Shown piece by piece: positions 1-64,000 of a stretch of 64,000 nucleotides of DNA. Source of the stretch: Pirellulimonas nuda (GTDB lineage Bacteria; Planctomycetota; Planctomycetia; Pirellulales; Lacipirellulaceae); contig NZ_CP036291.1 in the NCBI RefSeq assembly GCF_007750855.1, positions 2,914,001 to 2,978,000 of the forward strand, read 5' to 3'. The translations under genes were made by a program, and so were the position numbers. The number at the start of each line of letters is the position of its first letter. Position 1 is the first letter of the stretch. The notes under the pieces are model-generated. The model was not told the DNA's origin and ran no database searches. It was given only the letters and a program-made list of their open reading frames with translations.

Positions 1-579
1 CCACGGTTTGTCCCCGGCCGCCGCGATCACCTCGTCGATGTCAGCCGCGTCGACAAACACGTCGTACGGAAAGTTGCGGGCCGGTTGGACGTGCAGCTTG
101 CCGGAGAGGGCGCAGTACACGCCGTTCCTTTTGAGGAGCTGGATGAGGGTTGGCAGGTCTTCGTGCATGCCCCCTACGCCGGTGTTCGAGGGGTCGTTCT
201 CGGGCGTGAGGGGCGACGCAAGGGGGATCCAGTTGTCCGGGCCCCCCCGCGAGCCGTGCCGGTTGAACACGTTCCGCCAAATGCCGTTTGCGTGCGGCAG
301 CATCCCGCTGTAGATAGCGCTTTTGCTGGGTGAGCAGACGCTCTGCCCACAGAAGGCGTGTGTGAAGTTGACCCCCTCGCGGGCGAGCGCGTCTAGGTGG
401 GGGGTCTGGAGCCCGGCGATCTTGGCGGCGGGCTCGCGGGCGGCTCGCTCGCTCGTGTAGTAACCAAGGTCCTCAACGTAAATGAATAGCACGTTCATGC
501 GCCGGTCTTCGGCCGTCGCCAGCTGAACCTGGCCGAGGCAGGTGACCAGCACTGTAAGCGCGCTTGCAAGGCGGTTCAT
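1..579 (-). CDS. Type I sulfatase, N-terminal part (runs off window)
   Basis: The first 193 codons of a formylglycine-dependent sulfatase that should remove sulfate esters from a polysaccharide outside the cytoplasm. The start at 579 gives a signal peptide (MNRLASALTVLVTCL, cleavage probably after about residue 23). The sulfatase N-terminal core follows: a metal-binding segment reading VEDLG where DDxG is usual, then TPHLDALAREG, then the cysteine region VCSPSKSAIYSG with the predicted formylglycine Cys at residue 82. The motif is CSPSK rather than the canonical CxPSR, an Arg to Lys change. The gene lies 53 bases downstream of another sulfatase on the same strand, so the two are probably co-transcribed. 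The C-terminus is outside the window. The family call is firm; the substrate is unknown. Confidence 0.88.
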   Translation of the reverse strand, partial: MNRLASALTVLVTCLGQVQLATAEDRRMNVLFIYVEDLGYYTSERAAREPAAKIAGLQTPHLDALAREGVNFTHAFCGQSVCSPSKSAIYSGMLPHANGIWRNVFNRHGSRGGPDNWIPLASPLTPENDPSNTGVGGMHEDLPTLIQLLKRNGVYCALSGKLHVQPARNFPYDVFVDAADIDEVIAAAGDKPW

Positions 580-632
580 CGATGCGTTCCATTTTCGTGG
601 GAGCAGGTGGCGTTCTCGGGCTCAAAACGAAG

Positions 633-2303
633 TTATCGACCGCGAGCTGGTTCTCTGAGCTGCACACCGACCGATCGCTTCTTGGCCCGCGCCAACGAAG
701 CGGGTTCGTCCGAGACCTTCTCGCGCGCTCCAGGCCCGATCCTGCCCACGGCGTTGTAGATCGGTGCATACTTCGGCTCGCGCTCGCCCGGCTTGAGCCG
801 CAGCCGCACGTCGGGCCGCTGGGCGTAGGCCTTCTGTAGCGCAAGCATCTCATTTAGTCGTGTGGGATTGGAAGCGGCCAAGTCGTGGGTTTCGCTGCGG
901 TCGTCGGTCAAATCATAGAGTTGCCACGGCTGGTCGTAGGCGGTTACCATCCGCCAGCCGCCGTCGACGATCGCCATGTTGTTGAACAGCGAGAAGTAGA
1001 GCGGCTTAGGGGCGAGTCGCTCTCCCGCGGTCAGCACTTGCGCGAACGAGCGGCCCGGCAGTGGCGGATGCTCTTTGCCGCGAAAGTCGCGTGGGTACCG
1101 GGCGCCGGCGAGCTCGATCAACGTCGGGAGGACATCGGTGATGTGCAGCGGCTGATCCTCGAACGCCGCTCTTGGCTCAATGGCGCTCGGCCAGCTCGCA
1201 ATGAAGGGTGTCGTCACACCGCCACTGTGCTGCGTCCGCTTGTAGTACTTCAGTGGGGTGTTCGATGCGTGCGCCCAACCGACGCCGGTATTCCAGGTTG
1301 TGTTGGGCGTGCCGAACTCGCCGCGGCGAACTCGGTCGTTCGGGCTGGCGCCGTTGTCGTTCATAAAGATGACGAGCGTGTTGTCGGCGACGCCCAGTTC
1401 ATTCAACGTATGCGTCAGCCTGCCAACGCCCTGGTCAACGCAGTCGACCATTGCGGCGTAGGTCGCCATGCGGAGGTCTTCGAAATCGCGTGATTTCACG
1501 TCGAGCGAGTTCCAGGCCGGGATGTTCGCCGGTCGGTCGGGGAAGTTCCAACCAGGCCCCGCCAGCCCGAGTGCTTGCTGCTTGGCAAAGCGCGCTTTGC
1601 GGATCTCGTCCCAACCCGACAGGTATTTCCCGCGGTACTTAGCGACCTGGTCTGCGGGCGCCTGGATCGGCGAGTGGGGCGCGTTGTAGGCCAGGTAGAG
1701 GAAGAACGGCTGGTCCGGGTGTGCGGCGTGCTCTTGGCGGATGAACTTGTCTGCGTAGTCGGTCAGCGCGGTGGTGACGTAGAAGTCCTCCTTGGGCACG
1801 GGCCAGGGACGGCCGTCGAGAGTGAAAGAATCATCGCCCAGAAAGAAGTTCGTGCCTCCCCCCATAAAGCCAAAATGACGGTCGAATCCGCGTTCGAACG
1901 GCACGCCTGCGCAGTGCCATTTGCCGACCATCATCGTTCGGTAGCCCGCGGTCTGGAGGACCTCGCCGAAGTTGGGGCTGTCTTTCCTGACCGCGACGTT
2001 GGGGTAGTAGGTCCAGAACTGGTGCCCCGTGGTGAGCGCCGCGCGGCTCGGCTCGCATTTGCCACAGTTGTAGAACTGTGAGAACTTGAGTCCGCCGCGA
2101 GCCAAAGCGTCGATACTCGGCGTTTCAATCTCTCCGCCGTAGCAGCCGACGTCTGAGAACCCCATGTCGTCCGTGATGATCAGCACGACGTTGGGACGGG
2201 GCGCCTCGGCCGCCAAAGCAATACGCCCGGCAAAACCAAGTCCAAACAACAGGAGGGCGGCAAGGATACAGAGTCTGGCGTGCATCGACTGAATTGCTTC
2301 CAT
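633..2303 (-). CDS. Secreted arylsulfatase
   Basis: A 556-residue type I sulfatase. Residues 1-32 form a signal peptide, followed by RPNVVLIITDDMGFSDVG (metal-binding Asp pair), TPSIDALARGG, and the formylglycine motif CEPSRAALTTG with the catalytic Cys at residue 83. The downstream sulfatase core includes GKWHCAG, NDNGASP and SFAQVL, and the C-terminal QLYDLTDDRSETHDLA is typical of the family. Length and domain order are normal. An internal Met at residue 7 is an alternative start. The gene is the upstream member of a minus-strand pair with the sulfatase at 1-579. It probably desulfates an algal polysaccharide, in line with the rhamnosidase and other sulfatases nearby; the exact substrate cannot be read from sequence. 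Confidence 0.93.
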   Translation of the reverse strand: MEAIQSMHARLCILAALLLFGLGFAGRIALAAEAPRPNVVLIITDDMGFSDVGCYGGEIETPSIDALARGGLKFSQFYNCGKCEPSRAALTTGHQFWTYYPNVAVRKDSPNFGEVLQTAGYRTMMVGKWHCAGVPFERGFDRHFGFMGGGTNFFLGDDSFTLDGRPWPVPKEDFYVTTALTDYADKFIRQEHAAHPDQPFFLYLAYNAPHSPIQAPADQVAKYRGKYLSGWDEIRKARFAKQQALGLAGPGWNFPDRPANIPAWNSLDVKSRDFEDLRMATYAAMVDCVDQGVGRLTHTLNELGVADNTLVIFMNDNGASPNDRVRRGEFGTPNTTWNTGVGWAHASNTPLKYYKRTQHSGGVTTPFIASWPSAIEPRAAFEDQPLHITDVLPTLIELAGARYPRDFRGKEHPPLPGRSFAQVLTAGERLAPKPLYFSLFNNMAIVDGGWRMVTAYDQPWQLYDLTDDRSETHDLAASNPTRLNEMLALQKAYAQRPDVRLRLKPGEREPKYAPIYNAVGRIGPGAREKVSDEPASLARAKKRSVGVQLREPARGR

Positions 2304-3129
2304 GGAGGCCCCTACTGGTAAACACCGATCATCGGCGCCAATTCGCCGTGCGGTTGCTCCGAGAGATCTTGGTTACCACGCCATCGGTTTCGAGAGAAGC
2401 GATATGCGTCAATTCCGAATCGACGATGAGACCGATCCGCATAACTGGTAGGTTAACGATGCCCGCAGAGACGTTCAATGGAAAGTTTGCCAAGAGCTGG
2501 GGCGCCACACTTCTACAGGGCAACCTCCGCCGCCTGCTCAGTGAATCGGCGCATCCAGGAGTGGACGCAGCCGGGCGTGTTCGGCAATGCGTGTCGCGGC
2601 GCGATATTGAAACGCTAGAATGGCCCCAATCAGATCGGCTAGGATCGGCAGAGCCTCCACGGGTCAATGACCAAGCCGCCGACGAAAAGTAGATAGACTG
2701 GCAAAAATAAGACCGATCGCGGTAGTCTTGAGGGAAAGCGATTGCTCTCCACCGTCGCGGCATGCCGATTGGCTTGGCGTTCGGCGGCGCCAACGTACAC
2801 GGTCGAAAGCTGCTGCTCGCAACCCGCTGGGACGCCCGCCGCGCTCCGGGCGAGCCCGATCGATCGGCCCCGAGAAGGGAAGCGAATGCGACGCGACTCG
2901 CGGCCGGCTGAAGCGGCCCGGAGAGCATTCCAGGCGACATTGAATCGGCCAGGGCTAGCTCCCGCCGCCCGCTAAATCGCCACATCACCGGATCAAGCAA
3001 GCCGGGACCAGCAGGCGCCGGGCCGGCCACCCCCTAAATGTACTAGGACGGGACGATCGCTGCTGACTGTTGCCTCACCGAACTCTCTCGGCAATTCCAA
3101 GCACGTTGAGCGACTGTCAACCCGGAGCT
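2304..3129. other. Gene-free stretch between sulfatase and ISAs1 copy A
   Basis: About 825 bases in which I recognise no gene. Open frames exist on both strands, for example a 233-codon frame at 2329-3030 on the minus strand. They have no recognisable domain, a composition typical of shadow frames in GC-rich DNA, and no convincing ribosome site. The first part presumably carries the promoter of the minus-strand sulfatase pair. The right edge is the insertion point of ISAs1 copy A. No sulfatase sequence matching the fragment on the other side of that element is visible here. Confidence 0.5.
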
Positions 3130-4390
3130 CAGGGCGATTGCACGTTAACTCATGCCCCGCAGAGCACTTCGAGTCGGTACTGATCGCACCATGCCGCGGT
3201 GAGGCGTTTGTTCTTTACGCCGAGCTTTCGGGAGGTGTTGTTCTTGAGGAGGCTCAGCGCCGTTCTGCGCAGCAGGCTGAGGTTGGCGTCGGCGTGTCCC
3301 TTGCGGACGCGGCATTGGTCTTCGCCGAACGTCACGTCGAGCTGCCAGTGGAGTGAGTTCTCGATCCCCCAGTGGCCGCGCACCGCCTCGGCGAACTTCT
3401 TGCCGCTCATGTAGCGGCTAGTGATGTAGTAGCGCGTGTCGAATGTCTGTGCGCCGTCGCTATGGGTGGTGATGCGGACCGCCATGCCGATCGCCTTGAG
3501 CCCACGCCACTTCTCACGCTCGGGAAACCCCTCCGGCAGCTTCGTCAGGTAGTAGTAGCGGTCTTCCTCGCGGCCGTGCCCCTTCTCGTGCGACTCGTGC
3601 CGTCGGCACGCCACGTTCCGGCAGTCGTCTTCCAGTTGCGCGGTGAAGAACGCATCGATCGCTTCGCACAAGTTCGGTTGGTTCCCCTTGGTCGCCAGCA
3701 CGTAGTCGCCGCCCCCTTCGACGATCCGCTCGGCGATCTCCCGTTGACACCCCATCGCGTCGATGGTCACCAAACACCCCTTGATTTCCAGCATCTCAAG
3801 CAGCCTTGGGATGGCTGTGATCTCGTTGCTCTTGGCGTCGGTGACGACCTGCCCCAGGGCGATATGATTGGCGGTCGCCCAGGCGCTCACCATGTGGATC
3901 GCCGCCTTGCTGCTCGCTGCGTCGAAGCTGCGCCGCAGCGTCTTACCATCGATCGCGATCACCTGGCCGTCGGTGACCTCATGCAGCGCGGTGACCCAGC
4001 TCAAGAAGCACTTCTCGAACTCGGCCGGGTTGAGGGCCGCGAAGACCGCGTTGAAGCGGTCGTGCGAAGGCACGCCCGCCGACAGGTCCAAGAACTTCGC
4101 CAGCCACCCTCTCTTCTCCCTCGACCACGCGGCGATCGACACGAAGTCGTCCGCCCCGCTTAGGACCGCGCACAACGCCATCACCACAACGTTCACCAAC
4201 GGGTAGATCGGCTCACGCCGACGCGGATCGGTTAGCCCCTCGAAATGCCTCGCGATCCCTGCCTCGGAAACCTCGCCCACAACAATCCCTCCGACAAGAA
4301 CGCAAACATGACGCAAGCGGCGCTCCCAACGAAATCATGTTCGACTCGCCGTAAGTCTCGCAGACTACCCAGCGTGGCGCAATCGCCCTG
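3130..4390 (-). mobile_element. ISAs1-family element, copy A
   Basis: A 1261-bp element with imperfect terminal inverted repeats beginning CAGGGCGATTGC, and a single transposase gene on the minus strand. It is almost identical to copy B at 25326-26586; I saw only a couple of base differences, at about 3190 and 4237. Unlike copies B and C it has no target duplication: the ten bases to the left (ACCCGGAGCT) do not match those to the right (ACGCCCCACC). The right flank opens directly into the C-terminal part of a sulfatase. Either one flank was deleted or the element lies at a recombination junction. Confidence 0.9.
3150..4316 (-). CDS. ISAs1-family transposase (copy A)
   Basis: A 388-residue DDE transposase of the ISAs1 (H-repeat) family. 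Recognisable segments are [12 protein letters not shown] near the N-terminus, [14 protein letters not shown] (first catalytic Asp), [14 protein letters not shown] (second Asp), and the C-terminal [19 protein letters not shown] with the catalytic Glu and the family's H-W signature. The frame is intact, so the protein may be active. It is nearly identical to copy B; one visible difference near the C-terminus is Cys (AAWCDQYR) where copy B has Ser. It lies inside the inverted repeats described for the element. Confidence 0.93.
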   Translation of the reverse strand: MRHVCVLVGGIVVGEVSEAGIARHFEGLTDPRRREPIYPLVNVVVMALCAVLSGADDFVSIAAWSREKRGWLAKFLDLSAGVPSHDRFNAVFAALNPAEFEKCFLSWVTALHEVTDGQVIAIDGKTLRRSFDAASSKAAIHMVSAWATANHIALGQVVTDAKSNEITAIPRLLEMLEIKGCLVTIDAMGCQREIAERIVEGGGDYVLATKGNQPNLCEAIDAFFTAQLEDDCRNVACRRHESHEKGHGREEDRYYYLTKLPEGFPEREKWRGLKAIGMAVRITTHSDGAQTFDTRYYITSRYMSGKKFAEAVRGHWGIENSLHWQLDVTFGEDQCRVRKGHADANLSLLRRTALSLLKNNTSRKLGVKNKRLTAAWCDQYRLEVLCGA

Positions 4391-4593
4391 ACGCCCCACC
4401 CGAGGAGCTGTACGATCTCGATCAAGACCCATGGGGGGTCAACAACCTGATCGACGACCCGCTGCACGCCGAGGCGCTTGCGCGGATGCGGACCGAGCTC
4501 GACGAGTGGCGGCAAACTTCCGGCGACGCCGACATTCATCCTCGCAAGATCCCGCGTCGCAAAGCGCCGGCTAGTCTCCGCGACGCCAATTGA
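4391..4593 (+). pseudogene. C-terminal fragment of a sulfatase
   Basis: Reading from the right edge of ISAs1 copy A, one plus-strand frame gives EELYDLDQDPWGVNNLIDDP and runs to a stop at 4591-4593, about 67 codons. The ELYDLDxDPxxxxNL segment is the conserved C-terminal signature of type I sulfatases. The rest of the gene, including the formylglycine motif, is absent, and the sequence left of the IS does not supply it. It is a decapitated remnant. Its stop overlaps the extended 5' frame of the next sulfatase but not the start I prefer for that gene (4647). Confidence 0.8.
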
Positions 4594-4646
4594 ATTCGGC
4601 GCCCAATTCCAGAACCACCAAGGCGGCCCCGTTGCCCGATCACACG

Positions 4647-6146
4647 ATGCGACCACTCCTGGCTTACGTCTTCTCCGCGCTGTGCGCTGCTTCGCAGGCG
4701 ATCGCCACCGGCCAGCCGCCCGCCCCAGCCGGCCGAGAGGCGGCCCGGCCAAACATCGTCCTGATCTACGCCGACGACATCGGCTACGGCGACCTAAGCT
4801 GCTACGGGGCGAAGAAGGTCGCGACGCCCAACATCGATCGCCTCGCCGCGCAAGGCCTCCGCTTCACCGACGCCCACTCGGTCGCGTCGGTCTGCACCCC
4901 CTCTCGCTACTCCCTGCTCACGGGCAAGTACGCCTTCCGGCAGCCGGGGACCGGCATCGCCTCGGGCGTCGAGGGGCTCCTGGTCGACCCGGCACGCACC
5001 ACGCTCCCCTCGATGCTCAAGGGTTCGGGCTACGCGACCGGCATCGTCGGCAAATGGCACCTTGGACTGGGCGTCAAGCCGACCGACTACAACGGGAAGA
5101 TCCGGCCCGGTCCGAACGATGTCGGCTTCGAATACGCCTGGATCATGCCGGCGACCGGCGACCGCGTCCCCTGCGTCTGGGTCGAGAACGACCGGGTGGT
5201 CAACCTCGACCCGACCGACCCGATCAAGCTGGACTACCGGGTGAAGCGAGGCGAGCCCCGCTCGTTTGTGAATGGCGTCCCTCGCATCGGCGAGCAGACC
5301 GGGGGCGAGGCCGCGCTGTGGGACGACGAGAACATCTCAACGGTCGTCGCCCAGAAGAGCAACGCGTTCATGGAGAGGCATCAAGCCGGGCCGTTCTTCC
5401 TGGAGGTTTCGACGCACAACATCCACGTCCCGCGCGTCCCTAACCCGAGGTTCATCGGTAAGAGCGACTGCGGCGTGCGCGGCGACGCCATCGTGGAACT
5501 CGATTGGATCGTGGGCGAGGTCCTCGGCAAGCTAGAGGCGCTCGGCCTCGCGGATAACACGCTCGTCATGTTCTCCAGCGACAACGGCGGGGTGCTAGAC
5601 GACAACGGCCCAGACAAGGTGCACGGGGTCGGCGATCCGGACGGATCCAACGGGCACGGCCCCAACGGCGTGCTGCGCGGCCAAAAGGGGACCGTCTGGG
5701 AAGGGGGGACGCGCGTGCCGATGATCGCGCGGTGGCCGGGCCATGTGAGGCGAGGCGTCTCCGACGCGCTGGTCAGCCAGGTGGACCTGCTCGCCAGCCT
5801 GGCGGCGCTGACGGGAGAAAGCATCCCCGCCGGAGAAGCCCCGGACAGCGAGAACCAACTCGCCGCCTTGATGGGGGTCGATTCGACCGGGCGGAGGTCG
5901 CTGGTCGAGCAGCGAAACGCGGACTTGTTTGGCTTCCGCCAAGGCATGTGGAAGCTCTTTCCAGCGGTCGGACGCGGCAAAGGGGGGGAGGCCAGGCTCT
6001 ACAATCTGGCCGACGACCTCGGAGAAACCAACGACCTCGCCGCGGACCAGCCAGGGCGCGTGAAGGAGATGACCGACCGGTTCAACCAGATCGTCGGGGA
6101 CAGCGTCGTTCAAAAATCGCCACGGCGTCGCGGAGCGGGCAAATGA
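4647..6146 (+). CDS. Secreted sulfatase
   Basis: A type I sulfatase of 499 residues. The frame is open from 4590, but the start at 4647 (MRPLLAYVFSALCAASQAIA) gives a good signal peptide and is preferred. RPNIVLIYADDIGYGDLSCY carries the metal-binding Asp pair. The formylglycine motif is CTPSRYSLLTG with Cys at residue 83. GKWHLGLG, SSDNGG and a C-terminal RLYNLADDLGETNDLA complete the family pattern. The stop codon overlaps the ATG of the next sulfatase by four bases (ATGA at 6143-6146), so the two are translationally coupled. It resembles the arylsulfatase A-like S1 group; the substrate is not determined. Confidence 0.93.
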   Translation: MRPLLAYVFSALCAASQAIATGQPPAPAGREAARPNIVLIYADDIGYGDLSCYGAKKVATPNIDRLAAQGLRFTDAHSVASVCTPSRYSLLTGKYAFRQPGTGIASGVEGLLVDPARTTLPSMLKGSGYATGIVGKWHLGLGVKPTDYNGKIRPGPNDVGFEYAWIMPATGDRVPCVWVENDRVVNLDPTDPIKLDYRVKRGEPRSFVNGVPRIGEQTGGEAALWDDENISTVVAQKSNAFMERHQAGPFFLEVSTHNIHVPRVPNPRFIGKSDCGVRGDAIVELDWIVGEVLGKLEALGLADNTLVMFSSDNGGVLDDNGPDKVHGVGDPDGSNGHGPNGVLRGQKGTVWEGGTRVPMIARWPGHVRRGVSDALVSQVDLLASLAALTGESIPAGEAPDSENQLAALMGVDSTGRRSLVEQRNADLFGFRQGMWKLFPAVGRGKGGEARLYNLADDLGETNDLAADQPGRVKEMTDRFNQIVGDSVVQKSPRRRGAGK

Positions 6147-7714
6147 CCGAAACGCAGGATCGGCAGCACACGAAGGCGGGCTCCCCAAGAGGGGCTCTGG
6201 AATTTGGGCTGCGCAACTTCATAGCTGCGATCGCGGCTTTGTTGCTTGCCTTTGGGCTGGTGGCCAGCGAGGGGTTGGCACGAGGCGCGGACGGTCGTCG
6301 GCCGAATGTCCTGATGATCGCGATCGACGACTTGAACGACTACGTCTCGGTCCTGCAAGACCACCCGGGCGTCAGCACGCCAAACTTTGACCGGCTCGCG
6401 AAGAGGTCCGTCAATTTCACCCGCGGCTACTGCGCCGCGCCCCTTTGCAACCCTTCGCGTGTGGCAGTCGTCACGGGTATGGCGCCGCATCAGACGGGCG
6501 TCTATCAGCTCGGGGATAGGATGTCCAGATCGGCGCCGGCGATGGCGGCCGTTGCGTTGGAGGAGCAGTTCAAGCGTCACGGCTACGACACCTACCTCAC
6601 CGGCAAGTACTACCACGCCAACCAGGATCGATGGTTGCCGGCCAATCGCCTCGACGCGGCGTGGACCCAGAGGAAGCCGCCGTTCTCCGACCACGGGCCG
6701 ATGGCAGGGAGCAACAAGGTAATGGGGGGCGGCGTTCTCGCGATCGGTCCGGCGCCGGGGGGGATGAAGTCGATGCCGGACGTGGCGATCTTGAAGAACA
6801 CGCGGGCATGGCTCGCCGATCGCCACGCGAAGCCCTTCTTCTTGGCGCACGGCATCAGCAAGCCCCACGTCGCGTTCGTGGCGCCCCAGGAGTTTTTCGA
6901 CCTGCACCCGCTCGGCTCCGTCGTTCTCCCGGAGACGATCGAGGACGACGACGCAGACATCTCGCCTTCGGTCGTCACGCTACTGCTGGGCACGAAGGAC
7001 GCAGAGCAGTTCGCCAAGGTCCGCCGAGCAAAGAACGGCTGGCGAGAAGTCATGCAGGCCTACTTGGCTAGTATCAGCTTTTGCGATTGGGTGGTCGGCC
7101 AGATCCTGGATGAGCTCGACGCCAGCCCCTACGCCGACAACACGGTGATCGTCCTCTGGTCCGACCACGGCTACCACATCGGCGAGAAGGAGCGGTTGCA
7201 TAAGCGGGCCCTGTGGACACAAACGTGTCGTGTCCCCTTCTTGGTCAGCGTGCCGGGCATGGAGGCCGCTGGCCGGTCGTGCGCTGAGCCCGTCAGCCTG
7301 CTCGATATCTACCCGACACTCAATGAGCTCTGCGCACTCGATCAACCGGCGCCGCAAGCGCTGGCGGGGAGGAGCCTCGCGCCGCTGCTAGAGAACCCCG
7401 ATAGCGATTGGCCCCGTGTCGTCGTGACCTCACACGACGTCGGCAACGCAGCGGCCACGGATGTTCGCTATCACTACATCCGCTACGCCGACGGCAGCGA
7501 AGAGCTGTACGATCACCAGACCGACCCGCGCGAGTACCACAACCTGGCGCTGCGGGTGGAGTTCGAGCCGATCAAGGGACGACTGGCGGCCTTCCTGCCG
7601 CGTGACTGGGTCCGGTCATCGCGTCCGAAAGCGCCGAGACAACGCGACGGTCCGGTTGGCGCTTCGAATCCAATCAAACCGAAACCTGTTGTTCCCAACC
7701 AACACAGCAACTAG
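6143..7714 (+). CDS. Secreted iduronate-2-sulfatase-like sulfatase
   Basis: A 523-residue type I sulfatase. The start at 6143 overlaps the previous stop (ATGA); the frame is open further upstream but that part overlaps the previous gene. A membrane or signal segment lies at about residues 25-48, then RPNVLMIAIDDLNDYV and the formylglycine motif CNPSRVAVVTG with Cys at residue 102. The NDYV segment, CNPSR and GLxKPH-like HGISKPHVAFVAP resemble iduronate-2-sulfatases. SDHGYHIGEKERLHKRALW is a conserved active-site segment of that group. The C-terminal ELYDHQTDPREYHNLA is typical. It probably acts with its coupled neighbour on a sulfated uronic-acid-containing glycan, but the true substrate is unknown. 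Confidence 0.92.
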   Translation: MTETQDRQHTKAGSPRGALEFGLRNFIAAIAALLLAFGLVASEGLARGADGRRPNVLMIAIDDLNDYVSVLQDHPGVSTPNFDRLAKRSVNFTRGYCAAPLCNPSRVAVVTGMAPHQTGVYQLGDRMSRSAPAMAAVALEEQFKRHGYDTYLTGKYYHANQDRWLPANRLDAAWTQRKPPFSDHGPMAGSNKVMGGGVLAIGPAPGGMKSMPDVAILKNTRAWLADRHAKPFFLAHGISKPHVAFVAPQEFFDLHPLGSVVLPETIEDDDADISPSVVTLLLGTKDAEQFAKVRRAKNGWREVMQAYLASISFCDWVVGQILDELDASPYADNTVIVLWSDHGYHIGEKERLHKRALWTQTCRVPFLVSVPGMEAAGRSCAEPVSLLDIYPTLNELCALDQPAPQALAGRSLAPLLENPDSDWPRVVVTSHDVGNAAATDVRYHYIRYADGSEELYDHQTDPREYHNLALRVEFEPIKGRLAAFLPRDWVRSSRPKAPRQRDGPVGASNPIKPKPVVPNQHSN

Positions 7715-8279
7715 CGGCCAAGACCTGGACTTCTTCGAGACGGGGTTCTTGGGGTGCGAAGAGCTGCACGGACCGGCTGGCCGACAGCGGCGTCGCCATG
7801 CCAGACCTGCTCAGGGGCGGGCCGAACGGCGCCCAGGCGTGCTGCATGCTGCCCAAGGTTAGCCGCACCGACCGCGCTTCGGTGCGCCAGAGGAGCGGCG
7901 GCAACTCGATCGGCAGCGACAGGGAGACGATCGCCAAGACGAACCACTTGTCTACGTTCTACCGCAGAAAGGGTTGGAGGTGAGGCAGCGACTCGAACGA
8001 GTCATACAGGTCGCCGGGGAACCTGAGGAAGCTGCCAACTCGAAGTCTGCTCTATTGCGTCCGGACCGCAAAGCCAGCATCTGGCGCATCGACCTTGGTT
8101 CGTTCGTTGCTGCGCAAACCAGGCTAGTTGCACAGAGTCTCATTTCTCGCTTACAGGTCGACGCCCCCTTGCAATCACGCATCGCCGCAACGGCTCCTAG
8201 GGCAATCGAGAAGAATAGCCCAAGTAGTCTCGTAACGAGTTGATGGCAGGCCGACGGGCGACGCGGCGGGAGATCGGGC
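7715..8279. other. Gene-free stretch between converging genes
   Basis: About 565 bases between the plus-strand sulfatase and the minus-strand rhamnosidase. Several short frames are open, but none shows a known domain, a signal peptide with a good start, or a convincing ribosome site. I see no strong hairpin followed by a T tract, although the region must hold the ends of two convergent transcripts. Confidence 0.45.
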
Positions 8280-11114
8280 TCACGGGCTTCCGGATGGATC
8301 CATCTCGTCTTCCGACTCGCGGCCACTCGGTTCGTTGGCTCGAGAAGCTCGGCCCGACAGGGACACACCAGACGCGGCGTAAGAGTACCTACCTGAGCCG
8401 ACATGATAGCTCACCCCACCGGTAGGAAGTCTCTTCGATAAAACGTGGTCGGACAAGTCGATCGGTTGGTCGCTCTCGGTCACGGCGCCTGGGGAGCTCG
8501 GCGGCAAGAGAACGGTGGCGGTCGTGTTCACCGGAACAGTGACGTCGAGCGTGAAGCGGTCCCCGTGCAGCGTCCACCGCGTGCCGATGAGCCCGTGCGG
8601 CGACTGGAAGTTTGCCTCAGCATGTGTGAGACCTCCACCCACAAGTGGCTCAATCATAAAGTGCTTAAAGCCGGGGCTGAGGGGGTCCGGGGTGATCCCG
8701 CCAATGCGTTGAAACATCCAGTCGCCGCACGAACCGAGGGCCGCGTGGCCGAGCGAAGTCCGCTTGCTGCCGAACGTTCCGTCTGGATTCAGGGTGTCCC
8801 AACCCTCCCACAGGGAGGTTTGTTCGTTGCTCGCCATGTACAGCCACGATGGTCCCGTTCTCTGCATCAACAGGTCGTAGGCGACGTCGGGTCGCCCGTT
8901 TTCGACCAGCACCTTCAAGAGCCATTGTGAGCCGAGATAGCCGGTGCTGATGTGATTGTCTCGTTTCTCGATATTGTCGATCAGTCTTCGGAAGACCTTG
9001 TCCTTCATTCCCTGGGGGTAGAGTCCGAGGTACAGCGCAAATACCTGTGCGGTTTGCGAACCGTTAGCGACGACGCCGTCCTGGGCGACGTACCGTTTGA
9101 TGATGGCTGCGCGGATCTCTTGAAACCGCGCCCTGTAGGCGGCCGCATCGGCCTCTTCGCCGAGCGCCTCCGCCATCTCCGCGACTTGGGCGACATCGAG
9201 CGCGTAGTAGAAGGTGCCGACCAGGTCTTTCGGCGTGGGGTCGCCTGCGTTCTCCCAGTCGCCCGCGGTTGAGACTCGGGCGCTCACTGGAATGATGTGG
9301 TTCTTGCTGTTGCGTTCTAGAAAGGCAAGCCACTTCTTCGTCCCTGAGTAGCTGGCGCGAATGACGCCCGTGTCGCCGTAGCGCTTCCACAAGAGGTAGG
9401 GAAGATTGACCCCGACATCGCCCCAGCCGCCGCCGCGGCCGCTCGCCTTGGCCATCCACCTGGGCGCCACGTTGGGCATGGCGCCATCCGTTTCGCCCTT
9501 CCCGTAGGATTGGGCGTCGAGGATGTCGGTTTGCCACTTGCTGTAGAAGCGGTCGAGGCCAAACATCCACGACGCGGTCGCCGCCATCACGTTCGCGTCG
9601 CCGGTCCAGCCGAGCCGCTCGGAGCGTTGCGGTGAGTCAAGCGGGACCGACAGGTAGGAGTTGCGGATAGTCCAGCGGATGTTGGACAAGAGCTGGTTCA
9701 GTTCTTGGCTCGAGGTGCTCAGCGAGCCTGTCTCCGGAAAGAGCGTGCCGACCACAACGCCGGTGACTTCGTCCAGGGCCGGCGGCGCGTCCAGGCCTTC
9801 GACGGAAACCCAGCGGAATCCATGGAAGGTGAACTTGGGCTGGTACGTCTCGGCGCCCGCGCTCCGCATGACGTAGGTATCGGTGGCTTCCGCCAGTTTC
9901 AGATTTGTCACGTCGAGCGTGCCGTCGGCGTTGAGCCGCTCGGCGTACCTGAGCGTGATCTTAGCGTCCCGCTGACCGCGTGCCGTGATCCGGGCGATCC
10001 CCGTGATGTTCTGACCGAGATCATAGACGTACACCCCGGGCGCGGGCTGCGTCCTCTGTACCGGCGTCAACGTTCGGACATCTCCTACGGGCTGATCGCG
10101 CTGCGCTGCCATGATCCGGCTCTCGCCGCCGAGCACCTCGGCGTTCTCCCAGTCGGCGCCCTGGTAGCCCGCTGTGTCCCAGCCGATCTTCTCAAGCCGC
10201 GCGTCGTATTGGTCGCCGTCCTGCATGTCGCTCGCCGTCAGCGGGCCGCTGCTGGTTTCCCACGAGCCATCGGTAGAGACGACCCGCGAAGAGCCGTCTG
10301 CGAACTCGAGGTGAAGCTCGGCCGCAAAGGCCGGCTGTTTGCCGTACCTTTTTGCATTGAACCAGGCGATCTTCCCGGAAAACCATCCGGGCGCAAGCTC
10401 CGCGCCCAAGACGTTGTCGCCACGATGAACCGCGTCCGTCACGTCGTAACGTTGATACTGCACGCGTTTGCGGTAGTCGGTCCAGCCAGGAGCGAACAGC
10501 TCGTCGCCCACCTTGCTCCCGTTGAGTCGCAACTCGTAAACCCCGAGCGCCGAAGCATAGACGTAGGCCCGCTTGACATCCTTTTTGATCGGAAATGGCT
10601 TGCGGAGCAGGTACGTGACACCGTCGCCTCGAATCCAATCGGGTCGCCACGAATTGGGGGGCAGGAAACCCATCGAAAAGGCCGCCGGCGGGCTCCACTC
10701 TGAAGCCGCAGCGTCGCGGTTCCAAATCCGGACCTTCCAGAAGTACTCCCGATGAGGCTGCAAGGCCGCGCCCGCGTACGCAATGAACGTTGATTGGTCG
10801 CTGACTATTTTTCCGGAATCCCACAGGTTGCCTTCATCGGCGGCGCTACCAGCACTGGAATCGGCGACGATGATCTGGTAGGCCGATTGTGCTTGTCCGC
10901 GCACCTCCGGATCGCCACTCTCGCACAGCCAGCTTAGTCGTGGCTGTGGAGTGTCAACGGCCGGCGGAGACTCCAGTCCTTCGCATCGCAGCTCCGCGGG
11001 CCGCAAAGTCGGCGCCTCTTCAGCAAGAGCCGCGGCGGTCGAGAAGATAGCGACAATCGCAAACCGCAGGCGGGCTCGCCGAGCTCTGGCTGGCGCCATG
11101 ATTCGAGTCCTCAT
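8280..11114 (-). CDS. Secreted alpha-L-rhamnosidase, GH78
   Basis: A 944-residue glycoside hydrolase of family 78, which removes terminal alpha-L-rhamnose. A signal peptide is present (about residues 1-32). The N-terminal Fn3-like domain begins LRPAELRCEGLESPPAVD and includes QPRLSWLCES and SAYQIIVADS. The beta-sandwich carbohydrate-binding region contains APGWTDYRKRVQYQRYDVT. The catalytic barrel contains LDSPQRSERLGWTGDANVM (about residues 490-510), the GH78 signature, and GWGDVGVNLPYLLWKRYGD. A C-terminal beta-sandwich follows. Length and order fit bacterial GH78 enzymes. It lies 8 bases downstream of a sulfatase on the same strand, so desulfation and rhamnose release are probably co-expressed. 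Confidence 0.93.
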   Translation of the reverse strand: MRTRIMAPARARRARLRFAIVAIFSTAAALAEEAPTLRPAELRCEGLESPPAVDTPQPRLSWLCESGDPEVRGQAQSAYQIIVADSSAGSAADEGNLWDSGKIVSDQSTFIAYAGAALQPHREYFWKVRIWNRDAAASEWSPPAAFSMGFLPPNSWRPDWIRGDGVTYLLRKPFPIKKDVKRAYVYASALGVYELRLNGSKVGDELFAPGWTDYRKRVQYQRYDVTDAVHRGDNVLGAELAPGWFSGKIAWFNAKRYGKQPAFAAELHLEFADGSSRVVSTDGSWETSSGPLTASDMQDGDQYDARLEKIGWDTAGYQGADWENAEVLGGESRIMAAQRDQPVGDVRTLTPVQRTQPAPGVYVYDLGQNITGIARITARGQRDAKITLRYAERLNADGTLDVTNLKLAEATDTYVMRSAGAETYQPKFTFHGFRWVSVEGLDAPPALDEVTGVVVGTLFPETGSLSTSSQELNQLLSNIRWTIRNSYLSVPLDSPQRSERLGWTGDANVMAATASWMFGLDRFYSKWQTDILDAQSYGKGETDGAMPNVAPRWMAKASGRGGGWGDVGVNLPYLLWKRYGDTGVIRASYSGTKKWLAFLERNSKNHIIPVSARVSTAGDWENAGDPTPKDLVGTFYYALDVAQVAEMAEALGEEADAAAYRARFQEIRAAIIKRYVAQDGVVANGSQTAQVFALYLGLYPQGMKDKVFRRLIDNIEKRDNHISTGYLGSQWLLKVLVENGRPDVAYDLLMQRTGPSWLYMASNEQTSLWEGWDTLNPDGTFGSKRTSLGHAALGSCGDWMFQRIGGITPDPLSPGFKHFMIEPLVGGGLTHAEANFQSPHGLIGTRWTLHGDRFTLDVTVPVNTTATVLLPPSSPGAVTESDQPIDLSDHVLSKRLPTGGVSYHVGSGRYSYAASGVSLSGRASRANEPSGRESEDEMDPSGSP

Positions 11115-11122
11115 GTTGACTT

Positions 11123-12643
11123 CTAGGGGAGGGTCGGAATGGGTGGCACGTTTCGGCCCCTCTCTTTTCTGGGAGCCTTCTTACGCGTCTCCCTGTCGCC
11201 TCTATGGATCACGTCGACCATGGGAACGCCGTTCTCAGCGACTAACTCGTCGCACCTCGCGCGCATCTTCGCGAGCGCGGCCTGCTGCCGGTCGCTTCGC
11301 TGCGTCTTAGGCGTCTGAGCAACGTTGACCAGTTCATCGGGATCGCTTTGAAGGTCGTGCAACACCTCGAAGGCAGGCCCTTCGACGCCATCGACAAAGT
11401 ACCTTGCGTAGGCCCAGTTTACATCCCGAACGCCTTCCCACGGCGGGATCGACTTTGGAACAGCCAGAAACTCGCACAAGAAGTGGGTGCGCCAAACGGA
11501 GGGCGATTCGCCCCGCAGCAAAGGGGCAAGGCTGCGGCCTGTGTGCGCCTTGGGGACGGGCTCCCCCGCTAGATCGATCATGGTCGAGGCCAGGTCGCTT
11601 ACAAGAACGAGCTCCCGTCGGACCTGCCCTTGCAAGTCCGCCGGGCCACGCGGGTCGAACACGATCATTGGGACCCGCAGCGACTCATCGTAGTGGGTCC
11701 ACTTGCCCGCGAAACCGCGATCACCCATGTAGTAGCCGTTGTCGGCGGCGTAGATGATGATCGTGTTCTCAGCGATCCCCAGCTTTTGCAGATGCTGGGT
11801 CACTCGACCGACTTCGTGGTCGATGCCGCTAAGCATGCGAAAGTAAGCCCGCATGTTCGTCTGGTATTTTTCAGGAGTGTCCCACCGCCAAAAGTACCTT
11901 TGACGGTTGAGCGACTTCTGCAAAAACTTGGGCTGGGAGTCGTAAATCGCGGGATCGCCGAGGCGCGGCGGCGGCATCGCGTGGTCTTCGTACATCCCGT
12001 CGGTTGTGGGGGGCCAAGGGTAGTGCCCGATCCCCGGTCGTTTGTCGCCGTCTTCGGCGTGCCCAGCATTGAAGCTCACGGTCAAGCAGAACGGCTGGTC
12101 CTGAGGTTGTTCGTCGATAAACTCGGTCGCCCAGTCGCCAAGGATCTGCGTCTCGTGCCGGAGGCTGCCGTCGGGCCACTTTTTGAAGTAGGGGTTGCGT
12201 CCTAGCTTTCGGCGTACGTCGAACATGATCTCTGACGATCCGGGAGCGATGGCGACGTGCTCTTTGCCGATGTGCCCGGTACGGTACCCAGCCTTCTTGA
12301 GCACGGCGAAGTACGATGTTTCGCAAAGACTAAGACTCAGCGGCCCGGGGCTGGTTCGGTAACGATGCTTCCGCTCGTAGCACCCCGTGAACAGGCAGGC
12401 GCGGCTCACCCAGCAAGTCGATGTCGAGACGAACGCGTTCTCAAAACGCGTACCCTCCGCGGCCAACCGATCGATGTTTGGGGTTCTGACAACCGGATGT
12501 CCCGAGCAGCCCAGTGTATGGTTGCGTTGGTCATCCGCGAAAAAGAGCAAGATATTGGGCCGCTGGTCGGCCGAAGCGGTCGAGCCTTCGAGACAGGCTA
12601 CGACCAGGACGGCCAGCAGGCCGACGAGCTTGTTGAGGTTCAT
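11123..12643 (-). CDS. Secreted sulfatase with CWVSR active-site variant
   Basis: A 506-residue type I sulfatase with a signal peptide (MNLNKLVGLLAVLVVACLEG). RPNILLFFADDQRNHTLGC carries the metal-binding Asp pair. The expected formylglycine site reads STCWVSRACLFTG, so the Cys at residue 77 is followed by W-V-S-R and the usual Pro at +2 is Val. The rest is conserved: GKEHVAIAPG, AADNGYYMGDRGFAGKWTHY, and a C-terminal HDLQSDPDELVN. The variant may still be recognised by the maturation enzyme, since the fold and other active-site segments are intact. It is the promoter-proximal gene of the pair with the rhamnosidase. Assignment to the sulfatase family is certain; activity is inferred. Confidence 0.92.
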   Translation of the reverse strand: MNLNKLVGLLAVLVVACLEGSTASADQRPNILLFFADDQRNHTLGCSGHPVVRTPNIDRLAAEGTRFENAFVSTSTCWVSRACLFTGCYERKHRYRTSPGPLSLSLCETSYFAVLKKAGYRTGHIGKEHVAIAPGSSEIMFDVRRKLGRNPYFKKWPDGSLRHETQILGDWATEFIDEQPQDQPFCLTVSFNAGHAEDGDKRPGIGHYPWPPTTDGMYEDHAMPPPRLGDPAIYDSQPKFLQKSLNRQRYFWRWDTPEKYQTNMRAYFRMLSGIDHEVGRVTQHLQKLGIAENTIIIYAADNGYYMGDRGFAGKWTHYDESLRVPMIVFDPRGPADLQGQVRRELVLVSDLASTMIDLAGEPVPKAHTGRSLAPLLRGESPSVWRTHFLCEFLAVPKSIPPWEGVRDVNWAYARYFVDGVEGPAFEVLHDLQSDPDELVNVAQTPKTQRSDRQQAALAKMRARCDELVAENGVPMVDVIHRGDRETRKKAPRKERGRNVPPIPTLP

Positions 12644-12892
12644 TGAGCCGTTCGCACCAATCTGGGGTCCCGCCGGGCTTTACTTGGGTAGCAGCGGCCG
12701 AATGGCCTTCGATCCTGATAAGAAGCCAGCTCGATCTATAATGATCTTTCTCGCTGCTCCTGTCACTAGACCGCAAGCGAGGGGCTGGTGTGTGTCACCT
12801 GTAGTGCATCTCCCCAAGTGGGACTATCGTCAAGTTAGCATCCCCCTCTTTCCTTGGTAGACTCCTGGGCTTATTCCAGGAAGGAGGAGACG

Positions 12893-13192
12893 ATGAGCGA
12901 GAAGGCGAAGCGTCGTCGTTGGACGGCCTCAGAGAAGCTGCGGATAGTGGTGGCGGGTCTGGACGGCTCGGTGGAGACGATCGAGCTGTGCCACCGTGAG
13001 GGGATCAACCCGACGCAGTACTACCTCTGGAAGAAGCAGCTGATGGGCTCTGCGGCGAAGGTGTTCGACGCGGGGGCCGAGAAGCCGTCGGCGCAGCAGC
13101 AGCGGCTGGAGACGGACCTGCGTCGAGCGAAGGACGTGATCGCGGAGATCACGGCGGAGAACCTCGACTTAAAAAAAGGGCTCTCGGGCTAG
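12893..13192 (+). CDS. IS3-family transposase OrfA
   Basis: A 99-residue IS3-type OrfA. The start at 12893 follows AAGGAGG. RRRWTASEKLRIVVAGLDG and SVETIELCHREGINPTQYYL form the helix-turn-helix typical of HTH_Tnp_1 domains, followed by a coiled region (QQQRLETDLRRAKDVIAEIT). It ends just after a run of seven A (13171-13177), where a -1 shift would fuse it to OrfB. Its left inverted repeat is not certain; a possible end lies near 12800. The element is truncated on the right by IS21. Confidence 0.82.
   Translation: MSEKAKRRRWTASEKLRIVVAGLDGSVETIELCHREGINPTQYYLWKKQLMGSAAKVFDAGAEKPSAQQQRLETDLRRAKDVIAEITAENLDLKKGLSG
13170..13180 (+). promoter_or_regulatory. Programmed -1 frameshift site of the IS3 element
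   Basis: OrfA reads TTA AAA AAA GGG and stops 12 bases further on. Slipping back one base on the A7 run gives a frame that continues without a stop as KKRALGLEDYGQLPAELQ into the OrfB sequence. An A6-7G slippery run between orfA and orfB is the standard way IS3-family elements make the OrfAB transposase. That shifting takes place here is inferred from position and family. Confidence 0.7.
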
Positions 13193-13611
13193 AGGACTAC
13201 GGCCAGTTGCCGGCGGAACTCCAGCGGGAGGTGCACGCGGTGGTGCAGGAGACCAGGCGTCGCAGCCGTTGGCCGGTGAAGGGGGTCTCGCCGGCGAGCT
13301 ACTACCGTTGGCGGAAGGGGGCAGAGAGGACGGAGTCGCTTCCCCCAGAACCGGCCAAGCCGGTGCAGGCATACGAAGCGACGGACGAGGAGAAGCGTGC
13401 GGTGCGGGCGTACGCCTTGAAGCACCCGGGAATACGCCATCGCGAGCTGGCTTGGCGGATGATTGATGAAGGGGTGGCGTGCCTGAGCATGTCGACGGTG
13501 TACCGGATTCTCAAGAGCGAGAACTTGGTCTGCCCGTGGCGGCGCCGGGCGAAGCGGACCCGGGAGGAAGAGGAGAAGGCGCAGCGGCCCGACGCGGTCT
13601 GGGCGACCGAC
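13177..13611 (+). pseudogene. IS3-family OrfB, truncated by IS21
   Basis: The N-terminal half of an IS3 OrfB in the -1 frame: VSPASYYRWRKG, EKRAVRAYALKHPGIRHREL, VYRILKSENLVCPWRRR and QRPDAVWATD, where the last Asp is the first residue of the DDE triad. At position 13612 the frame runs into the left end of an IS21-family element, and the rest of OrfB (the second Asp and the Glu) is missing. The sequence at the far right end of the IS21 element does not resume OrfB, so a deletion or rearrangement accompanied the insertion. Confidence 0.8.
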
Positions 13612-13779
13612 TGTGAGTGGCATTCGAAAAGTGCAGCGCCCGGCGTTTCGGGCTGGCGCCCGAAAAGTGCAGCGCGCATTGTGCGTTTGGCTTGTTGATT
13701 TGCGAAGCTGAGGGGCAGTTGGAGGGGGCCGCAGGCCCCCTCCGGGTTCCCTTGGCATTCGCCGGTCAGGAAGCGAGGC

Positions 13780-15285
13780 GTGCAGAAAGTGTTGCAAGAC
13801 ATGGAGTTATGGACCGAGCTGCGTCGGCGGGTGCTGACGGGTGAGCTAAGCCGCCGTGAGGCGGCCCGAGAGTACGGGCTGAACTACCCCGCGGTGGCGA
13901 AAGCGTGCGGGCACGTCGAGCCGCCGGGCTACCGGAGCGAGAAGCCGCGTAAGCGGCCCAAGATGGAGAGCTTCTTACCGCGGATCGCAGAGATCTTAGA
14001 AGCGGACAAGAAGGCGCCGAAGAAGCAGCGTCACACGGCCAAGCGCCTGTTTGACCGGCTGCGAGAAGAAGTAGCCTTCGACGGCAGCTACGAGAGCGTG
14101 AAGGAGGCGGTCCGGGAGTGGCGCCAGGGGAGCCAAGAGGTCTTTCTGCCGCTGTCGCACCCGCCGGGCGAGGCGCAGGTCGATTTCGGCTACGCGTATG
14201 TCGACCTGGCCGGCGAGCGTGTGCAGGTAGCGCTGTTCGTGATGACGCTCCCCTACTCGGACGCGTTGTTCATCCAGGCGTTCCCCAGAGAATGCACGGA
14301 GTCGTTCCAGGAAGGCCACAAGCGGGCCTTCGAGTTCTTCGGGGGAGTACCCAAGCGGATCAGCTACGACAACAGCCGCGTCGCGATCGCGAAGATCACC
14401 GGCCCGCGCGACCGAGAACGGACGCGGGAGTTCTTGCGGCTCGAGAGCCACTACCTGTTCCGCTCGCACTTCTGCCTGGTGCGTCGGGCGAACGAGAAGG
14501 GGAAGGTCGAGGGGCTGGTCGGCTTCGGGAGACGCAACTTCTTGGTCCCTGTGCCGAGGGTCGACTCGCTCGAAGCCCTGAACGAGGAGCTCTTGGCACG
14601 CTGCGAGCAAGACCTCGGCCGGACGCTCCGCGGCAAGAGCGGCCCGAAGCAGGAGCTGCTTAAGGAAGACCAGGCAGCGATGCTGCCGCTGCCGCGCCAG
14701 CCGTTGGACGCCCGCAGGGTCACCCAGGCTTCGGCTTGCGGGCTGTCGCTGGTGTCGTTCGACACGAACCGCTACAGCGTGCCGGTGGCGCACGCCAGGC
14801 GGCCGATCACCGTGGTCGCCTCGGTGGACGAGGTGCGGCTCATTGATAGCGGCAAGCTCGTGGCGAAGCATCCACGCTCGTGGAAGCACGGACAGGACAT
14901 CTACAACCCGGTCCACTACCTGGCCCTGCTGGAGAAGAAGCCGGGGGGCTTCGACCACGCCAAGCCGCTGGAGGACTGGGCGTTGCCCCCTTGCTTCGAC
15001 CAGCTGCGGCGGCTGTTGGAGGCAGACGGCCTGGGGACGCGCGAGTACATCCGCGTCCTGCGGCTGCTCGAGCGCTTCGAGCTGAAGCAGCTCGAGGGCG
15101 CGGTTGAGTATGCGCTCGATATCGGAGTGATCGACGCCGACGCCGTGCGGGTGATCGCCGAACACCGCCGCGAAGAGCCGCTGGCGCTATTCTCGCTCGA
15201 TGGGCGGCCGCACCTGCGCACCGTGGAGGTCGAGACGACCCGGGTGGCGGCCTACGGCGTGCTTCTGACGGAGGGACGATCATGA
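13780..15285 (+). CDS. istA: IS21-family transposase IstA
   Basis: A 501-residue IstA. An N-terminal helix-turn-helix (LRRRVLTGELSRREAAREYG) is followed by PPGYRSEKPRKRPKMESFLP, then the rve-type integrase core with GEAQVDFGYAYVDL (first catalytic Asp), ISYDNSRVAIAKI (second Asp region) and RRANEKGKVEGLVGFGRRN with the catalytic Glu. The C-terminal Mu-transposase-like domain follows. The frame opens with GTG at 13780; an ATG at 13801 is an alternative start. The stop overlaps the istB start by ATGA (15282-15285). It appears intact. Confidence 0.93.
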   Translation: MQKVLQDMELWTELRRRVLTGELSRREAAREYGLNYPAVAKACGHVEPPGYRSEKPRKRPKMESFLPRIAEILEADKKAPKKQRHTAKRLFDRLREEVAFDGSYESVKEAVREWRQGSQEVFLPLSHPPGEAQVDFGYAYVDLAGERVQVALFVMTLPYSDALFIQAFPRECTESFQEGHKRAFEFFGGVPKRISYDNSRVAIAKITGPRDRERTREFLRLESHYLFRSHFCLVRRANEKGKVEGLVGFGRRNFLVPVPRVDSLEALNEELLARCEQDLGRTLRGKSGPKQELLKEDQAAMLPLPRQPLDARRVTQASACGLSLVSFDTNRYSVPVAHARRPITVVASVDEVRLIDSGKLVAKHPRSWKHGQDIYNPVHYLALLEKKPGGFDHAKPLEDWALPPCFDQLRRLLEADGLGTREYIRVLRLLERFELKQLEGAVEYALDIGVIDADAVRVIAEHRREEPLALFSLDGRPHLRTVEVETTRVAAYGVLLTEGRS

Positions 15286-15635
15286 GCAAGACCGAAACCA
15301 AGAGCACGGTGCTGGTCAAGCACCACCTCAAGACGCTCAAACTGCCGACGATGCACGCCGAGTGCGAGAAGACCGCGGCGCGGGCCGCCCAGGAGAACCT
15401 CGACCACCTGGCGTACCTGCTCTCGCTCTGCGAGCTGGAGCTGGTCGACCGTGAACGCCGCGCCGCCGAGCGGCGGCTCAAGGCCGCCAGGTTCCCGGCG
15501 ACCAAGACGCTCGACGAGTTCGACTTCGCGGCCAGGCCATCGATCAACAAGCCCTTGGTCTTGGAACTAGCCAAGGGGGACTGGATCGACAAGCGCGAAA
15601 ACCTGTTGCTGGTTGGTCCGAGTGAGACCGGCAAA
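15282..15635 (+). pseudogene. istB: istB, 5' part, interrupted inside Walker A
   Basis: The first 118 codons of IstB, the ATPase helper of IS21 transposition: LVKHHLKTLKLPTMHAECEK, then LIESxLxLE-like helices, and NLLLVGPSETGK. The reading frame is cut exactly after the GGC AAA codons (Gly-Lys) of the P-loop. The continuation, THLGIALAMAACLAGRKVRF, lies 3.8 kb downstream at 19426. Joining 15282-15635 with 19426-19848 gives 259 codons including the stop (258 residues), the normal IstB length. The P-loop itself reads GPSETGKT where IstB normally has GPSGTGKT, so the second Gly is Glu. Confidence 0.9.
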
Positions 15636-16008
15636 CCTCAACCACCGCAGTACCCCTCTGGTCACAGAGGTATGCGCGGGCGAAATCACCGTTACCGATC
15701 CCAAGCATCCGCTGTTCGGCAAAACGTTCAAGCTTTCCGGGCTTGCGACGCTGCCGGGGCACGTGCGGCATTGCCACGTTGAGCTTCGCAGCGGCTGTTA
15801 TGGCTACGTCGCCATTGCTAGCACGAATCTGGCCCCGACATCGACCTTCTCCGATCCGGAATCGATCTTGACCGCTGAGGCGATTGGCAACCTCGTGGCA
15901 CTGTTCCAGTCAGTGTCCACCAAGAAGAGGTCCAAGCGTGAGCCTCATTCGAAGTCAAAGCCTGTGGCGGGAGCTACCGCCCGACGTGCAACGCGCCGTG
16001 GCCAATGA
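15613..16008 (+). CDS. DUF5372-like small protein of recombinase element
   Basis: An open frame whose element-encoded part reads GEITVTDPKHPLFGKTFKLS, then HVELRSGCYGYVAIASTNL and a basic C-terminal tail (KKRSKREPHSKSK). The TVTDPxHPLFG opening resembles the small DUF5372-type proteins found directly upstream of serine recombinases. The open frame begins inside istB at 15613, before the element, so the natural start must be inside the element or provided by the circular form; I cannot fix it. Its function is unknown. A role with the recombinase, for example directionality or regulation, is only suggested by position. Confidence 0.5.
   Translation: MVRVRPANLNHRSTPLVTEVCAGEITVTDPKHPLFGKTFKLSGLATLPGHVRHCHVELRSGCYGYVAIASTNLAPTSTFSDPESILTAEAIGNLVALFQSVSTKKRSKREPHSKSKPVAGATARRATRRGQ
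15630..15642 (+). repeat. Left attachment junction (attL) of serine-recombinase element
   Basis: GGCAAA (istB Walker A codons) followed by CCTCAAC, the left inner end of the element. The same GGCAAA occurs at the right junction. The crossover dinucleotide of a serine integrase would most simply be the central AA of CAAA, which is non-palindromic and so would fix orientation. The exact crossover point is inferred. Confidence 0.75.
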
Positions 16009-16180
16009 AGTTTGCCGGATTCTCATGGAGGAGATTCACGATGTACGGATCGATCAAGATTCAAACGACGCACTTGAGCCGGCCAGGGATTGTCTATCTG
16101 CGCCAATCCGACCCCAAGCAAGTGCGCGAGAATCGCGAGAGCGCGATCAATCAACGTGCGCTCAAGGAGCGGTTGCTTGA
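15938..16180 (+). CDS. Small ORF upstream of the recombinase
   Basis: A GTG-initiated frame of 80 codons overlapping both the preceding ORF and the recombinase start: SLIRSQSLWRELPPDVQRAV, then ANEVCRILMEEIHDVRIDQD. The first 40 residues look like a real, helix-forming small protein; the part after about residue 45 overlaps the recombinase gene in another frame and looks less protein-like. I do not recognise a family. It may be a translational coupler or a small partner of the recombinase. Confidence 0.35.
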   Translation: MSLIRSQSLWRELPPDVQRAVANEVCRILMEEIHDVRIDQDSNDALEPARDCLSAPIRPQASARESRERDQSTCAQGAVA

Positions 16181-16843
16181 TCTGGGTTGGAAGACCGGCC
16201 AAGTCGAAGTCGTCGATGGCGATCAAGGTATTTCTGCGAAGCACGCCGAAGGTCGAGAGAGCTTTCAGAAGCTCGTCGCCGACGTCGGCCTGGGCAAGAT
16301 CGGCATCATCGTTGGTTACGAGGTCTCACGACTGGCGCGCAACTGCGCTGATTGGCACCGCCTGCTGGAGCTCTGCGCGCTCTCAGACACCTTGATTGGA
16401 GACAGCGATGGCGTCTACAGTCCTAGAGATTTCAACGATCGCCTACTGCTGGGGCTCAAGGGCACGATGAGCGAAGCGGAGTTGCACAGCATTCGCCTAC
16501 GGCTCAACGCCGGCCGCCTCTCTAAGGCGAAGCGCGGCGAGTTGGTTCATCACGTACCGACGGGATACGTTCGACTAGAAACAGGCGAAGTGATCGTCGA
16601 CCCCGACGCAAGCATCACCGATCGCATCAAGCTCGTGTTCACCAAGTTCGATGAAGTTGGCTGCGGCTCTCAATTGCTGAAGTGCTTCGTGGAGGATCAG
16701 CTAAAGCTTCCGCGTCGACAAACGTCCGGCTTGTATGCTAATGAAGTGCTTTGGAAGCCTCCCACGCTCTCGGCGATCCATTCGATCCTGAAGAACCCCG
16801 CGTACGCCGGCGCGTTCGCCTACGGTCGACGTCAGGGCGTCCC
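16041..16843 (+). pseudogene. Large serine recombinase, N-terminal part
   Basis: The N-terminal 267 codons of a large serine recombinase. The start at 16041 (MYGSIKIQTTHLSRPGIVYL) follows GGAG about ten bases upstream. YLRQSDPKQV holds the predicted catalytic Ser (residue 23). IIVGYEVSRLARNCADWHRL is the conserved resolvase segment, with MSEAELHSIRLRLNAGRL after it. The Recombinase domain begins (LKNPAYAGAFAYGRRQGVP) and is cut by an ISAs1-type element. The 10-bp duplication AGGGCGTCCC flanks that IS. Joining 16041-16843 with 18132-19398 gives 690 codons in frame, so the split is a clean recent insertion. Confidence 0.9.
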
Positions 16844-18121
16844 CAGGGCAATCGCATCTAACCCCGAACGAGGAGCATTGTTGCGTCGTATTGCTTGGAG
16901 TCTAGTGGGTCGGCGGAGCCGGCCCGGCGGTAGCATTCCTAGCACGGAGGTCGGAGCATGGCGTCTGCACAGGTTCCTGTAATTCTTACACACTTCGAGG
17001 AGCTGACCGATCCACGTTTGGATCGGACGAAGCAGCACCGTTTGGGCGATATGGTGGCCATCGCGATCTGCGGGGCGATCTGCGGCGCCGACACGTGGGC
17101 CGATGTGGAGCGGTTCGGCCGCGAGAAGATCGAGTGGTTCCGCACGTTCTTGCGTCTGGAGAACGGCGTCCCCTCGCACGACACGTTCGGCCGGGTGTTC
17201 GCGATGCTCGACACGTCCGAGTTCTACAACTGCTGCTGAAAGTCCGCCGTAGGCGGGGCGAACTGGGTCGCCAGCCTGCAGCTCGACCTGAAGGGGAAGA
17301 CCGTCGCGATCGACGGGAAGACGCTCCGCAGGTCGCACGACAAGTCGGTCGGACGCTCGGCGCTGCACGTGGTCAGTGCGTGGGCGACCGACCTGGGGGT
17401 GTCGATCGGGCAGCTTGCGACCGAGGAGAAGTCGAACGAGATCACCGCGGTTCCCAGGCTTCTTGAGATGCTGGCGATCGAGGGGGCGGTGGTCACCCTC
17501 GACGCGATGCACTGTCAGAAGGAGACCGCCCGAGCGATCCGCAATCGCGACGCCGACTACGTGCTGCAGGTCAAAGCCAACCAGCCCACGGTGCACGACG
17601 AGCTGCAAGAGCTGTTCATCAAGTACGGCGACGCCGACTACCGTGGGGTGCGTCGGCACGCGACCGTTGAGAAGAACCACGGGCGCGAGGAACGGCGGGA
17701 ATACTACGTCGCGCCCGCGCCGGAGTCGCTCAGCCGCAACTGGCGCGATGTCCGCTCGGTCGGCATGGTTTACCGCTGCCGCGAAGTGAAGGGGGAAGAG
17801 AGCCGCGAGGTGTCGTTCTTCGTCAGCAGCCTCCCGCCGAAAGTGCGGGCCTTGGCCAAGCATGTGCGGGGCCACTGGGGGGTGGAGAACGCGCTGCACT
17901 GGTCGCTGGATGTAACTTTTTCAGAGGACCAGAGCCGCATCCGCAAGGGCCACGGCCAAGAAATTTGCTCTGGACTTCGCCGTCTGGCGCTCTCGATCCT
18001 CAAGCAGGACACTACCCTCCGTGAGAGTCTACGCGGCAAACGTCTCCGCGCAGGGTGGAATAACGCCACGCTTCAGAGGATTCTCTCGGGGAATGCCGCG
18101 TGATTAGATGCGATTGCCCTG
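16844..18121 (+). mobile_element. ISAs1-family element (distinct type) inside the recombinase
   Basis: A 1278-bp element with inverted repeats CAGGGCAATCGCATCTAA at both ends and a 10-bp target duplication. Its transposase is clearly different from that of copies A-C, though of the same family. The transposase frame carries one in-frame stop. Confidence 0.88.
16958..18103 (+). pseudogene. ISAs1-family transposase with one in-frame stop
   Basis: A 381-codon frame in one phase, broken by TGA at 17237-17239. Before it: ILTHFEELTDPRLDRTKQHR and NGVPSHDTFGRVFAMLD. After it: [17 protein letters not shown] (catalytic Asp), VVTLDAMHCQKETARAI, and VRGHWGVENALHWSLDVTFS with the catalytic Glu. Compared with copies A-C there are about eight extra codons at the stop. 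They coincide with a short palindrome CCGCC-GTA-GGCGG, so the defect looks like a small in-frame insertion carrying a stop and not a point mutation. The element is probably no longer autonomous. Confidence 0.85.
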
Positions 18122-18131
18122 AGGGCGTCCC

Positions 18132-19398
18132 TGCCAAGCAGATTCCCGGACGGCCGGCGGCCGGTCGGATTCGCCAAGACCGTGGCGCCTGGTTGGCGTT
18201 GGTGAAAGACGTCTATCCGGCCTTCATTTCGTGGGATAAATGGGAGCAGATTCAAGCAAAACTAGCGGAAAACCACCGTACGATGCAGTCACGATTCACC
18301 CGCCGCGACGCCTCCCGCAAAGGTGCATCGCTGCTGGCGGGACTGGTTCGCTGTGGCAAGTGTGGCCATGCCATGCGGGTGGCCTACAAAGACAAGCGGT
18401 TCCAATACCTATGCTCGAAGTTGCAAGGCGAGTTGCGTCAGGAGGCTTGCCAATACCTGTCCGGAAAACGAATCGATGAGGTGGTTGTCGCTGAGTTCCT
18501 CTCCGCCATCGCTCCCGCCAATATCGATGCGTTGCAGGCGGCGACCGACCGGCAGCTCGTCTCTCACCACGACCAGCTCAAGCATCTTCGGCAAGACGTT
18601 CAGCGGCTCAGCTACGCCGCGACACGCGCGGAACGACAATACAACCATGTCGATCCAGAGAATCGCTTGATCGCCGCTTCACTGGAACGTCGATGGGAGC
18701 AGGCGCTGGAAGAACTTGAACACGCTCGCCAAATACTCGGTGATCGACAAACCGATCCACCACGCCTAGTGAAGGTGTCGGCGCGAGATCGCAAAGCATT
18801 TTCAGATGTCGGCAAGCAACTGCCAAGCATATGGGGTGATCTGTCGATTGAATCTCGCAAAGCGTTGCTGCGGACGCTCGTAACGGGAGTCAACCTTGAT
18901 CGGGGCGATGATGGAATCGTGAAGGTGTGCATCGTTTGGCGAGGCGGACTCGTGACGCAGACTGAACAGGCGGTGCCGATTCATTCTCGTCGCTACGGAG
19001 AGCTCGAACAACGAGTGGTCAAACGAGTTCGTGAACTCAACGAGACGGGCGCCAAGACGGACGAGATCTTATCGTGTCTTAATGGCGAAGGCTTCTTCCC
19101 GTGTCGCGGTGGCCAGTTTACAACCGGGATTGTGATGAAGCTCAAGCATCGCTACGGAATCACGTCGAAGCTGGAGGCACTTCGCCAAGGTAATCAACCA
19201 CCGCACAAATGCACCACCGATCAGATTGCCGAGGAAGTCGGAGTCAAACGCGAATGGATTTATCGTAAGATCAGCCGCGGAAAGATCCGAATAGAGAAGG
19301 ATGATGTCTACGGTTGTTACCTCTTCCCGCGGACCAAACTGGCGGTTCGTGAGCTACGGCGCCTCAAGGAAGGAAAGTGCGCGCATGTCTCGTTCTAA
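18132..19398 (+). pseudogene. Large serine recombinase, C-terminal part
   Basis: The remaining 422 codons of the recombinase, continuing as AKQIPGRPAAGRIRQDRGAW and LVKDVYPAFISWDKWEQIQA, the end of the Recombinase domain. A zinc ribbon follows (LVRCGKCGHAMRVAYKDKRF) with further Cys residues about 20 residues on, then a long coiled coil (about 18560-18780). The C-terminus is a helix-turn-helix-like segment (TDQIAEEVGVKREWIYRKIS). Joined to the N-terminal part the protein is 689 residues, normal for large serine integrases. Confidence 0.9.
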
Positions 19399-19414
19399 AA
19401 GGAGCATCACGAGA

Positions 19415-19425
19415 GTTGAGGCAAA
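19415..19425 (+). repeat. Right attachment junction (attR) of serine-recombinase element
   Basis: GTTGAGG, the inverted partner of the left end, overlapping GGCAAA; the istB sequence ACGCACTTGGGGATC resumes immediately after. Deleting 15636-19425 restores codons Gly-Lys-Thr-His-Leu-Gly of IstB without a change of frame. Confidence 0.75.
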
Positions 19426-19848
19426 ACGCACTTGGGGATCGCGTTGGCGATGGCGGCGTGCTTGGCGGGCCGCAAGGTCCGCTTCTTCCGCGTCACGGAG
19501 CTGATCACCACGCTGCTCGAAGCACGCGACGAGAAGACCCTGTTGCGGCTGCGGTCCCAGCTGGCGAGGCAGGACGTGCTGGTGCTCGACGAGCTGGGCT
19601 ACGTCCCGGCGAGCAAGGCGGGCGCCGAGCTGCTGTTCGACCTGATCGGCCAAGCCTACGAAAGGCAGAGCCTGGTCGTCACCACGAATCTGCCGTTTGA
19701 AAACTGGACCGAGGTGCTCGGGAGTGAGCGGCTCACCGGCGCCACGCTGGACCGGCTGACCCACCGCTGCTCGATCCTCGAATTCACCGGCGAGAGCTAC
19801 CGGCTGCAGGACGCACGCCGCCGAAGCCGAAAGACTACCAAAGCGTAA
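19426..19848 (+). pseudogene. istB: istB, 3' part
   Basis: The C-terminal 140 codons of IstB, resuming at Thr-His-Leu of the Walker A region: THLGIALAMAACLAGRKVRF, then VLVLDELGYVPASKAGAELL (Walker B), and LVVTTNLPFENWTEVLGSER with the sensor Thr-Asn typical of this DnaC/IstB group. The C-terminus is LTHRCSILEFTGESYRL. It is separated from its start by the serine-recombinase element. Confidence 0.9.
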
Positions 19849-19988
19849 CCCAATAGGCCGACGCGGGGAGGCCTGATACCATTCCCCGCAACCAACCAGC
19901 GCTGCACTTTTACGGCGCCGGGCGCTGCACTTTTCGAATACCACTCACAGGCGGGCCGGCTTCGTTGGCTTCTGCTTCTTACCAGGCA

Positions 19989-20765
19989 TCAAGGGACTCC
20001 TGAGGGTGGGCCCATTTTAAGGACTTCACCTGTCCGTGGAATCCGCACCACCTCAGCGGACGTGTTGCCGTGCTGCTTGATCTTCGCGTTCTTCCGTGGC
20101 GGGATGAACTGATGGATCGACTCGCTCTGCAAGTAGTCACGCACCTTCCACTGGTCGTAGGCCCCGTCGCCATAGAACGTCTGGACCTTGGCCTCGACCC
20201 GCTTCCAGAGCGGCTTGGCCGCGTCGCCGTCGTGCATGTTGGCGCCGGTCACGATCTGGGCGACGATCGTGTGCGACGCCGGGTCGACCACCAGGTGGAC
20301 CATCCGCCACGTGCGTCGCTTGCCGACGCCGTGCTTCTTCACCTTCCATTCGCCTTCGCCGTAGACCTTGAGGCCTGTGCTGTCGATCACCACGTCGATC
20401 GGCCCCTTGGCCTGACGCACGCTGATCGAGACCTCCAGCTTGGCGGCGCGTTTCTGCAGGCTCGTGTAGTCGGGGATCGCCACTTGGGCCCCCATCAGCA
20501 CCGCCAGCGCACGGCCGAATCCCTCGGTCTGTCGATACGGGAGCCGGAACAACTCACGGATCGTCAGCAGCGTCTCGACCGCAACGTTGCTGTAGATGAA
20601 CGGACGCCCGACCTTCTTCTGGCCGTTCTGGTGTTCCCACACGTCGATCACCGCTTCATCGAACCAGAAGGTGATGTCGCCCTGATTGACCAACGACTCG
20701 TTGTTCTCCCGCCAATTCGTCACCTTGTAGGCAAGCTTCTTCAGCTTGCTAGCTGGCTGGCCCAT
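19989..20765 (-). pseudogene. IS5-family transposase, C-terminally truncated
   Basis: The start at 20765 gives MGQPASKLKKLAYKVTNWRE and LVNQGDITFWFDEAVIDVWE, the IS5-type N-terminus. VVIDSTGLKVYGEGEWKVKK carries the first catalytic Asp and FYGDGAYDQWKVRDYL the second. After IKQHGNTSAEVV, at about 20048, the family sequence stops and the frame reads unrelated residues to a stop at 19989. The conserved C-terminal block with the catalytic Glu is missing. The DNA from 19950 to about 20045 looks like the 5' end of yet another gene on the minus strand (MPGKKQKPTKPAR), cut by IS21. This is a junction of dead elements. Confidence 0.75.
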
Positions 20766-21039
20766 CGTTCGCTCCGTCGATTTGATAAGAAAGGACTCCG
20801 TCCGGAAGCGATCTACGCAGCGTTTCAAGCGATTGTTCGACAAGGCCGGCGTGATGCGTTGTTGGTCGAAGGTTCGCGGTAGGGATTGAGGGGGTGGCAC
20901 AGCGAACCCGGTGTGAGTTAGCCGAGTCGTTCCGCATCGTGCCCGTCTGGATAAAGCCTTGGACGGGCTGTGGTGTGTCGCTATAGCCAGGGAGGCCTGA
21001 GTCGCGGCCCTCTTCGACATCTGCGGCACTTATCTTTCG

Positions 21040-22561
21040 GCCTCCTCACCAGAATCTGTGGGTGAATTCCGGCTCGGGTAGGCTGCCGAGGTTGTGGTAC
21101 AGGGCGATTTGGGCCGCTTCGTAGGTGCGGAAGCCGTACGATTTTCTCGTGGTCAGTTTTACCTTGTTGTTGAATCCTTCGACAACGCCCGAAGAGTAGG
21201 CCCCTTTGGCCCGGAACCAGTTGAGGATCAGCCGCCGGTGGCTGCGCAGCGTGCGGGCTACCTTCTTCATCGGTTCGAGTTGGCTACGCATCGTGCGGGT
21301 GCACCACTCGTCCAGGAACCGGCCGGCCCAACCCGGACTGACGTACTCCCAGAACCGCTGGAAGTCTCCTCGCAACAAGTGCGCCCTCACGCTCCGGAGG
21401 TTGTACTTCAGCAACTCGGACAGCTTCACCGTCTGCTTCTCGGTCAGGTTCTCCTTTCGCTTCAGCAGACACCACCGCGAGTGCTTGAGCACCGGCTCGT
21501 AGCCGTCGGCCTTCATCTGCTTGGCCTCCCCGGCACGGATCTCGTCGATCGCCCCATTCATCTTCTGCATGATGTGGAACCGGTCCAGCACGTGGACCGC
21601 CTGGCCCGCCCTCGCGGCGATCACCTTCAGGTAGGGCTTCCATCCGCCTTCGGCGGACACACGAACTTCAGTTTGCCTGAACGCTCCTTTCCCAGCACCT
21701 CGAAGAACCCCTCGAACGCCGCCTCGGTGCGGTCCCGACCGATCCACAGAAGCCGCTTGGCCCCCCTCGTCGATCTGGTAGACCAGCGTCAGGTACTTGT
21801 GCCCCTTCTTCCAGGCCACCTCATCGACTCCGATCGCTTCGATCCCTTCCAGGCCGCGGTGCGCCAGGCCCCACAGCACCGCGTGCCGCACCGAGCGGAA
21901 CACGTTCTGCCATGAGGTGTCGAACGCCAAGGCCGTCCCCCTCCACGACAGCCGCTTTGCCCAAGCCGCCAGGAACCAGCGGTACGTCGTCGTCAGTTGG
22001 CTCTTCCCGTCACACCAAGGGACCCGCTCGACCTTCACCCCACACGCCGGGCAATCGACCCGCCGCATCGCGTACACCAAGAACACCGAAATCTGCCACA
22101 GCGGCACGTACGCGAACCGCCGCTCGGGCAGGCGGTCATACCCCGGACGCTTCTCGCCGCAGCCCGAGCACACCGCCTGGCCGTTGGCCCGTGGCGCGAT
22201 CGGGACCTCAATCGCCTGCTGGGAGTCTGCCCAACGGGCTTCTTGGTACACGAACGACTTGTGCCGCTCGACGTGATTGAGGATAGTCTTGAGTTGCACG
22301 GCCGCGGGCCTTCGGGGGGATGGTGCTTCGCAACAACATCCTTAACCGATCCTCCCGTGGCCGTGTCTCTTTCGCACCCCCGTCCCCCTTCTTCCATCAG
22401 AGTTCGCCTGAGCCCTCCGTCTTCACCCTCGCATCGGCCCTCACCCCACGACGGCCGATGCGAGGGGGAAGGCGGAGGGGCGACACCCCTCTGTTGAGCC
22501 GGAGCTGAGGTCTGCCTCAAATGCACTCACCGTTTTCACCCACAGGTTCTGGTGAGGAACC
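21040..22561 (-). mobile_element. ISL3-family element, copy A
   Basis: A 1522-bp element with matching inverted ends (TTCTCACCAGAATCTGTGGG-like) and an 8-bp target duplication ATCTTTCG at 21032-21039 and 22562-22569. The same element, same length, occurs as copy B at 34227-35748. About 260 bases upstream of the transposase contain an inverted stretch built around CTCGCATCGGCC / GGCCGATGCGAG. Confidence 0.9.
21046..22299 (-). CDS. ISL3-family transposase (copy A, internally frame-shifted)
   Basis: A 417-residue open frame of the ISL3 family. The N-terminal zinc finger reads VCSGCGEKRPGYDRLPER with VDCPACGVKVERVPWCDGKS. The catalytic region begins IEAIGVDEVAWKKGHKYL, and the C-terminal YSSGVVEGFNNKVKLTTRKS holds the family signature. 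Between IDEGG and WKPYLK (about 45 residues) the sequence is out of phase. A run of six G (five in copy B) shifts the frame, and a palindrome TCCGCC-GAA-GGCGGA shifts it back, replacing the expected RLLWIGRDRTEAAFEGFFEV segment. The protein is therefore probably inactive although the frame is open. Confidence 0.8.
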   Translation of the reverse strand: MQLKTILNHVERHKSFVYQEARWADSQQAIEVPIAPRANGQAVCSGCGEKRPGYDRLPERRFAYVPLWQISVFLVYAMRRVDCPACGVKVERVPWCDGKSQLTTTYRWFLAAWAKRLSWRGTALAFDTSWQNVFRSVRHAVLWGLAHRGLEGIEAIGVDEVAWKKGHKYLTLVYQIDEGGQAASVDRSGPHRGGVRGVLRGAGKGAFRQTEVRVSAEGGWKPYLKVIAARAGQAVHVLDRFHIMQKMNGAIDEIRAGEAKQMKADGYEPVLKHSRWCLLKRKENLTEKQTVKLSELLKYNLRSVRAHLLRGDFQRFWEYVSPGWAGRFLDEWCTRTMRSQLEPMKKVARTLRSHRRLILNWFRAKGAYSSGVVEGFNNKVKLTTRKSYGFRTYEAAQIALYHNLGSLPEPEFTHRFW

Positions 22562-22569
22562 ATCTTTCG

Positions 22570-23060
22570 GGGCTGCGCAGCATGGCTTGAATGCACCTGC
22601 CTGGAAGATGAACAACGCTATTGCTTATGAGGGGTCCTCCGAGACGGGCGCCGTGCGTCCACGTCTTGCTGACGGGCCTTTCGGATCGTCGCTTCGAATC
22701 TGCGAGCTCTTTGGGGCTGAGCTTCTGCAGCCGCAGCCCCGGCGCTATGGACTCGCTCATCGCCCCGTCGCACACCCGAGCCACGAAATCGACGGCCATG
22801 CCCTCCGCGTCGCGATCGATCGCTTGATCACAGCTGAATAGACGTGGGTCATGCCGCGCCGCTTGCGACGCACCGGTCTCTTGTGGTTCAACCCCTGCAG
22901 CAGGATCGGCACCATCGCGTAGGCCGGCGGGACGTCGTCGGGCTCTGCAGTGTGGATTGCGTCAAAGACCTCGCGGACGGTCGCGCCGCCGACTTCCACA
23001 ATATCTCGAGGGCTTGAAACTCGCAAACGGCAGGATCCGAAGGGGCATCGCATCACCTAC
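22570..23060 (-). pseudogene. Unrecognised, probably frame-shifted coding remnant
   Basis: On the minus strand one frame reads IVEVGGATVREVFDAIHTAE, PPAYAMVPILLQGLNHKRPV and GMTHVYSAVIKRSI, and a second frame continues RDAEGMAVDFVARVCDGAMS and LRLQKLSPKELADSKRRSER. The two together look like one protein broken by a single frameshift near 22825. I do not recognise a family. The ISL3 copy A insertion lies at its downstream end. The rest of this stretch up to 23444 shows no gene I can name; a further minus-strand frame (23129-23359, TIRLETPSSGRRFTASAHYT) may be another remnant. Confidence 0.3.
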
Positions 23061-23444
23061 GGGTTTGTCTGCAGTCCTTCGCCAGCTACTGGTCCGGCCG
23101 TAGATATCAAGCGTCGTGGGTGAGAAGTTCACCCTGGTCCCCGAAGCCGCCCAGCCCGGTGTTCTTGCCTCGAGGCACGGACCGTCTTTTCTTTGACGAA
23201 CGCGGCGTCGGCCGTTTCGTCCGACCAGAGACGCGTGCGTCCGAGTTCGAATCCCGCTCCTGTGGGCGTGTAGTGCGCCGACGCCGTGAACCTTCGTCCG
23301 CTTGAGGGTGTCTCAAGCCGTATCGTCTTGTACCAGTTCAACGAAGAGGCGTCGATCACGTGAAGAATCTCACCTCCTCAGCAACAGCCATGCTCCACCT
23401 ACGCCGTACACGGGCGACCCGCCCCTCTCCCGATTTCTCAAACC

Positions 23445-24956
23445 ATGCGCCCAAAGAAACAAGCCACCGCCGTCGAACCAGACCGTGAGCTCCTGATCCA
23501 CATCGGCAAACTCGGCCTTGGGTCGGTCGAAAGCTATCGCGCCTGGTGCGCGGAGCACGGGTTTGGGCAGAAGCTCAACAAGCACTGGAAGACGCGTTGC
23601 CGCGAACGCTACTTCGCGGCGGAGAACGCGGCCCGCGCCAGACTGAGGTCGAAGAAGCAAGAGACCCGCAACCCGCTCGCGACAGTCAAGGACATCTGCG
23701 CGGGGCGGCTTCGCGAGGGCGACGTCACGCAGCCTCAGCTCCTGCGGTTCTGTCAGGCGATCCAGGTCCGAAAGAAGGGGCCGCTGAACGAACGCCGGGT
23801 CCCGCGGCCGGAGTTGCTTCGTCTGCTCACTCATCTAGATGGCTGCCGCACGAAGTTCTTCGACAACGCTCCCGTGGCGCCCCGGCTGGGCTTCATTGAG
23901 GGGAACACCTACCTCGAGGCGCTTGTCTTGGTGGCGATTCACGCACGCGGTTGGCTGCGTCCGGTCGAGAGGTGGAAGCCGACCACCCGGAACGTGGGGC
24001 GTCAGTTCTCTTCTCTGCTGCGGCACTTATTCGCCAGGTACGACGACCTCCCGGCGTTCTTCGACGGGGTGTGGTTCGCCGGTCGCGGCGAAGCGGCGGC
24101 CGAGCACCGGCGTTGGTACGTGCACGTAGGAGGCGGACGCAGCATCCGCGACTGCAAGCTGCCGATCCCCTGCACCAAGAAGATGGCCCACCACTTCATG
24201 CGGGCGCCCGGCGACCTGAGCGTGCCGCACGCGCTGCAATGGGGACAGGTCCGCGCCCTAGGGGGCGACGATCGGCTCGCCCGAGCGGTCCTCGGCACGC
24301 GGCTCGCCGAGTCGTTTGAGCACCAAGCATTCTGGGCGACCGTGCTTAGGTGGTTCATCGCGCATCCGATGCTCGACCGCGCCCACATCGGCCCGATTGT
24401 CGACTTCCTCCACCACCAGAAGTTTGTTCCGGAGAGGGTCTTCATCGCACCCGGCCGGAGGGAAGAGTCGCCGCCGCCTCAGCCGCATCTCACGATGAAA
24501 GGGCGCACGCCCGAGTCGCTGCTGCGGCAGGTCAACCGATGGCACGGCCGACTGGCCCACGACAACTCGCTGCAACTGCGCCAATGGGCGCCGTGCGGCA
24601 TCGAGGCGTTCGAGTTTACCGAGGGCGCGCTCAGCGGGGGCAACCTGCGGGTATGGACGATCCGAGAACTGCTCGGCTCGAAGGCGTTGATGGCCGAAGG
24701 GCGGCAGATGAAGCACTGTGTCGCCACGTACGCCTCGTCGTGCGCCAGGGGCCATTGCTCGATCTGGACGATGGAGGTCGAGTCGTTCCAGGGGACGTCA
24801 AAGGCGCTGACGATCGAAGTGCGTAGCAACACGCTGACCATCTGCCAGGCCCGCGGCAAGCTGAACCGGCTGCCTACCGAGAAAGAACTCGGCGTCCTTG
24901 CGCGCTGGGCTTCTTGTGTTGGTTTGAAGGTCGCCGGGTACTTGGGCGCGCGCTGA
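23445..24956 (+). CDS. PcfJ-like protein
   Basis: A 503-residue cytoplasmic protein with a C-terminal PcfJ-like domain. LMAEGRQMKHCVATYASSCA, then HCSIWTMEVES, ALTIEVRSNTLTICQARGKL and NRLPTEKELGVL match the family pattern: E-G-x-x-M-x-H-C-V, a small beta sheet and a Q-x-x-G-x-x-N turn. The N-terminal 380 residues are basic, with no domain I recognise, and are rich in Trp, Arg and His (for example YHVHVGGGRS-like and MAHHFMRAPGDLSVPHALQW). PcfJ-like proteins are found in mobile and conflict-related loci and their biochemical role is not established. The gene is on the same strand as, and 355 bases upstream of, the RNA-repair island, so a shared role is possible but unproven. Confidence 0.72.
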   Translation: MRPKKQATAVEPDRELLIHIGKLGLGSVESYRAWCAEHGFGQKLNKHWKTRCRERYFAAENAARARLRSKKQETRNPLATVKDICAGRLREGDVTQPQLLRFCQAIQVRKKGPLNERRVPRPELLRLLTHLDGCRTKFFDNAPVAPRLGFIEGNTYLEALVLVAIHARGWLRPVERWKPTTRNVGRQFSSLLRHLFARYDDLPAFFDGVWFAGRGEAAAEHRRWYVHVGGGRSIRDCKLPIPCTKKMAHHFMRAPGDLSVPHALQWGQVRALGGDDRLARAVLGTRLAESFEHQAFWATVLRWFIAHPMLDRAHIGPIVDFLHHQKFVPERVFIAPGRREESPPPQPHLTMKGRTPESLLRQVNRWHGRLAHDNSLQLRQWAPCGIEAFEFTEGALSGGNLRVWTIRELLGSKALMAEGRQMKHCVATYASSCARGHCSIWTMEVESFQGTSKALTIEVRSNTLTICQARGKLNRLPTEKELGVLARWASCVGLKVAGYLGAR

Positions 24957-25311
24957 GAGGCGCCGCCCTCTCATGGAAGCGCGGCCACCAACCTGGGCCG
25001 TCCGATCTTTGTGCGGCTCGCATGGGCAACGGCCACCAGACCGCCAGTCTTCATGGCTGCGAATGCTCGCGCCTTGCTTCGGCGTCGCACGGTTCTTGCC
25101 ACGGTCCTGCGGCGATCCAAGCTCTGCATTTGGAGCGAACTTCCGAGTGCTACGGCTTGTCCTTCCGCCAGCGTATAGCGGAAGTTGGTGAGGATGGCGT
25201 CTTTTGCTCCTTCCGAGTGGGGTATGCTGAGGGCGCCCCAAACACGTGCTGGGGCGATGGCCGTCGGTGAGATTAACGGGCAAGAGAGTTTAACGCGGCA
25301 GGAAGTATGCG
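24957..25311 (+). promoter_or_regulatory. Leader/promoter region of the RNA-repair island
   Basis: The 355 bases between the PcfJ-like gene and the original start of the RNA ligase contain no recognisable gene. A weak sigma-70-like pair is possible (TCTTTT at 25200-25205, 17 bases, TATGCT at 25223-25228). It is followed by a short inverted repeat (CGCCCC...GGGGCG near 25234-25256) and a ribosome site AGGAAG just upstream of the ATG at 25312. The promoter assignment is tentative. Confidence 0.3.
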
Positions 25312-25325
25312 ATGGGCGCCTCGCA
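25312..25325 (+). pseudogene. RNA ligase, first codons (5' of ISAs1 copy B)
   Basis: ATG GGC GCC TCG CA: the start of the RNA ligase gene, cut by ISAs1 copy B in codon 5. AGGAAG lies about six to twelve bases upstream. Joined to 26597-27323 this gives a 247-codon frame (246 residues) reading [20 protein letters not shown]. The start is thus fixed by the restored sequence and not by the truncated frame. Confidence 0.82.
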
Positions 25326-26586
25326 CAGGGCGATTGCACGTTAACTCATGCCCCGCAGAGCACTTCGAGTCGGTACTGATCGCTCCATGCCGCGGTGAGG
25401 CGTTTGTTCTTTACGCCGAGCTTTCGGGAGGTGTTGTTCTTGAGGAGGCTCAGCGCCGTTCTGCGCAGCAGGCTGAGGTTGGCGTCGGCGTGTCCCTTGC
25501 GGACGCGGCATTGGTCTTCGCCGAACGTCACGTCGAGCTGCCAGTGGAGTGAGTTCTCGATCCCCCAGTGGCCGCGCACCGCCTCGGCGAACTTCTTGCC
25601 GCTCATGTAGCGGCTAGTGATGTAGTAGCGCGTGTCGAATGTCTGTGCGCCGTCGCTATGGGTGGTGATGCGGACCGCCATGCCGATCGCCTTGAGCCCA
25701 CGCCACTTCTCACGCTCGGGAAACCCCTCCGGCAGCTTCGTCAGGTAGTAGTAGCGGTCTTCCTCGCGGCCGTGCCCCTTCTCGTGCGACTCGTGCCGTC
25801 GGCACGCCACGTTCCGGCAGTCGTCTTCCAGTTGCGCGGTGAAGAACGCATCGATCGCTTCGCACAAGTTCGGTTGGTTCCCCTTGGTCGCCAGCACGTA
25901 GTCGCCGCCCCCTTCGACGATCCGCTCGGCGATCTCCCGTTGACACCCCATCGCGTCGATGGTCACCAAACACCCCTTGATTTCCAGCATCTCAAGCAGC
26001 CTTGGGATGGCTGTGATCTCGTTGCTCTTGGCGTCGGTGACGACCTGCCCCAGGGCGATATGATTGGCGGTCGCCCAGGCGCTCACCATGTGGATCGCCG
26101 CCTTGCTGCTCGCTGCGTCGAAGCTGCGCCGCAGCGTCTTACCATCGATCGCGATCACCTGGCCGTCGGTGACCTCATGCAGCGCGGTGACCCAGCTCAA
26201 GAAGCACTTCTCGAACTCGGCCGGGTTGAGGGCCGCGAAGACCGCGTTGAAGCGGTCGTGCGAAGGCACGCCCGCCGACAGGTCCAAGAACTTCGCCAGC
26301 CACCCTCTCTTCTCCCTCGACCACGCGGCGATCGACACGAAGTCGTCCGCCCCGCTTAGGACCGCGCACAACGCCATCACCACAACGTTCACCAACGGGT
26401 AGATCGGCTCACGCCGACGCGGATCGGTTAGCCCCTCAAAATGCCTCGCGATCCCTGCCTCGGAAACCTCGCCCACAACAATCCCTCCGACAAGAACGCA
26501 AACATGACGCAAGCGGCGCTCCCAACGAAATCATGTTCGACTCGCCGTAAGTCTCGCAGACTACCCAGCGTGGCGCAATCGCCCTG
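25326..26586 (-). mobile_element. ISAs1-family element, copy B
   Basis: A 1261-bp element, same ends as copy A (CAGGGCGATTGC). It is flanked by a 10-bp target duplication GCGCCTCGCA at 25316-25325 and 26587-26596. It interrupts the RNA ligase gene in codon 5, in the opposite orientation to that gene. The near identity to copy A points to recent transposition. Confidence 0.93.
25346..26512 (-). CDS. ISAs1-family transposase (copy B)
   Basis: A 388-residue intact transposase, the twin of the copy A protein (Ser instead of Cys in [15 protein letters not shown]). It carries the DDE segments [28 protein letters not shown] and [16 protein letters not shown]. It is probably active, given the clean target duplication around its element. 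Confidence 0.93.
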
Positions 26587-26596
26587 GCGCCTCGCA

Positions 26597-27323
26597 CGGA
26601 CAGTTCGTTAAGTATCCCAGGACGCCGCACCTGTTCGGCTCCCGCGGCAGCGACGACGACAAGCACCTGTCCGAGCAGGCCTCGCTCACGCTGCTCGCGC
26701 GCGAGTCGCTGATTGTCGAAGAGAAGCTGGATGGGACGAACGTCGGCATCCACTTCGACGGTTCCGGCCAGCTCGTGCTGCAATGCCGGGGGCATCTCAT
26801 CACCGAGGGGATGCACCCACAATACGACTTGTTCAAACAGTGGGCCGTGGTAAAGCGTGGGGCCCTCGAAGACCGTCTCGGCATTCGCTACATCTTGTTC
26901 GGAGAGTGGGTGTTCGCGAGGCATTCCATCCACTACCGGCGGTTGCCGCACTATTTGTTCGAGTTCGATGTTTACGACAAGCTAGCAGCGTCGTTCCTCT
27001 GCCTGGATCGTCGGTTGCAGCTGCTCGCCGGGGCCGGCGTTCCGACGGTTCCGGTGTTGCACCGCGGGCCGGCCACACGCGCCCAACTGGCGGAGCTGAT
27101 CGGTCCTTCGCGGTACCACAGCGAGTTTGACAACCCGTTGACTCGGCAAACCGACAGCTTGATGGAAGGGCTCTACCTACGGACGGAGGGCAAGGACGCC
27201 GTCACGGCGCGGGCGAAGTTTGTGCGGCCTGAATTCACTGAGCGGGTCAAGCAGAGCACGCATTGGCAGCACCAGACGTTGACGCCGAACGGACTCGCCG
27301 AAGGGGCGGACATCTGGTCATGA
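26597..27323 (+). pseudogene. RNA ligase family protein, main part, split by ISAs1
   Basis: Nearly the whole of an ATP-dependent RNA ligase. Restored residue numbers: [20 protein letters not shown] at 10-29; motif [12 protein letters not shown] with the adenylated Lys at 48; [20 protein letters not shown]; motif III region [16 protein letters not shown] at about 103-118; motif [12 protein letters not shown]; motif [11 protein letters not shown]. It would seal RNA 3'-OH and 5'-phosphate ends. Only the first four codons and part of the fifth are missing, left upstream of the IS. The stop overlaps the next start (ATGA at 27320-27323). A leaky product from an internal start (for example MLQCRGHL at 26775) would lack motif I and be inactive. 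Confidence 0.9.
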
Positions 27324-28450
27324 ACTGGACCGATCTCGCGAACGCACCGATCGAACAGGTTGTCGCCTGGGCCGGGCAGCAGCCGTGGTCCGGGGCGATG
27401 CGCGCGTGCTTGCAAGACGCCGACTGGCACGCCGAAGGGGACGTGTGGACGCACACCCAAATGGTCTGCGCCGAGTTGTCGCAGATCGGGGAGTGGGCCG
27501 ACTTGCTCCCGCAAGAGCGGACCGTCTTGAGCTTCACCGCGCTGCTGCACGATGTCGCCAAACCGCTAACGACGCGGCTCGACCCCATCACGGGCCGAAC
27601 CACTTCGCCCAAGCACGCCGTGAAGGGAGAGCATGTCGCCCGCGGCGTGCTGCGGGGCCTGGGTTGCCCGCTGGTGCTCAGGGAGGAGATCGCCAGAATG
27701 GTCCGCTACCACGGCAGGCCGGCTTTTCTGCTGGAGCGGACCGATCCAGCGAGCGAGGTCGTGCGGCTCTCGTGGATGGCGACCAACCGGCTCCTGTTCC
27801 TCATTGCCCTGGCGGACACGCGGGGGAGAACGACTGCCGAGACGACTCGGCCAGAGGAGAACCTTCACCTCTGGAGAATGGTCGCCGAGGAGCAGGGCTG
27901 TTATACGCACCCGTTCCGTTTCGCGAACGACCAGGCACGCTTCTTATTCTTCCGCGAGCCCTCCCCTTCCCTGCACTACGCGCCGCACGAGCAGTACAAG
28001 GCCTCGGTCACCATGATGTCGGGCCTACCGGGCAGCGGCAAGGACCGTTGGCTGGCGGTTCACCGGCCCGGTACGCCAGTCGTGTCGCTCGATGGCATCC
28101 GCAACAAACTGAAGATCGACCCGTCCGATGACCAAGGAGCGGTCATCCAGGCCGCGCGAGAGCGGTGCCGCGAATTGCTCCGAGCGGGCGCCTCGTTCGC
28201 GTTCAACGCGACCAACGTGATCCGGCAGACCCGGCGGCGCTGGATCGACTTGTTTGCCGACTACGGCGCCCGAATCGAACTGGTTTACATCGAGCCGCCG
28301 CTAGCAACGGTCATCAAGCAGAACGCTGATCGAGCCTCCGCGATCCCAGAAGCAGTCATCCACCGACTGGCGGCAAGGGTCGAACCGCCAACCTGGGGGG
28401 AGTGCCACAACCTCGTGCAGCTCGAGGGGGCGGAAGCGACGAGTCGGTAG
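27320..28450 (+). CDS. HD-domain / polynucleotide kinase fusion
   Basis: A 376-residue two-domain protein. The N-terminal HD phosphohydrolase domain has VWTHTQMVC (first His), [12 protein letters not shown] (HD at 77-78) and [13 protein letters not shown], then MVRYHGRP. The C-terminal P-loop kinase has [17 protein letters not shown] (about 232-246), [12 protein letters not shown] and [20 protein letters not shown], the layout of the Pnkp/T4 polynucleotide kinase group. The start at 27320 overlaps the ligase stop. The likely role is end healing: the kinase phosphorylates 5'-OH ends and the HD domain could remove 3' or cyclic phosphates, preparing ends for the ligase. The HD activity is inferred. 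Confidence 0.88.
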
Positions 28451-28643
28451 GCGGCAGGAGAGGATGGAACTGATGCGTCTCTTCAAGAGGCGCCGTCAAG
28501 TAGTCGACAAGCACATTGGGGATTTCATGCTCCGAACCCGCGCCGCCAACGGCTTGTCCTCTCAGGCGTCCGCCAATCCCCTCCCACACCAAGGAGTCCT
28601 GCCGTGTCCAAGCAACCCCAATGCGAATACTCCTTTCGAGCCG

Positions 28644-28811
28644 ATGAGCAAACGCCGTCGGGGCTACCCTTCTGAGACGCGGGTCAAGGTCGGCGTGCGC
28701 GTCGTTCATGGCGACAAACTGCTCGAAGAGAAGCTGGGGCGGAACGACTCTTGCCCGTGCGGCAGCGGGCAGCGGTTCAAGATTTGCTGCCTACGCTCGG
28801 GCCGCTTTTGA
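28644..28811 (+). CDS. Small SEC-C zinc-motif protein
   Basis: A small protein ending in a SEC-C zinc-binding motif, [20 protein letters not shown], where C-x-C...C-C binds zinc. The preferred start at 28644 ([20 protein letters not shown]) gives 55 residues; the frame is open back to 28464, but the upstream part looks like non-coding sequence. A second start signal, AAGGAG followed by GTG at 28604, belongs to a different 23-codon frame that ends inside this gene and could be a leader. SEC-C tails often tether proteins to nucleic acid or partners. It lies in the RNA-repair run between the kinase and Hen1. Confidence 0.65.
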
Positions 28812-28856
28812 CGGCGAGAACCGCGGGCACTACTTTTAGAGACAAGTGAAACCCCG

Positions 28857-28886
28857 GCGGGGCCCGCGTCGAAGCGCGGGCCCCGC
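28857..28886 (+). terminator. Strong hairpin between SEC-C gene and hen1
   Basis: A perfect 12-bp stem GCGGGGCCCGCG with loop TCGAAG, and no T tract behind it. It sits 46 bases after the SEC-C stop and 30 bases before the hen1 ATG. It may be an attenuator, an RNA processing or protection site, or a weak terminator splitting the island into two transcripts. Without a T run, simple intrinsic termination is doubtful. Confidence 0.5.
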
Positions 28887-28916
28887 GCTGGTTCTGGGCC
28901 CACTGGGACGCGCACG

Positions 28917-30329
28917 ATGCTGCTGACCATTTCTACCACGCACCATCCGGCGACCGACCTGGGCTACTTGCTCCACAAGCACCCCGACCGCTGCCAGTCG
29001 TTCGAGCTGAATTTCGGCAAGGCGCACGTCTTCTACCCGGACGCGAGCGACGAGCGCTGCACGGCGTGCCTGCTGCTCGATATCGATCCGGTCGGCCTGG
29101 TGCGCGGCAAGGGCAACTGGCAGAGCGGGCCGCTCGACCAGTACGTCAACGACCGCCCCTACGTCGCCTCGTCTCTCTTGAGCGTGGCGATCTCCAAGGT
29201 CTTTAGCTCGGCGCTCTCTGGAAAGTCGAACGAGCGGTCCGACGCGGCCGCCCGGCCGCTGCCGCTCATGGCGCGGCTCGACGTGCTGCCGGTGCGCGGC
29301 GGCGACGACCTGCTGCGGCGGGTCTTCGAGCCGCTCGGCTACCAGGTCGACGTGACGCGTTCGCCGCTGGACGAAAAGTTCCCGGAGTGGGGCGAGGGGC
29401 CCTACTTCTCGGTCGAGCTGAAGCAGATCATCACCCTGGCGCGATTGCTGCAGCACCTGTACGTGCTGATCCCTGTCTTCGACGGCAAGAAGCACTACTA
29501 CATCGGTCCCGACGAGGTCGAGAAGCTCCTCTCCAAGGGGGAGGCGTGGCTGGCGGACCACCCGGAGCGCGAACTGATCACCAGCCGCTACCTGCCCAGG
29601 CGGCACAGCCTCATCCGCCAAGCCCTGGCTCGCTTGGCCGAAGAAGACGCGGTAGAGGTGAGCGAAGAAGAGCCGGCTGCGGAGCCGTCGGCGCCGCAGC
29701 TCGCCGATCGCCAGCCAAGCCTGCACGAACAGCGGATCGGCTCGGTGCTGGCGGCGCTGCGCGCTTCGGGCGCCAAGCGGGTGCTCGACCTTGGCTGCGG
29801 CGAAGGGAAGCTGCTCCGCGAGCTGCTGGCCGACAAGCAGTTCACCGAGATCCTTGGGATGGACGTCTCGGTACGGTCGCTGGAGGTCGCCCACCGGCGG
29901 CTCAAGCTCGATCGGCTCCCAGAGAGGCAGCGCGAGCGGGTTCGCCTGATCCACGGCGCCCTGACCTACCGCGACAGCCGGCTAGCGAACTTCGACGCCG
30001 CGGCGATCGTCGAAGTGGTCGAGCACCTCGACCCGGCGCGGCTGGCCGCCTTCGAGCGGGTCGTCTTCGAGCACGCCCGCCCGCGGACCGTGGTGCTCAC
30101 CACCCCCAACCGCGAGTACAACGCGGTATGGGACTCGCTCCCCGCCGGCGAGATGCGGCACAGCGATCACCGCTTCGAGTGGACGCGGGGTGAGTTTGAG
30201 GCGTGGGCGGGGGATGTGGCGGAGCGGTTTGGGTACACGGTGCGGTTCCTGCCGGTCGGCCCGGAGGACGCGGTGCATGGGGCGCCGTCGCAGATGGGGG
30301 TGTTTGAACAAGCTCCATCCGCGTCGTAA
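28917..30329 (+). CDS. hen1: Hen1, 3'-terminal RNA ribose 2'-O-methyltransferase
   Basis: A 470-residue bacterial Hen1, close to the length of characterised family members. The N-terminal half (MLLTISTTHHPATDLGYLLH and AVFEPLGYQV-like segments) is the Pnkp-interacting region. The C-terminal SAM methyltransferase has VLDLGCGEGKLLRELL (about 280-295), the metal-binding EVVEHLDPARL (about 366-376), and RHSDHRFEWTRGEFEAWAG with the further His residues expected in Hen1. It methylates the 2'-OH of the 3' end at the break before sealing by Pnkp, so that the repaired RNA resists re-cleavage. The pnkp partner is present in the same island, but eight kilobases away and not adjacent as in the classical operon. 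Confidence 0.95.
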   Translation: MLLTISTTHHPATDLGYLLHKHPDRCQSFELNFGKAHVFYPDASDERCTACLLLDIDPVGLVRGKGNWQSGPLDQYVNDRPYVASSLLSVAISKVFSSALSGKSNERSDAAARPLPLMARLDVLPVRGGDDLLRRVFEPLGYQVDVTRSPLDEKFPEWGEGPYFSVELKQIITLARLLQHLYVLIPVFDGKKHYYIGPDEVEKLLSKGEAWLADHPERELITSRYLPRRHSLIRQALARLAEEDAVEVSEEEPAAEPSAPQLADRQPSLHEQRIGSVLAALRASGAKRVLDLGCGEGKLLRELLADKQFTEILGMDVSVRSLEVAHRRLKLDRLPERQRERVRLIHGALTYRDSRLANFDAAAIVEVVEHLDPARLAAFERVVFEHARPRTVVLTTPNREYNAVWDSLPAGEMRHSDHRFEWTRGEFEAWAGDVAERFGYTVRFLPVGPEDAVHGAPSQMGVFEQAPSAS

Positions 30330-30365
30330 CGACAATCCTCGGATGGCGCCGGAGAGCGCGGGACA

Positions 30366-30626
30366 ATGCCAACCATCAGCCGCTACTACGGGGTCGTGAT
30401 CCGCATGTACTTCGACGATCACCCGCCGAAGCACTTCCATGCCTACTACGGCGAACACGCGGCCAAGATCGCCATCGAAACACTTGAGGTGATCGAGGGC
30501 CAACTTCCTCGACGCGCGTTGGCAATGGTTCTAGAATGGAGCGAGTTGCACCGCGACGAACTCCGCGCCAATTGGCGTCTTGCCGACCTGCATCGACCTC
30601 TCAACCCTATCGAACCTCTGGAATAG
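30366..30626 (+). CDS. DUF4160 protein
   Basis: An 86-residue protein of the DUF4160 family: MPTISRYYGVVIRMYFDDHP, PKHFHAYYGEHAAKIAIETL, and a C-terminal WSELHRDELRANW. It starts 36 bases after hen1 and ends 10 bases before a DUF2442 gene, a pairing seen in many bacterial genomes. The function is unknown; the pair has the size and layout of a toxin-antitoxin-like module, but nothing in the sequence proves that. An ORFan role in RNA repair is equally unproven. Confidence 0.85.
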   Translation: MPTISRYYGVVIRMYFDDHPPKHFHAYYGEHAAKIAIETLEVIEGQLPRRALAMVLEWSELHRDELRANWRLADLHRPLNPIEPLE

Positions 30627-30636
30627 GAACTTCACG

Positions 30637-30888
30637 ATGCCTCGTGTCGTCAAGGTCGAGCCGCGTGCGGACTACTGCCTGTACGCCAAGTTCTCGGACG
30701 GCGTCGAAGGAGAGGTCGACTTGTCGCAGCGCCTGTTCGGCCCCGTGTTCGAGCCTCTTCGCGAAGTCAGCCTGTTCAATCAGGCCAGCATCGACGAGTA
30801 CGGCGTCATCTGCTGGCCGAACGGCGCCGACTTGGCGCCTGACGCGTTGCACGCTCAGCTCTTGGCGGCGGTTTCGGTGCAACGTTAG
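30637..30888 (+). CDS. DUF2442 protein
   Basis: An 83-residue DUF2442 protein. The start at 30637 (MPRVVKVEPRADYCLYAKFS) is favoured over the longer open frame because it is 10 bases after the DUF4160 stop and opens with the family pattern. DGVEGEVDLSQRL, FNQASIDEYGVICWPNGADL and LAPDALHAQLL are typical. It is the partner of the DUF4160 gene before it. Function unknown. Confidence 0.85.
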   Translation: MPRVVKVEPRADYCLYAKFSDGVEGEVDLSQRLFGPVFEPLREVSLFNQASIDEYGVICWPNGADLAPDALHAQLLAAVSVQR

Positions 30889-30936
30889 CGAGAGTTGGCT
30901 ACGTGTTGTCGTGGACCTGAGACCGAGCGCAGCGAG

Positions 30937-31893
30937 ATGGCTATTGGCGACCGCGTCCACACCAGCCCGAACCTCATCTACTCAGTAGGAACCCAGGTCG
31001 TTGCGCTGAAGGAGGTGCACGGGTCCGACGGGAGGGCCGTGCATCCCGCGGGCGCCGTGGGGGTGGTGATCCGCGCGCCGCGGGACCGGCAGCATTCGTA
31101 CCGCGTGCGGTTTGTTGACGATTTCGAGGCGCCGCTGCACCACGACAACCTGATGCAGCTCGCGGAGTACAAACAGGGGAAGATCGCCGACTCGAACCAG
31201 GCCCTCGCAACGCACGGGCTGTTCGACCGTGTCATCTACCGCTGCGTGGTCGGCTCGCGGGCGTTTGGGCTCGACACCGACGCGTCCGACACGGACCGCC
31301 GCGGCGTCTACCTGCCGCCGGCCGAGCTGCACTGGTCGCTGTACGGCGTGCCGGCTCAGCTCGAGAACGACGCCAACGAAGAATGCTACTGGGAGCTGCA
31401 GAAGTTCCTCGTGATGGCGCTCAAAGGGAACCCGAACATCTTGGAGTGCCTCTACACGCCGCTGGTCGAGCACGCCACGCCGCTCGCGCAGGAGCTGCTG
31501 GCGATGCGCGACGCGTTCCTCTCGCGGCTGGTCTACCAGACCTACAACGGCTACGTGATGAGCCAGTTCAAGCGGATGCAGGCCGACCTCCGCAACCAGG
31601 GCCGTCTGAAGCCGAAGCACGTGATGCACCTCATCCGTCTGCTGCTGTCGGGCATCCACGTGCTCCGCGAGGGCTTCGTGCCGGTCGACGTCGGCGAGCA
31701 CCGCGACGGGCTGTTCGCGATCAAGCGTGGCGAGATGCCGTGGGACGAGGTCGAGGCTTGGCGGAAGCGGCTGCATGCCCAGTTCGACCGGGCCCTGGCG
31801 GAAACGGACCTGCCCGAACGGCCCGACTACGAGCGCGTGAACGCGTTTATGGTGCGGGCGCGGCGGCTGGCTGTGGCTGAGGAACTGCCGTGA
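30937..31893 (+). CDS. RlaP-type nucleotidyltransferase 1
   Basis: A 318-residue protein. The start at 30937 (MAIGDRVHTSPNLIYSVGTQ) is preferred. An N-terminal SH3-like segment (residues about 1-75, AVGVVIRAPRDRQHSYRVRF) precedes a DNA-polymerase-beta-type nucleotidyltransferase with VVGSRAFGLDTDASDTDRRG, the G-S...D-x-D active site, and a helical C-terminal part (QKFLVMALKGNPNILECLYT, KHVMHLIRLLLSGIHVLREG). This matches the RlaP family, nucleotidyltransferases named for their association with RNA ligase and repair genes. It probably adds nucleotides to RNA ends. The stop overlaps the next start (GTGA). Confidence 0.85.
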   Translation: MAIGDRVHTSPNLIYSVGTQVVALKEVHGSDGRAVHPAGAVGVVIRAPRDRQHSYRVRFVDDFEAPLHHDNLMQLAEYKQGKIADSNQALATHGLFDRVIYRCVVGSRAFGLDTDASDTDRRGVYLPPAELHWSLYGVPAQLENDANEECYWELQKFLVMALKGNPNILECLYTPLVEHATPLAQELLAMRDAFLSRLVYQTYNGYVMSQFKRMQADLRNQGRLKPKHVMHLIRLLLSGIHVLREGFVPVDVGEHRDGLFAIKRGEMPWDEVEAWRKRLHAQFDRALAETDLPERPDYERVNAFMVRARRLAVAEELP

Positions 31894-32666
31894 ACGCACA
31901 GACAATCGACTACAACAAGCTCCAACGTCAAGTCGACGCCCACCCCTACCCGCTCGTCTTCGCGACGATCAGCGGGGCGCACTTGTACGGATTCCCCTCT
32001 GCCGACTCTGACTTCGACCTGCGCGGCGTTCACCTGTTGCCGCTGGAGCAGGTGGTGGGCCTCGACGGGCCAGAGGGCGGGGGAAGCGACACCGTCGAGA
32101 AGGAGGGCGTGCACGACGGCATCGAGATGGACCTGGTGACGCACGACGCAAAGAAGTTCTTCGGCCTGATGCTGAAGAAGAACGGCTACGTGCTGGAGCA
32201 ACTGCTTTCGCCGCTGGTGGTCTACACCACGCCGGAGCACACAGAGCTGAAGGCTATCGGCAAGGACTGCATCACTCGCCACCACGCCCACCACTACCTT
32301 GGGTTCGCAGCGACGCAGTGGAAGCTGTTCCGCAAGGACGAGCCCCCCAAGGTCAAGCCGCTGCTGTACGTCTACCGCGTGCTGCTGACCGGCATCCACC
32401 TGATGCGGACCGGCAAGGTCGAGGCAAACCTGCTGACGCTCAACCAGTCGGCCAAGCTGACGTACATCGACGAGCTGGTCGAGCGGAAGCTGGCCGGGCC
32501 GGAGAAGGGTCGGCTCGACGCGGCGGACGTTGAGTTCTATGAGCGGGAGTATGGGCGACTGGTTAGCGAGCTAGAGGTTGCGATGGAAAAGTCGTCGCTC
32601 CCGGAGCTGGCGAGCGGACGAGATGCGCTGAATGACCTACTCCTGCGTCTGCGGCTCCGTGGGTAA
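31890..32666 (+). CDS. RlaP-type nucleotidyltransferase 2
   Basis: A 258-residue paralogue of the preceding gene, starting at GTG 31890 inside the overlap GTGA. The active site is ISGAHLYGFPSADSDFDLRG, followed by IEMDLVTHDAKKFFGLMLKK, QLLSPLVVYT and KPLLYVYRVLLTGIHLMRTG. It lacks the N-terminal SH3-like extension of the first copy. The tandem arrangement with translational overlap suggests a heteromeric or sequential activity on RNA ends. Substrate unknown. Confidence 0.87.
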   Translation: MNAQTIDYNKLQRQVDAHPYPLVFATISGAHLYGFPSADSDFDLRGVHLLPLEQVVGLDGPEGGGSDTVEKEGVHDGIEMDLVTHDAKKFFGLMLKKNGYVLEQLLSPLVVYTTPEHTELKAIGKDCITRHHAHHYLGFAATQWKLFRKDEPPKVKPLLYVYRVLLTGIHLMRTGKVEANLLTLNQSAKLTYIDELVERKLAGPEKGRLDAADVEFYEREYGRLVSELEVAMEKSSLPELASGRDALNDLLLRLRLRG

Positions 32667-32772
32667 TACCGCCAACGGCACTGGGCGGAACGTCCAGGAG
32701 CCTCGCTCGGCGTCGCGCTCCGCTGCTACAATCGGGTTGTGGCAGTCCGCCACTCACGTCCAGGATTGAACG

Positions 32773-33339
32773 ATGCACACCGCCAGCAGGGTCTACGCGA
32801 TGCTCGGAAACGAAACGCTGTGGGACGCTGCGCTCGCGTCGCATGCCGTGTTGGGCGCCGCCGGGCTGCCGCACGCGGTGCTTGGCGGGGTGGCCGTATG
32901 CCTGCACGGTTACAGGCGCAACACGGTCGACGTTGACCTGCTCGTGCGTTCTGGGGACGCCGATGCAATCCGCGGCGCGCTAACATACGCGGGTTGGCGC
33001 TGGGATGCCGACCAGAAAGAGTTCGACTCGCCCGCGGGTATCGTTTTGCAGTTCCTGCTAGCCGGCGACAAGGCGGGCGCCGGTTCGGAGGTCCGACTGC
33101 CGGACCCTGCGGATGAAGAATCGGTCACGCAGATTGAAGGGTTACCCGTATTAACACTGGCGCGGTTGATCGAATCGAAGCTCGCCTGTGGCCAGGGAAA
33201 CGCCCGCCGAATGCACAAGGATTTCGCCGACGTAGTCGAGCTGATTGCGATGCACAAGCTGCCGCGATCGTTTGCGCGGAAACTGCACGCATCGTTGCGG
33301 CCCGCGTTTCTGGAACTGTTAGACCGCGTCCGTAGTTAG
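32773..33339 (+). CDS. Nucleotidyltransferase-fold protein
   Basis: A 188-residue protein with a minimal nucleotidyltransferase core, HAVLGGVAVCLHGYRRNTVD and VDLLVRSGDADAIRGAL, giving the G-G...D-x-D-L arrangement, then LPVLTLARLIESKLACGQGN and FADVVELIAMHKL. It resembles the MNT/AbiEii-like group often used as antitoxins or as enzymes in conflict systems. It is separated from RlaP2 by about 106 bases, which include TACAAT near 32729 as a possible -10 box. A role in RNA repair is inferred from context only. Confidence 0.7.
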   Translation: MHTASRVYAMLGNETLWDAALASHAVLGAAGLPHAVLGGVAVCLHGYRRNTVDVDLLVRSGDADAIRGALTYAGWRWDADQKEFDSPAGIVLQFLLAGDKAGAGSEVRLPDPADEESVTQIEGLPVLTLARLIESKLACGQGNARRMHKDFADVVELIAMHKLPRSFARKLHASLRPAFLELLDRVRS

Positions 33340-33488
33340 TCGAGGGCGGATACATCGGGGCAATCGGGATGCGTGAAGTTCTAGACGATGCGTCGTGTCG
33401 CCTTTCCTGCTGTCACTGTACGGTTCAATGCGTCCGCCATATCGCAAGGGCATCTAAAGGCAGCGCTGTCAATTTCTCTGAGTGATGA

Positions 33489-33938
33489 ATGGAAGCCGCT
33501 ATCTTCATCGGGCTCCAAGCGTCTGGCAAATCGTCGTTCTACCGCGAACGCATGTTCGACTCCCATGTGAGAATCAATCTCGACATGCTGCGCACCCGAC
33601 ACCGCGAAAGACTGTTGATTGCGTCCTGCCTTGAGGGGAAGCAGCCATTTGCGATCGACAACACGAACCCGACGCGGACTGAGCGTGTCGGGTATATCCA
33701 GGGAGCAAAGGACGCAGGCTTCCGCGTTGTCGGCTACTACTTTGCCTCCAAAGTCGATGAGTGCAAGCAGAGGAATAGCCGGCGCTCTGCGGATAAGGTC
33801 GTCCCGCTCAAAGGCCTTCTGGGGACCTACGGCAGACTCCAGCTGCCTGAATGGCGAGAAGAATTCGACGAGTTGTACTACGGGTCAATCGACGAGAACA
33901 ACGCATTCATCGTAAGTGAGTGGACCGATGAAGTTTGA
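33489..33938 (+). CDS. P-loop polynucleotide-kinase-like protein
   Basis: A 149-residue kinase: AIFIGLQASGKSSFYRERMF (Walker A near residues 8-14), INLDMLRTRHRERLL, and FAIDNTNPTRTERVGYIQGA, the D-N-T-N-P-T block shared with Pnkp-type kinases, then VVGYYFASKVDECKQRNSRR. It is a stand-alone counterpart of the kinase domains of the HD fusion and Pnkp. Its 3' end overlaps the Thg1-like gene by 11 bases, so the two are translationally coupled and likely act on the same RNA end: 5' phosphorylation together with 5' nucleotide addition. Confidence 0.82.
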   Translation: MEAAIFIGLQASGKSSFYRERMFDSHVRINLDMLRTRHRERLLIASCLEGKQPFAIDNTNPTRTERVGYIQGAKDAGFRVVGYYFASKVDECKQRNSRRSADKVVPLKGLLGTYGRLQLPEWREEFDELYYGSIDENNAFIVSEWTDEV

Positions 33939-34226
33939 CGAGCTCGACAGCAGGATGAGGGTGTTCGAGACCGCGCACGATCATTGCGTGTTGTCTGGCA
34001 TCTACATCGTCGTGCGGCTGGATGGCCGCAGCTTCACCAGGCTCACGAAGGAAGTGCAAAATTTCGAGGCGCCCTTCGACGTGCGATTCCGTGACGCCAT
34101 GGCGGAGACGGTCGAGCACCTGATGGACTGTGGGGTCCGCATCACGTACGGCTACACCGAGAGCGATGAGATCTCGCTTCTGCTGGACCGCGACGCCGAC
34201 GCTTTCGGAAGAAAGGTCCGAAAAAT
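33928..34226 (+). pseudogene. Thg1-like 3'-5' polymerase, N-terminal part
   Basis: The first 99 codons of a tRNA-His guanylyltransferase (Thg1) family protein, starting at 33928 (MKFDELDSRMRVFETAHDHC). YIVVRLDGRSFTRLTKEVQN carries the metal-binding R-x-D-G-R-x-F-T block, and GVRITYGYTESDEISLLLDR the second Asp/Glu block (ESDEIS). ISL3 copy B cuts it after FGRKVRK. Thg1-like proteins add nucleotides in the 3'-5' direction and repair tRNA 5' ends. The 8-bp duplication CGAAAAAT flanks the IS; rejoining to 35757 gives a 258-codon frame (257 residues). Confidence 0.92.
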
Positions 34227-35748
34227 GGTTCCTCACCAGAACCTGTGGGTGAAAACGGTGAGTGCATTTGAGGCAGACCTCAGCTCCGGCTCAACAGAGG
34301 GGTGTCGCCCCTCCGCCTTCCCCCTCGCATCGGCCGTCGTGGGGTGAGGGCCGATGCGAGGGTGAAGACGGAGGGGCTCAGGCGAACTCTGATGGAAGAA
34401 GGGGGACGGAGGTGCGAAAGAGACACGGCCACGGGAGGATCGGTTAAGGATGTTGTTGCGAAGCACCATCCCCCCGAAGGCCCGCGGCCGTGCAGCTCAA
34501 GACTATCCTCAATCGCGTCGAGCGGCACAAGTCGTTCGTGTACCAAGAAGCCCGTTGGGCAGACTCCCAGCAGGCGATTGAGGTCCCGATCGCGCCACGG
34601 GCCAACGGCCAGGCGGTGTGCTCGGGCTGCGGCGAGAAGCGTCCGGGGTATGACCGCCTGCCCGAGCGGCGGTTCGCGTACGTGCCGCTGTGGCAGATTT
34701 CGGTGTTCTTGGTGTACGCGATGCGGCGGGTCGATTGCCCGGCGTGTGGGGTGAAGGTCGAGCGGGTCCCTTGGTGTGACGGGAAGAACCAACTGACGAC
34801 GACGTACCGCTGGTTCCTGGCGGCTTGGGCAAAGCGGCTGTCGTGGAGGGGGACGGCCTTGGCGTTCGACACCTCATGGCAGAACGTGTTCCGCTCGGTG
34901 CGGCACGCGGTGCTGTGGGGCCTGGCGCACCGCGGCCTGGAAGGGATCGAAGCGATCGGAGTCGATGAGGTGGCCTGGAAGAAGGGGCACAAGTACCTGA
35001 CGCTGGTCTACCAGATCGACGAGGGGGCCAAGCGGCTTCTGTGGATCGGTCGGGACCGCACCGAGGCGGCGTTCGAGGGGTTCTTCGAGGTGCTGGGAAA
35101 GGAGCGTTCAGGCAAACTGAAGTTCGTGTGTCCGCCGAAGGCGGATGGAAGCCCTACCTGAAGGTGATCGCCGCGAGGGCGGGCCAGGCGGTCCACGTGC
35201 TGGACCGGTTCCACATCATGAAGAAGATGAACGAGGCGATCGACGAGGTCCGCGCCGGGGAGGCGAAGGCGATGAAGGCCGACGGCTACGAGCCGGTGCT
35301 CAAGCACTCACGGTGGTGTCTGCTGAAGCGGCCGGAGAACTTGACTGAGCAGCAGACGGTGAAGCTCTCGGAGCTGCTGAGGTACAACCTGCGGAGCGTG
35401 CGGGCGCACTTGCTGCGGGAAGACTTCCAGCGGTTCTGGGAGTACGTCAGCCCGGGTTGGGCCGGCCGGTTCCTGGACGAGTGGTGCACCCGCACGATGC
35501 GTAGCCAACTCGAACCGATGAAGAAGGTAGCCCGCACGCTGCGTAGCCACCGGCGGCTAATCCTCAACTGGTTCCGGGCCAAAGGGGCCTACTCTTCGGG
35601 CGTTGTCGAAGGATTCAACAACAAGGTAAAACTGACCACGAGAAAATCGTACGGCTTCCGCACCTACGAAGCGGCCCAAATCGCCCTGTACCACAACCTC
35701 GGCGCCCTACCCGAGCCGGAATTCACCCACAGATTCTGGTGAGAAGGC
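34227..35748 (+). mobile_element. ISL3-family element, copy B
   Basis: A 1522-bp element, the same as copy A but in the other orientation, with target duplication CGAAAAAT at 34219-34226 and 35749-35756. It interrupts the Thg1-like gene in frame-restorable fashion. Its transposase is split into two frames. Confidence 0.92.
34490..35742 (+). pseudogene. ISL3-family transposase (copy B), frameshifted
   Basis: The first frame (34490-35161) encodes the zinc-finger and first catalytic part correctly through EGAKRLLWIGRDRTEAAFEG and GKLKFVC, then hits the palindrome TCCGCC-GAA-GGCGGA (about 35132-35146) and stops at 35161. The second frame (open from 35041, homologous from about 35147) carries WKPYLKVIAARAGQAVHVLD to the end, TRKSYGFRTYEAAQIALYHN. 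Family members normally read FVC-S-D-M-W-K-P-Y at this point. The defect is therefore a small palindromic replacement or insertion. The element is likely immobile unless complemented. Confidence 0.85.
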
Positions 35749-35756
35749 CGAAAAAT

Positions 35757-36231
35757 AAACTCTATTCTAGCAGGCGAAGCAAGCGCAAAGTTCTCTCTGC
35801 TGCTCGGCGCCGTGGCTTGCTTTGACTGCCGAGTATCGCAGCTCCCGACCCGCGGCGATGTCGTCGACTACTTCCGCTGGCGAAACGAGGACGCCCACAG
35901 GAACGCTCTCAACGCCTGCTGCTACTGGTCGCTCCGCAAAGAGGGGAGCAGCACGCAAGATGCCACAAAGGCGTTGATGAATCTCTCGGTCGCCGACAAG
36001 AACGAGCTACTCTTTCAACGCGGCATCAACTTCAACGAGATCCCGAGCTGGCAGAAGCGAGGCATCGGAGTGGTCTGGGAGGATTACGAGAAGCACGCCG
36101 TGAACAGACAAAGCGGGCAGCCGGTTACCGCGGTGCGTCGTCGGCTGCGTCGCATCCTTGATCTGCCGATGCGGGATGAGTACAGCGAGTTCATCACGGG
36201 ACTTCTCGGAGTGCGCACGTCGTCAGAATGA
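35757..36231 (+). pseudogene. Thg1-like 3'-5' polymerase, C-terminal part
   Basis: The rest of the Thg1-like gene: INSILAGEASAKFSLLLGAV, CFDCRVSQLPTRGDVVDYFR, and WRNEDAHRNALNACCYWSLR, the conserved C-terminal blocks of the family, to a stop at 36229-36231. The stop overlaps the pnkp start as ATGA (36228-36231), so the IS also separates pnkp from upstream transcription and translational coupling. Confidence 0.9.
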
Positions 36232-38831
36232 CAAAGCTTTCCCTCCCCAACCTCTCCCTCGTCCTCCTCATCGGCCCCAGCGGCGCCGGCAAGAGCACCT
36301 TCGCGCGCCGGCACTTTCTGCCGACAGAAGTCCTCTCTAGCGACGCATGCCGCGGCCTGGTCAGCGACGACCCGAACAACCAAGCAGCAACAAACGACGC
36401 CTTCGACGTGCTGCACTACATCGCCGCCAAGCGGCTGGCGGCCGGGCGGCTGACGGTGGTCGACGCCACCAACGTGCAGCCCGAGGCGCGGCGGCCCTTG
36501 ATCAGCTTGGCGCGAGCGCACCACGTGCTGCCGGTCGCCATCGTGCTGAACCTGCCCGAAGAGGTCTGCATCCAGCGTAACCGCGGCCGGGCCGACCGCG
36601 ACTTTGGGCCGCACGTGATCCGCAACCAGCGGTCGCAGTTGCGTCGTTCGCTTAAGGGGCTCAAGCGTGAGGGCTTCCGGCACGTGTTCGTGATGGAGAG
36701 CCCCGACGAGGTCGATGCGGCCACGATCGTGCGCGTGCCGCTGTGGAACGACAAGCGGGACGAGCACGGCCCATTCGACTTCATCGGTGACGTGCACGGC
36801 TGCTGCGATGAGCTGGAGGCATTGCTCACTGAGCTGGGCTATCGAGCTGCGCCCGCCGCCGACCCCAATCCGCCTTGGGCGGGGTTGAGCTATGCCCATC
36901 CCGATGGCCGCAAGGCGGTCTTTGTCGGCGACTTGGTCGATCGCGGGCCGCGGGTGGTCGATACGCTCAGCCTGGTGCGGAACATGATGGCTGCGGGCGC
37001 CGCGCTGTGCGTCCCGGGCAACCACGACGTCAAGCTGCTCCGCAAGCTGCGCGGCAAGAATGTGCAGCTCACGCACGGCTTGGCAGAGACGATGGCAGAG
37101 ATCGACGCGATCCCAGAAGGATCGAGGGCGGGGTTCTGCCGAGGCTTGGCAGATTTTCTCGATGGCCTTATCAGCCACTACGTGCTCGACGACGGCAAGA
37201 TCGTCGTCGCGCACGCGGGCATGAAGGAGTCGATGCAGGGACGCGGATCGGGCAAGGTGCGCGAGTTCGCCCTCTACGGCGAAACGACCGGCGAGACCGA
37301 CGAGTTCGGTCTGCCGGTCCGCTACCCCTGGGCCTCTGAGTACCGCGGCGCCGCGATGGTGGTCTACGGGCACACGCCGGTCCCGGCGCCCGAGTGGCTG
37401 AACAAGACGCTCAACATCGACACCGGCTGCGTGTTCGGCGGCGCGCTGACCGCGCTGCGTTACCCGGAGCTCGAGACGGTCTCCGTCCAAGCCCTCCAGA
37501 CCTACTGCGAGCCTGCGCGGCCGTTCTTGCCCGACGCGCAGCGGGCCTCGTCGCTCGGCCTGCAGCAGGAGCACGACGACCTCTTGGACCTCGCAGACGT
37601 GATCGGCAAGCGGATCGTCTCCACCCGGTTGCGGCCCAACATCACCATCCGCGAGGAGAACGGGACGGCCGCACTCGAGGTGATGAGCCGCTTCGCCGCG
37701 GACCCTAGGTGGCTGGTCTACCTGCCGCCGACGATGTCGCCCTCGGAAACCAGCGCGAAAGAGGGCTACTTGGAGCACCCCGAAGAGGCGCTCGCCTACT
37801 ACCGCAGCCAGGGGATCGCGACGGTCGTCTGCGAGGAGAAGCACATGGGCTCGCGGGCGGTGGTTGTCGTCTGCCGCGACGCCGAGGCCGCCGCACGGCG
37901 GTTTGGCGTCCAAGGCGAGGCGGGGGTCATCACCACACGAACCGGACGCCGGTTCTTTAGCGACCCGCGGATCGAGGAGGCCCTGCTGGGACGCGTCCGC
38001 GATGCGCTGACTGCCGGGCGGTTCTGGGAAGAGCACGTCACAGATTGGGTCGTGCTGGACTGCGAGCTGATGCCTTGGTCGGCGAAGGCCCAAGAGCTGC
38101 TCAAGAACCAGTACGCCGCGGTCGGCTCTGCGGCCACGGCCGCCCTGCCGCAGGTGGTCAGCGCGATAGCGCAGGCGGCCGATCGACTCAGCGGAGAAGA
38201 ACGGGATTTGCTCGTGGGCCTGCGCGAAGACTTCCAGCAGCGCGGGCGTTCTGCCAGCCGTTTCGTCGACGCCTACCGCCACTACTGCTGGCCGGTCGAT
38301 TCCGTGGACGACCTCAAGCTGGCCCCGTTCCACGTGCTGGCCAGCGAGGGACGCGTCCACGTTCAGCAGGACCACCGCTGGCACATGCAGACGCTCGCGG
38401 CGGTCTGCACGCACGACCCGCCGGTGTTGCTTGCGACCCCGTACCGGGTCGTCGACGTGACGGCCCCCGCCGAAGTCGACGAAGCCGTCCGCTGGTGGAC
38501 CGAGCTGACCGATGCCGGCGGTGAGGGGATGGTCGTCAAGCCGCTGGAGTTCATCGCCCGCGGCAAGAAGGGCCTGTTGCAGCCCGCCGTCAAGTGCCGC
38601 GGCCGCGAGTACCTGCGGATCATCTACGGCCCCGACTACACCCGCGAGGCGAACCTGAAGCGGCTCCGCAGCCGAGGGCTCGGCGGCAAGCGGTCGCTTG
38701 CCCTCCGCGAGTTTGCGCTGGGGATCGAGGCCCTGGAACGCTTCGTCCGCCGCGAGCCGCTGCGCCGCGTACACGAGTGTGTGTTCGGCGTGCTGGCGTT
38801 GGAGAGCGAGCCGGTCGACCCGCGGCTATAG
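36228..38831 (+). CDS. pnkp: Pnkp, RNA kinase-phosphatase-ligase
   Basis: An 867-residue three-domain RNA end-healing and sealing enzyme, the size of the characterised clostridial enzyme. Residues about 1-170 form a 5' kinase with P-loop LLIGPSGAGKSTFARRHF and TVVDATNVQPEARR. Residues about 185-420 form a binuclear metallophosphatase with FDFIGDVHGCCDEL, FVGDLVDRGPRV, VPGNHDVKLLR and VVYGHTPVP. Residues about 480-867 form the adenylyltransferase/ligase with VCEEKHMGSRAVVV (adenylated Lys near 538), DWVVLDCELMPW and GGEGMVVKP with VKCRGREYLRI. It works with Hen1, encoded upstream. The start overlaps the Thg1-like stop by four bases. Confidence 0.96.
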   Translation: MTKLSLPNLSLVLLIGPSGAGKSTFARRHFLPTEVLSSDACRGLVSDDPNNQAATNDAFDVLHYIAAKRLAAGRLTVVDATNVQPEARRPLISLARAHHVLPVAIVLNLPEEVCIQRNRGRADRDFGPHVIRNQRSQLRRSLKGLKREGFRHVFVMESPDEVDAATIVRVPLWNDKRDEHGPFDFIGDVHGCCDELEALLTELGYRAAPAADPNPPWAGLSYAHPDGRKAVFVGDLVDRGPRVVDTLSLVRNMMAAGAALCVPGNHDVKLLRKLRGKNVQLTHGLAETMAEIDAIPEGSRAGFCRGLADFLDGLISHYVLDDGKIVVAHAGMKESMQGRGSGKVREFALYGETTGETDEFGLPVRYPWASEYRGAAMVVYGHTPVPAPEWLNKTLNIDTGCVFGGALTALRYPELETVSVQALQTYCEPARPFLPDAQRASSLGLQQEHDDLLDLADVIGKRIVSTRLRPNITIREENGTAALEVMSRFAADPRWLVYLPPTMSPSETSAKEGYLEHPEEALAYYRSQGIATVVCEEKHMGSRAVVVVCRDAEAAARRFGVQGEAGVITTRTGRRFFSDPRIEEALLGRVRDALTAGRFWEEHVTDWVVLDCELMPWSAKAQELLKNQYAAVGSAATAALPQVVSAIAQAADRLSGEERDLLVGLREDFQQRGRSASRFVDAYRHYCWPVDSVDDLKLAPFHVLASEGRVHVQQDHRWHMQTLAAVCTHDPPVLLATPYRVVDVTAPAEVDEAVRWWTELTDAGGEGMVVKPLEFIARGKKGLLQPAVKCRGREYLRIIYGPDYTREANLKRLRSRGLGGKRSLALREFALGIEALERFVRREPLRRVHECVFGVLALESEPVDPRL

Positions 38832-39365
38832 GCGGGGGGATGGCTTCGGCGATGTCTTCAGCACTGAGGGCATCGGAGTACGCGGAGCTGGGCGCGGTTC
38901 ACGCGCCGGCGCAGCGTCCCCTTGGGGCGCCCTGCCACCGACACGATCGTCCCAGCCCCGGCTGCGACACTAGATCGGTAACCATCCAAGGCGACCCTTG
39001 GCCGAGTGTGTGCCTGCCTAGCGGATCGCTCCGCGTTCGCACTCGGGACAGCTCCGCGAGGCAGGCCACGATTGCAGTTTTTGGCTGCGGCGGACTTTCG
39101 CATCTTGCGGGCAGAGACCCTGCGATGCGTTTCCGAGCGACAGGCTTGCCCACCGAACCGCGCAGGGAAAGACTGCTAGGTGCAGCTCGAGATAGTTTCT
39201 AGGAACCGCGGGGCAAGCAACGGCATTCTCGCTTCGATGGCGGAGTGTGCAGCACTCGCAGCACTTCAGAGGGGGTTGCCGTTGTCGCCTTGCTGCGGAA
39301 GGAGCTGAGGTCTTAAGATTCATCTTCCACCCCGCTGCAGAGCGCCGAACCGTCGAGCCTACCAA
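38832..39365. other. Gene-free stretch after pnkp
   Basis: About 530 bases between pnkp and the Nramp-type gene. Short frames on both strands show no domain I know. I see no convincing terminator hairpin with a T run. The last part should contain the promoter of the transporter gene. Confidence 0.45.
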
Positions 39366-39927
39366 GTGAAAGAACGAAGCTCCGTCTTCCAGGCGTTGGG
39401 AAAGCTGCCGGCCCAGTTGTTGCCCGGAATCTCTCTGCTTGGCTTTAACATCGGCACGGGGAGCGTCACCGCGATGGCTAAGGCGGGCGCCACTTACGGC
39501 ATGTCACTGCTGTGGACCATCGTCGCCTCTTGCCTGACGACGTATCTTCTGATCGAGGTTTACGGCTACTTTACTCTGGTCACTGGCGAGACGGCGTTGT
39601 CCGCATTTCGTAGGCACATCCATCCGGCGGTCGGCGTCTTCTTTATTTTCGCCTTGGGAACCGGCGTTTGCGGGAGCGTGATGGGCGTGATGGGGATCGT
39701 GTCAGACGTTTCCTGCGAATGGTCGAAGGCGTTCATTGACGGCGGCATCGCTCCGATCTATTTCGCCGTCTTTTTCGTGACGCTTGTTTATTGCATCTTC
39801 CTGAGCGGCCGCACCCGAGTCTTTGAGCTGTCCATGGCCGTGATCGTGGCCGTGATGGCGGTCTGCTTCCTCGTGAGCTCGCTGATGGTCTTGCCGCGTC
39901 CTGCAACCATCCTGCAGGGCATGGTTC
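39366..39927 (+). pseudogene. Nramp-family-like transporter, N-terminal part
   Basis: The first 187 codons of a polytopic membrane transporter related to the Nramp metal-ion family. The opening helix reads PGISLLGFNIGTGSVTAMAK where canonical Nramp proteins have a DPGN motif, so the usual metal-binding Asp and Asn are missing. Further helices include MSLLWTIVASCLTTYLLIEV and YFAVFFVTLVYCIFLSGRTR. The frame is cut after LQGMV by ISAs1 copy C. The 10-bp duplication GGCATGGTTC lies on both sides, and rejoining to 41195 gives a 423-codon frame (422 residues). Confidence 0.82.
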
Positions 39928-41184
39928 CACGGCGATTGCGCCAAGCTAGGCAATATGCGACCCTCTAGGCAAGCCGGCGTTTGGAATGGCAGCAGGTGTT
40001 GCCTGGCGGCCGGCGGGACCTGGAGGGATGGGCATGGGCGCCAAGGCGAGCGTGCGGATTGCGGAGCATTTCGAGGGCCTCACCGACCCGCGTCGGCGTG
40101 AGGTGACCTACCCGCTGGTGAACATCGTGGCGATGGCGTTGTGCGCGGTGCTGAGCGGGGCGGACGACTTCGTGGCGATCGCCGACTGGTCGCGGGAGAA
40201 GAAGGATTGGCTGGCGAGATTCTTGGACATGAGCAGTGGGGTCCCCTCGCACGACCGCTTCAACGCGGTCTTCGCGGCGATCAAGCCGGCGGAGTTCGAG
40301 AAGTGCCTGCTGAGCTTCATCACGGCGTTGCACGAGGTGACCGAAGGGCAGGTGATCGCGATCGACGGCAAGACCTTACGGAGGAGCTTCGACGCGGCGA
40401 GCAGCAAGGCGCCGATCCACATGGTCAGCGCGTGGGCGTCGGCCAATCACATCGCGCTGGGGCAGGTGGTCACCGACGCGAAGAGCAACGAGATCACGGC
40501 CATTCCCAAGCTGCTGGATATCCTAGAAATCCAGGGGTGTTTGGTGACGATCGATGCGATGGGCTGCCAGCGGGAGATCGCCGAGCAGATCGTCGTGGGA
40601 GGGGGGGACTACGTGCTGGCGGTCAAGGGGAACCAGCCCAAGCTGCACACAGCGATCAAGGGCTTCTTCGCCGCCCACCTCGAAGACGATTGCAGCGGCA
40701 TCGATTGCCGCCGCTCCGAGTCGCACGAGAAGGGGCACGGCCGGCAGGACGATCGCTACTACTACTTAGCGAAGCTTCCGGACGGGTTCGACGAGGGGAG
40801 CAAGTGGCGCGGGCTCAAGGCGATCGGCCTGGCGTGCCGCATCACGACCCACGCCGACGGAACGCAGACGCACGACACCCGCTACTACATCGCCAGCCGC
40901 TACCTCAGCGGCCAAAAGTTCGCCGACGCGGTCCGTGGCCACTGGGCGATCGAGAACGCGTTGCACTGGCAACTAGACGTCACCTTCGGCGAAGACCAAT
41001 GCCGCATCCGCAAAGGCCACGCCGACGCCAACTTCAGCCTGCTGCGCAGGACAGCGCTGAGCCTGCTCAAGAACAACACCTCACGCAAGCTGGGCGTCAA
41101 GAACAAACGCCTCGCGGCCGCATGGAGCGACCAGTATCGGCTGGAAGTCCTGTGCGGGAGGTGAGTTATGGTGCGATCGCCCTG
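39928..41184 (+). mobile_element. ISAs1-family element, copy C
   Basis: A 1257-bp relative of copies A and B, visibly diverged from them in both DNA and protein. Ends are CACGGCGATTGCG on the left and, inverted, CAGGGCGATCGC on the right. Target duplication GGCATGGTTC at 39918-39927 and 41185-41194. It splits the Nramp-type gene. Confidence 0.92.
39986..41164 (+). CDS. ISAs1-family transposase (copy C)
   Basis: A 392-residue intact transposase: [49 protein letters not shown] and [20 protein letters not shown] carry the family's catalytic residues. The ATG at 40028, preceded by GGAGG, is a likely alternative start (MGMGAKASVRIAEHFEG). Differences from copies A and B are spread over the whole protein, so it was acquired separately or diverged long before. 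Confidence 0.92.
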   Translation: MAAGVAWRPAGPGGMGMGAKASVRIAEHFEGLTDPRRREVTYPLVNIVAMALCAVLSGADDFVAIADWSREKKDWLARFLDMSSGVPSHDRFNAVFAAIKPAEFEKCLLSFITALHEVTEGQVIAIDGKTLRRSFDAASSKAPIHMVSAWASANHIALGQVVTDAKSNEITAIPKLLDILEIQGCLVTIDAMGCQREIAEQIVVGGGDYVLAVKGNQPKLHTAIKGFFAAHLEDDCSGIDCRRSESHEKGHGRQDDRYYYLAKLPDGFDEGSKWRGLKAIGLACRITTHADGTQTHDTRYYIASRYLSGQKFADAVRGHWAIENALHWQLDVTFGEDQCRIRKGHADANFSLLRRTALSLLKNNTSRKLGVKNKRLAAAWSDQYRLEVLCGR

Positions 41185-41194
41185 GGCATGGTTC

Positions 41195-41901
41195 CCAGTC
41201 TCCCGGAGCTGCCGGAGAAGCTGGGGAGCGGGCGGTTTCTGGTGATCGCCTTGATGGTCGGCACCACGGTCTTTCCGGGGCTGTTTATCCTTCGCACGAC
41301 GCTGGTGAAGGAAGCGGGGTGGACGCTCAAGGATCTCGGAAAGCAACGCCGGGACGCCGCCGTGTCGGCAACGCTGATGTTCGTGATTAGCGGCGCGATT
41401 ATGGCGACGGCTGCGGGAACGTTGTTTGTGAAGGGCGTCGGGCTCTCCCAGACATCGCAGATGATCACATTGCTGGAGCCCCTGGCCGGCGCCCTGGCGA
41501 CGTCGTTATTTGCTGTTGGCATCATGGCGGCCGGCGTATCTTCGCAGTTTCCCAACGTGCTCATGCTTCCGTGGCTGCTCTGCGATTTCAGCGACTCGCG
41601 GCGGGATATGACTCTGCTGAAGTGTCGGGCAATGGTGCTGGCGGTTTCTCTACTCGGACTGGTTGTGCCGCTTTCCCACGCTCCGCCGGTATTTGTCATG
41701 ATCGCATCGCAGGCGTTCAATGCGTTGCTGTTGCCAGCGACGGTCGCTTGCATCCTGTACCTGGGGAACCGGAAGCAGCTCATGGGCGACTTCAGGTTTG
41801 GCGGAGCGACGAACCTCATGCTGGTCGCGATCTTGGCTTTCTCCTTCGTCACCACCTGGATAGGGCTGTCTGCTCTCCGGGGGCTGATCGACAGAGGCTG
41901 A
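41195..41901 (+). pseudogene. Nramp-family-like transporter, C-terminal part
   Basis: The remaining 235 codons of the transporter: SLPELPEKLGSGRFLVIALM, VGTTVFPGLFILRTTLVKEA (the position of the MPH motif of helix 6 in canonical Nramp, here FPGLF), and several more hydrophobic helices (LFAVGIMAAGVSSQFPNVLM, LMLVAILAFSFVTTWIGLSA). With both metal-site motifs changed it may carry a different substrate. It lies next to polysaccharide-degradation genes, so a link to carbohydrate uptake is conceivable but unproven. As it stands the gene is broken. Confidence 0.82.
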
Positions 41902-42149
41902 GAATGCCCCACAAGTATCCAATCGCGCTGCCGACCTGCTCTGTAGGCCACGGCGCAATCGTCGAGGCGACTCAGGCGCCCAGGCCGCGTCCTGCTACGC
42001 GGCACGGAGGTCAGGTCGGCCTGCTCGCGCGCTGCGACCAGGCGCACGTTGAGGCGGCGCAGGGGTGAGGGACATAGGGGCGGCTTAGAACGGTCGGCGA
42101 AACGGCGGCCGCAATGCCGCGCAGGTAGTTGCGGCCCACAGACTCGGGA

Positions 42150-42245
42150 CGCCGGGTATTCGCCGCAGAGTTCAAGCAGGCAGCGGCGTAGAAGCTGCGG
42201 GATGGTCGCACGGCTAGTTGGGTAGCCGAGCGCTGGGGCCCGCCG
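42150..42245 (+). pseudogene. IS3-type OrfA remnant
   Basis: A short frame reads RVFAAEFKQAAA, then a TAG stop, then KLRDGRTASWVAERWG. This matches the start of IS3/IS911-type OrfA proteins (EFKxxAVxLxxxGxxxxxVAxxLG). It is degenerate and has no partner. The remainder of 41902-42537 shows no gene I recognise. Confidence 0.5.
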
Positions 42246-42537
42246 CCCGCCAACTTCTGTCTGTCGCCATGGACCACGCTGGGCCTGTTCAAGGATACCC
42301 CCGGAACCAACGTCGGCCTCAGAATCAATCGACTCACTGGCGCTTCGAGAGACCAGGTGTCTCTGCTCAGGCTGGCAGTCTTGCACCATGAGCCTCGTTC
42401 CCGGAGAATCCTCTAATTCCCCTGGCAATGGTGGGGGCGCGAAGACTACTCAGTCGGCAGCGCATCGCGGTCACTCGTCGCAATCCAAGTTCACGACGCT
42501 CGGATCCCGGCCAGGTTCGGCGCCTCGAGGTAAAGCC

Positions 42538-43419
42538 ATGAATTGGGCGTTTCTGCTCTCGAGTTTTGTTGCGTTTGCGGCGGCAGCGAATGGCTTTGCC
42601 GCGGAATCCAAGCCGGAGGTGCTCGGCCACGGCGTGGGCCTGTTCAACGTCGGTGCGCTGGTGGCCCAGGACGATTTTGCAAACCTGGACCGCTGGGTGA
42701 TCCAGGTCCAGGAGCGATCCGGTTTCCCGCCGGTCAAGGTCACATCGCGTAACAACTCGCTAGATTGCCTGCTGCCGGGCCGCGGCTGCACGGCATGGTT
42801 CAAGCAAGAGCTCTCGACACGCGTCGCGATCACGTACGACGTGCTTTGCCCGACGCCGGAACCGGCAATCAAGGGGGTCAAGCCGCGCGACATCAACAAC
42901 TTCTGGTTGGCCTCGGACCCGATCGATCCGGTCGACGGCCTGTTCGACGCGAGCCGTTACAGCGGAAAGTTCTCGACCTACGACAAGATCCACGGCTACT
43001 ACGCCAGCACCGGCGGCGGCAGCGACGCCGCCGCCAACCTGACGACCCGCATGCGACGCTACCCGCGAGAAGTAGCCGGCAAGCCGGCCGAGCACCTGGC
43101 CCTGAACGACAAAGACAAGAATCCAGAGTACCTGATCACGCCCGACAAGGTGATGCGCGTGCAACTCGTCGCCTACGACGACGCTATCCAATACATCGTC
43201 GATGGAAAGCTCGTCTATGAGGTCGCTGAGGGCGACAAGGTTCAGGTCGAAGGACGGGACGACGCGGGCAGAACCACGGCAAGCGACGCGGTCTACAACG
43301 TGGCTCGGTTCCCGGTGTACCGGAAGGGGTACTTTGGGTTTCGTATGGTGGGAACGCACCACATCTACACGAACTTCCGAGTTTATGCGTTAGAGCCCGC
43401 GACGCCCGACGGCAACTAA
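42538..43419 (+). CDS. Secreted DUF6250-like protein
   Basis: A 293-residue secreted protein. The start at 42538 (MNWAFLLSSFVAFAAAANGF) gives a signal peptide; the longer frame from 42388 does not. QDDFANLDRWVIQVQER, then TAWFKQELSTRVAITYDVLC, NNFWLASDPIDP and ARFPVYRKGYFGFRMVGTHH-like segments give a concanavalin A-like beta-sandwich appearance. The layout resembles DUF6250-type proteins that accompany polysaccharide-degradation genes. A lyase, glycosidase or binding role is possible; catalytic residues cannot be assigned. It is the first gene of a plus-strand series of secreted carbohydrate-active proteins. Confidence 0.65.
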   Translation: MNWAFLLSSFVAFAAAANGFAAESKPEVLGHGVGLFNVGALVAQDDFANLDRWVIQVQERSGFPPVKVTSRNNSLDCLLPGRGCTAWFKQELSTRVAITYDVLCPTPEPAIKGVKPRDINNFWLASDPIDPVDGLFDASRYSGKFSTYDKIHGYYASTGGGSDAAANLTTRMRRYPREVAGKPAEHLALNDKDKNPEYLITPDKVMRVQLVAYDDAIQYIVDGKLVYEVAEGDKVQVEGRDDAGRTTASDAVYNVARFPVYRKGYFGFRMVGTHHIYTNFRVYALEPATPDGN

Positions 43420-43554
43420 CGACGCCGCGCCACCGGCAGGACGCTTTGACCCTCAACGCGTACCGATCGACGTTCCACAACCGGGTTGTTGATTTCCCGA
43501 TCGTCCGCAAGCAACATTAACCTCCAGCATCGGTACAACACCCGCGAAGACGAC

Positions 43555-45984
43555 ATGCTAGCGCTGCGAAACCACGATCGCTCTACGATGCTGACTTGCT
43601 GCTTGTTGGCCCACCTCCTGGCCAACCCAGCTTCAGCAGAATCGTTCTACGTCGCCACCGACGGAAGCGATACGAATCCAGGCACGCTCGCGGAGCCGTT
43701 CCAGACCCTGGAAAAGGCAAAAGCAATGGTGCGTGCCGCACTGCCCTCCGCGACGCAACCCATCCAGGTCTGGGTGCGAGGCGGGACCTACTACCTCGCA
43801 CAGCCGCTTGCGTTTGGCCCAGAGGACTCGGGGACCGCCAAGGCCCCCGTCTCCTACTCGGGCTACGCCAACGAAACCGCTGTGTTGAGTGGGGCGATAA
43901 GGCTAACGCCGAGATGGAGCACCCATTCCGACAGCATTCAGGTGGCGAGCATTGGCCCGGGGCTGGCGATCGACGCGCTGTTCGCAAACGGCGCCCAGCA
44001 AGTGATGGCGCGCTACCCCAACTACGACGCTCAGACTACCGTCCTCAACGGCTACGCGAGCGACTCGATCAGCAAGGCCCGCGTCTCGACCTGGAAGGAT
44101 CCGACGACAGGGTTAGTCCGCGGCTTGCATCATGGGCGATGGGGCGGGCAATCGTACAAGATTACGGGGGTGAGGTCGGACGGACAGCCGACGCTCGAGT
44201 GGGTCGGCGACAACAATCGCGGCAGCAGGCTCCACGCCGAGTACCGGATGGTCGAGAACGTCTTTGAAGAGCTCGACGCACCCGGGGAATGGTTCTACGA
44301 CCGGACGGCCGGGAAGCTATACTTCTACCCGCCGGAAGGTTTGGACTTGTCGGCTGCCGTGATCGAAGCGGCTTCGGCCGAAGAGCTGATCCGCGTTGTG
44401 GGCAGCAAGGAGTCGAAGGCCGGCCGCCTGACGTTCTCAAACCTGACGTTCGCGCACACCCACCGGACGCTCTTTACCCGCCCCTACGAGCCGCTGCTGC
44501 GTAGCGATTGGTGCGTCGCGCGCGCCGGCGCCGTATTTGTCCAAGACGCCCAGCGGGTGACGGTCTCAAACTCGGTGTTCGACCGCATCGGCGGCAACGG
44601 CGTCTTCTTTAGCGGCTACAACCGCGATCACCTCGTGACCCAGAACGAGTTCCTTGAGCACGGCGCCACGTGCGTCAGCTTCGTCGGCCTCCCCTTGGCG
44701 GTGCGCGACCCCGGGTACTGGGACGATTTCCCGACCACGATCCGGGACGAGACCCCGGGTCCCAAGACCGACGACTACCCGAAAGACTGCGTCGTGAGTT
44801 TCAACCACATGCAGAACAACGGGCGCTTCGAGAAGCAGACTTGCGGCGTGAACCTGTCCATGGCGGAGAGCATCATCGTTAGCCACAACACCGTGCACGG
44901 CAGCCCCCGTGCAGGCATCAACGTCTGCGACGGGACCTGGGGGGGCCACCTGATCGAGTTCAACGACATCTTCGACTGTGTGCGGGAGACCAGTGACCAC
45001 GGCCCCTTCAATTCTTGGGGTCGAGACCGCTTCTATGCGCTGGGGGGCTACAACCACAACGGCGGGCGGGGCGCCGAAAAGCGGCCCTACGCGTTTCTCG
45101 ACGCCTGGAAGACCACCGTGCTCCGCAACAACCGCGTCCACTACGACGAGCCCACGTCGTATGGCATCGACCTCGACGACGGCTCGAGCAACTACGAGAT
45201 CTACAACAACCTGCTGTTGAACACCGAGATCAAGCTGCGGGAGGGGTTCGACCGTAAGGTGTCCAATAACATTATGGTCAACAAGCAGGCGGAGTTTCAC
45301 GTCTGGTACGACCGCTGCGGGGATTCGTTCCTCAGGAACATTGTCGTTAACCGCACCGCCTACAACACGAAGTACCTGAGATCGGGGCGAGCGGACGCGC
45401 TCGAGGCCGCCTTGGACTACAACGTCTTCTACAATGGCGGCAGCGACGTCGTCGTGGGCGACCGTGGTTGGGAGCGGGCGGGGTGGGACGTCCACTCGGT
45501 GGTTGGCGATCCGATGTTTGTTGATCCGGGCAAGCTCGACTACTCGGTCGGCCCGGGTTCCCCGGCGCTGAGACTGGGCTTCGTTAACTTCCCGATGGAT
45601 CAGTTCGGTAAACCGGGCGCACCCCAGCCAGACCCCATCGAGTTCGTCGAAGCGTCGACGGCCGCCTCGGACAGCACCCCGTTGATGGGGGCGCGCATCG
45701 CCAGCATCAACGACATGTCGATCCAGTCGGTGCTGGGGGCGCCCGACAAGCAGGGCGTCTACTTTGAAGCGGCGCCCCCAGGCAGCTACGCCGCGGAGCA
45801 GGGCTTCCGCAAGTCGGACGCGATCCTCTTCGTAAACGGCACGCCGGTGACGACCCTCAAGAGCTTCCTGCAGATGTACAACGCCCTGGATCCCGGCGCG
45901 AAGGTCTCAATCGTCCTGCTGCGCAACCAACACGAGACGCAGTTCAACTTTGTCAAGGAGACCGCAGACAAGAGCGCGGAGTAG
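43555..45984 (+). CDS. Secreted beta-helix protein with C-terminal PDZ-like domain
   Basis: A right-handed parallel beta-helix protein. The start at 43555 is preferred over 43486; a signal segment MLTCCLLAHLLANPASA follows. The opening SFYVATDGSDTNPGTLAEPF, QTLEKAKAMV and PEDSGTAKAPVSYSGYANET match GH141-like beta-helix enzymes. Repeats such as GNGVFFSGYNRDHLVTQNEF and YEIYNNLLLNTEIKLREGF build the helix. A C-terminal segment of about 80 residues (ARIASINDMSIQSVLGAPDK and EQGFRKSDAILFVNGTPVTT) looks like a PDZ domain. It is probably a glycosidase or lyase acting on the same polysaccharide as its neighbours; specificity unknown. Confidence 0.8.
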   Translation: MLALRNHDRSTMLTCCLLAHLLANPASAESFYVATDGSDTNPGTLAEPFQTLEKAKAMVRAALPSATQPIQVWVRGGTYYLAQPLAFGPEDSGTAKAPVSYSGYANETAVLSGAIRLTPRWSTHSDSIQVASIGPGLAIDALFANGAQQVMARYPNYDAQTTVLNGYASDSISKARVSTWKDPTTGLVRGLHHGRWGGQSYKITGVRSDGQPTLEWVGDNNRGSRLHAEYRMVENVFEELDAPGEWFYDRTAGKLYFYPPEGLDLSAAVIEAASAEELIRVVGSKESKAGRLTFSNLTFAHTHRTLFTRPYEPLLRSDWCVARAGAVFVQDAQRVTVSNSVFDRIGGNGVFFSGYNRDHLVTQNEFLEHGATCVSFVGLPLAVRDPGYWDDFPTTIRDETPGPKTDDYPKDCVVSFNHMQNNGRFEKQTCGVNLSMAESIIVSHNTVHGSPRAGINVCDGTWGGHLIEFNDIFDCVRETSDHGPFNSWGRDRFYALGGYNHNGGRGAEKRPYAFLDAWKTTVLRNNRVHYDEPTSYGIDLDDGSSNYEIYNNLLLNTEIKLREGFDRKVSNNIMVNKQAEFHVWYDRCGDSFLRNIVVNRTAYNTKYLRSGRADALEAALDYNVFYNGGSDVVVGDRGWERAGWDVHSVVGDPMFVDPGKLDYSVGPGSPALRLGFVNFPMDQFGKPGAPQPDPIEFVEASTAASDSTPLMGARIASINDMSIQSVLGAPDKQGVYFEAAPPGSYAAEQGFRKSDAILFVNGTPVTTLKSFLQMYNALDPGAKVSIVLLRNQHETQFNFVKETADKSAE

Positions 45985-46148
45985 CCGGGATAGGCCCTGT
46001 GCAAGAGTAGCCCGATACAGATCCAAGCCGAGTTCGTTCTCGTACGTTGGCGAGGGAACGCAAAGCGACAGGCGGGCCTATGAGCGCGTCGTGCAGGCCA
46101 GTTCGTACGAACAACCACAGAAGCATCACCGCCGCTCGACACACAACC

Positions 46149-48551
46149 ATGCCGAACTCACGCCGATCCGCTCTTGCCCTGCTGTTATTACTGCACGCCG
46201 GCGGTCTGTACGCGCAAGACTCCGGCGGCTTAGAACGGCGGAGCGGCCATCCCTACCTCCTCTATACCGATGCGAACGTCGCGCGGCTAAGGGAGCGCGT
46301 TCAGACCGAACCGGTGGTGGCGGAAGCCTGGCGCCGGGTCCTCGCCGCTGCCGACGCCGCGGTTGCGGGCCGATCAGACGCAGGCGAACGGGGCCGAGAG
46401 GGACGTCGAGGCGGTCGCTCCGGCCGAGATCGCAGGGGAGGAGCTACGGACGCGCTGCTTCTCGCCTACCGGATGACTGGCGATGTGAAGTACGCGGAGC
46501 AGGTCAAGGCCATGCTGCTTGCGCAGATGCAAGAGCAACGTCCGGTCGGCGGCGGCGTGAGCAACGGCGGTAGCCTCATGCAGCGTGACCCTCCGTGGAA
46601 TGCCGGCCTGGGCTCTGGCGATGCGCCGCGAGAGTTCGGCATCGCCTACGACACGATCTACGACATGCTGACCCCGGACGAGCGCAAGACGCTCTCGCGC
46701 CGACTGGCGGAGAACGGTATTCTGCCCGTGCTCAACGACTGGGTGCTCGGCGGCAAGCGAATCCACTCGCTCGACACCATGGGGCACAACTGGTGGCCCA
46801 CCGCCGTGTTCGGCGCCGGGATTGGCGCGATGGCGATCCTCGACGACGACCCCCGCGCCCGCGACTGGGTGCGGCGTGTCCGGGGCGCGTCGGACGAGTG
46901 GCTCCACTACGCCGGCAGCACGCTGGAGAACAAGCCTGCCAGCTTTGATTCCGACGGGGCGTTCTACGAGAGCGTGGGCTACACCGACTTGGGCGTACGA
47001 GGCTACCTCCCGTTCGTCCTCGCGTGGAACACGGCATTCGCCGAGCAACTCCCCGAGTCGACCGTCACCAGTCAGATCGGCGAATGGTTCGTCAACACGC
47101 TCTACCCGAGCCGGGATCGTCCGATGTCGGTCGACTTCGGCGACAGCAGCCTGCGCTCGAACGGCTCCCGGTCCGTCATGCTGCTGTGGAACGCCGGCTA
47201 CCGGAAGCCGCGTTATCTGTGGTATCTCAAGCAGTTCAATCCGGACGTCGTTGATGGGCTCGTCTCCGACTCGCCGAGTGATCTGCTGTTCGCCCCGACT
47301 GCGACCGAGATCGCATCGATCCCCGACGACCCGGGACTGCCGACCGCGAAGCTTTATCGCGGCATCGGCTGGACCGTCCTGCGCGATTCCTGGGACAAGG
47401 ACGCCACGCTGCTCGCGATCAAGTCCGGCGTCACTTGGAATCACGCCCACGCGGACGCCGGGACCTTCATCCTGTTTCATCAGGGCAAGAACCTGATCAG
47501 CGAGAACGGCCACAGCGGCTACGGCACGGAGGAGTACGACGGTTATTTCCGGCAGAGCGTTGCGCACAACGTCATGACGTTCAACGGGAAGGCAGAGAAC
47601 CCGGAGGACACCTACTTCGGATCGAAGTTTCCCGGAACGATGTCTCACCTCCTGGACGCCGGCGACCTGCGCTACGTCCTCGCCGACGCGACCGGCCCGA
47701 CCTCCGACCACTTCATCCGGAACTACCGGAGCTTCCTCTGGGTCGGCGACGCGATCCTCGTCATTGACGACGTCAAGAGCTTCGAGCCGGGGCAGTTCGA
47801 GTTCCTGCTCCACCCCGACGCCGACGCCACCGTGAGGAGAGCCGGGCGTGATCTTCGGATCTCGCACGAAGATTCTAGCGTGGTTGTGCGGCCGCTCTTC
47901 CCCGAAACCTTTCCGGACGGCGGGCTCCCGACCGACTATCCGGAGAAGATGCGTTTGGTGGAAAAGCAGGGGCTCAGGTCGGACCGCAGCCCGGCTAAGT
48001 ACTACGCGTTCGCACCGGCGGACTTGTCTCGGCGGACGAAGTTCATCACCGCGATCTTGCCGGTCCGTCAAGGAATCGCCCTGCCCCAGATCGAACGCCT
48101 GAGGGGCATTGAGCACATCGGCGTGCGGGTCCGGCAGCAAGGAACCGTTACCGACGTCTACATGAACCTGGAAGCCGATGGCAGCATCCGTCACCGGAAC
48201 GCCAACTTGACGTTGCTCAACGGCTGGGAGACCGACGCCTACCTGTTCGCGTTCACCTACCCTGATGGAGCCGATCCGAACGACCCCGACGCAATCACAC
48301 GCACCATGGTCATTGACGGGAGCTACTTGCGTCGGGAGGGCAAGGTGGTGCTCGACTCGCTTTCGAAGGTCTACCTGACAATGACGCGCCAGGCAGACGA
48401 GCTCGACGTGAACCTGCAGGGCCAGCCCGTCATCAACGCCTTCTTGCGGGCCGCCAGGATGCCTAGCGCCATGCGTCTGAATCGAGTTCCGGTGAAACCG
48501 ACGTACGACCCGTCGCGGCAGGTCCTCTCCGTACGCCTCAACCAGCACTGA
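46149..48551 (+). CDS. Secreted heparinase II/III-like polysaccharide lyase
   Basis: An 800-residue protein. The start at 46149 (MPNSRRSALALLLLLHAGGL) gives a signal peptide; the frame is open upstream but lacks one. The N-terminal alpha-toroid contains HPYLLYTDANVARLRERVQT, FGIAYDTIYDMLTPDERKTL and MGHNWWPTAVFGAGIGA. The heparinase II/III-type beta-sandwich contains TWNHAHADAGTFILFHQGKN, SENGHSGYGTEEYDGYFRQS and AHNVMTFNGK. This is the fold of uronate-cleaving lyases. An Arg/Gly-rich stretch (about residues 75-95: GERGREGRRGGRSGRDRRGG) is inserted in the toroid and is unusual. It probably cleaves a uronic-acid-containing sulfated polysaccharide. Confidence 0.85.
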   Translation: MPNSRRSALALLLLLHAGGLYAQDSGGLERRSGHPYLLYTDANVARLRERVQTEPVVAEAWRRVLAAADAAVAGRSDAGERGREGRRGGRSGRDRRGGATDALLLAYRMTGDVKYAEQVKAMLLAQMQEQRPVGGGVSNGGSLMQRDPPWNAGLGSGDAPREFGIAYDTIYDMLTPDERKTLSRRLAENGILPVLNDWVLGGKRIHSLDTMGHNWWPTAVFGAGIGAMAILDDDPRARDWVRRVRGASDEWLHYAGSTLENKPASFDSDGAFYESVGYTDLGVRGYLPFVLAWNTAFAEQLPESTVTSQIGEWFVNTLYPSRDRPMSVDFGDSSLRSNGSRSVMLLWNAGYRKPRYLWYLKQFNPDVVDGLVSDSPSDLLFAPTATEIASIPDDPGLPTAKLYRGIGWTVLRDSWDKDATLLAIKSGVTWNHAHADAGTFILFHQGKNLISENGHSGYGTEEYDGYFRQSVAHNVMTFNGKAENPEDTYFGSKFPGTMSHLLDAGDLRYVLADATGPTSDHFIRNYRSFLWVGDAILVIDDVKSFEPGQFEFLLHPDADATVRRAGRDLRISHEDSSVVVRPLFPETFPDGGLPTDYPEKMRLVEKQGLRSDRSPAKYYAFAPADLSRRTKFITAILPVRQGIALPQIERLRGIEHIGVRVRQQGTVTDVYMNLEADGSIRHRNANLTLLNGWETDAYLFAFTYPDGADPNDPDAITRTMVIDGSYLRREGKVVLDSLSKVYLTMTRQADELDVNLQGQPVINAFLRAARMPSAMRLNRVPVKPTYDPSRQVLSVRLNQH

Positions 48552-48572
48552 CCAACTAACAAAGGTCCCTCG

Positions 48573-50075
48573 ATGCAGAGCAAATCAAGATCCAACAGGC
48601 GGAGCAGTTTCGCGATGCCTTGGCGCGTTGGACCGGGCCGGCGTTGGTCGACCATAGGTTGTCTTTTTTTTGCCGCCGCGTGCCCGACGCTGCAGGCTCA
48701 GACAAGGGTCGAGGTGTCGACCCTGCCAGAGCTGCGCGCGGCCGTGCAAGAGGACAACCAGACGATCGTCATGAGATCGGGCCGCTACTCGCTGACGGAC
48801 CTTCCTGACGACGCCAGGGACCTGCCCTGCTCGGGGTCCAACAACACGATCGAGCTAGTCGGCGTTTCTGTGACGACGCCGGTGGGCGCGACGCGTCGAG
48901 GGTATATCAAGATTTCGGGCGATAACAATGTGTTCCGAGGGGGAGTGTTTGAGGACGTCTACCAGAACGGCCTGGAAGAAGTCACCGACTTCAGCGCTTA
49001 CAACCAGGACCGATCGAGGCTTGCCAAGGGCTTGGGGGGCGATGCGGTCCTTGCAATTACGGGCGACAACAACCTGATTGCCGGCACAAAGCTGATTGTC
49101 CGGGGCTCTTTCCCATACGGATACGGGAGCATCTATGGGATCGGCGCGGAAAACGCCTTCGGCCTGGACAAGCGGTGCGGCATCCTGGTGAAAGGTGAGA
49201 GCAACATCATCGATGGTTGCGAGGTCCAGCAGCGGGCCTTCGGCCATGGAATCTACATGCAGAGCCCTGCGGATCGCACCGTTGTCAGAAACACGCTCGT
49301 CGAAGGTGTCTTGCGTCCTAGCAACGAACTGTACCTCGAGACGAACCCTAGAGACTTGCCGGCTAGGTCGAACTACGAGATCCCGCCTAGCCGTGCGAGC
49401 CGGCGCCGCGGAAGGGGTAGAGGCAGGAACAGAGATGAGAACCGGGGACGCGAAGCGGGGAGAGAGGAGGTGGCGGGCACGCCAATCCCCAGGGACACCA
49501 TGATTCCCCTTGCCGAGGACGGGATCCGGGTCTACACCCGCGGCGGGAGTGTCACCGTGGAAAACTGCACGGTGAAGAAGATGCGAGGGGGCATCCGCCT
49601 GTATATGGCCAGTCGTGCGACGGTGATCAACTCCACCGCGATCGATTGTGGGGACACCAATTTTAACCTGCCGAGCGACGGCAGGATCGTCGGCTCGTCC
49701 GGAAACTTCGCCTACGCCCCCCTGAGCGATTTTCGCTTGTCCAGATCCAGGCAGAAGATCGAGCTAACGATCCTCCCCTCGACGCAGAGCATCGGAACCC
49801 ACAACCTCGCGGACATCCTGGGGGACGAGCACAACATCATTTTTCACCGGGCCGATGGCCCACCAGACGCCAAGCTCCGCGCCATCGTGATTCACGGCAG
49901 CGGCTCAACGATTAAGAACGAAACGCATTATCCTATGACGCTTCTGCCGACCGCGAATCGGAATACCGTCGAAAGTTGCGGACCTGTGACCGACCTTGGA
50001 AGCGGTAACGAAGTGTCACGCATCGAGCTGCCAGTGAGCAAGACAGACACGCCATCTCCGCCGAATCAGGGCTGA
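48573..50075 (+). CDS. Secreted pectate-lyase-like beta-helix protein
   Basis: A 500-residue secreted protein with a signal segment (WSTIGCLFFAAACPTLQAQ). ELRAAVQEDNQTIVMRSGRY starts the fold, and GDNNVFRGGVFEDVYQNGLE, ITGDNNLIAGTKLIVRG, GESNIIDGCEVQQRAFGHGI and GGSVTVENCTVKKMRGGIRL are beta-helix turns. This is the pectate-lyase-like architecture; no catalytic triad can be assigned safely. A basic low-complexity insert (SRRRGRGRGRNRDENRGREA, about residues 274-293) interrupts the helix, echoing the Arg/Gly-rich insert in the preceding gene. It starts 22 bases after that gene, so they probably form one operon. Confidence 0.78.
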   Translation: MQSKSRSNRRSSFAMPWRVGPGRRWSTIGCLFFAAACPTLQAQTRVEVSTLPELRAAVQEDNQTIVMRSGRYSLTDLPDDARDLPCSGSNNTIELVGVSVTTPVGATRRGYIKISGDNNVFRGGVFEDVYQNGLEEVTDFSAYNQDRSRLAKGLGGDAVLAITGDNNLIAGTKLIVRGSFPYGYGSIYGIGAENAFGLDKRCGILVKGESNIIDGCEVQQRAFGHGIYMQSPADRTVVRNTLVEGVLRPSNELYLETNPRDLPARSNYEIPPSRASRRRGRGRGRNRDENRGREAGREEVAGTPIPRDTMIPLAEDGIRVYTRGGSVTVENCTVKKMRGGIRLYMASRATVINSTAIDCGDTNFNLPSDGRIVGSSGNFAYAPLSDFRLSRSRQKIELTILPSTQSIGTHNLADILGDEHNIIFHRADGPPDAKLRAIVIHGSGSTIKNETHYPMTLLPTANRNTVESCGPVTDLGSGNEVSRIELPVSKTDTPSPPNQG

Positions 50076-50199
50076 AGCCCCATCTTTGCGTTCACGTGGC
50101 TTGGTCGAACAACCACGTCGAACGGCTAGTCAACGGCCTGCGGACGGCGTCTTCATCCTCACGAACCGAGGGATTCAGCGCTGACGGAAGCTGCTGGCG

Positions 50200-50345
50200 G
50201 CACGACAAACCAGGTCTACTCGGACACAACGTGGCCGGAGCACAACGAAGGGTTCGTCCGCCGCGGCGACACTACATGCTGGCTCGTCGACAGCACCGGT
50301 CTGAAGGTCTTCTTCGGCAAAGGGAAGTGGCTAGCGCACCGCAGA
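50200..50345 (+). pseudogene. IS5-type transposase remnant
   Basis: A plus-strand frame reads NEGFVRRGDTTCWLVDSTGL then KVFFGKGKWLAHR. This joins two parts of an IS5-type transposase (RRGDITFWFDE... and ...VVDSTGLKVYGEGEW) with the middle deleted. It is a decayed fragment in the 307-base gap before the GH67-like gene; nothing else recognisable is in the gap. Confidence 0.5.
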
Positions 50346-50382
50346 GTCCGCCAACTGAATATGCCATCGCAAGGGAGTTCTC

Positions 50383-53170
50383 ATGATGCTACAGCGAGCC
50401 GTCGCCGGTTACCGCGTCCATTGTATTGTTCTTCTGCTGTCGCTGACTTCTGCCGGATCTGCTGAGGTCGTGGACGTTTACTGCGACAGCACTGTTCCTC
50501 AATCCGATTTCGCTGCTAGCGAGATCCAGTTGGCCCTGAAGCGAAAGGGCTTTGATTCAGAGCGAAAGCCTCTTGCTGAGCTCAATCCCGACGACCCACA
50601 TTCAAAAATAGTTCTCGGCCAAGCCGATAATCGCGCCTTGCGTAAAGTGCTGAGCGACCGGGACGGCAAGTTCCCTTCTGAGTTGGGCGAACAGGCCTAC
50701 GCGATAAGGACGACGAAGGAGAGCGTACGAGCTTATTGGGTGTTGGGGGGTGACGCCAATGGGCTTATGTACGGTGGGCTGCAACTGGCGGAGAACATCC
50801 GCCACCACGGATTGACCAAGGCCTACGACTGCGAGGAATCCCCCTACATCAAGAACCGCGGCGTCAAATACAACCTGCCGCTCGACCTGCGCGTGCCGAC
50901 GTATCATGGCTACGGCTACAAGACGCACCGTGAGGCCTTCGCGGGAGACGCCGCCAAGCATGCGATCCCCGCTGCTTGGGACATGTCCTACTGGGAAGAC
51001 TGGTTCGATGAGATGGCCCGCGATCGCTTCAACGTGATCTCCATATGGAATTGCCACCCCTTCCCTGCCCTGCTCGACATGGAGGAGTCAATACAAGACG
51101 TGCAGGGGTCGGAGGGGTATTCCAAGGAGATGAGCCCCGCCGAAAAGGTCGCCTTCTGGAAAGGTGTCACGGCCTACGCGAAAGGCCGGGGCTTTCAGGT
51201 CTACTTCATCACCTGGAACATCTATACCTATGGGGCCGAAGGCAAGCACGGCATCACCAACGACGCGAACAACGCCGCCACCAAGGAGTACTTCCGGCGG
51301 GCCGTCCGGAAGATGTTCGAAACCTATCCAGACCTTGACGGTCTCGGGGTAACGGCCGGTGAAAACATGATAGGTCTTTCGGCCGACCGTGAGGGAGAGT
51401 GGATGTGGGACGCGTATGGGCAAGGGATGCTGGACTACGCCAGGGAGCACCCCGAGCGTGACATCACCTTCATCCATCGCTGGCATTACGCGGACATCTC
51501 TCAGGTCATGGGCCACTTCGAGCCGCTGCTGGCGATGCCCAACGTCCGATTGGACATGTCCTACAAGTACTCCGCGGCCCACATGTATTCGGCGCCGATC
51601 CCCAGGCTGATCTACACGAAGGACGGCGATGTGCCGGCCGATCTTGCCAAGAGCCGCAAGAAGACCTGGCTGGAGGTCCGGCAGGATGATTTCTACTTCT
51701 TGCACTGGGGCGACCCGGAGTTCGCGCGGGACTACCTGCGCGGGTTTCCTGACAAGGACGAGTACATTCAAGGCTTCTTCTATGGCTCCGACGGCTGGAC
51801 CGCCACCCGAGACTTCTACAGCAAGGCCGAGGTCCACAAGAACGTCCTAGACATCAAGAGGCTGTGGTATACCCAGATGCTGTGGGGACGACTGGCCTAC
51901 AATCCGCAGACGCCTAACAGCGTCTTCATTGAGGAGATGGCGTCCCGGTATCCGGGTGTCGACGCCACGACGCTCTTCGGCGCCTGGAGCGACGCGTCTC
52001 GCGGGCTGCCTCTGGCGACCGAGGTCGTCCAGGGAACGCTGTGCTACGATTTCAACTGGTGGCCGGAACTCAGCCAAAGCGCCAAGAAGTACCTCACGAT
52101 CGACGACTTTATCAAGGCCAAGCCCTCCGTGGGCTCGGATATCAGTAGTATCGCCGATAGCGCCGCCGGGAAACGCGGGACCGGACGCACTTCCTACGAG
52201 GTTGCGGACCAGATCGAAGAGGCGGCGCAGGCCGCTTTGGACAAGCTGACCTCGATCTCGTCCGACGCAGACGCGGACCTTGAGGTTAATCTTAAGAGCA
52301 TCTACGCCCAGGCCTACCTAAGCCTGTACTACGCCGAAAAAATCAGAGCTGCGACCGACAAGGCGGCCGGCGACAACCACGCCGCAACAGCGGGTTTGGG
52401 CAAGGCCGTGCGCTACTGGAATCGCTACGTAAACCTGATGGACGGGATGTTTACTGGCGCGGGGATGCAAAGGACCAGAGGCTTCAGGGATTGGCATGTG
52501 CATGACGCTGCGGTGATGAAGGAGTACACCGACCTGGGCGGCGATCCGAATCTGCTTCGTGGCGCCAAGGCAGACGCGGAACGAGCGGCCACGCCGCGCC
52601 GCTACTTCGTGTCTCTCGACGGCGACGACGCGTGGTCGGGCAATCAGGCACGCGCGTTCGCCGGAGCCGACGATGGTCCCTTTCGAACGCTGGATGCCGC
52701 CCGCGATGCGGTGCGGCGTCTTTCTCGGCAGCAGCGGGAAGAGCGGCCAATCGAGATCTGCATCTTGCCCGGCGTTTATGCCCGTAAGCAACCCTTCATG
52801 CTTGATGCACGAGACAGCGGGACGGAGGCGTCGCCGGTCGTGTATCGGTCTTGGGAGGATCAGCCCGTAGTGATCAGCGGGGGGCAGGAGGTGCGCGACT
52901 GGAAGAGGGTCGAGCTAAACGGCCGCAGCGTGCTCGTCGCGGACCTGTCCCAACTTCCCGACGATTACGCGCCGTTTGAGCAGTTGTGGGTGAACGGCCG
53001 TCGCGCGACCCAGGCGAGGACGCCCAATCGCGGCTACTTAAAGATCCCTTCCCCCCCGCAAGCACGCAGGCAGATTCCCTACGCCGAGGCAGACGCACGC
53101 TACTTTGACGACGTAGATGGAGGGGTCGCGGTCGTTTTCAATAAATGGTTGGAATACCACATGCCGCTAG
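50383..53170 (+). pseudogene. GH67-like / beta-helix fusion protein, N-terminal part
   Basis: The first 929 codons of a very large secreted protein, with a signal peptide (VHCIVLLLSLTSAGSAE). About residues 27-145 resemble the N-terminal domain of GH67 alpha-glucuronidases (IVLGQADNRALRKVLSDRDG, WVLGGDANGLMYGGLQLAEN). A TIM-barrel-like region follows (IKNRGVKYNLPLDLRVPTYH, DEMARDRFNVISIWNCHPFP, LDGLGVTAGENM, FIHRWHYAD). From about residue 740 a GH141-like beta-helix opens (RRYFVSLDGDDAWSGNQARA, ARDSGTEASPVVYRSWEDQP). The gene is cut at 53170 by an IS1182-type element. Rejoined to 54674 it encodes 1419 residues. GH67-like activity on glucuronic acid fits an ulvan-like substrate, but is inferred. 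Confidence 0.82.
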
Positions 53171-54669
53171 CAGCCCGTTGAAAAATGCCACTCCCCCGAC
53201 CAACCCCTTGGCGCTAAACTGCGTCGCCGACGAAAGCGTGACTTGAGCAGGAGCGAAGCGATGGGGATGGGAAGGCGAGAGCGGGATCGGCAGGACGTGT
53301 TGTTCGTGACGGCCCAGCAGCTGCCCAAGAGTCAGGGGCACGCGTTCTACAAGCGGCTCAATAGGCTGCTTTCCGAGGCGGGCTTCGACCGCGACATCGA
53401 GAAGTTGTGCGAGCCGTACTACCAGCCGACCGGCACGCGTGGGCGGCCGTCGGTCCCGCCGGGAGTCTACTTCCGGATGTTGATGGTGGGTTACTTCGAG
53501 GGGATCGGTTCACAGCGGGGCATCGCGTGGCGGTGCGCCGACAGCCTCAGCCTGCGGGAGTTCCTGGGCGTTCCGCTGACCGAGGCGACCCCCGATCACT
53601 CGACGCTCAGCCGGGTCCGCGACCGCCTGCCGCTGGAAGTCCACCAGGAAGTGTTCCGGCTGGTGCTGCAACTGGCGGCGCAGCAGGGGCTGCTAAAAGG
53701 CAAGACGGTAGCGGTCGATTCGACTACCCTTGAAGCCGATGCGGCGATGAAGAGCATCGTGCGGCGCGACACAGGAGAAGACTGGAAGGCGTACGTCATT
53801 GGCTTGATGAAGAAGGAAGGAGTGATCGAAAAAGGAGACGAGCCGAGCGACGAAGAGGTCCGCCGCTTCGATAAGAAGCGGAAGAACAAAAAGGTCTCGA
53901 ACGCCGAGTGGGTCAGCACGACCGACCCGAGCGCACGGATCACCAAGCTCAAGGACGGCCGCACGCATTTGGCGTACAAGGCGGAGCACGTGGTCGATAT
54001 CGATACGGAGCTGATCTTGGCGGCAGAGGTCTATCACGGCGACCACAGCGACACGAAGACCCTCTGCGACAGCGTGATGGAGGCGCAGACGCACCTGTCA
54101 GAGGCTGGGCTGGAAGCGCAGATCGAAGAAGCGGTTGCCGACAAGGGCTACCACGCTGCCGAGCAGCTGGAACTGGTCACGTCGGTCGGGGTGCGGACGT
54201 ATGTGCCGGAGCCCAAGCGCCGCGGCGAGTCGCGTCTGAGCGCCAAGCCAGTCGAGCAGCAGCGCGCGGTGAAGGGTAACCGCCGGCGGACCAAGACCGC
54301 CAAGAACAAACGGCTCCAGCGGCTGAGGAGTGAACGGGTCGAGCGCAGCTTCGCCCACGTGTGCGACACCGGCGGGTCACGCCGCACATGGCTGCGGGGG
54401 ATCGACAAGGTGAGGAAGCGGTTACTGACGTCGGCGCTGGTGCGGAACCTGGGCCTGGTAATGCGGAAGCTGTTCGGGATCGGCACGCCGAGGGGCCTGC
54501 AGGGCGAAGGTGGCTCCGCCGGGCTTATGCAGCTCGCCTGGCTTCTCATCGCAGCGATGAAGAACTTGTGGGACACACATGCTCGCCTGGGAGCCCGGCC
54601 TACAGAGTCACGCCTCCAACTGCTCACAGTTGGCGGGCCACAGGAGTATGCGCTTAGATCAACGGGCTG
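53171..54669 (+). mobile_element. IS1182-family element
   Basis: A 1499-bp element with inverted ends CAGCCCGTTGA and a 4-bp palindromic target duplication CTAG (53167-53170 and 54670-54673). It splits the GH67-like/beta-helix gene. Removing it and one CTAG rejoins the frame as Met-Pro-Leu-Glu-Gln-Ile. Confidence 0.92.
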
Positions 54670-54673
54670 CTAG
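53261..54673 (+). CDS. IS1182-family transposase
   Basis: A 470-residue transposase. The start at 53261 (MGMGRRERDRQDVLFVTAQQ) is preferred over 53243. YYQPTGTRGRPSVPPGVYFR, PDHSTLSRVRDRLPLEVHQE (DUF772-type N-terminal domain), TVAVDSTTLEADAAMKSIVR (first catalytic Asp), HVVDIDTELILAAEVYHGDH and VADKGYHAAEQLELV (second Asp) are typical; RSERVERSFAHVCD holds the catalytic Glu. The stop codon TAG is not part of the element: it is formed by the final C-T-A-G of the target duplication. Confidence 0.93.
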   Translation: MGMGRRERDRQDVLFVTAQQLPKSQGHAFYKRLNRLLSEAGFDRDIEKLCEPYYQPTGTRGRPSVPPGVYFRMLMVGYFEGIGSQRGIAWRCADSLSLREFLGVPLTEATPDHSTLSRVRDRLPLEVHQEVFRLVLQLAAQQGLLKGKTVAVDSTTLEADAAMKSIVRRDTGEDWKAYVIGLMKKEGVIEKGDEPSDEEVRRFDKKRKNKKVSNAEWVSTTDPSARITKLKDGRTHLAYKAEHVVDIDTELILAAEVYHGDHSDTKTLCDSVMEAQTHLSEAGLEAQIEEAVADKGYHAAEQLELVTSVGVRTYVPEPKRRGESRLSAKPVEQQRAVKGNRRRTKTAKNKRLQRLRSERVERSFAHVCDTGGSRRTWLRGIDKVRKRLLTSALVRNLGLVMRKLFGIGTPRGLQGEGGSAGLMQLAWLLIAAMKNLWDTHARLGARPTESRLQLLTVGGPQEYALRSTGC

Positions 54674-56145
54674 AGCAGATAGCGCGGGATAGCCGCACTA
54701 TGATCTGCACGAAGAAGAGCGGGCGGGAAGTGGAGGCCGACGACGAGTTCTATCTGGAGGGGGGTCGCGGCATGCTCGATCGTCCGGGTGAGTGGCATCT
54801 CGATCGCGAGACCGACAAGCTCTACTACCTCCCACTGGCGGACGAGTCCGAAGTCGTAGCGGTGATCCCTGCGTTGGCAAGCGTTCTGCACGTGGAAGGC
54901 GATGCCGCCGAAGGCCAGTGGGTCCAGCAGATCCACTTCCGGGGATTGACCTTCAGCCACACCACTTGGGTACTGCCAAGGTCGTCGGAGCTCTCCGGTT
55001 ATAGCCAGGCCGACATACACATGGACGGGGCCGTGCGTCTGTTGGGCGCCAAGCGTTGTGTCTTCGACAACTGTGAGATCGCCGCCATCGGCAACTACGG
55101 CGTCGAGATCGGACCGGGTTGCTCTGGGAATCGAGTGTTGCGGTGCGAGATACACGACCTGGGCGCGGGAGGCTTCTTGATCGGCCCCAAGATCCGCCCG
55201 CCGTCGGACAAGGAGAACGTCGATCGCGTCGATTTCCCACCCGTCCTGGAGGATCCGAACGATGCGTGCAGCGACAACGAGATTGCTGACTGCCGTATCT
55301 ACGATGGCGGAAGGTACTTTCACTGCGCAGTAGGCATTTGGATCGGCCAGAGCCCTGACAACCACGTACATCACAACGAGATCTTCGACTTCTACTACTC
55401 GGCCATCTCCAGCGGATGGACATGGGGGTACGGCCGTGCCCTGGCCACCGGAAATTGCTTCGAGCACAATCACGTCCACCACATCGGGCGGCGCCGCGAC
55501 GGCGACGGCCCTGTGCTGAGCGATCTCGGCGGCATCTACACGCTTGGGGACCAGACCGGAACGGTCATCCGGAACAACGTGTTCCACGACATCTGGGCGG
55601 GCAAGTACGGCGGCTGGGCCATTTATTGCGACGAGGGCACGCGCAACATCTTGATCGAAAACAACCTGGTCTACCGCTGTCGGCACAGTTGCTTCAACCA
55701 GCACTACGGCAAAGGCAACGTCGTGCGCAATAACATCTTCGCGCTGGGCGACACCAGCGTAGTGATGCTTGCCCGCGCCCAATCGCACACCGGCTTCTTG
55801 CTGACCAACAACATCTTGCTTAGCGACGGAACGCCGATCTACGCGGGCGGCTACGAGTTTTCGGTGAGTACCCGCGGGGCGTTCAAGGCGGATCGGAATC
55901 TAGTCTGGTCTACCGCCGGGAAGGTCATCGGGGCCCAGGATCGCTTTCCCAGCCGTCTCTACGAGCCGGCTGAGCCAGTCTTGAGTTGGGAGCAGTGGCA
56001 GACGTTGGGATACGACCAGCATTCGGTCGTCGCCGACCCCGGCTTCCGGGGCCCGGACCACGGAGATTTTCGTCTGCCGGCCGACAGCCCAGCGAGCCGC
56101 ATCGGCTTCAAGCCCTTCGCGCTCGATGCAGCCGGACCTCGATAG
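54674..56145 (+). pseudogene. GH67-like / beta-helix fusion protein, C-terminal part
   Basis: The last 490 codons of the interrupted gene. RGMLDRPGEWHLDRETDKLY, then VQQIHFRGLTFSHTTWVLPR, DIHMDGAVRLLGAKRCVFDN, NYGVEIGPGCSGNRVLRCEI and VYRCRHSCFNQHYGKGNVVR form a right-handed beta-helix of GH141 type, continuous in frame and theme with the part before the IS. The ending DFRLPADSPASRIGFKPFAL is the common terminal block of such proteins. An ATG at 54700 could allow expression of this part alone, but without a signal peptide. Confidence 0.85.
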
Positions 56146-56225
56146 TTTCAGCCGGGAGTGGCTACGTCCATTCGGGTCCTACGAATGGGATCAGGGCTAC
56201 GATTGTCTCAGATTCGACCCCTTCT

Positions 56226-56343
56226 CGAATGCCACTCACCCGCCATCTGGGTCAAAGTCGGTATGCCGAGCGTTGGCAAATCGACACGGTCGACTCGATG
56301 CTCCGACGGTGCAGCAGAGACGTGGTCGACGCTCGCCACTAGG
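56226..56343 (+). pseudogene. Transposase C-terminal remnant
   Basis: A frame reading MPLTRHLGQSRYAERWQIDT then VDSMLRRCSRDVVDARH resembles the C-terminal block of IS4/IS5-type DDE transposases (QRWQVETVxSMxKRR...), where the Glu would be catalytic; here it is Asp. It is cut at 56343 by IS1380. It is a small degenerate relic. Confidence 0.4.
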
Positions 56344-58200
56344 CCTTAATCAAGCGAACCCCGCGTCTGAAGCCATCTAGAAAAGCTCGAAACCCTCGGC
56401 GATTATCGCGTAGATTGGAGGTTATCAGAACTTCAACTTACGCGCGCCAAGGAGGGTTTCGAGTGAACGCCAAGTTACGCCGCCAGGCTCGGGCCCGCAA
56501 GCGAAAAATGCTCCACCGGATCGACCCCGCCCAGTGGTCGGGGGCGTCGCCGATGATCACGCCGCCGAAGATTGGGTACGAGCTCGCCGGCAAGCAGCAA
56601 GCGATCGCCGCGGGGGGGATTGGAGCCATGCTGCAACTGGCGAAGCAGCTCGGCTTGCGGGGCGAGATCAACCGATCGATCCGGCTGCTGAAGGTGCACC
56701 TGCCCTACGACGAAGCCGATCACGTGTTGAACATCGCGCTGAACCTGCTCGCGGGTGGCGACTGCCTGGACCACCTCGAAGACCGGCGGTGCGATGAGGC
56801 CTACTTGAACGCGGTTGACGCCGAGCGTGTCCCCGACCCGACGACCGCCGGTGACTTCTGCCGCCGGTTCGATACGGTAGACGTTCATTATCTGATGGCC
56901 GCCTACAACCGTATCCGAGAAAAAGCCTGGAAGCAGCAGCCCGCCGAGTTCTTCGACTGCGCCATGATCGAGGCCGATGGGACGCAGGTAGAGACCTCGG
57001 CCGAGAAGAAGCAGGGGATCGGCATCAACTACAAGGGCCAGTGGGGGTACCACCCCTTGGTCGTCACCCTGGCCAACACCCGCGAGCCGCTGTTTATCGC
57101 CAACCGCAGCGGCAACCGCCCCAGCCACGAACACGCGGCGTTCTACTTCGACCTGGCCGTGGAGCGTTGCCGCGACGCGGGGTTCCGCAAGGTGGTCTTA
57201 CGCGGCGACACGGACTTCGCGTTGACCGAGAGCTTCGATCGCTGGGACGGCGACGGGGTGGAGTTCGTGTTCGGGGTCGATGCGATGCCCAACCTGGTGA
57301 AAATCGCCGAAAAACTCCCCGAATCGGCTTGGAAACGGCTGACGCGTCGTCGGGCTTCCAAGCAGCCCTCGGCGAGTTCTCGGGCCAAACGCGGCCGGTT
57401 CAAGCAGCAGGTCGTTGTGGAGAACGGCTACCGGAACAAGAAGCTCGCCGGAGAGCGGATCGCCGAGTTCGACTACCAGCCCGGCAAGTGCGGCCGCGCT
57501 TACCGGGTGGTCGTGTTGCAGAAGGAAGTCCATTTGACGCGCGGCCAGGAGCGGTTGTTCGACACCGAAGAGCCGGTCTACTTCTTCTACATCACCAACG
57601 TTGCGAAGAGCACGAAGCCGACACGGCAGGTGGTCATCGACGCGAACGCGCGTTGCAACCAAGAGAACAACATCGCCCAGCTCAAGCAGTGCGCGTTGCG
57701 CGCGCCGCTGAACGACCTGGTGAGCAACTGGGCGTACATGGTGATCGCGTCGCTGGCGTGGAACCTGAAGGTGTGGGCGGGCTTGATGATCAAGCCGAGC
57801 GGCAGGCCGGAGCAGAAGGCGGAGCAGGCGGCCGTCAAGTCCGGGCTGATCCACATGGACTTCACGACGTTTCGCGATCGGGTCCTCATGGTCCCGGCGC
57901 AGGTCATCCGCCGCGGCCGGTCGCTCGTGTATCGGCTGCTCAGCTACCGGCCTTCGGTCGACGCGCTGCTGCTGATCCACAACAACACCCGCCGCCCGCT
58001 GCGGTGTTGACGACGCCGGCACACGAAGCCCGTGTCTGGATGCACGGGCGCCGCCGCCACGCCCAACCCCAAACGCCCTCGCCCATGCCAACACCAACCC
58101 GCCCCGCCCCATCGCCAGTCAAGCTGGACCACGTTGCCGCTGCGCTGAGAAAATCGCCACGCCAGACGCTGAAAACCGGCCGGCGTTCGCTTGATTAAGG
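56344..58200 (+). mobile_element. IS1380-family element
   Basis: An 1857-bp element with inverted ends CCTTAATCAAGCGAAC and a direct repeat ACTAGG at 56338-56343 and 58201-58206. It carries one intact transposase gene and about 190 bases of non-coding sequence at its right end. Confidence 0.9.
56463..58010 (+). CDS. IS1380-family transposase
   Basis: A 515-residue transposase starting at GTG 56463, chosen because AAGGAGG lies 7 bases upstream; the frame is open from 56415. FRVNAK-type start, ALNLLAGGDCLDHLEDRRCD, PDPTTAGDFCRRFDTVDVHY, DCAMIEADGTQVETSAEKKQ (first catalytic Asp), VVLRGDTDFALTESFDRWDG (second Asp) and NQENNIAQLKQCALRAPLND (Glu region) are the IS1380 family blocks. It appears intact. 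Confidence 0.94.
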   Translation: MNAKLRRQARARKRKMLHRIDPAQWSGASPMITPPKIGYELAGKQQAIAAGGIGAMLQLAKQLGLRGEINRSIRLLKVHLPYDEADHVLNIALNLLAGGDCLDHLEDRRCDEAYLNAVDAERVPDPTTAGDFCRRFDTVDVHYLMAAYNRIREKAWKQQPAEFFDCAMIEADGTQVETSAEKKQGIGINYKGQWGYHPLVVTLANTREPLFIANRSGNRPSHEHAAFYFDLAVERCRDAGFRKVVLRGDTDFALTESFDRWDGDGVEFVFGVDAMPNLVKIAEKLPESAWKRLTRRRASKQPSASSRAKRGRFKQQVVVENGYRNKKLAGERIAEFDYQPGKCGRAYRVVVLQKEVHLTRGQERLFDTEEPVYFFYITNVAKSTKPTRQVVIDANARCNQENNIAQLKQCALRAPLNDLVSNWAYMVIASLAWNLKVWAGLMIKPSGRPEQKAEQAAVKSGLIHMDFTTFRDRVLMVPAQVIRRGRSLVYRLLSYRPSVDALLLIHNNTRRPLRC

Positions 58201-58410
58201 ACTAGGGAAGACCGTGCCGATTCTTAAGGCTCAAGGGGTTCATCCGTCACCTCCAGATCGTGTGACCGTGCGCAGGTTCTCTACAGAGCAAGACTTCCCG
58301 GCCCTCGTCACGCAAGGAGTCAAACAAGCTCAGGCGTCCGACCACCACCAGCGACTTGCCCTGCATGCCTTCTCTGAAACAATTCAGTTGATGTCCACGA
58401 GGGTAGAACC

Positions 58411-59337
58411 ATGCGTCGATTCCAGAACATTCTCGTAGCGGTTGATTTATCTCAGGCAGATCGCTTGGTGTCGGACGTGCTCCCGCTTCCGACCGAGGAG
58501 GCAATCGAACGAGCCCTCTGGCTTGCCAAGCTCAACGCCGGGCGCCTCCATTTTTTCTCGTCACTGGACGTCTCTCCCGCGGTTCAGCGACTGATTGAGG
58601 ATTCAGACCAGGGCGTGGACCCCGTTCTCGGAGCGGCTCGTGAGACGCTTCAAAGAGCGGTAGAACGGGCAGGATCCATGGGATTAGCCGCAACCATGGA
58701 GGTCCGGTTCGGAAAAAGCTGGCTAGAGATTATCCGCGAGGTGCTGCGAAACAATCACGATCTCGTCGTTGCGGGGACACGGCATCTTGGTGCGATGAGC
58801 GGGCGGCTGATCGGCAGTACGGGCATCAAGTTGCTGCGTAAGTGCCCCTGCCCGGTGTGGATCACCCAGCCACAGCCGGCTCGGGACATCAAATCGATCT
58901 TGGTTGCTCACGACCTCACCGGTGTTGGTGATCGAGCCATGGAGCTCGGCTGTTCGATGGCCCAGTTGCATGGGGCTCGGTTGCACGTGTTGCACGGGTT
59001 GGATGTACGTGAACTTGAGACGGTCCTGTCCGGTCGCGTCCTGGAAAACGCTGCGGCAGAACGTCGCACCCGAGCGACCCGTCATCTAGAAGATTGCTTG
59101 GCGCACTACGAGTTCGTCCAGCCGCCGCAGTTGCACGTCGTGGATTGTGAGCCGTCAGCGGCGGTAATGACTCTCGTTGAGCGGCATCGCATCGAGCTCC
59201 TCGTGATGGGCACGATCGCGCGGTCTGGAATCGCTGGGATCTTTATCGGAAACACCGCAGAGCGGCTGCTCCCGCAGGTCCCCTGTTCCGTGTTGGCGGT
59301 TAAGCCGGACAGCTTTACTTCGCCTGTTCAGCTCTAG
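58411..59337 (+). CDS. Tandem universal stress protein (UspE-like)
   Basis: A 308-residue protein with two UspA domains. Domain 1 runs from FQNILVAVDLSQADRL to HDLVVAGTRHLGAMSGRLIG and STGIKLLRKCPCPVWI. Domain 2 runs from IKSILVAHDLTGVGDRAMEL to IELLVMGTIARSGIAGIFIG with NTAERLLPQVPCSVLAVKP, the G-x2-G-x9-G-S/T-type ATP-binding motif. It is cytoplasmic and probably protects cells during stress or anoxia. It precedes a close paralogue and a cation ATPase; such trios are common stress clusters. Confidence 0.92.
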   Translation: MRRFQNILVAVDLSQADRLVSDVLPLPTEEAIERALWLAKLNAGRLHFFSSLDVSPAVQRLIEDSDQGVDPVLGAARETLQRAVERAGSMGLAATMEVRFGKSWLEIIREVLRNNHDLVVAGTRHLGAMSGRLIGSTGIKLLRKCPCPVWITQPQPARDIKSILVAHDLTGVGDRAMELGCSMAQLHGARLHVLHGLDVRELETVLSGRVLENAAAERRTRATRHLEDCLAHYEFVQPPQLHVVDCEPSAAVMTLVERHRIELLVMGTIARSGIAGIFIGNTAERLLPQVPCSVLAVKPDSFTSPVQL

Positions 59338-59469
59338 GCGAAGAACCTTCGACTCGACTTACACAGAATCTCACATGTCGCGTGTGTACCTGCCTTCTGT
59401 GCCTTGATATCCCCGGTGGGCGCGCGCCTGGAGCGCCGCGTTCAACTTGGGGAGCAGTAGGAGGGAAAG

Positions 59470-60402
59470 ATGGACCGCTTCCAGAACATTCTCGTTGGCG
59501 TGGATGTTTCAGATCGTGAGCATCTGGTGGCAGACCGGCTCACGCCTTCAACATCTTGCGCTATTGACACGGGCGTTTGGCTCGCCGGAAGGAACCACGC
59601 CAAGCTGCACTTCATCAACGCCCTGGAGATTTCAGACTACGCACGCCTCATGGCCATTGAGCACGTCGGCGTTGACGCTGAGCTGATCGCCCATACGGAA
59701 GACCACCTCGCCACGATCACGAGTGAGGCGAGAAAGCAGGGCGTGGACGCCGGCTACTCGATGGCGTTTGGAAAGTGTTGGGTCGAGCTAATCCGAGTTG
59801 TGATGAAGAACCGTCATGACATCATCGTCGTCGGGACACGCAAGCGGGGCGCCGTTTCCAGCGCGTTGTTTGGCAGCACCGGAATGAAGCTGCTGCGGAA
59901 GTGCCCTTGCCCGGTATGGGTCACCAAGCCTTCTCCGGCGGGTCCGTTGAAGTCAATCCTCGTGGCCGACGACTTCTCGGAAGTCGGCGACCTGGCCGTA
60001 GAGCTTGGGATTTCGCTGGCGGTCCTGCACAACGCACAATTGTACGTGCTGCATGTGTTGGAATTGGGCTTAGGCCGGCCCAAGTGGGATTCGTTCAACA
60101 TCCGGATGCAAGCACGGGCCGAGTCCACGGAGAAGTTTGCCGCCCAGTTCGCCAAGTGCGGCGCCGTTCGCCTCAAGAAGCTGCCGATGAAGTTGGTTGA
60201 AGTAGACGACGCCGACGCCGCTATCTTGAAGCAGATCGAGACGAGCTGCGCCGACCTGCTGATCATGGGCACGATCGCCCGAGGCGGGGTAGCGGGGGTG
60301 CTCACGGGTAACACGGCGGAGCGGCTGCTCCCGCAGATCCCATGCTCCGTGCTCGCCGTCAAACCGAACGAGTTTGTCTGCCCGCTCTCGGTGGAACCTT
60401 AA
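59470..60402 (+). CDS. Tandem universal stress protein (UspE-like), paralogue
   Basis: A 310-residue paralogue of the preceding gene, with AGGAGGGAAAG directly before the ATG as a strong ribosome site. FQNILVGVDVSDREHLVADR, HDIIVVGTRKRGAVSSALFG, STGMKLLRKCPCPVWVTKPS, LKSILVADDFSEVGDLAVEL, and DLLIMGTIARGGVAGVLTGN with TAERLLPQIPCSVLAVKP match UspA domains twice. The 130 bases between the two usp genes contain a GC-rich inverted repeat near 59420 but no gene. Confidence 0.93.
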   Translation: MDRFQNILVGVDVSDREHLVADRLTPSTSCAIDTGVWLAGRNHAKLHFINALEISDYARLMAIEHVGVDAELIAHTEDHLATITSEARKQGVDAGYSMAFGKCWVELIRVVMKNRHDIIVVGTRKRGAVSSALFGSTGMKLLRKCPCPVWVTKPSPAGPLKSILVADDFSEVGDLAVELGISLAVLHNAQLYVLHVLELGLGRPKWDSFNIRMQARAESTEKFAAQFAKCGAVRLKKLPMKLVEVDDADAAILKQIETSCADLLIMGTIARGGVAGVLTGNTAERLLPQIPCSVLAVKPNEFVCPLSVEP

Positions 60403-60469
60403 CTCTCTTTGTCGCAACCCGTCCCACCCTACCGTTCTCGCGGCGGGCGGCCAACCGCAGGCGATTGTC

Positions 60470-63247
60470 GTGGAACTCTTAGCGGAGAGACGCCTCCACC
60501 AGCTTCCAGCCGAAGAAGTAGCCGCGCTGCTCGACACTAACCTCGAAAAGGGGCTCGACCTGTTCGCGATTCAGGCGCGCCAACAGTCCTTTGGGCCGAA
60601 CGCCATCGAGGTCAAGGGCGGGCACGGAGCGTTGTTCACGTTCCTAGTTCAGTTCCATCAGCCCCTTATCTACATCCTGCTTGTTGCGGCCGGCATCACG
60701 GCCGCTTTGCACGAGTGGGTCGACTCGGGCGTCATCCTTTCCGTCGTGCTCGTCAACGCGACGATTGGCTTCCTCCAGGAGTCCAGGGCCGCCAAGGCCC
60801 TTGAGGCGCTGGCGAGAATGACCGTCACCGAGACGCGTGTGCTTCGCAGTGGCGAAATGTCCAGGATCCCGTCCGTCGAATTGGTCCCCGGCGATGTCGT
60901 CGTTCTGCAGTCGGGGGACAAGGTGCCGGCCGATATCCGCCTGTTTCGATCTCGAGACCTGCAGATCGATGAATCTACGCTCACGGGTGAATCGGTTCCT
61001 GTGAACAAGGCGCCGGAGCCCATGCCCGCTGAGGCTCCCCTGGCCGAACTGCGGAATCTTGCGTTCTCTTCGACCCTCGTCACTTACGGGCAGGGCCGTG
61101 GGGTGGTGTACGCCACCGGAGGCAAGACCGAGGTTGGTCGCATCAGTGAGATGGTCTCCACCGCCGATTCGATTGAGACCCCGCTCACCCGCAAGATGAC
61201 TCGCTTCAGTCGGGTGCTGCTCATCGTGATCCTTGGCTTAGCCGCGATTACCTTCTCCGTCGGAGTGCTTCGGGGAGAGTCGGCCTTCGACATGTTCATG
61301 GCGGCCGTAGCGCTGGCCGTTGGGGCGATACCGGAAGGGCTGCCAGCCGCTGTGACCATCACGCTGGCTATCGGCGTGAATCGGATGGCGCGTCGACGCG
61401 CCATTGTCCGCAAGCTCCCGGCCGTAGAAACCCTTGGCGGCACTACCACGATCTGCTCGGATAAGACGGGCACCTTGACCGTCAACCAGATGACGGTGCG
61501 CGAGATCGAGGCCGGAGGGCAACGGTTCCAGGTCACGGGAAGTGGCTACTCCCCAGAAGGAGCCATCGGCTCTGTGGGTGAAGGGCGGAGTGTCATTAAG
61601 AACACCGCGGCGTCGGACTGCCTCCGGGCCGGATTGCTCTGCAATGACTCAACGCTTGTCCGCGACGGTGGTCGCTGGGATGTGGTGGGCGATCCGACCG
61701 AGGGGGCTTTGCTGGCTTCCGCCTCGAAGGCCGGGATGGACGCGAAGCAGACGCACGAGCAGCATCCTGTACTGGACATGATCCCCTTTGAGTCACAGCA
61801 CCAGTACATGGCGACGCTCCACGGCGGCCGCGACCACCTGCCCAGGTTGTTGTGCCTCAAGGGCGCCGCGGAGGTGGTGCTTTCTAGGTGTAGTTCGGCT
61901 CTGGGCGCCGACGGGAAGACGGTGCCGCTTGAACCTGCCGCGGTCCTCCGGCAACTCGAGTCGATGGCGTCGCAGGGGCAGCGAGTGCTCGCCTTTGCGC
62001 GGTGCGAGAAGCCGCCCACGACGCATGTGATTACGGACGCCGACGTCGCCAATCTCACGTTCCTGGGGCTGCAGGGCATGATCGACCCGCCCCGGGAAGA
62101 GGCGGTCCGCGCGGTGCGTGCGTGCCAGGACGCGGGGATCCACGTGAAGATGATCACCGGCGACCACCCCGCGACAGCCCTGGCCATCGCCAAGATGCTC
62201 GGCCTGGACAGGGCCGCGTCCGCCGGAGGGCGGGAGCCTCTCGTGGTGACTAGCCGCGACCTCGAGGCAATAGACGATCATGCGTTGATCGGCATCGCGG
62301 ATCGCGTGGCGGTTTTCGCCCGCGCGACGCCAGAGCAAAAGCTCCGGCTGGTCCGGGCGCTGCAAGCCAACGGTCGGGTGGTCGCCATGACGGGCGACGG
62401 AGTGAACGACGCGCCGGCGCTCAAGCAGGCGGACATCGGAATCGCGATGGGGAACGGCGGCACCGAGGTCGCTAAGGAGTCCGCCGACATGATCCTCACC
62501 GATGACAATTTCGCGACCATCGAGGCCGCTGTCGAAGAAGGCCGCGGCGTTTTCGACAACCTGTCCAAGTTCATCGTTTGGACCCTACCCACCAATATGG
62601 GCGAAGGGCTCGTTATCCTGGCTGCTGTGCTTGCCGGGGTCACGCTCCCGCTGCTCCCGGTACAGATCCTGTGGATCAACATGACCACCGCGGTGTTGTT
62701 GGGATTGATGCTGGCGTTCGAGCCCAAGGAGCCGGGGCTGATGCTCCGACCCCCTCGTAACCCGCGAGCGCCGCTGCTCGATGCGCCGTTGGTGCTCCGC
62801 ACCTGCATTGTCGGCCTGATCTTGTTGGCCGGGGCCTTCGGATCCTTCCGGTGGGCGCTGGGGCAAGGGCTTGGCGACGCGGCCGCACGCACCGTGGCGG
62901 TCAATGTGTTTGTCACCGTCGAGCTGTTCTACCTATTCAACTGTCGGTCACTCACACAATCGATGTTCGCACTGGGAGTCTTCAGCAATCGATGGATCCT
63001 GATTGGGGTTGGAGGGATGGTCGCGTTTCAGTTGGCGTTCACTTATTCGCCGCTAATGAACCATATGCTCCACAGCGCCCCCATCGGGTGGGACGCGTGG
63101 TGGCGCATTCTGCTGACCGGCGCCGCGGCCTACGCGATAGTCGGAGCCGAAAAGTGGCTGCGAAGGTTGTGGACGACGCGCCGGACGCAAGGTCCGCTTC
63201 TTCCGCGCCACGGAACTGATCACGGTGCTGCTCGAGGCGCGGGATGA
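60470..63247 (+). CDS. P-type cation-transporting ATPase (P2-like), altered C-terminus
   Basis: A large membrane pump, about 925 residues from GTG 60470. The frame is open from 60374, but that would overlap the usp gene, and the domain starts at LHQLPAEEVAALLDTN. IDESTLTGESVPVNKAP is the actuator TGES. AVALAVGAIPEGLPAAVTIT is the P2-type helix-4 PEGLP motif. TICSDKTGTLTVNQM has the phosphorylated Asp, and MTGDGVNDAPALKQADIGIA the hinge. It resembles Ca2+ or related cation ATPases of stress clusters. After WLRRLW, near 63180, the frame runs into an istB relic and ends in about 20 foreign residues, so the natural C-terminus is lost or changed. Confidence 0.9.
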   Translation: MELLAERRLHQLPAEEVAALLDTNLEKGLDLFAIQARQQSFGPNAIEVKGGHGALFTFLVQFHQPLIYILLVAAGITAALHEWVDSGVILSVVLVNATIGFLQESRAAKALEALARMTVTETRVLRSGEMSRIPSVELVPGDVVVLQSGDKVPADIRLFRSRDLQIDESTLTGESVPVNKAPEPMPAEAPLAELRNLAFSSTLVTYGQGRGVVYATGGKTEVGRISEMVSTADSIETPLTRKMTRFSRVLLIVILGLAAITFSVGVLRGESAFDMFMAAVALAVGAIPEGLPAAVTITLAIGVNRMARRRAIVRKLPAVETLGGTTTICSDKTGTLTVNQMTVREIEAGGQRFQVTGSGYSPEGAIGSVGEGRSVIKNTAASDCLRAGLLCNDSTLVRDGGRWDVVGDPTEGALLASASKAGMDAKQTHEQHPVLDMIPFESQHQYMATLHGGRDHLPRLLCLKGAAEVVLSRCSSALGADGKTVPLEPAAVLRQLESMASQGQRVLAFARCEKPPTTHVITDADVANLTFLGLQGMIDPPREEAVRAVRACQDAGIHVKMITGDHPATALAIAKMLGLDRAASAGGREPLVVTSRDLEAIDDHALIGIADRVAVFARATPEQKLRLVRALQANGRVVAMTGDGVNDAPALKQADIGIAMGNGGTEVAKESADMILTDDNFATIEAAVEEGRGVFDNLSKFIVWTLPTNMGEGLVILAAVLAGVTLPLLPVQILWINMTTAVLLGLMLAFEPKEPGLMLRPPRNPRAPLLDAPLVLRTCIVGLILLAGAFGSFRWALGQGLGDAAARTVAVNVFVTVELFYLFNCRSLTQSMFALGVFSNRWILIGVGGMVAFQLAFTYSPLMNHMLHSAPIGWDAWWRILLTGAAAYAIVGAEKWLRRLWTTRRTQGPLLPRHGTDHGAARGAG

Positions 63248-63536
63248 TAAGTCCCTGCCGAGGCACTGCTCCCAGTTTGCGAGGCTGGACGTGCCGGTGC
63301 TCGACGAGCTGGGCTAAGTCCCGGCGAGCAAGGCGGGCGCCGAGCAGCGGCAGGGCCTGGTGGCCACGGCCATCGTGCCGTTCAAAAACCGGATCGGAGT
63401 TCAGGGGAGTTAGCGGCTGACCGTCTCGGCGCTGGTCCCGTTGACCCACCGCTGCTAGTTCCTCGAATTCGCCGGCGAGAGCTACCGACGGCAGGACGCA
63501 CGTCGCCATGCAGCCGCCCGAACCGGGAAGAGTTAA
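63184..63536 (+). pseudogene. istB (IS21) remnant
   Basis: From about 63186 the sequence follows the 3' part of istB at 19450-19848: RKVRFFRATELITVLLEARD in one frame, then VPVLDELG, a stop, VPASKAGAEQ, and later EFAGESYRRQDARRH. It has in-frame stops, a deletion in the middle and frameshifts, so it is dead. It overlaps and replaces the last codons of the P-type ATPase. Confidence 0.8.
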
Positions 63537-63591
63537 GCGGATGCCGCGAGCTGCCGGGTGGCGACGGACCTTCACTCTACGGGCGTCCCCC

Positions 63592-64000
63592 TCAGCGGGG
63601 GCTTCGCACCGCGTTGGTGAGTTGGGCGCCGCGTCGGCCGGCTTGGTGCTCCGCGATGTTGGCGAGCGTCGTCTCGGCGATATTCGATAACGCCTCGCGT
63701 GTCAGGAACGCCTGGTGCGACGTGATCACGACGTTGTTGAAGGTCAACAGCCGCGCGAGCACGTCGTCCGAGAGGACCTTTCCAGAGACGTCGTGGAAAA
63801 AGATACCGGCTTCTTCTTCGTAGACGTCTAGCCCGGCGTAGCCGATCTGCCCCGATTTGAGTCCATCGATCAGGGCCCGCGTGTCGACCAGCCCCCCTCG
63901 GCTGGTATTGATCAGCATCACCCCTCGCTTCATGCGGGCGATAGCCGCCGCGTCGATCAGGTAGTGCGTCTCGGGGAAGAGCGGCAGGTGGAGGGTAATG
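63592..64000 (-). CDS. D-lactate dehydrogenase-like 2-hydroxyacid dehydrogenase, C-terminal part
   Basis: The last 135 codons of a D-isomer-specific 2-hydroxyacid dehydrogenase; the N-terminus lies beyond the window. Visible blocks are [40 protein letters not shown] (the Arg-containing substrate block), [20 protein letters not shown] with the Glu of the active site, and [20 protein letters not shown] with the catalytic His. YEEEAGIFF is characteristic of D-lactate dehydrogenases of the LdhA type, reducing pyruvate to D-lactate with NADH. It faces the stress cluster on the opposite strand. Confidence 0.88.

Follow-up and report, generated by a model that had tools for sequence, protein, structure and literature searches.

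A minimal element of the large serine recombinase kind inserted in the Walker A codons of an IS21 istB gene, the probable attB site of its recombinase lineage

In the window, by which we mean the whole 64-kb stretch of DNA analysed, part of a single 6.6-Mb contig whose host is very probably a planctomycete, the istB gene of an IS21-family element is split at the lysine codon of its Walker A motif (GPSETG/KTHL) by an insert that encodes a large serine recombinase (LSR). The insert is very probably a minimal integrative element of the LSR kind, from a recombinase lineage whose attB lies in the Walker A codons of IstB, the helper ATPase of IS21 elements.

The host IS21-family element (13612..19949; forward strand, as are all features described here) has the ends TGTGAGTGG[C/T]ATTCGAAAAGTGCAGCGC in inverted orientation, with a 24-bp exact inverted match inside matching TGT...ACA ends, and encodes members of the IstA and IstB families. 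The istA gene (13780..15285) matches the NCBIfam model transpos_IS21 (E = 4e-76). The N-terminal half of istB (15282..15634) matches positions 2–104 of the 238 in the Pfam IstB_IS21 profile and ends in the codon of the Walker A lysine, with the core AA at 15633-15634; the C-terminal half (19423..19848) restarts at the lysine codon of GKTHL and matches positions 102–231 of the IstB HMM. GGCAAA, the Gly-Lys codons of the P-loop that the first-pass annotation had named as the boundary of the insert, is indeed present twice, at 15630-15635 and 19420-19425, and the reconstructed empty site, in which the flanks are rejoined without the insert, gives an open istB reading ...ENLLLVGPSETGKTHLGIALAM... 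with the sequence GPSETGKTHLGIALAM. The rest of the genome contains no intact DNA copy of this IS21 and hence no native empty site for comparison. It is a reasonable inference from the sequence that IstB function is lost through the split in the ATPase and that the host IS is silenced. The left end of the IS21 at 13612 in turn truncates an IS3-like orfB (13207-13611), so that the nest has at least one further outer layer.

The LSR element (15635..19424) is 3,790 bp long with one copy of the AA core. Its recombinase ORF (16041-19398) is itself interrupted, with the break at 16843/18132, by a nested ISAs1-like IS of 1,278 bp (16844..18121) that has the ends CAGGGCAATCGCATCTAA and a DDE_Tnp_1 transposase frame with a stop at 17237. 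This IS is flanked by a 10-bp direct repeat, AGGGCGTCCC, at 16834-16843 and 18122-18131, and copies ~90% identical to it occupy three further genomic loci (L002-L004). When the nested IS and its repeat are subtracted, the LSR element measures ~2,502 bp (~2.5 kb), which is the size of its relatives (2,496-2,628 bp). The order of nesting is thus an ISAs1-like IS within an LSR element within an IS21. Because the IS breaks the recombinase gene, the copy in the window is probably dead and immobile. The first-pass annotation had correctly recognised a serine recombinase element but had overlooked the IS that disrupts its principal gene.

The N-terminal part of the recombinase (16041..16843) contains a Resolvase domain (Pfam PF00239, E = 1.5e-18) with the catalytic motif YLRQS, and residues R21 and S23 are invariant across the eight recombinases compared. 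The C-terminal part (18132..19398) supplies the rest of the Recombinase domain, a zinc ribbon (Zn_ribbon_recom, PF13408, E = 4.7e-10, above the cut-off) and a C-terminal HTH (HTH_17, 8e-5). The Recombinase domain (PF07508) is matched in two halves of 17.7 and 19.7 bits, each under the cut-off of 21.1 because the nested IS splits the domain. The best curated NCBIfam relatives of the two recombinase halves are XisF of the fdxN element and Ccr of SCCmec, which score only ~40 bits against curated cut-offs of 375-700 and differ in their targets. Two small frames lie at the left of the element. ORF1 (15638..16008) is an open frame without an ATG that enters from host sequence, and ORF2 (15938..16180) is a short ORF conserved in the family (35/143 loci) with the consensus WSRLPPALRRQIVEELIAILAEVIHEIRTD. 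Searched singly in Pfam, neither gives a match; the family consensus of ORF1 matches DUF5372 (PF17342, E = 7e-13). A small protein of the DUF5372 family accompanies the recombinase family at 50 of 143 loci, upstream of the recombinase, and DUF5372 is unmentioned in the open-access literature searched. ORF1 is a candidate recombination directionality factor or accessory protein, and one of the two frames may be the directionality factor. Classification as an IME (integrative mobilizable element) was considered and rejected: a Pfam scan of the element ORFs recognises no relaxase, and ORF1, ORF2, the recombinase and the nested IS take up all the available space.

The two ends of the element would each contribute one arm of attP. 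The left end (15635..15660; ACCTCAACCACCGCAGTACCCC) carries a TACCCC motif common to the relatives, and the right end (19399..19424) includes the AA core. The predicted circle junction contains GTTGAGGCAAACCTCAAC and reads ...GAGAGTTGAGGC-AA-ACCTCAACCACCGCAGTACCCC..., and the dyad GTTGAGG-CAAA-CCTCAAC that had been proposed for the circular form is found in it exactly, centred on the inferred AA crossover dinucleotide. Eight perfect dyads with 7-bp arms and a 4-bp loop occur in the window, and the short dyad is therefore weak evidence by itself. Stronger symmetry is seen when the arms are extended outward and imperfect matches are allowed: 15/25 positions match in the predicted attP of the window, compared with a shuffle mean of 7.2 (p = 1.5e-4). 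Among the relatives, values range from 12 to 15/25 (L048, 15/25, p = 5e-4; L053, 13/25, p = 6.5e-4; L050 and L055 are weaker), and the arms are symmetric about the AA core in four of the five relatives whose two ends were compared (p from 5e-4 to 0.05). The attB arms match at only 5-8/25 positions. Palindromy of attP is in itself unremarkable, being the norm for large serine recombinases. The element ends differ among relatives (e.g. GGCTGAGTC/CCTCGCCC), and the exact 7-bp dyad, which the first-pass annotation had offered as a shared signature, is not conserved and must be rejected in that role; what recurs is symmetry centred on AA. Likewise, GGCAAA holds as the repeated boundary in the window, but across all relatives the shared core shrinks to AA, positions one and two of the lysine codon.

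Relatives were collected by scanning a recombinase alignment against 84,980 genomes, which yielded 80 loci, and searches of planctomycete genomes added more; genomes present in two collections (e.g. L083/L195, L102/L189, L103/L196 and L107/L197) were counted once. The nine nearest relatives, by tree or by identity, have recombinases 39-77% identical to that of the window: L081 (77%, over the part present), L184 and L185 (66%, N-terminal part), L047 (56%), L048 (55%), L049 (47%), L050 (43%), L053 (40%) and L055 (39%). They come from Planctomycetota, Chloroflexota and Bdellovibrionota, and all nine split istB at positions 102-108 of the IstB HMM, with the recombinase in the direction of istB. 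Both ends are present in seven of the ten insertions, including that of the window (only one end in L047, L049 and L081). Every available end places the shared AA in the Walker A lysine codon, with GGC-AA-A, GGA-AA-A or GGG-AA-A on the left and a restart at AAR on the right. The clade that includes the window recombinase has seven members (SH 99), all in istB; within the sister clade, L056 interrupts the catalytic-Glu region of an IS481-like transposase. The proposal that the recombinase targets the istB Walker A codons is thus borne out by its nearest relatives.

We envisage that the recombinase would pair the attP of an excised circle with the Walker A attB, cut both with a 2-bp stagger at AA, the first two bases of the lysine AAR codon in GxxxxGK[S/T], and join the ends so that istB is split. 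Excision to a circle is presumed here; the insertions, their precise site, their recurrence and their clade-specific targets are read directly from the sequences. No part of IstB is more conserved than Walker A, so a single specificity would suffice for the IS21 elements of many bacteria, and the cost to the cell would be low because IS21 is dispensable and multi-copy. Selection may have favored such dispensable targets, and the LSR lineages of the broader family may each have settled on a conserved, often catalytic, site in a mobile-element protein.

One question is whether the shared site reflects repeated targeting or a single ancient insertion into istB that was inherited vertically or spread together with IS21 as a unit. 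The presence of istA together with the split istB fits the second possibility. Composites of an IS and an LSR element with their own target duplications, present in Leptolyngbya PCC 7375 and in G937, could also be produced by hitchhiking on the host IS. In Leptolyngbya (L086 and L088), a composite of 3,880 bp occupies two sites with different 8-bp duplications, GTCCTCTC and ATACCCGT, which is compatible both with independent integration of the element into the individual IS copies and with the interrupted IS having transposed in trans. The split istB genes, however, are themselves diverse (GPSETGKTHLGIALAM, GNSGTGKPHLATGLAF, GPPGTGKTHLSLALAN and GATGTGKTFLSCALGY), and an unrelated element in the same genome as the window has entered the Walker A motif of a different istB. 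This second element (L030) has a recombinase that is ~33% identical to that of the window, with a stop in its frame. It is inserted in the opposite orientation at a site 3-9 bp upstream of the window core, where the shared sequence CCCGGAAC corresponds to codons of Pro-Gly-Thr. Its recombinase belongs to another clade, so that targeting of Walker A has at least two origins, provided the tree is correct. We therefore regard one ancestral insertion as an unlikely explanation of the shared site. Two further LSR elements from other clades, L200 (in G861) and L125, lie elsewhere in istB, at HMM positions 58 and 205.

The Walker A target of the window lineage has counterparts in the wider family. 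The flanks of all loci were tested for one gene split across the element, and the residues at the junctions were then read. Group II intron reverse transcriptases are interrupted at motif A (DIxxxFD) in ten loci; DDE_Tnp_1 transposases at the RWxIE or HWGIEN codons (L068, L119, L086/L096, copies in G937 and G873, and three of five in G830); IstA just before KGKVE (L038, L099, L100, L101 and L104); an IS3 transposase at the YNxxRPHSA motif (copies in G307); and IS66 TnpB near its end. Distant clades thus appear to have a fixed site per lineage, with the catalytic-Glu region of IS4, IS5, ISAs1 and IS481 transposases and IstA among the targets. The choice of istB, which the first-pass annotation had considered without described precedent, is therefore characteristic of the nearest relatives but not unique; the possibility it had raised of related elements at unrelated sequences is not seen among the nine nearest, whereas distant clades do use other mobile-element genes. 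Targets could be assigned for about half of the relatives, the rest being on short contigs or lacking a Pfam match (e.g. L036, L077, L080 and L034), and since mobile-element families served as seeds for the target panel, the mobile-element share among all relatives is a biased estimate.

Could the recombinase instead be a generic, low-specificity enzyme of the TndX/TnpX kind, similar to a transposase, for which the istB match is opportunistic? Some members of the family do leak to other sites, as with L085 and with L209 and L213, and more distant clades use other genes. Against this, the nine nearest relatives from three phyla share one codon and one orientation, and target follows tree: mapping 14 target labels onto the recombinase tree requires 14 changes, where the minimum is 13, the shuffled mean is 34.9 and none of 200 shuffles is as low. 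We consider opportunistic insertion very improbable. Assignment to a multi-targeting TndX/TnpX-like clade was likewise rejected, given the single site of all nine nearest relatives and the absence of DUF4368 from the Pfam matches. L209 and L213, members of an identical multi-copy set in G830, lie in genes without a recognised transposase, and the genes interrupted by L085, L217 and L220 have no assigned family. These off-pattern cases indicate that specificity is sequence-based and leaky.

On another reading, the insert would be IS21 cargo, or would resemble an intron or intein in being removed to allow production of IstB. Inteins typically insert in P-loops, and the lysine position is constant, but this reading scarcely merits retention: every frame of the istB reading meets stops within the insert, the reading frame is not kept, no splicing domain is among the Pfam matches of the ORFs (the ground on which both intein and intron were rejected), the direct repeat spans 2-6 bp and L030 has the reverse orientation. 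Restoration of istB by excision at the DNA level could nevertheless occur.

Inteins in P-loops and Tn7 at glmS are familiar cases in which an insertion is directed to the best-conserved codons of an enzyme gene. Inteins splice out and Tn7 leaves the gene intact, whereas the LSR element disrupts istB. The element has the features of LSR elements: a Resolvase domain with the catalytic serine, Recombinase and zinc-ribbon domains, a 2-bp AA core at one site per lineage and an imperfect-dyad attP.

The Resolvase, Recombinase and zinc-ribbon domains are shared with serine integrases such as φC31 and Bxb1 and with the LSR families of Durrant et al. 2022 (PMC10083194), as are an attP with an imperfect dyad around a 2-bp core and insertion at a conserved site of a coding gene. 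The use of conserved gene sites by serine integrases is well known, and diverse LSRs can converge on one gene, as for Mg-chelatase/ATP-dependent protease and prolyl isomerase (PMC10083194). In the sections of that paper drawn on here, the targets given are host genes, without an IS or a transposase among them, and IS21 is absent as a term. The nearest precedent for parasitism of other mobile elements is that of streptococcal IMEs with serine integrases, which sit inside traG, maff2 or snf2 of Tn5252-type ICEs (Coluzzi et al. 2017, PMC5357655). Like the elements described here, they are small, carry a serine integrase and disrupt conserved genes of other mobile elements (12/16 in that study). 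Their targets, however, are ICE conjugation genes and they carry relaxases, whereas here no relaxase is recognised and the targets are enzymes of transposition or retrohoming. Among the open-access papers searched, none describes an LSR that targets the Walker A codons of istB or the active-site codons of a transposase; for a set made up of open-licence papers, this is weak evidence of absence.

The five copies in G830 (L209-L213) are identical over 2,516 bp and the four in G873 (L214-L217) are nearly so, which suggests recent activity of these elements; G937 also has multiple near-identical copies (L204-L208). All three sets should be useful for mapping attB preference, including off-target sites. 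More broadly, the clades offer LSRs whose attB sites are known, differ from one another and lie in protein-coding motifs. As a comparative series they are unusually clean, and they should help to show how LSR specificity shifts and to identify new integration tools.

The element in the window thus looks like a specialised parasite of other mobile DNA. For the family of small LSR elements as a whole, we favor, with more reservation than for the istB lineage itself, a mainly parasitic existence on other mobile elements, in which each lineage keeps to one fixed conserved attB within an IS transposase, IstA/IstB or the reverse transcriptase of a group II intron, in many cases at the codons of the active site, lineages switch among such sites, and the element may also ride its host IS. 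If such elements inactivate transposons at their active-site codons, they would be natural brakes on IS activity, parasites on the parasites of genomes.
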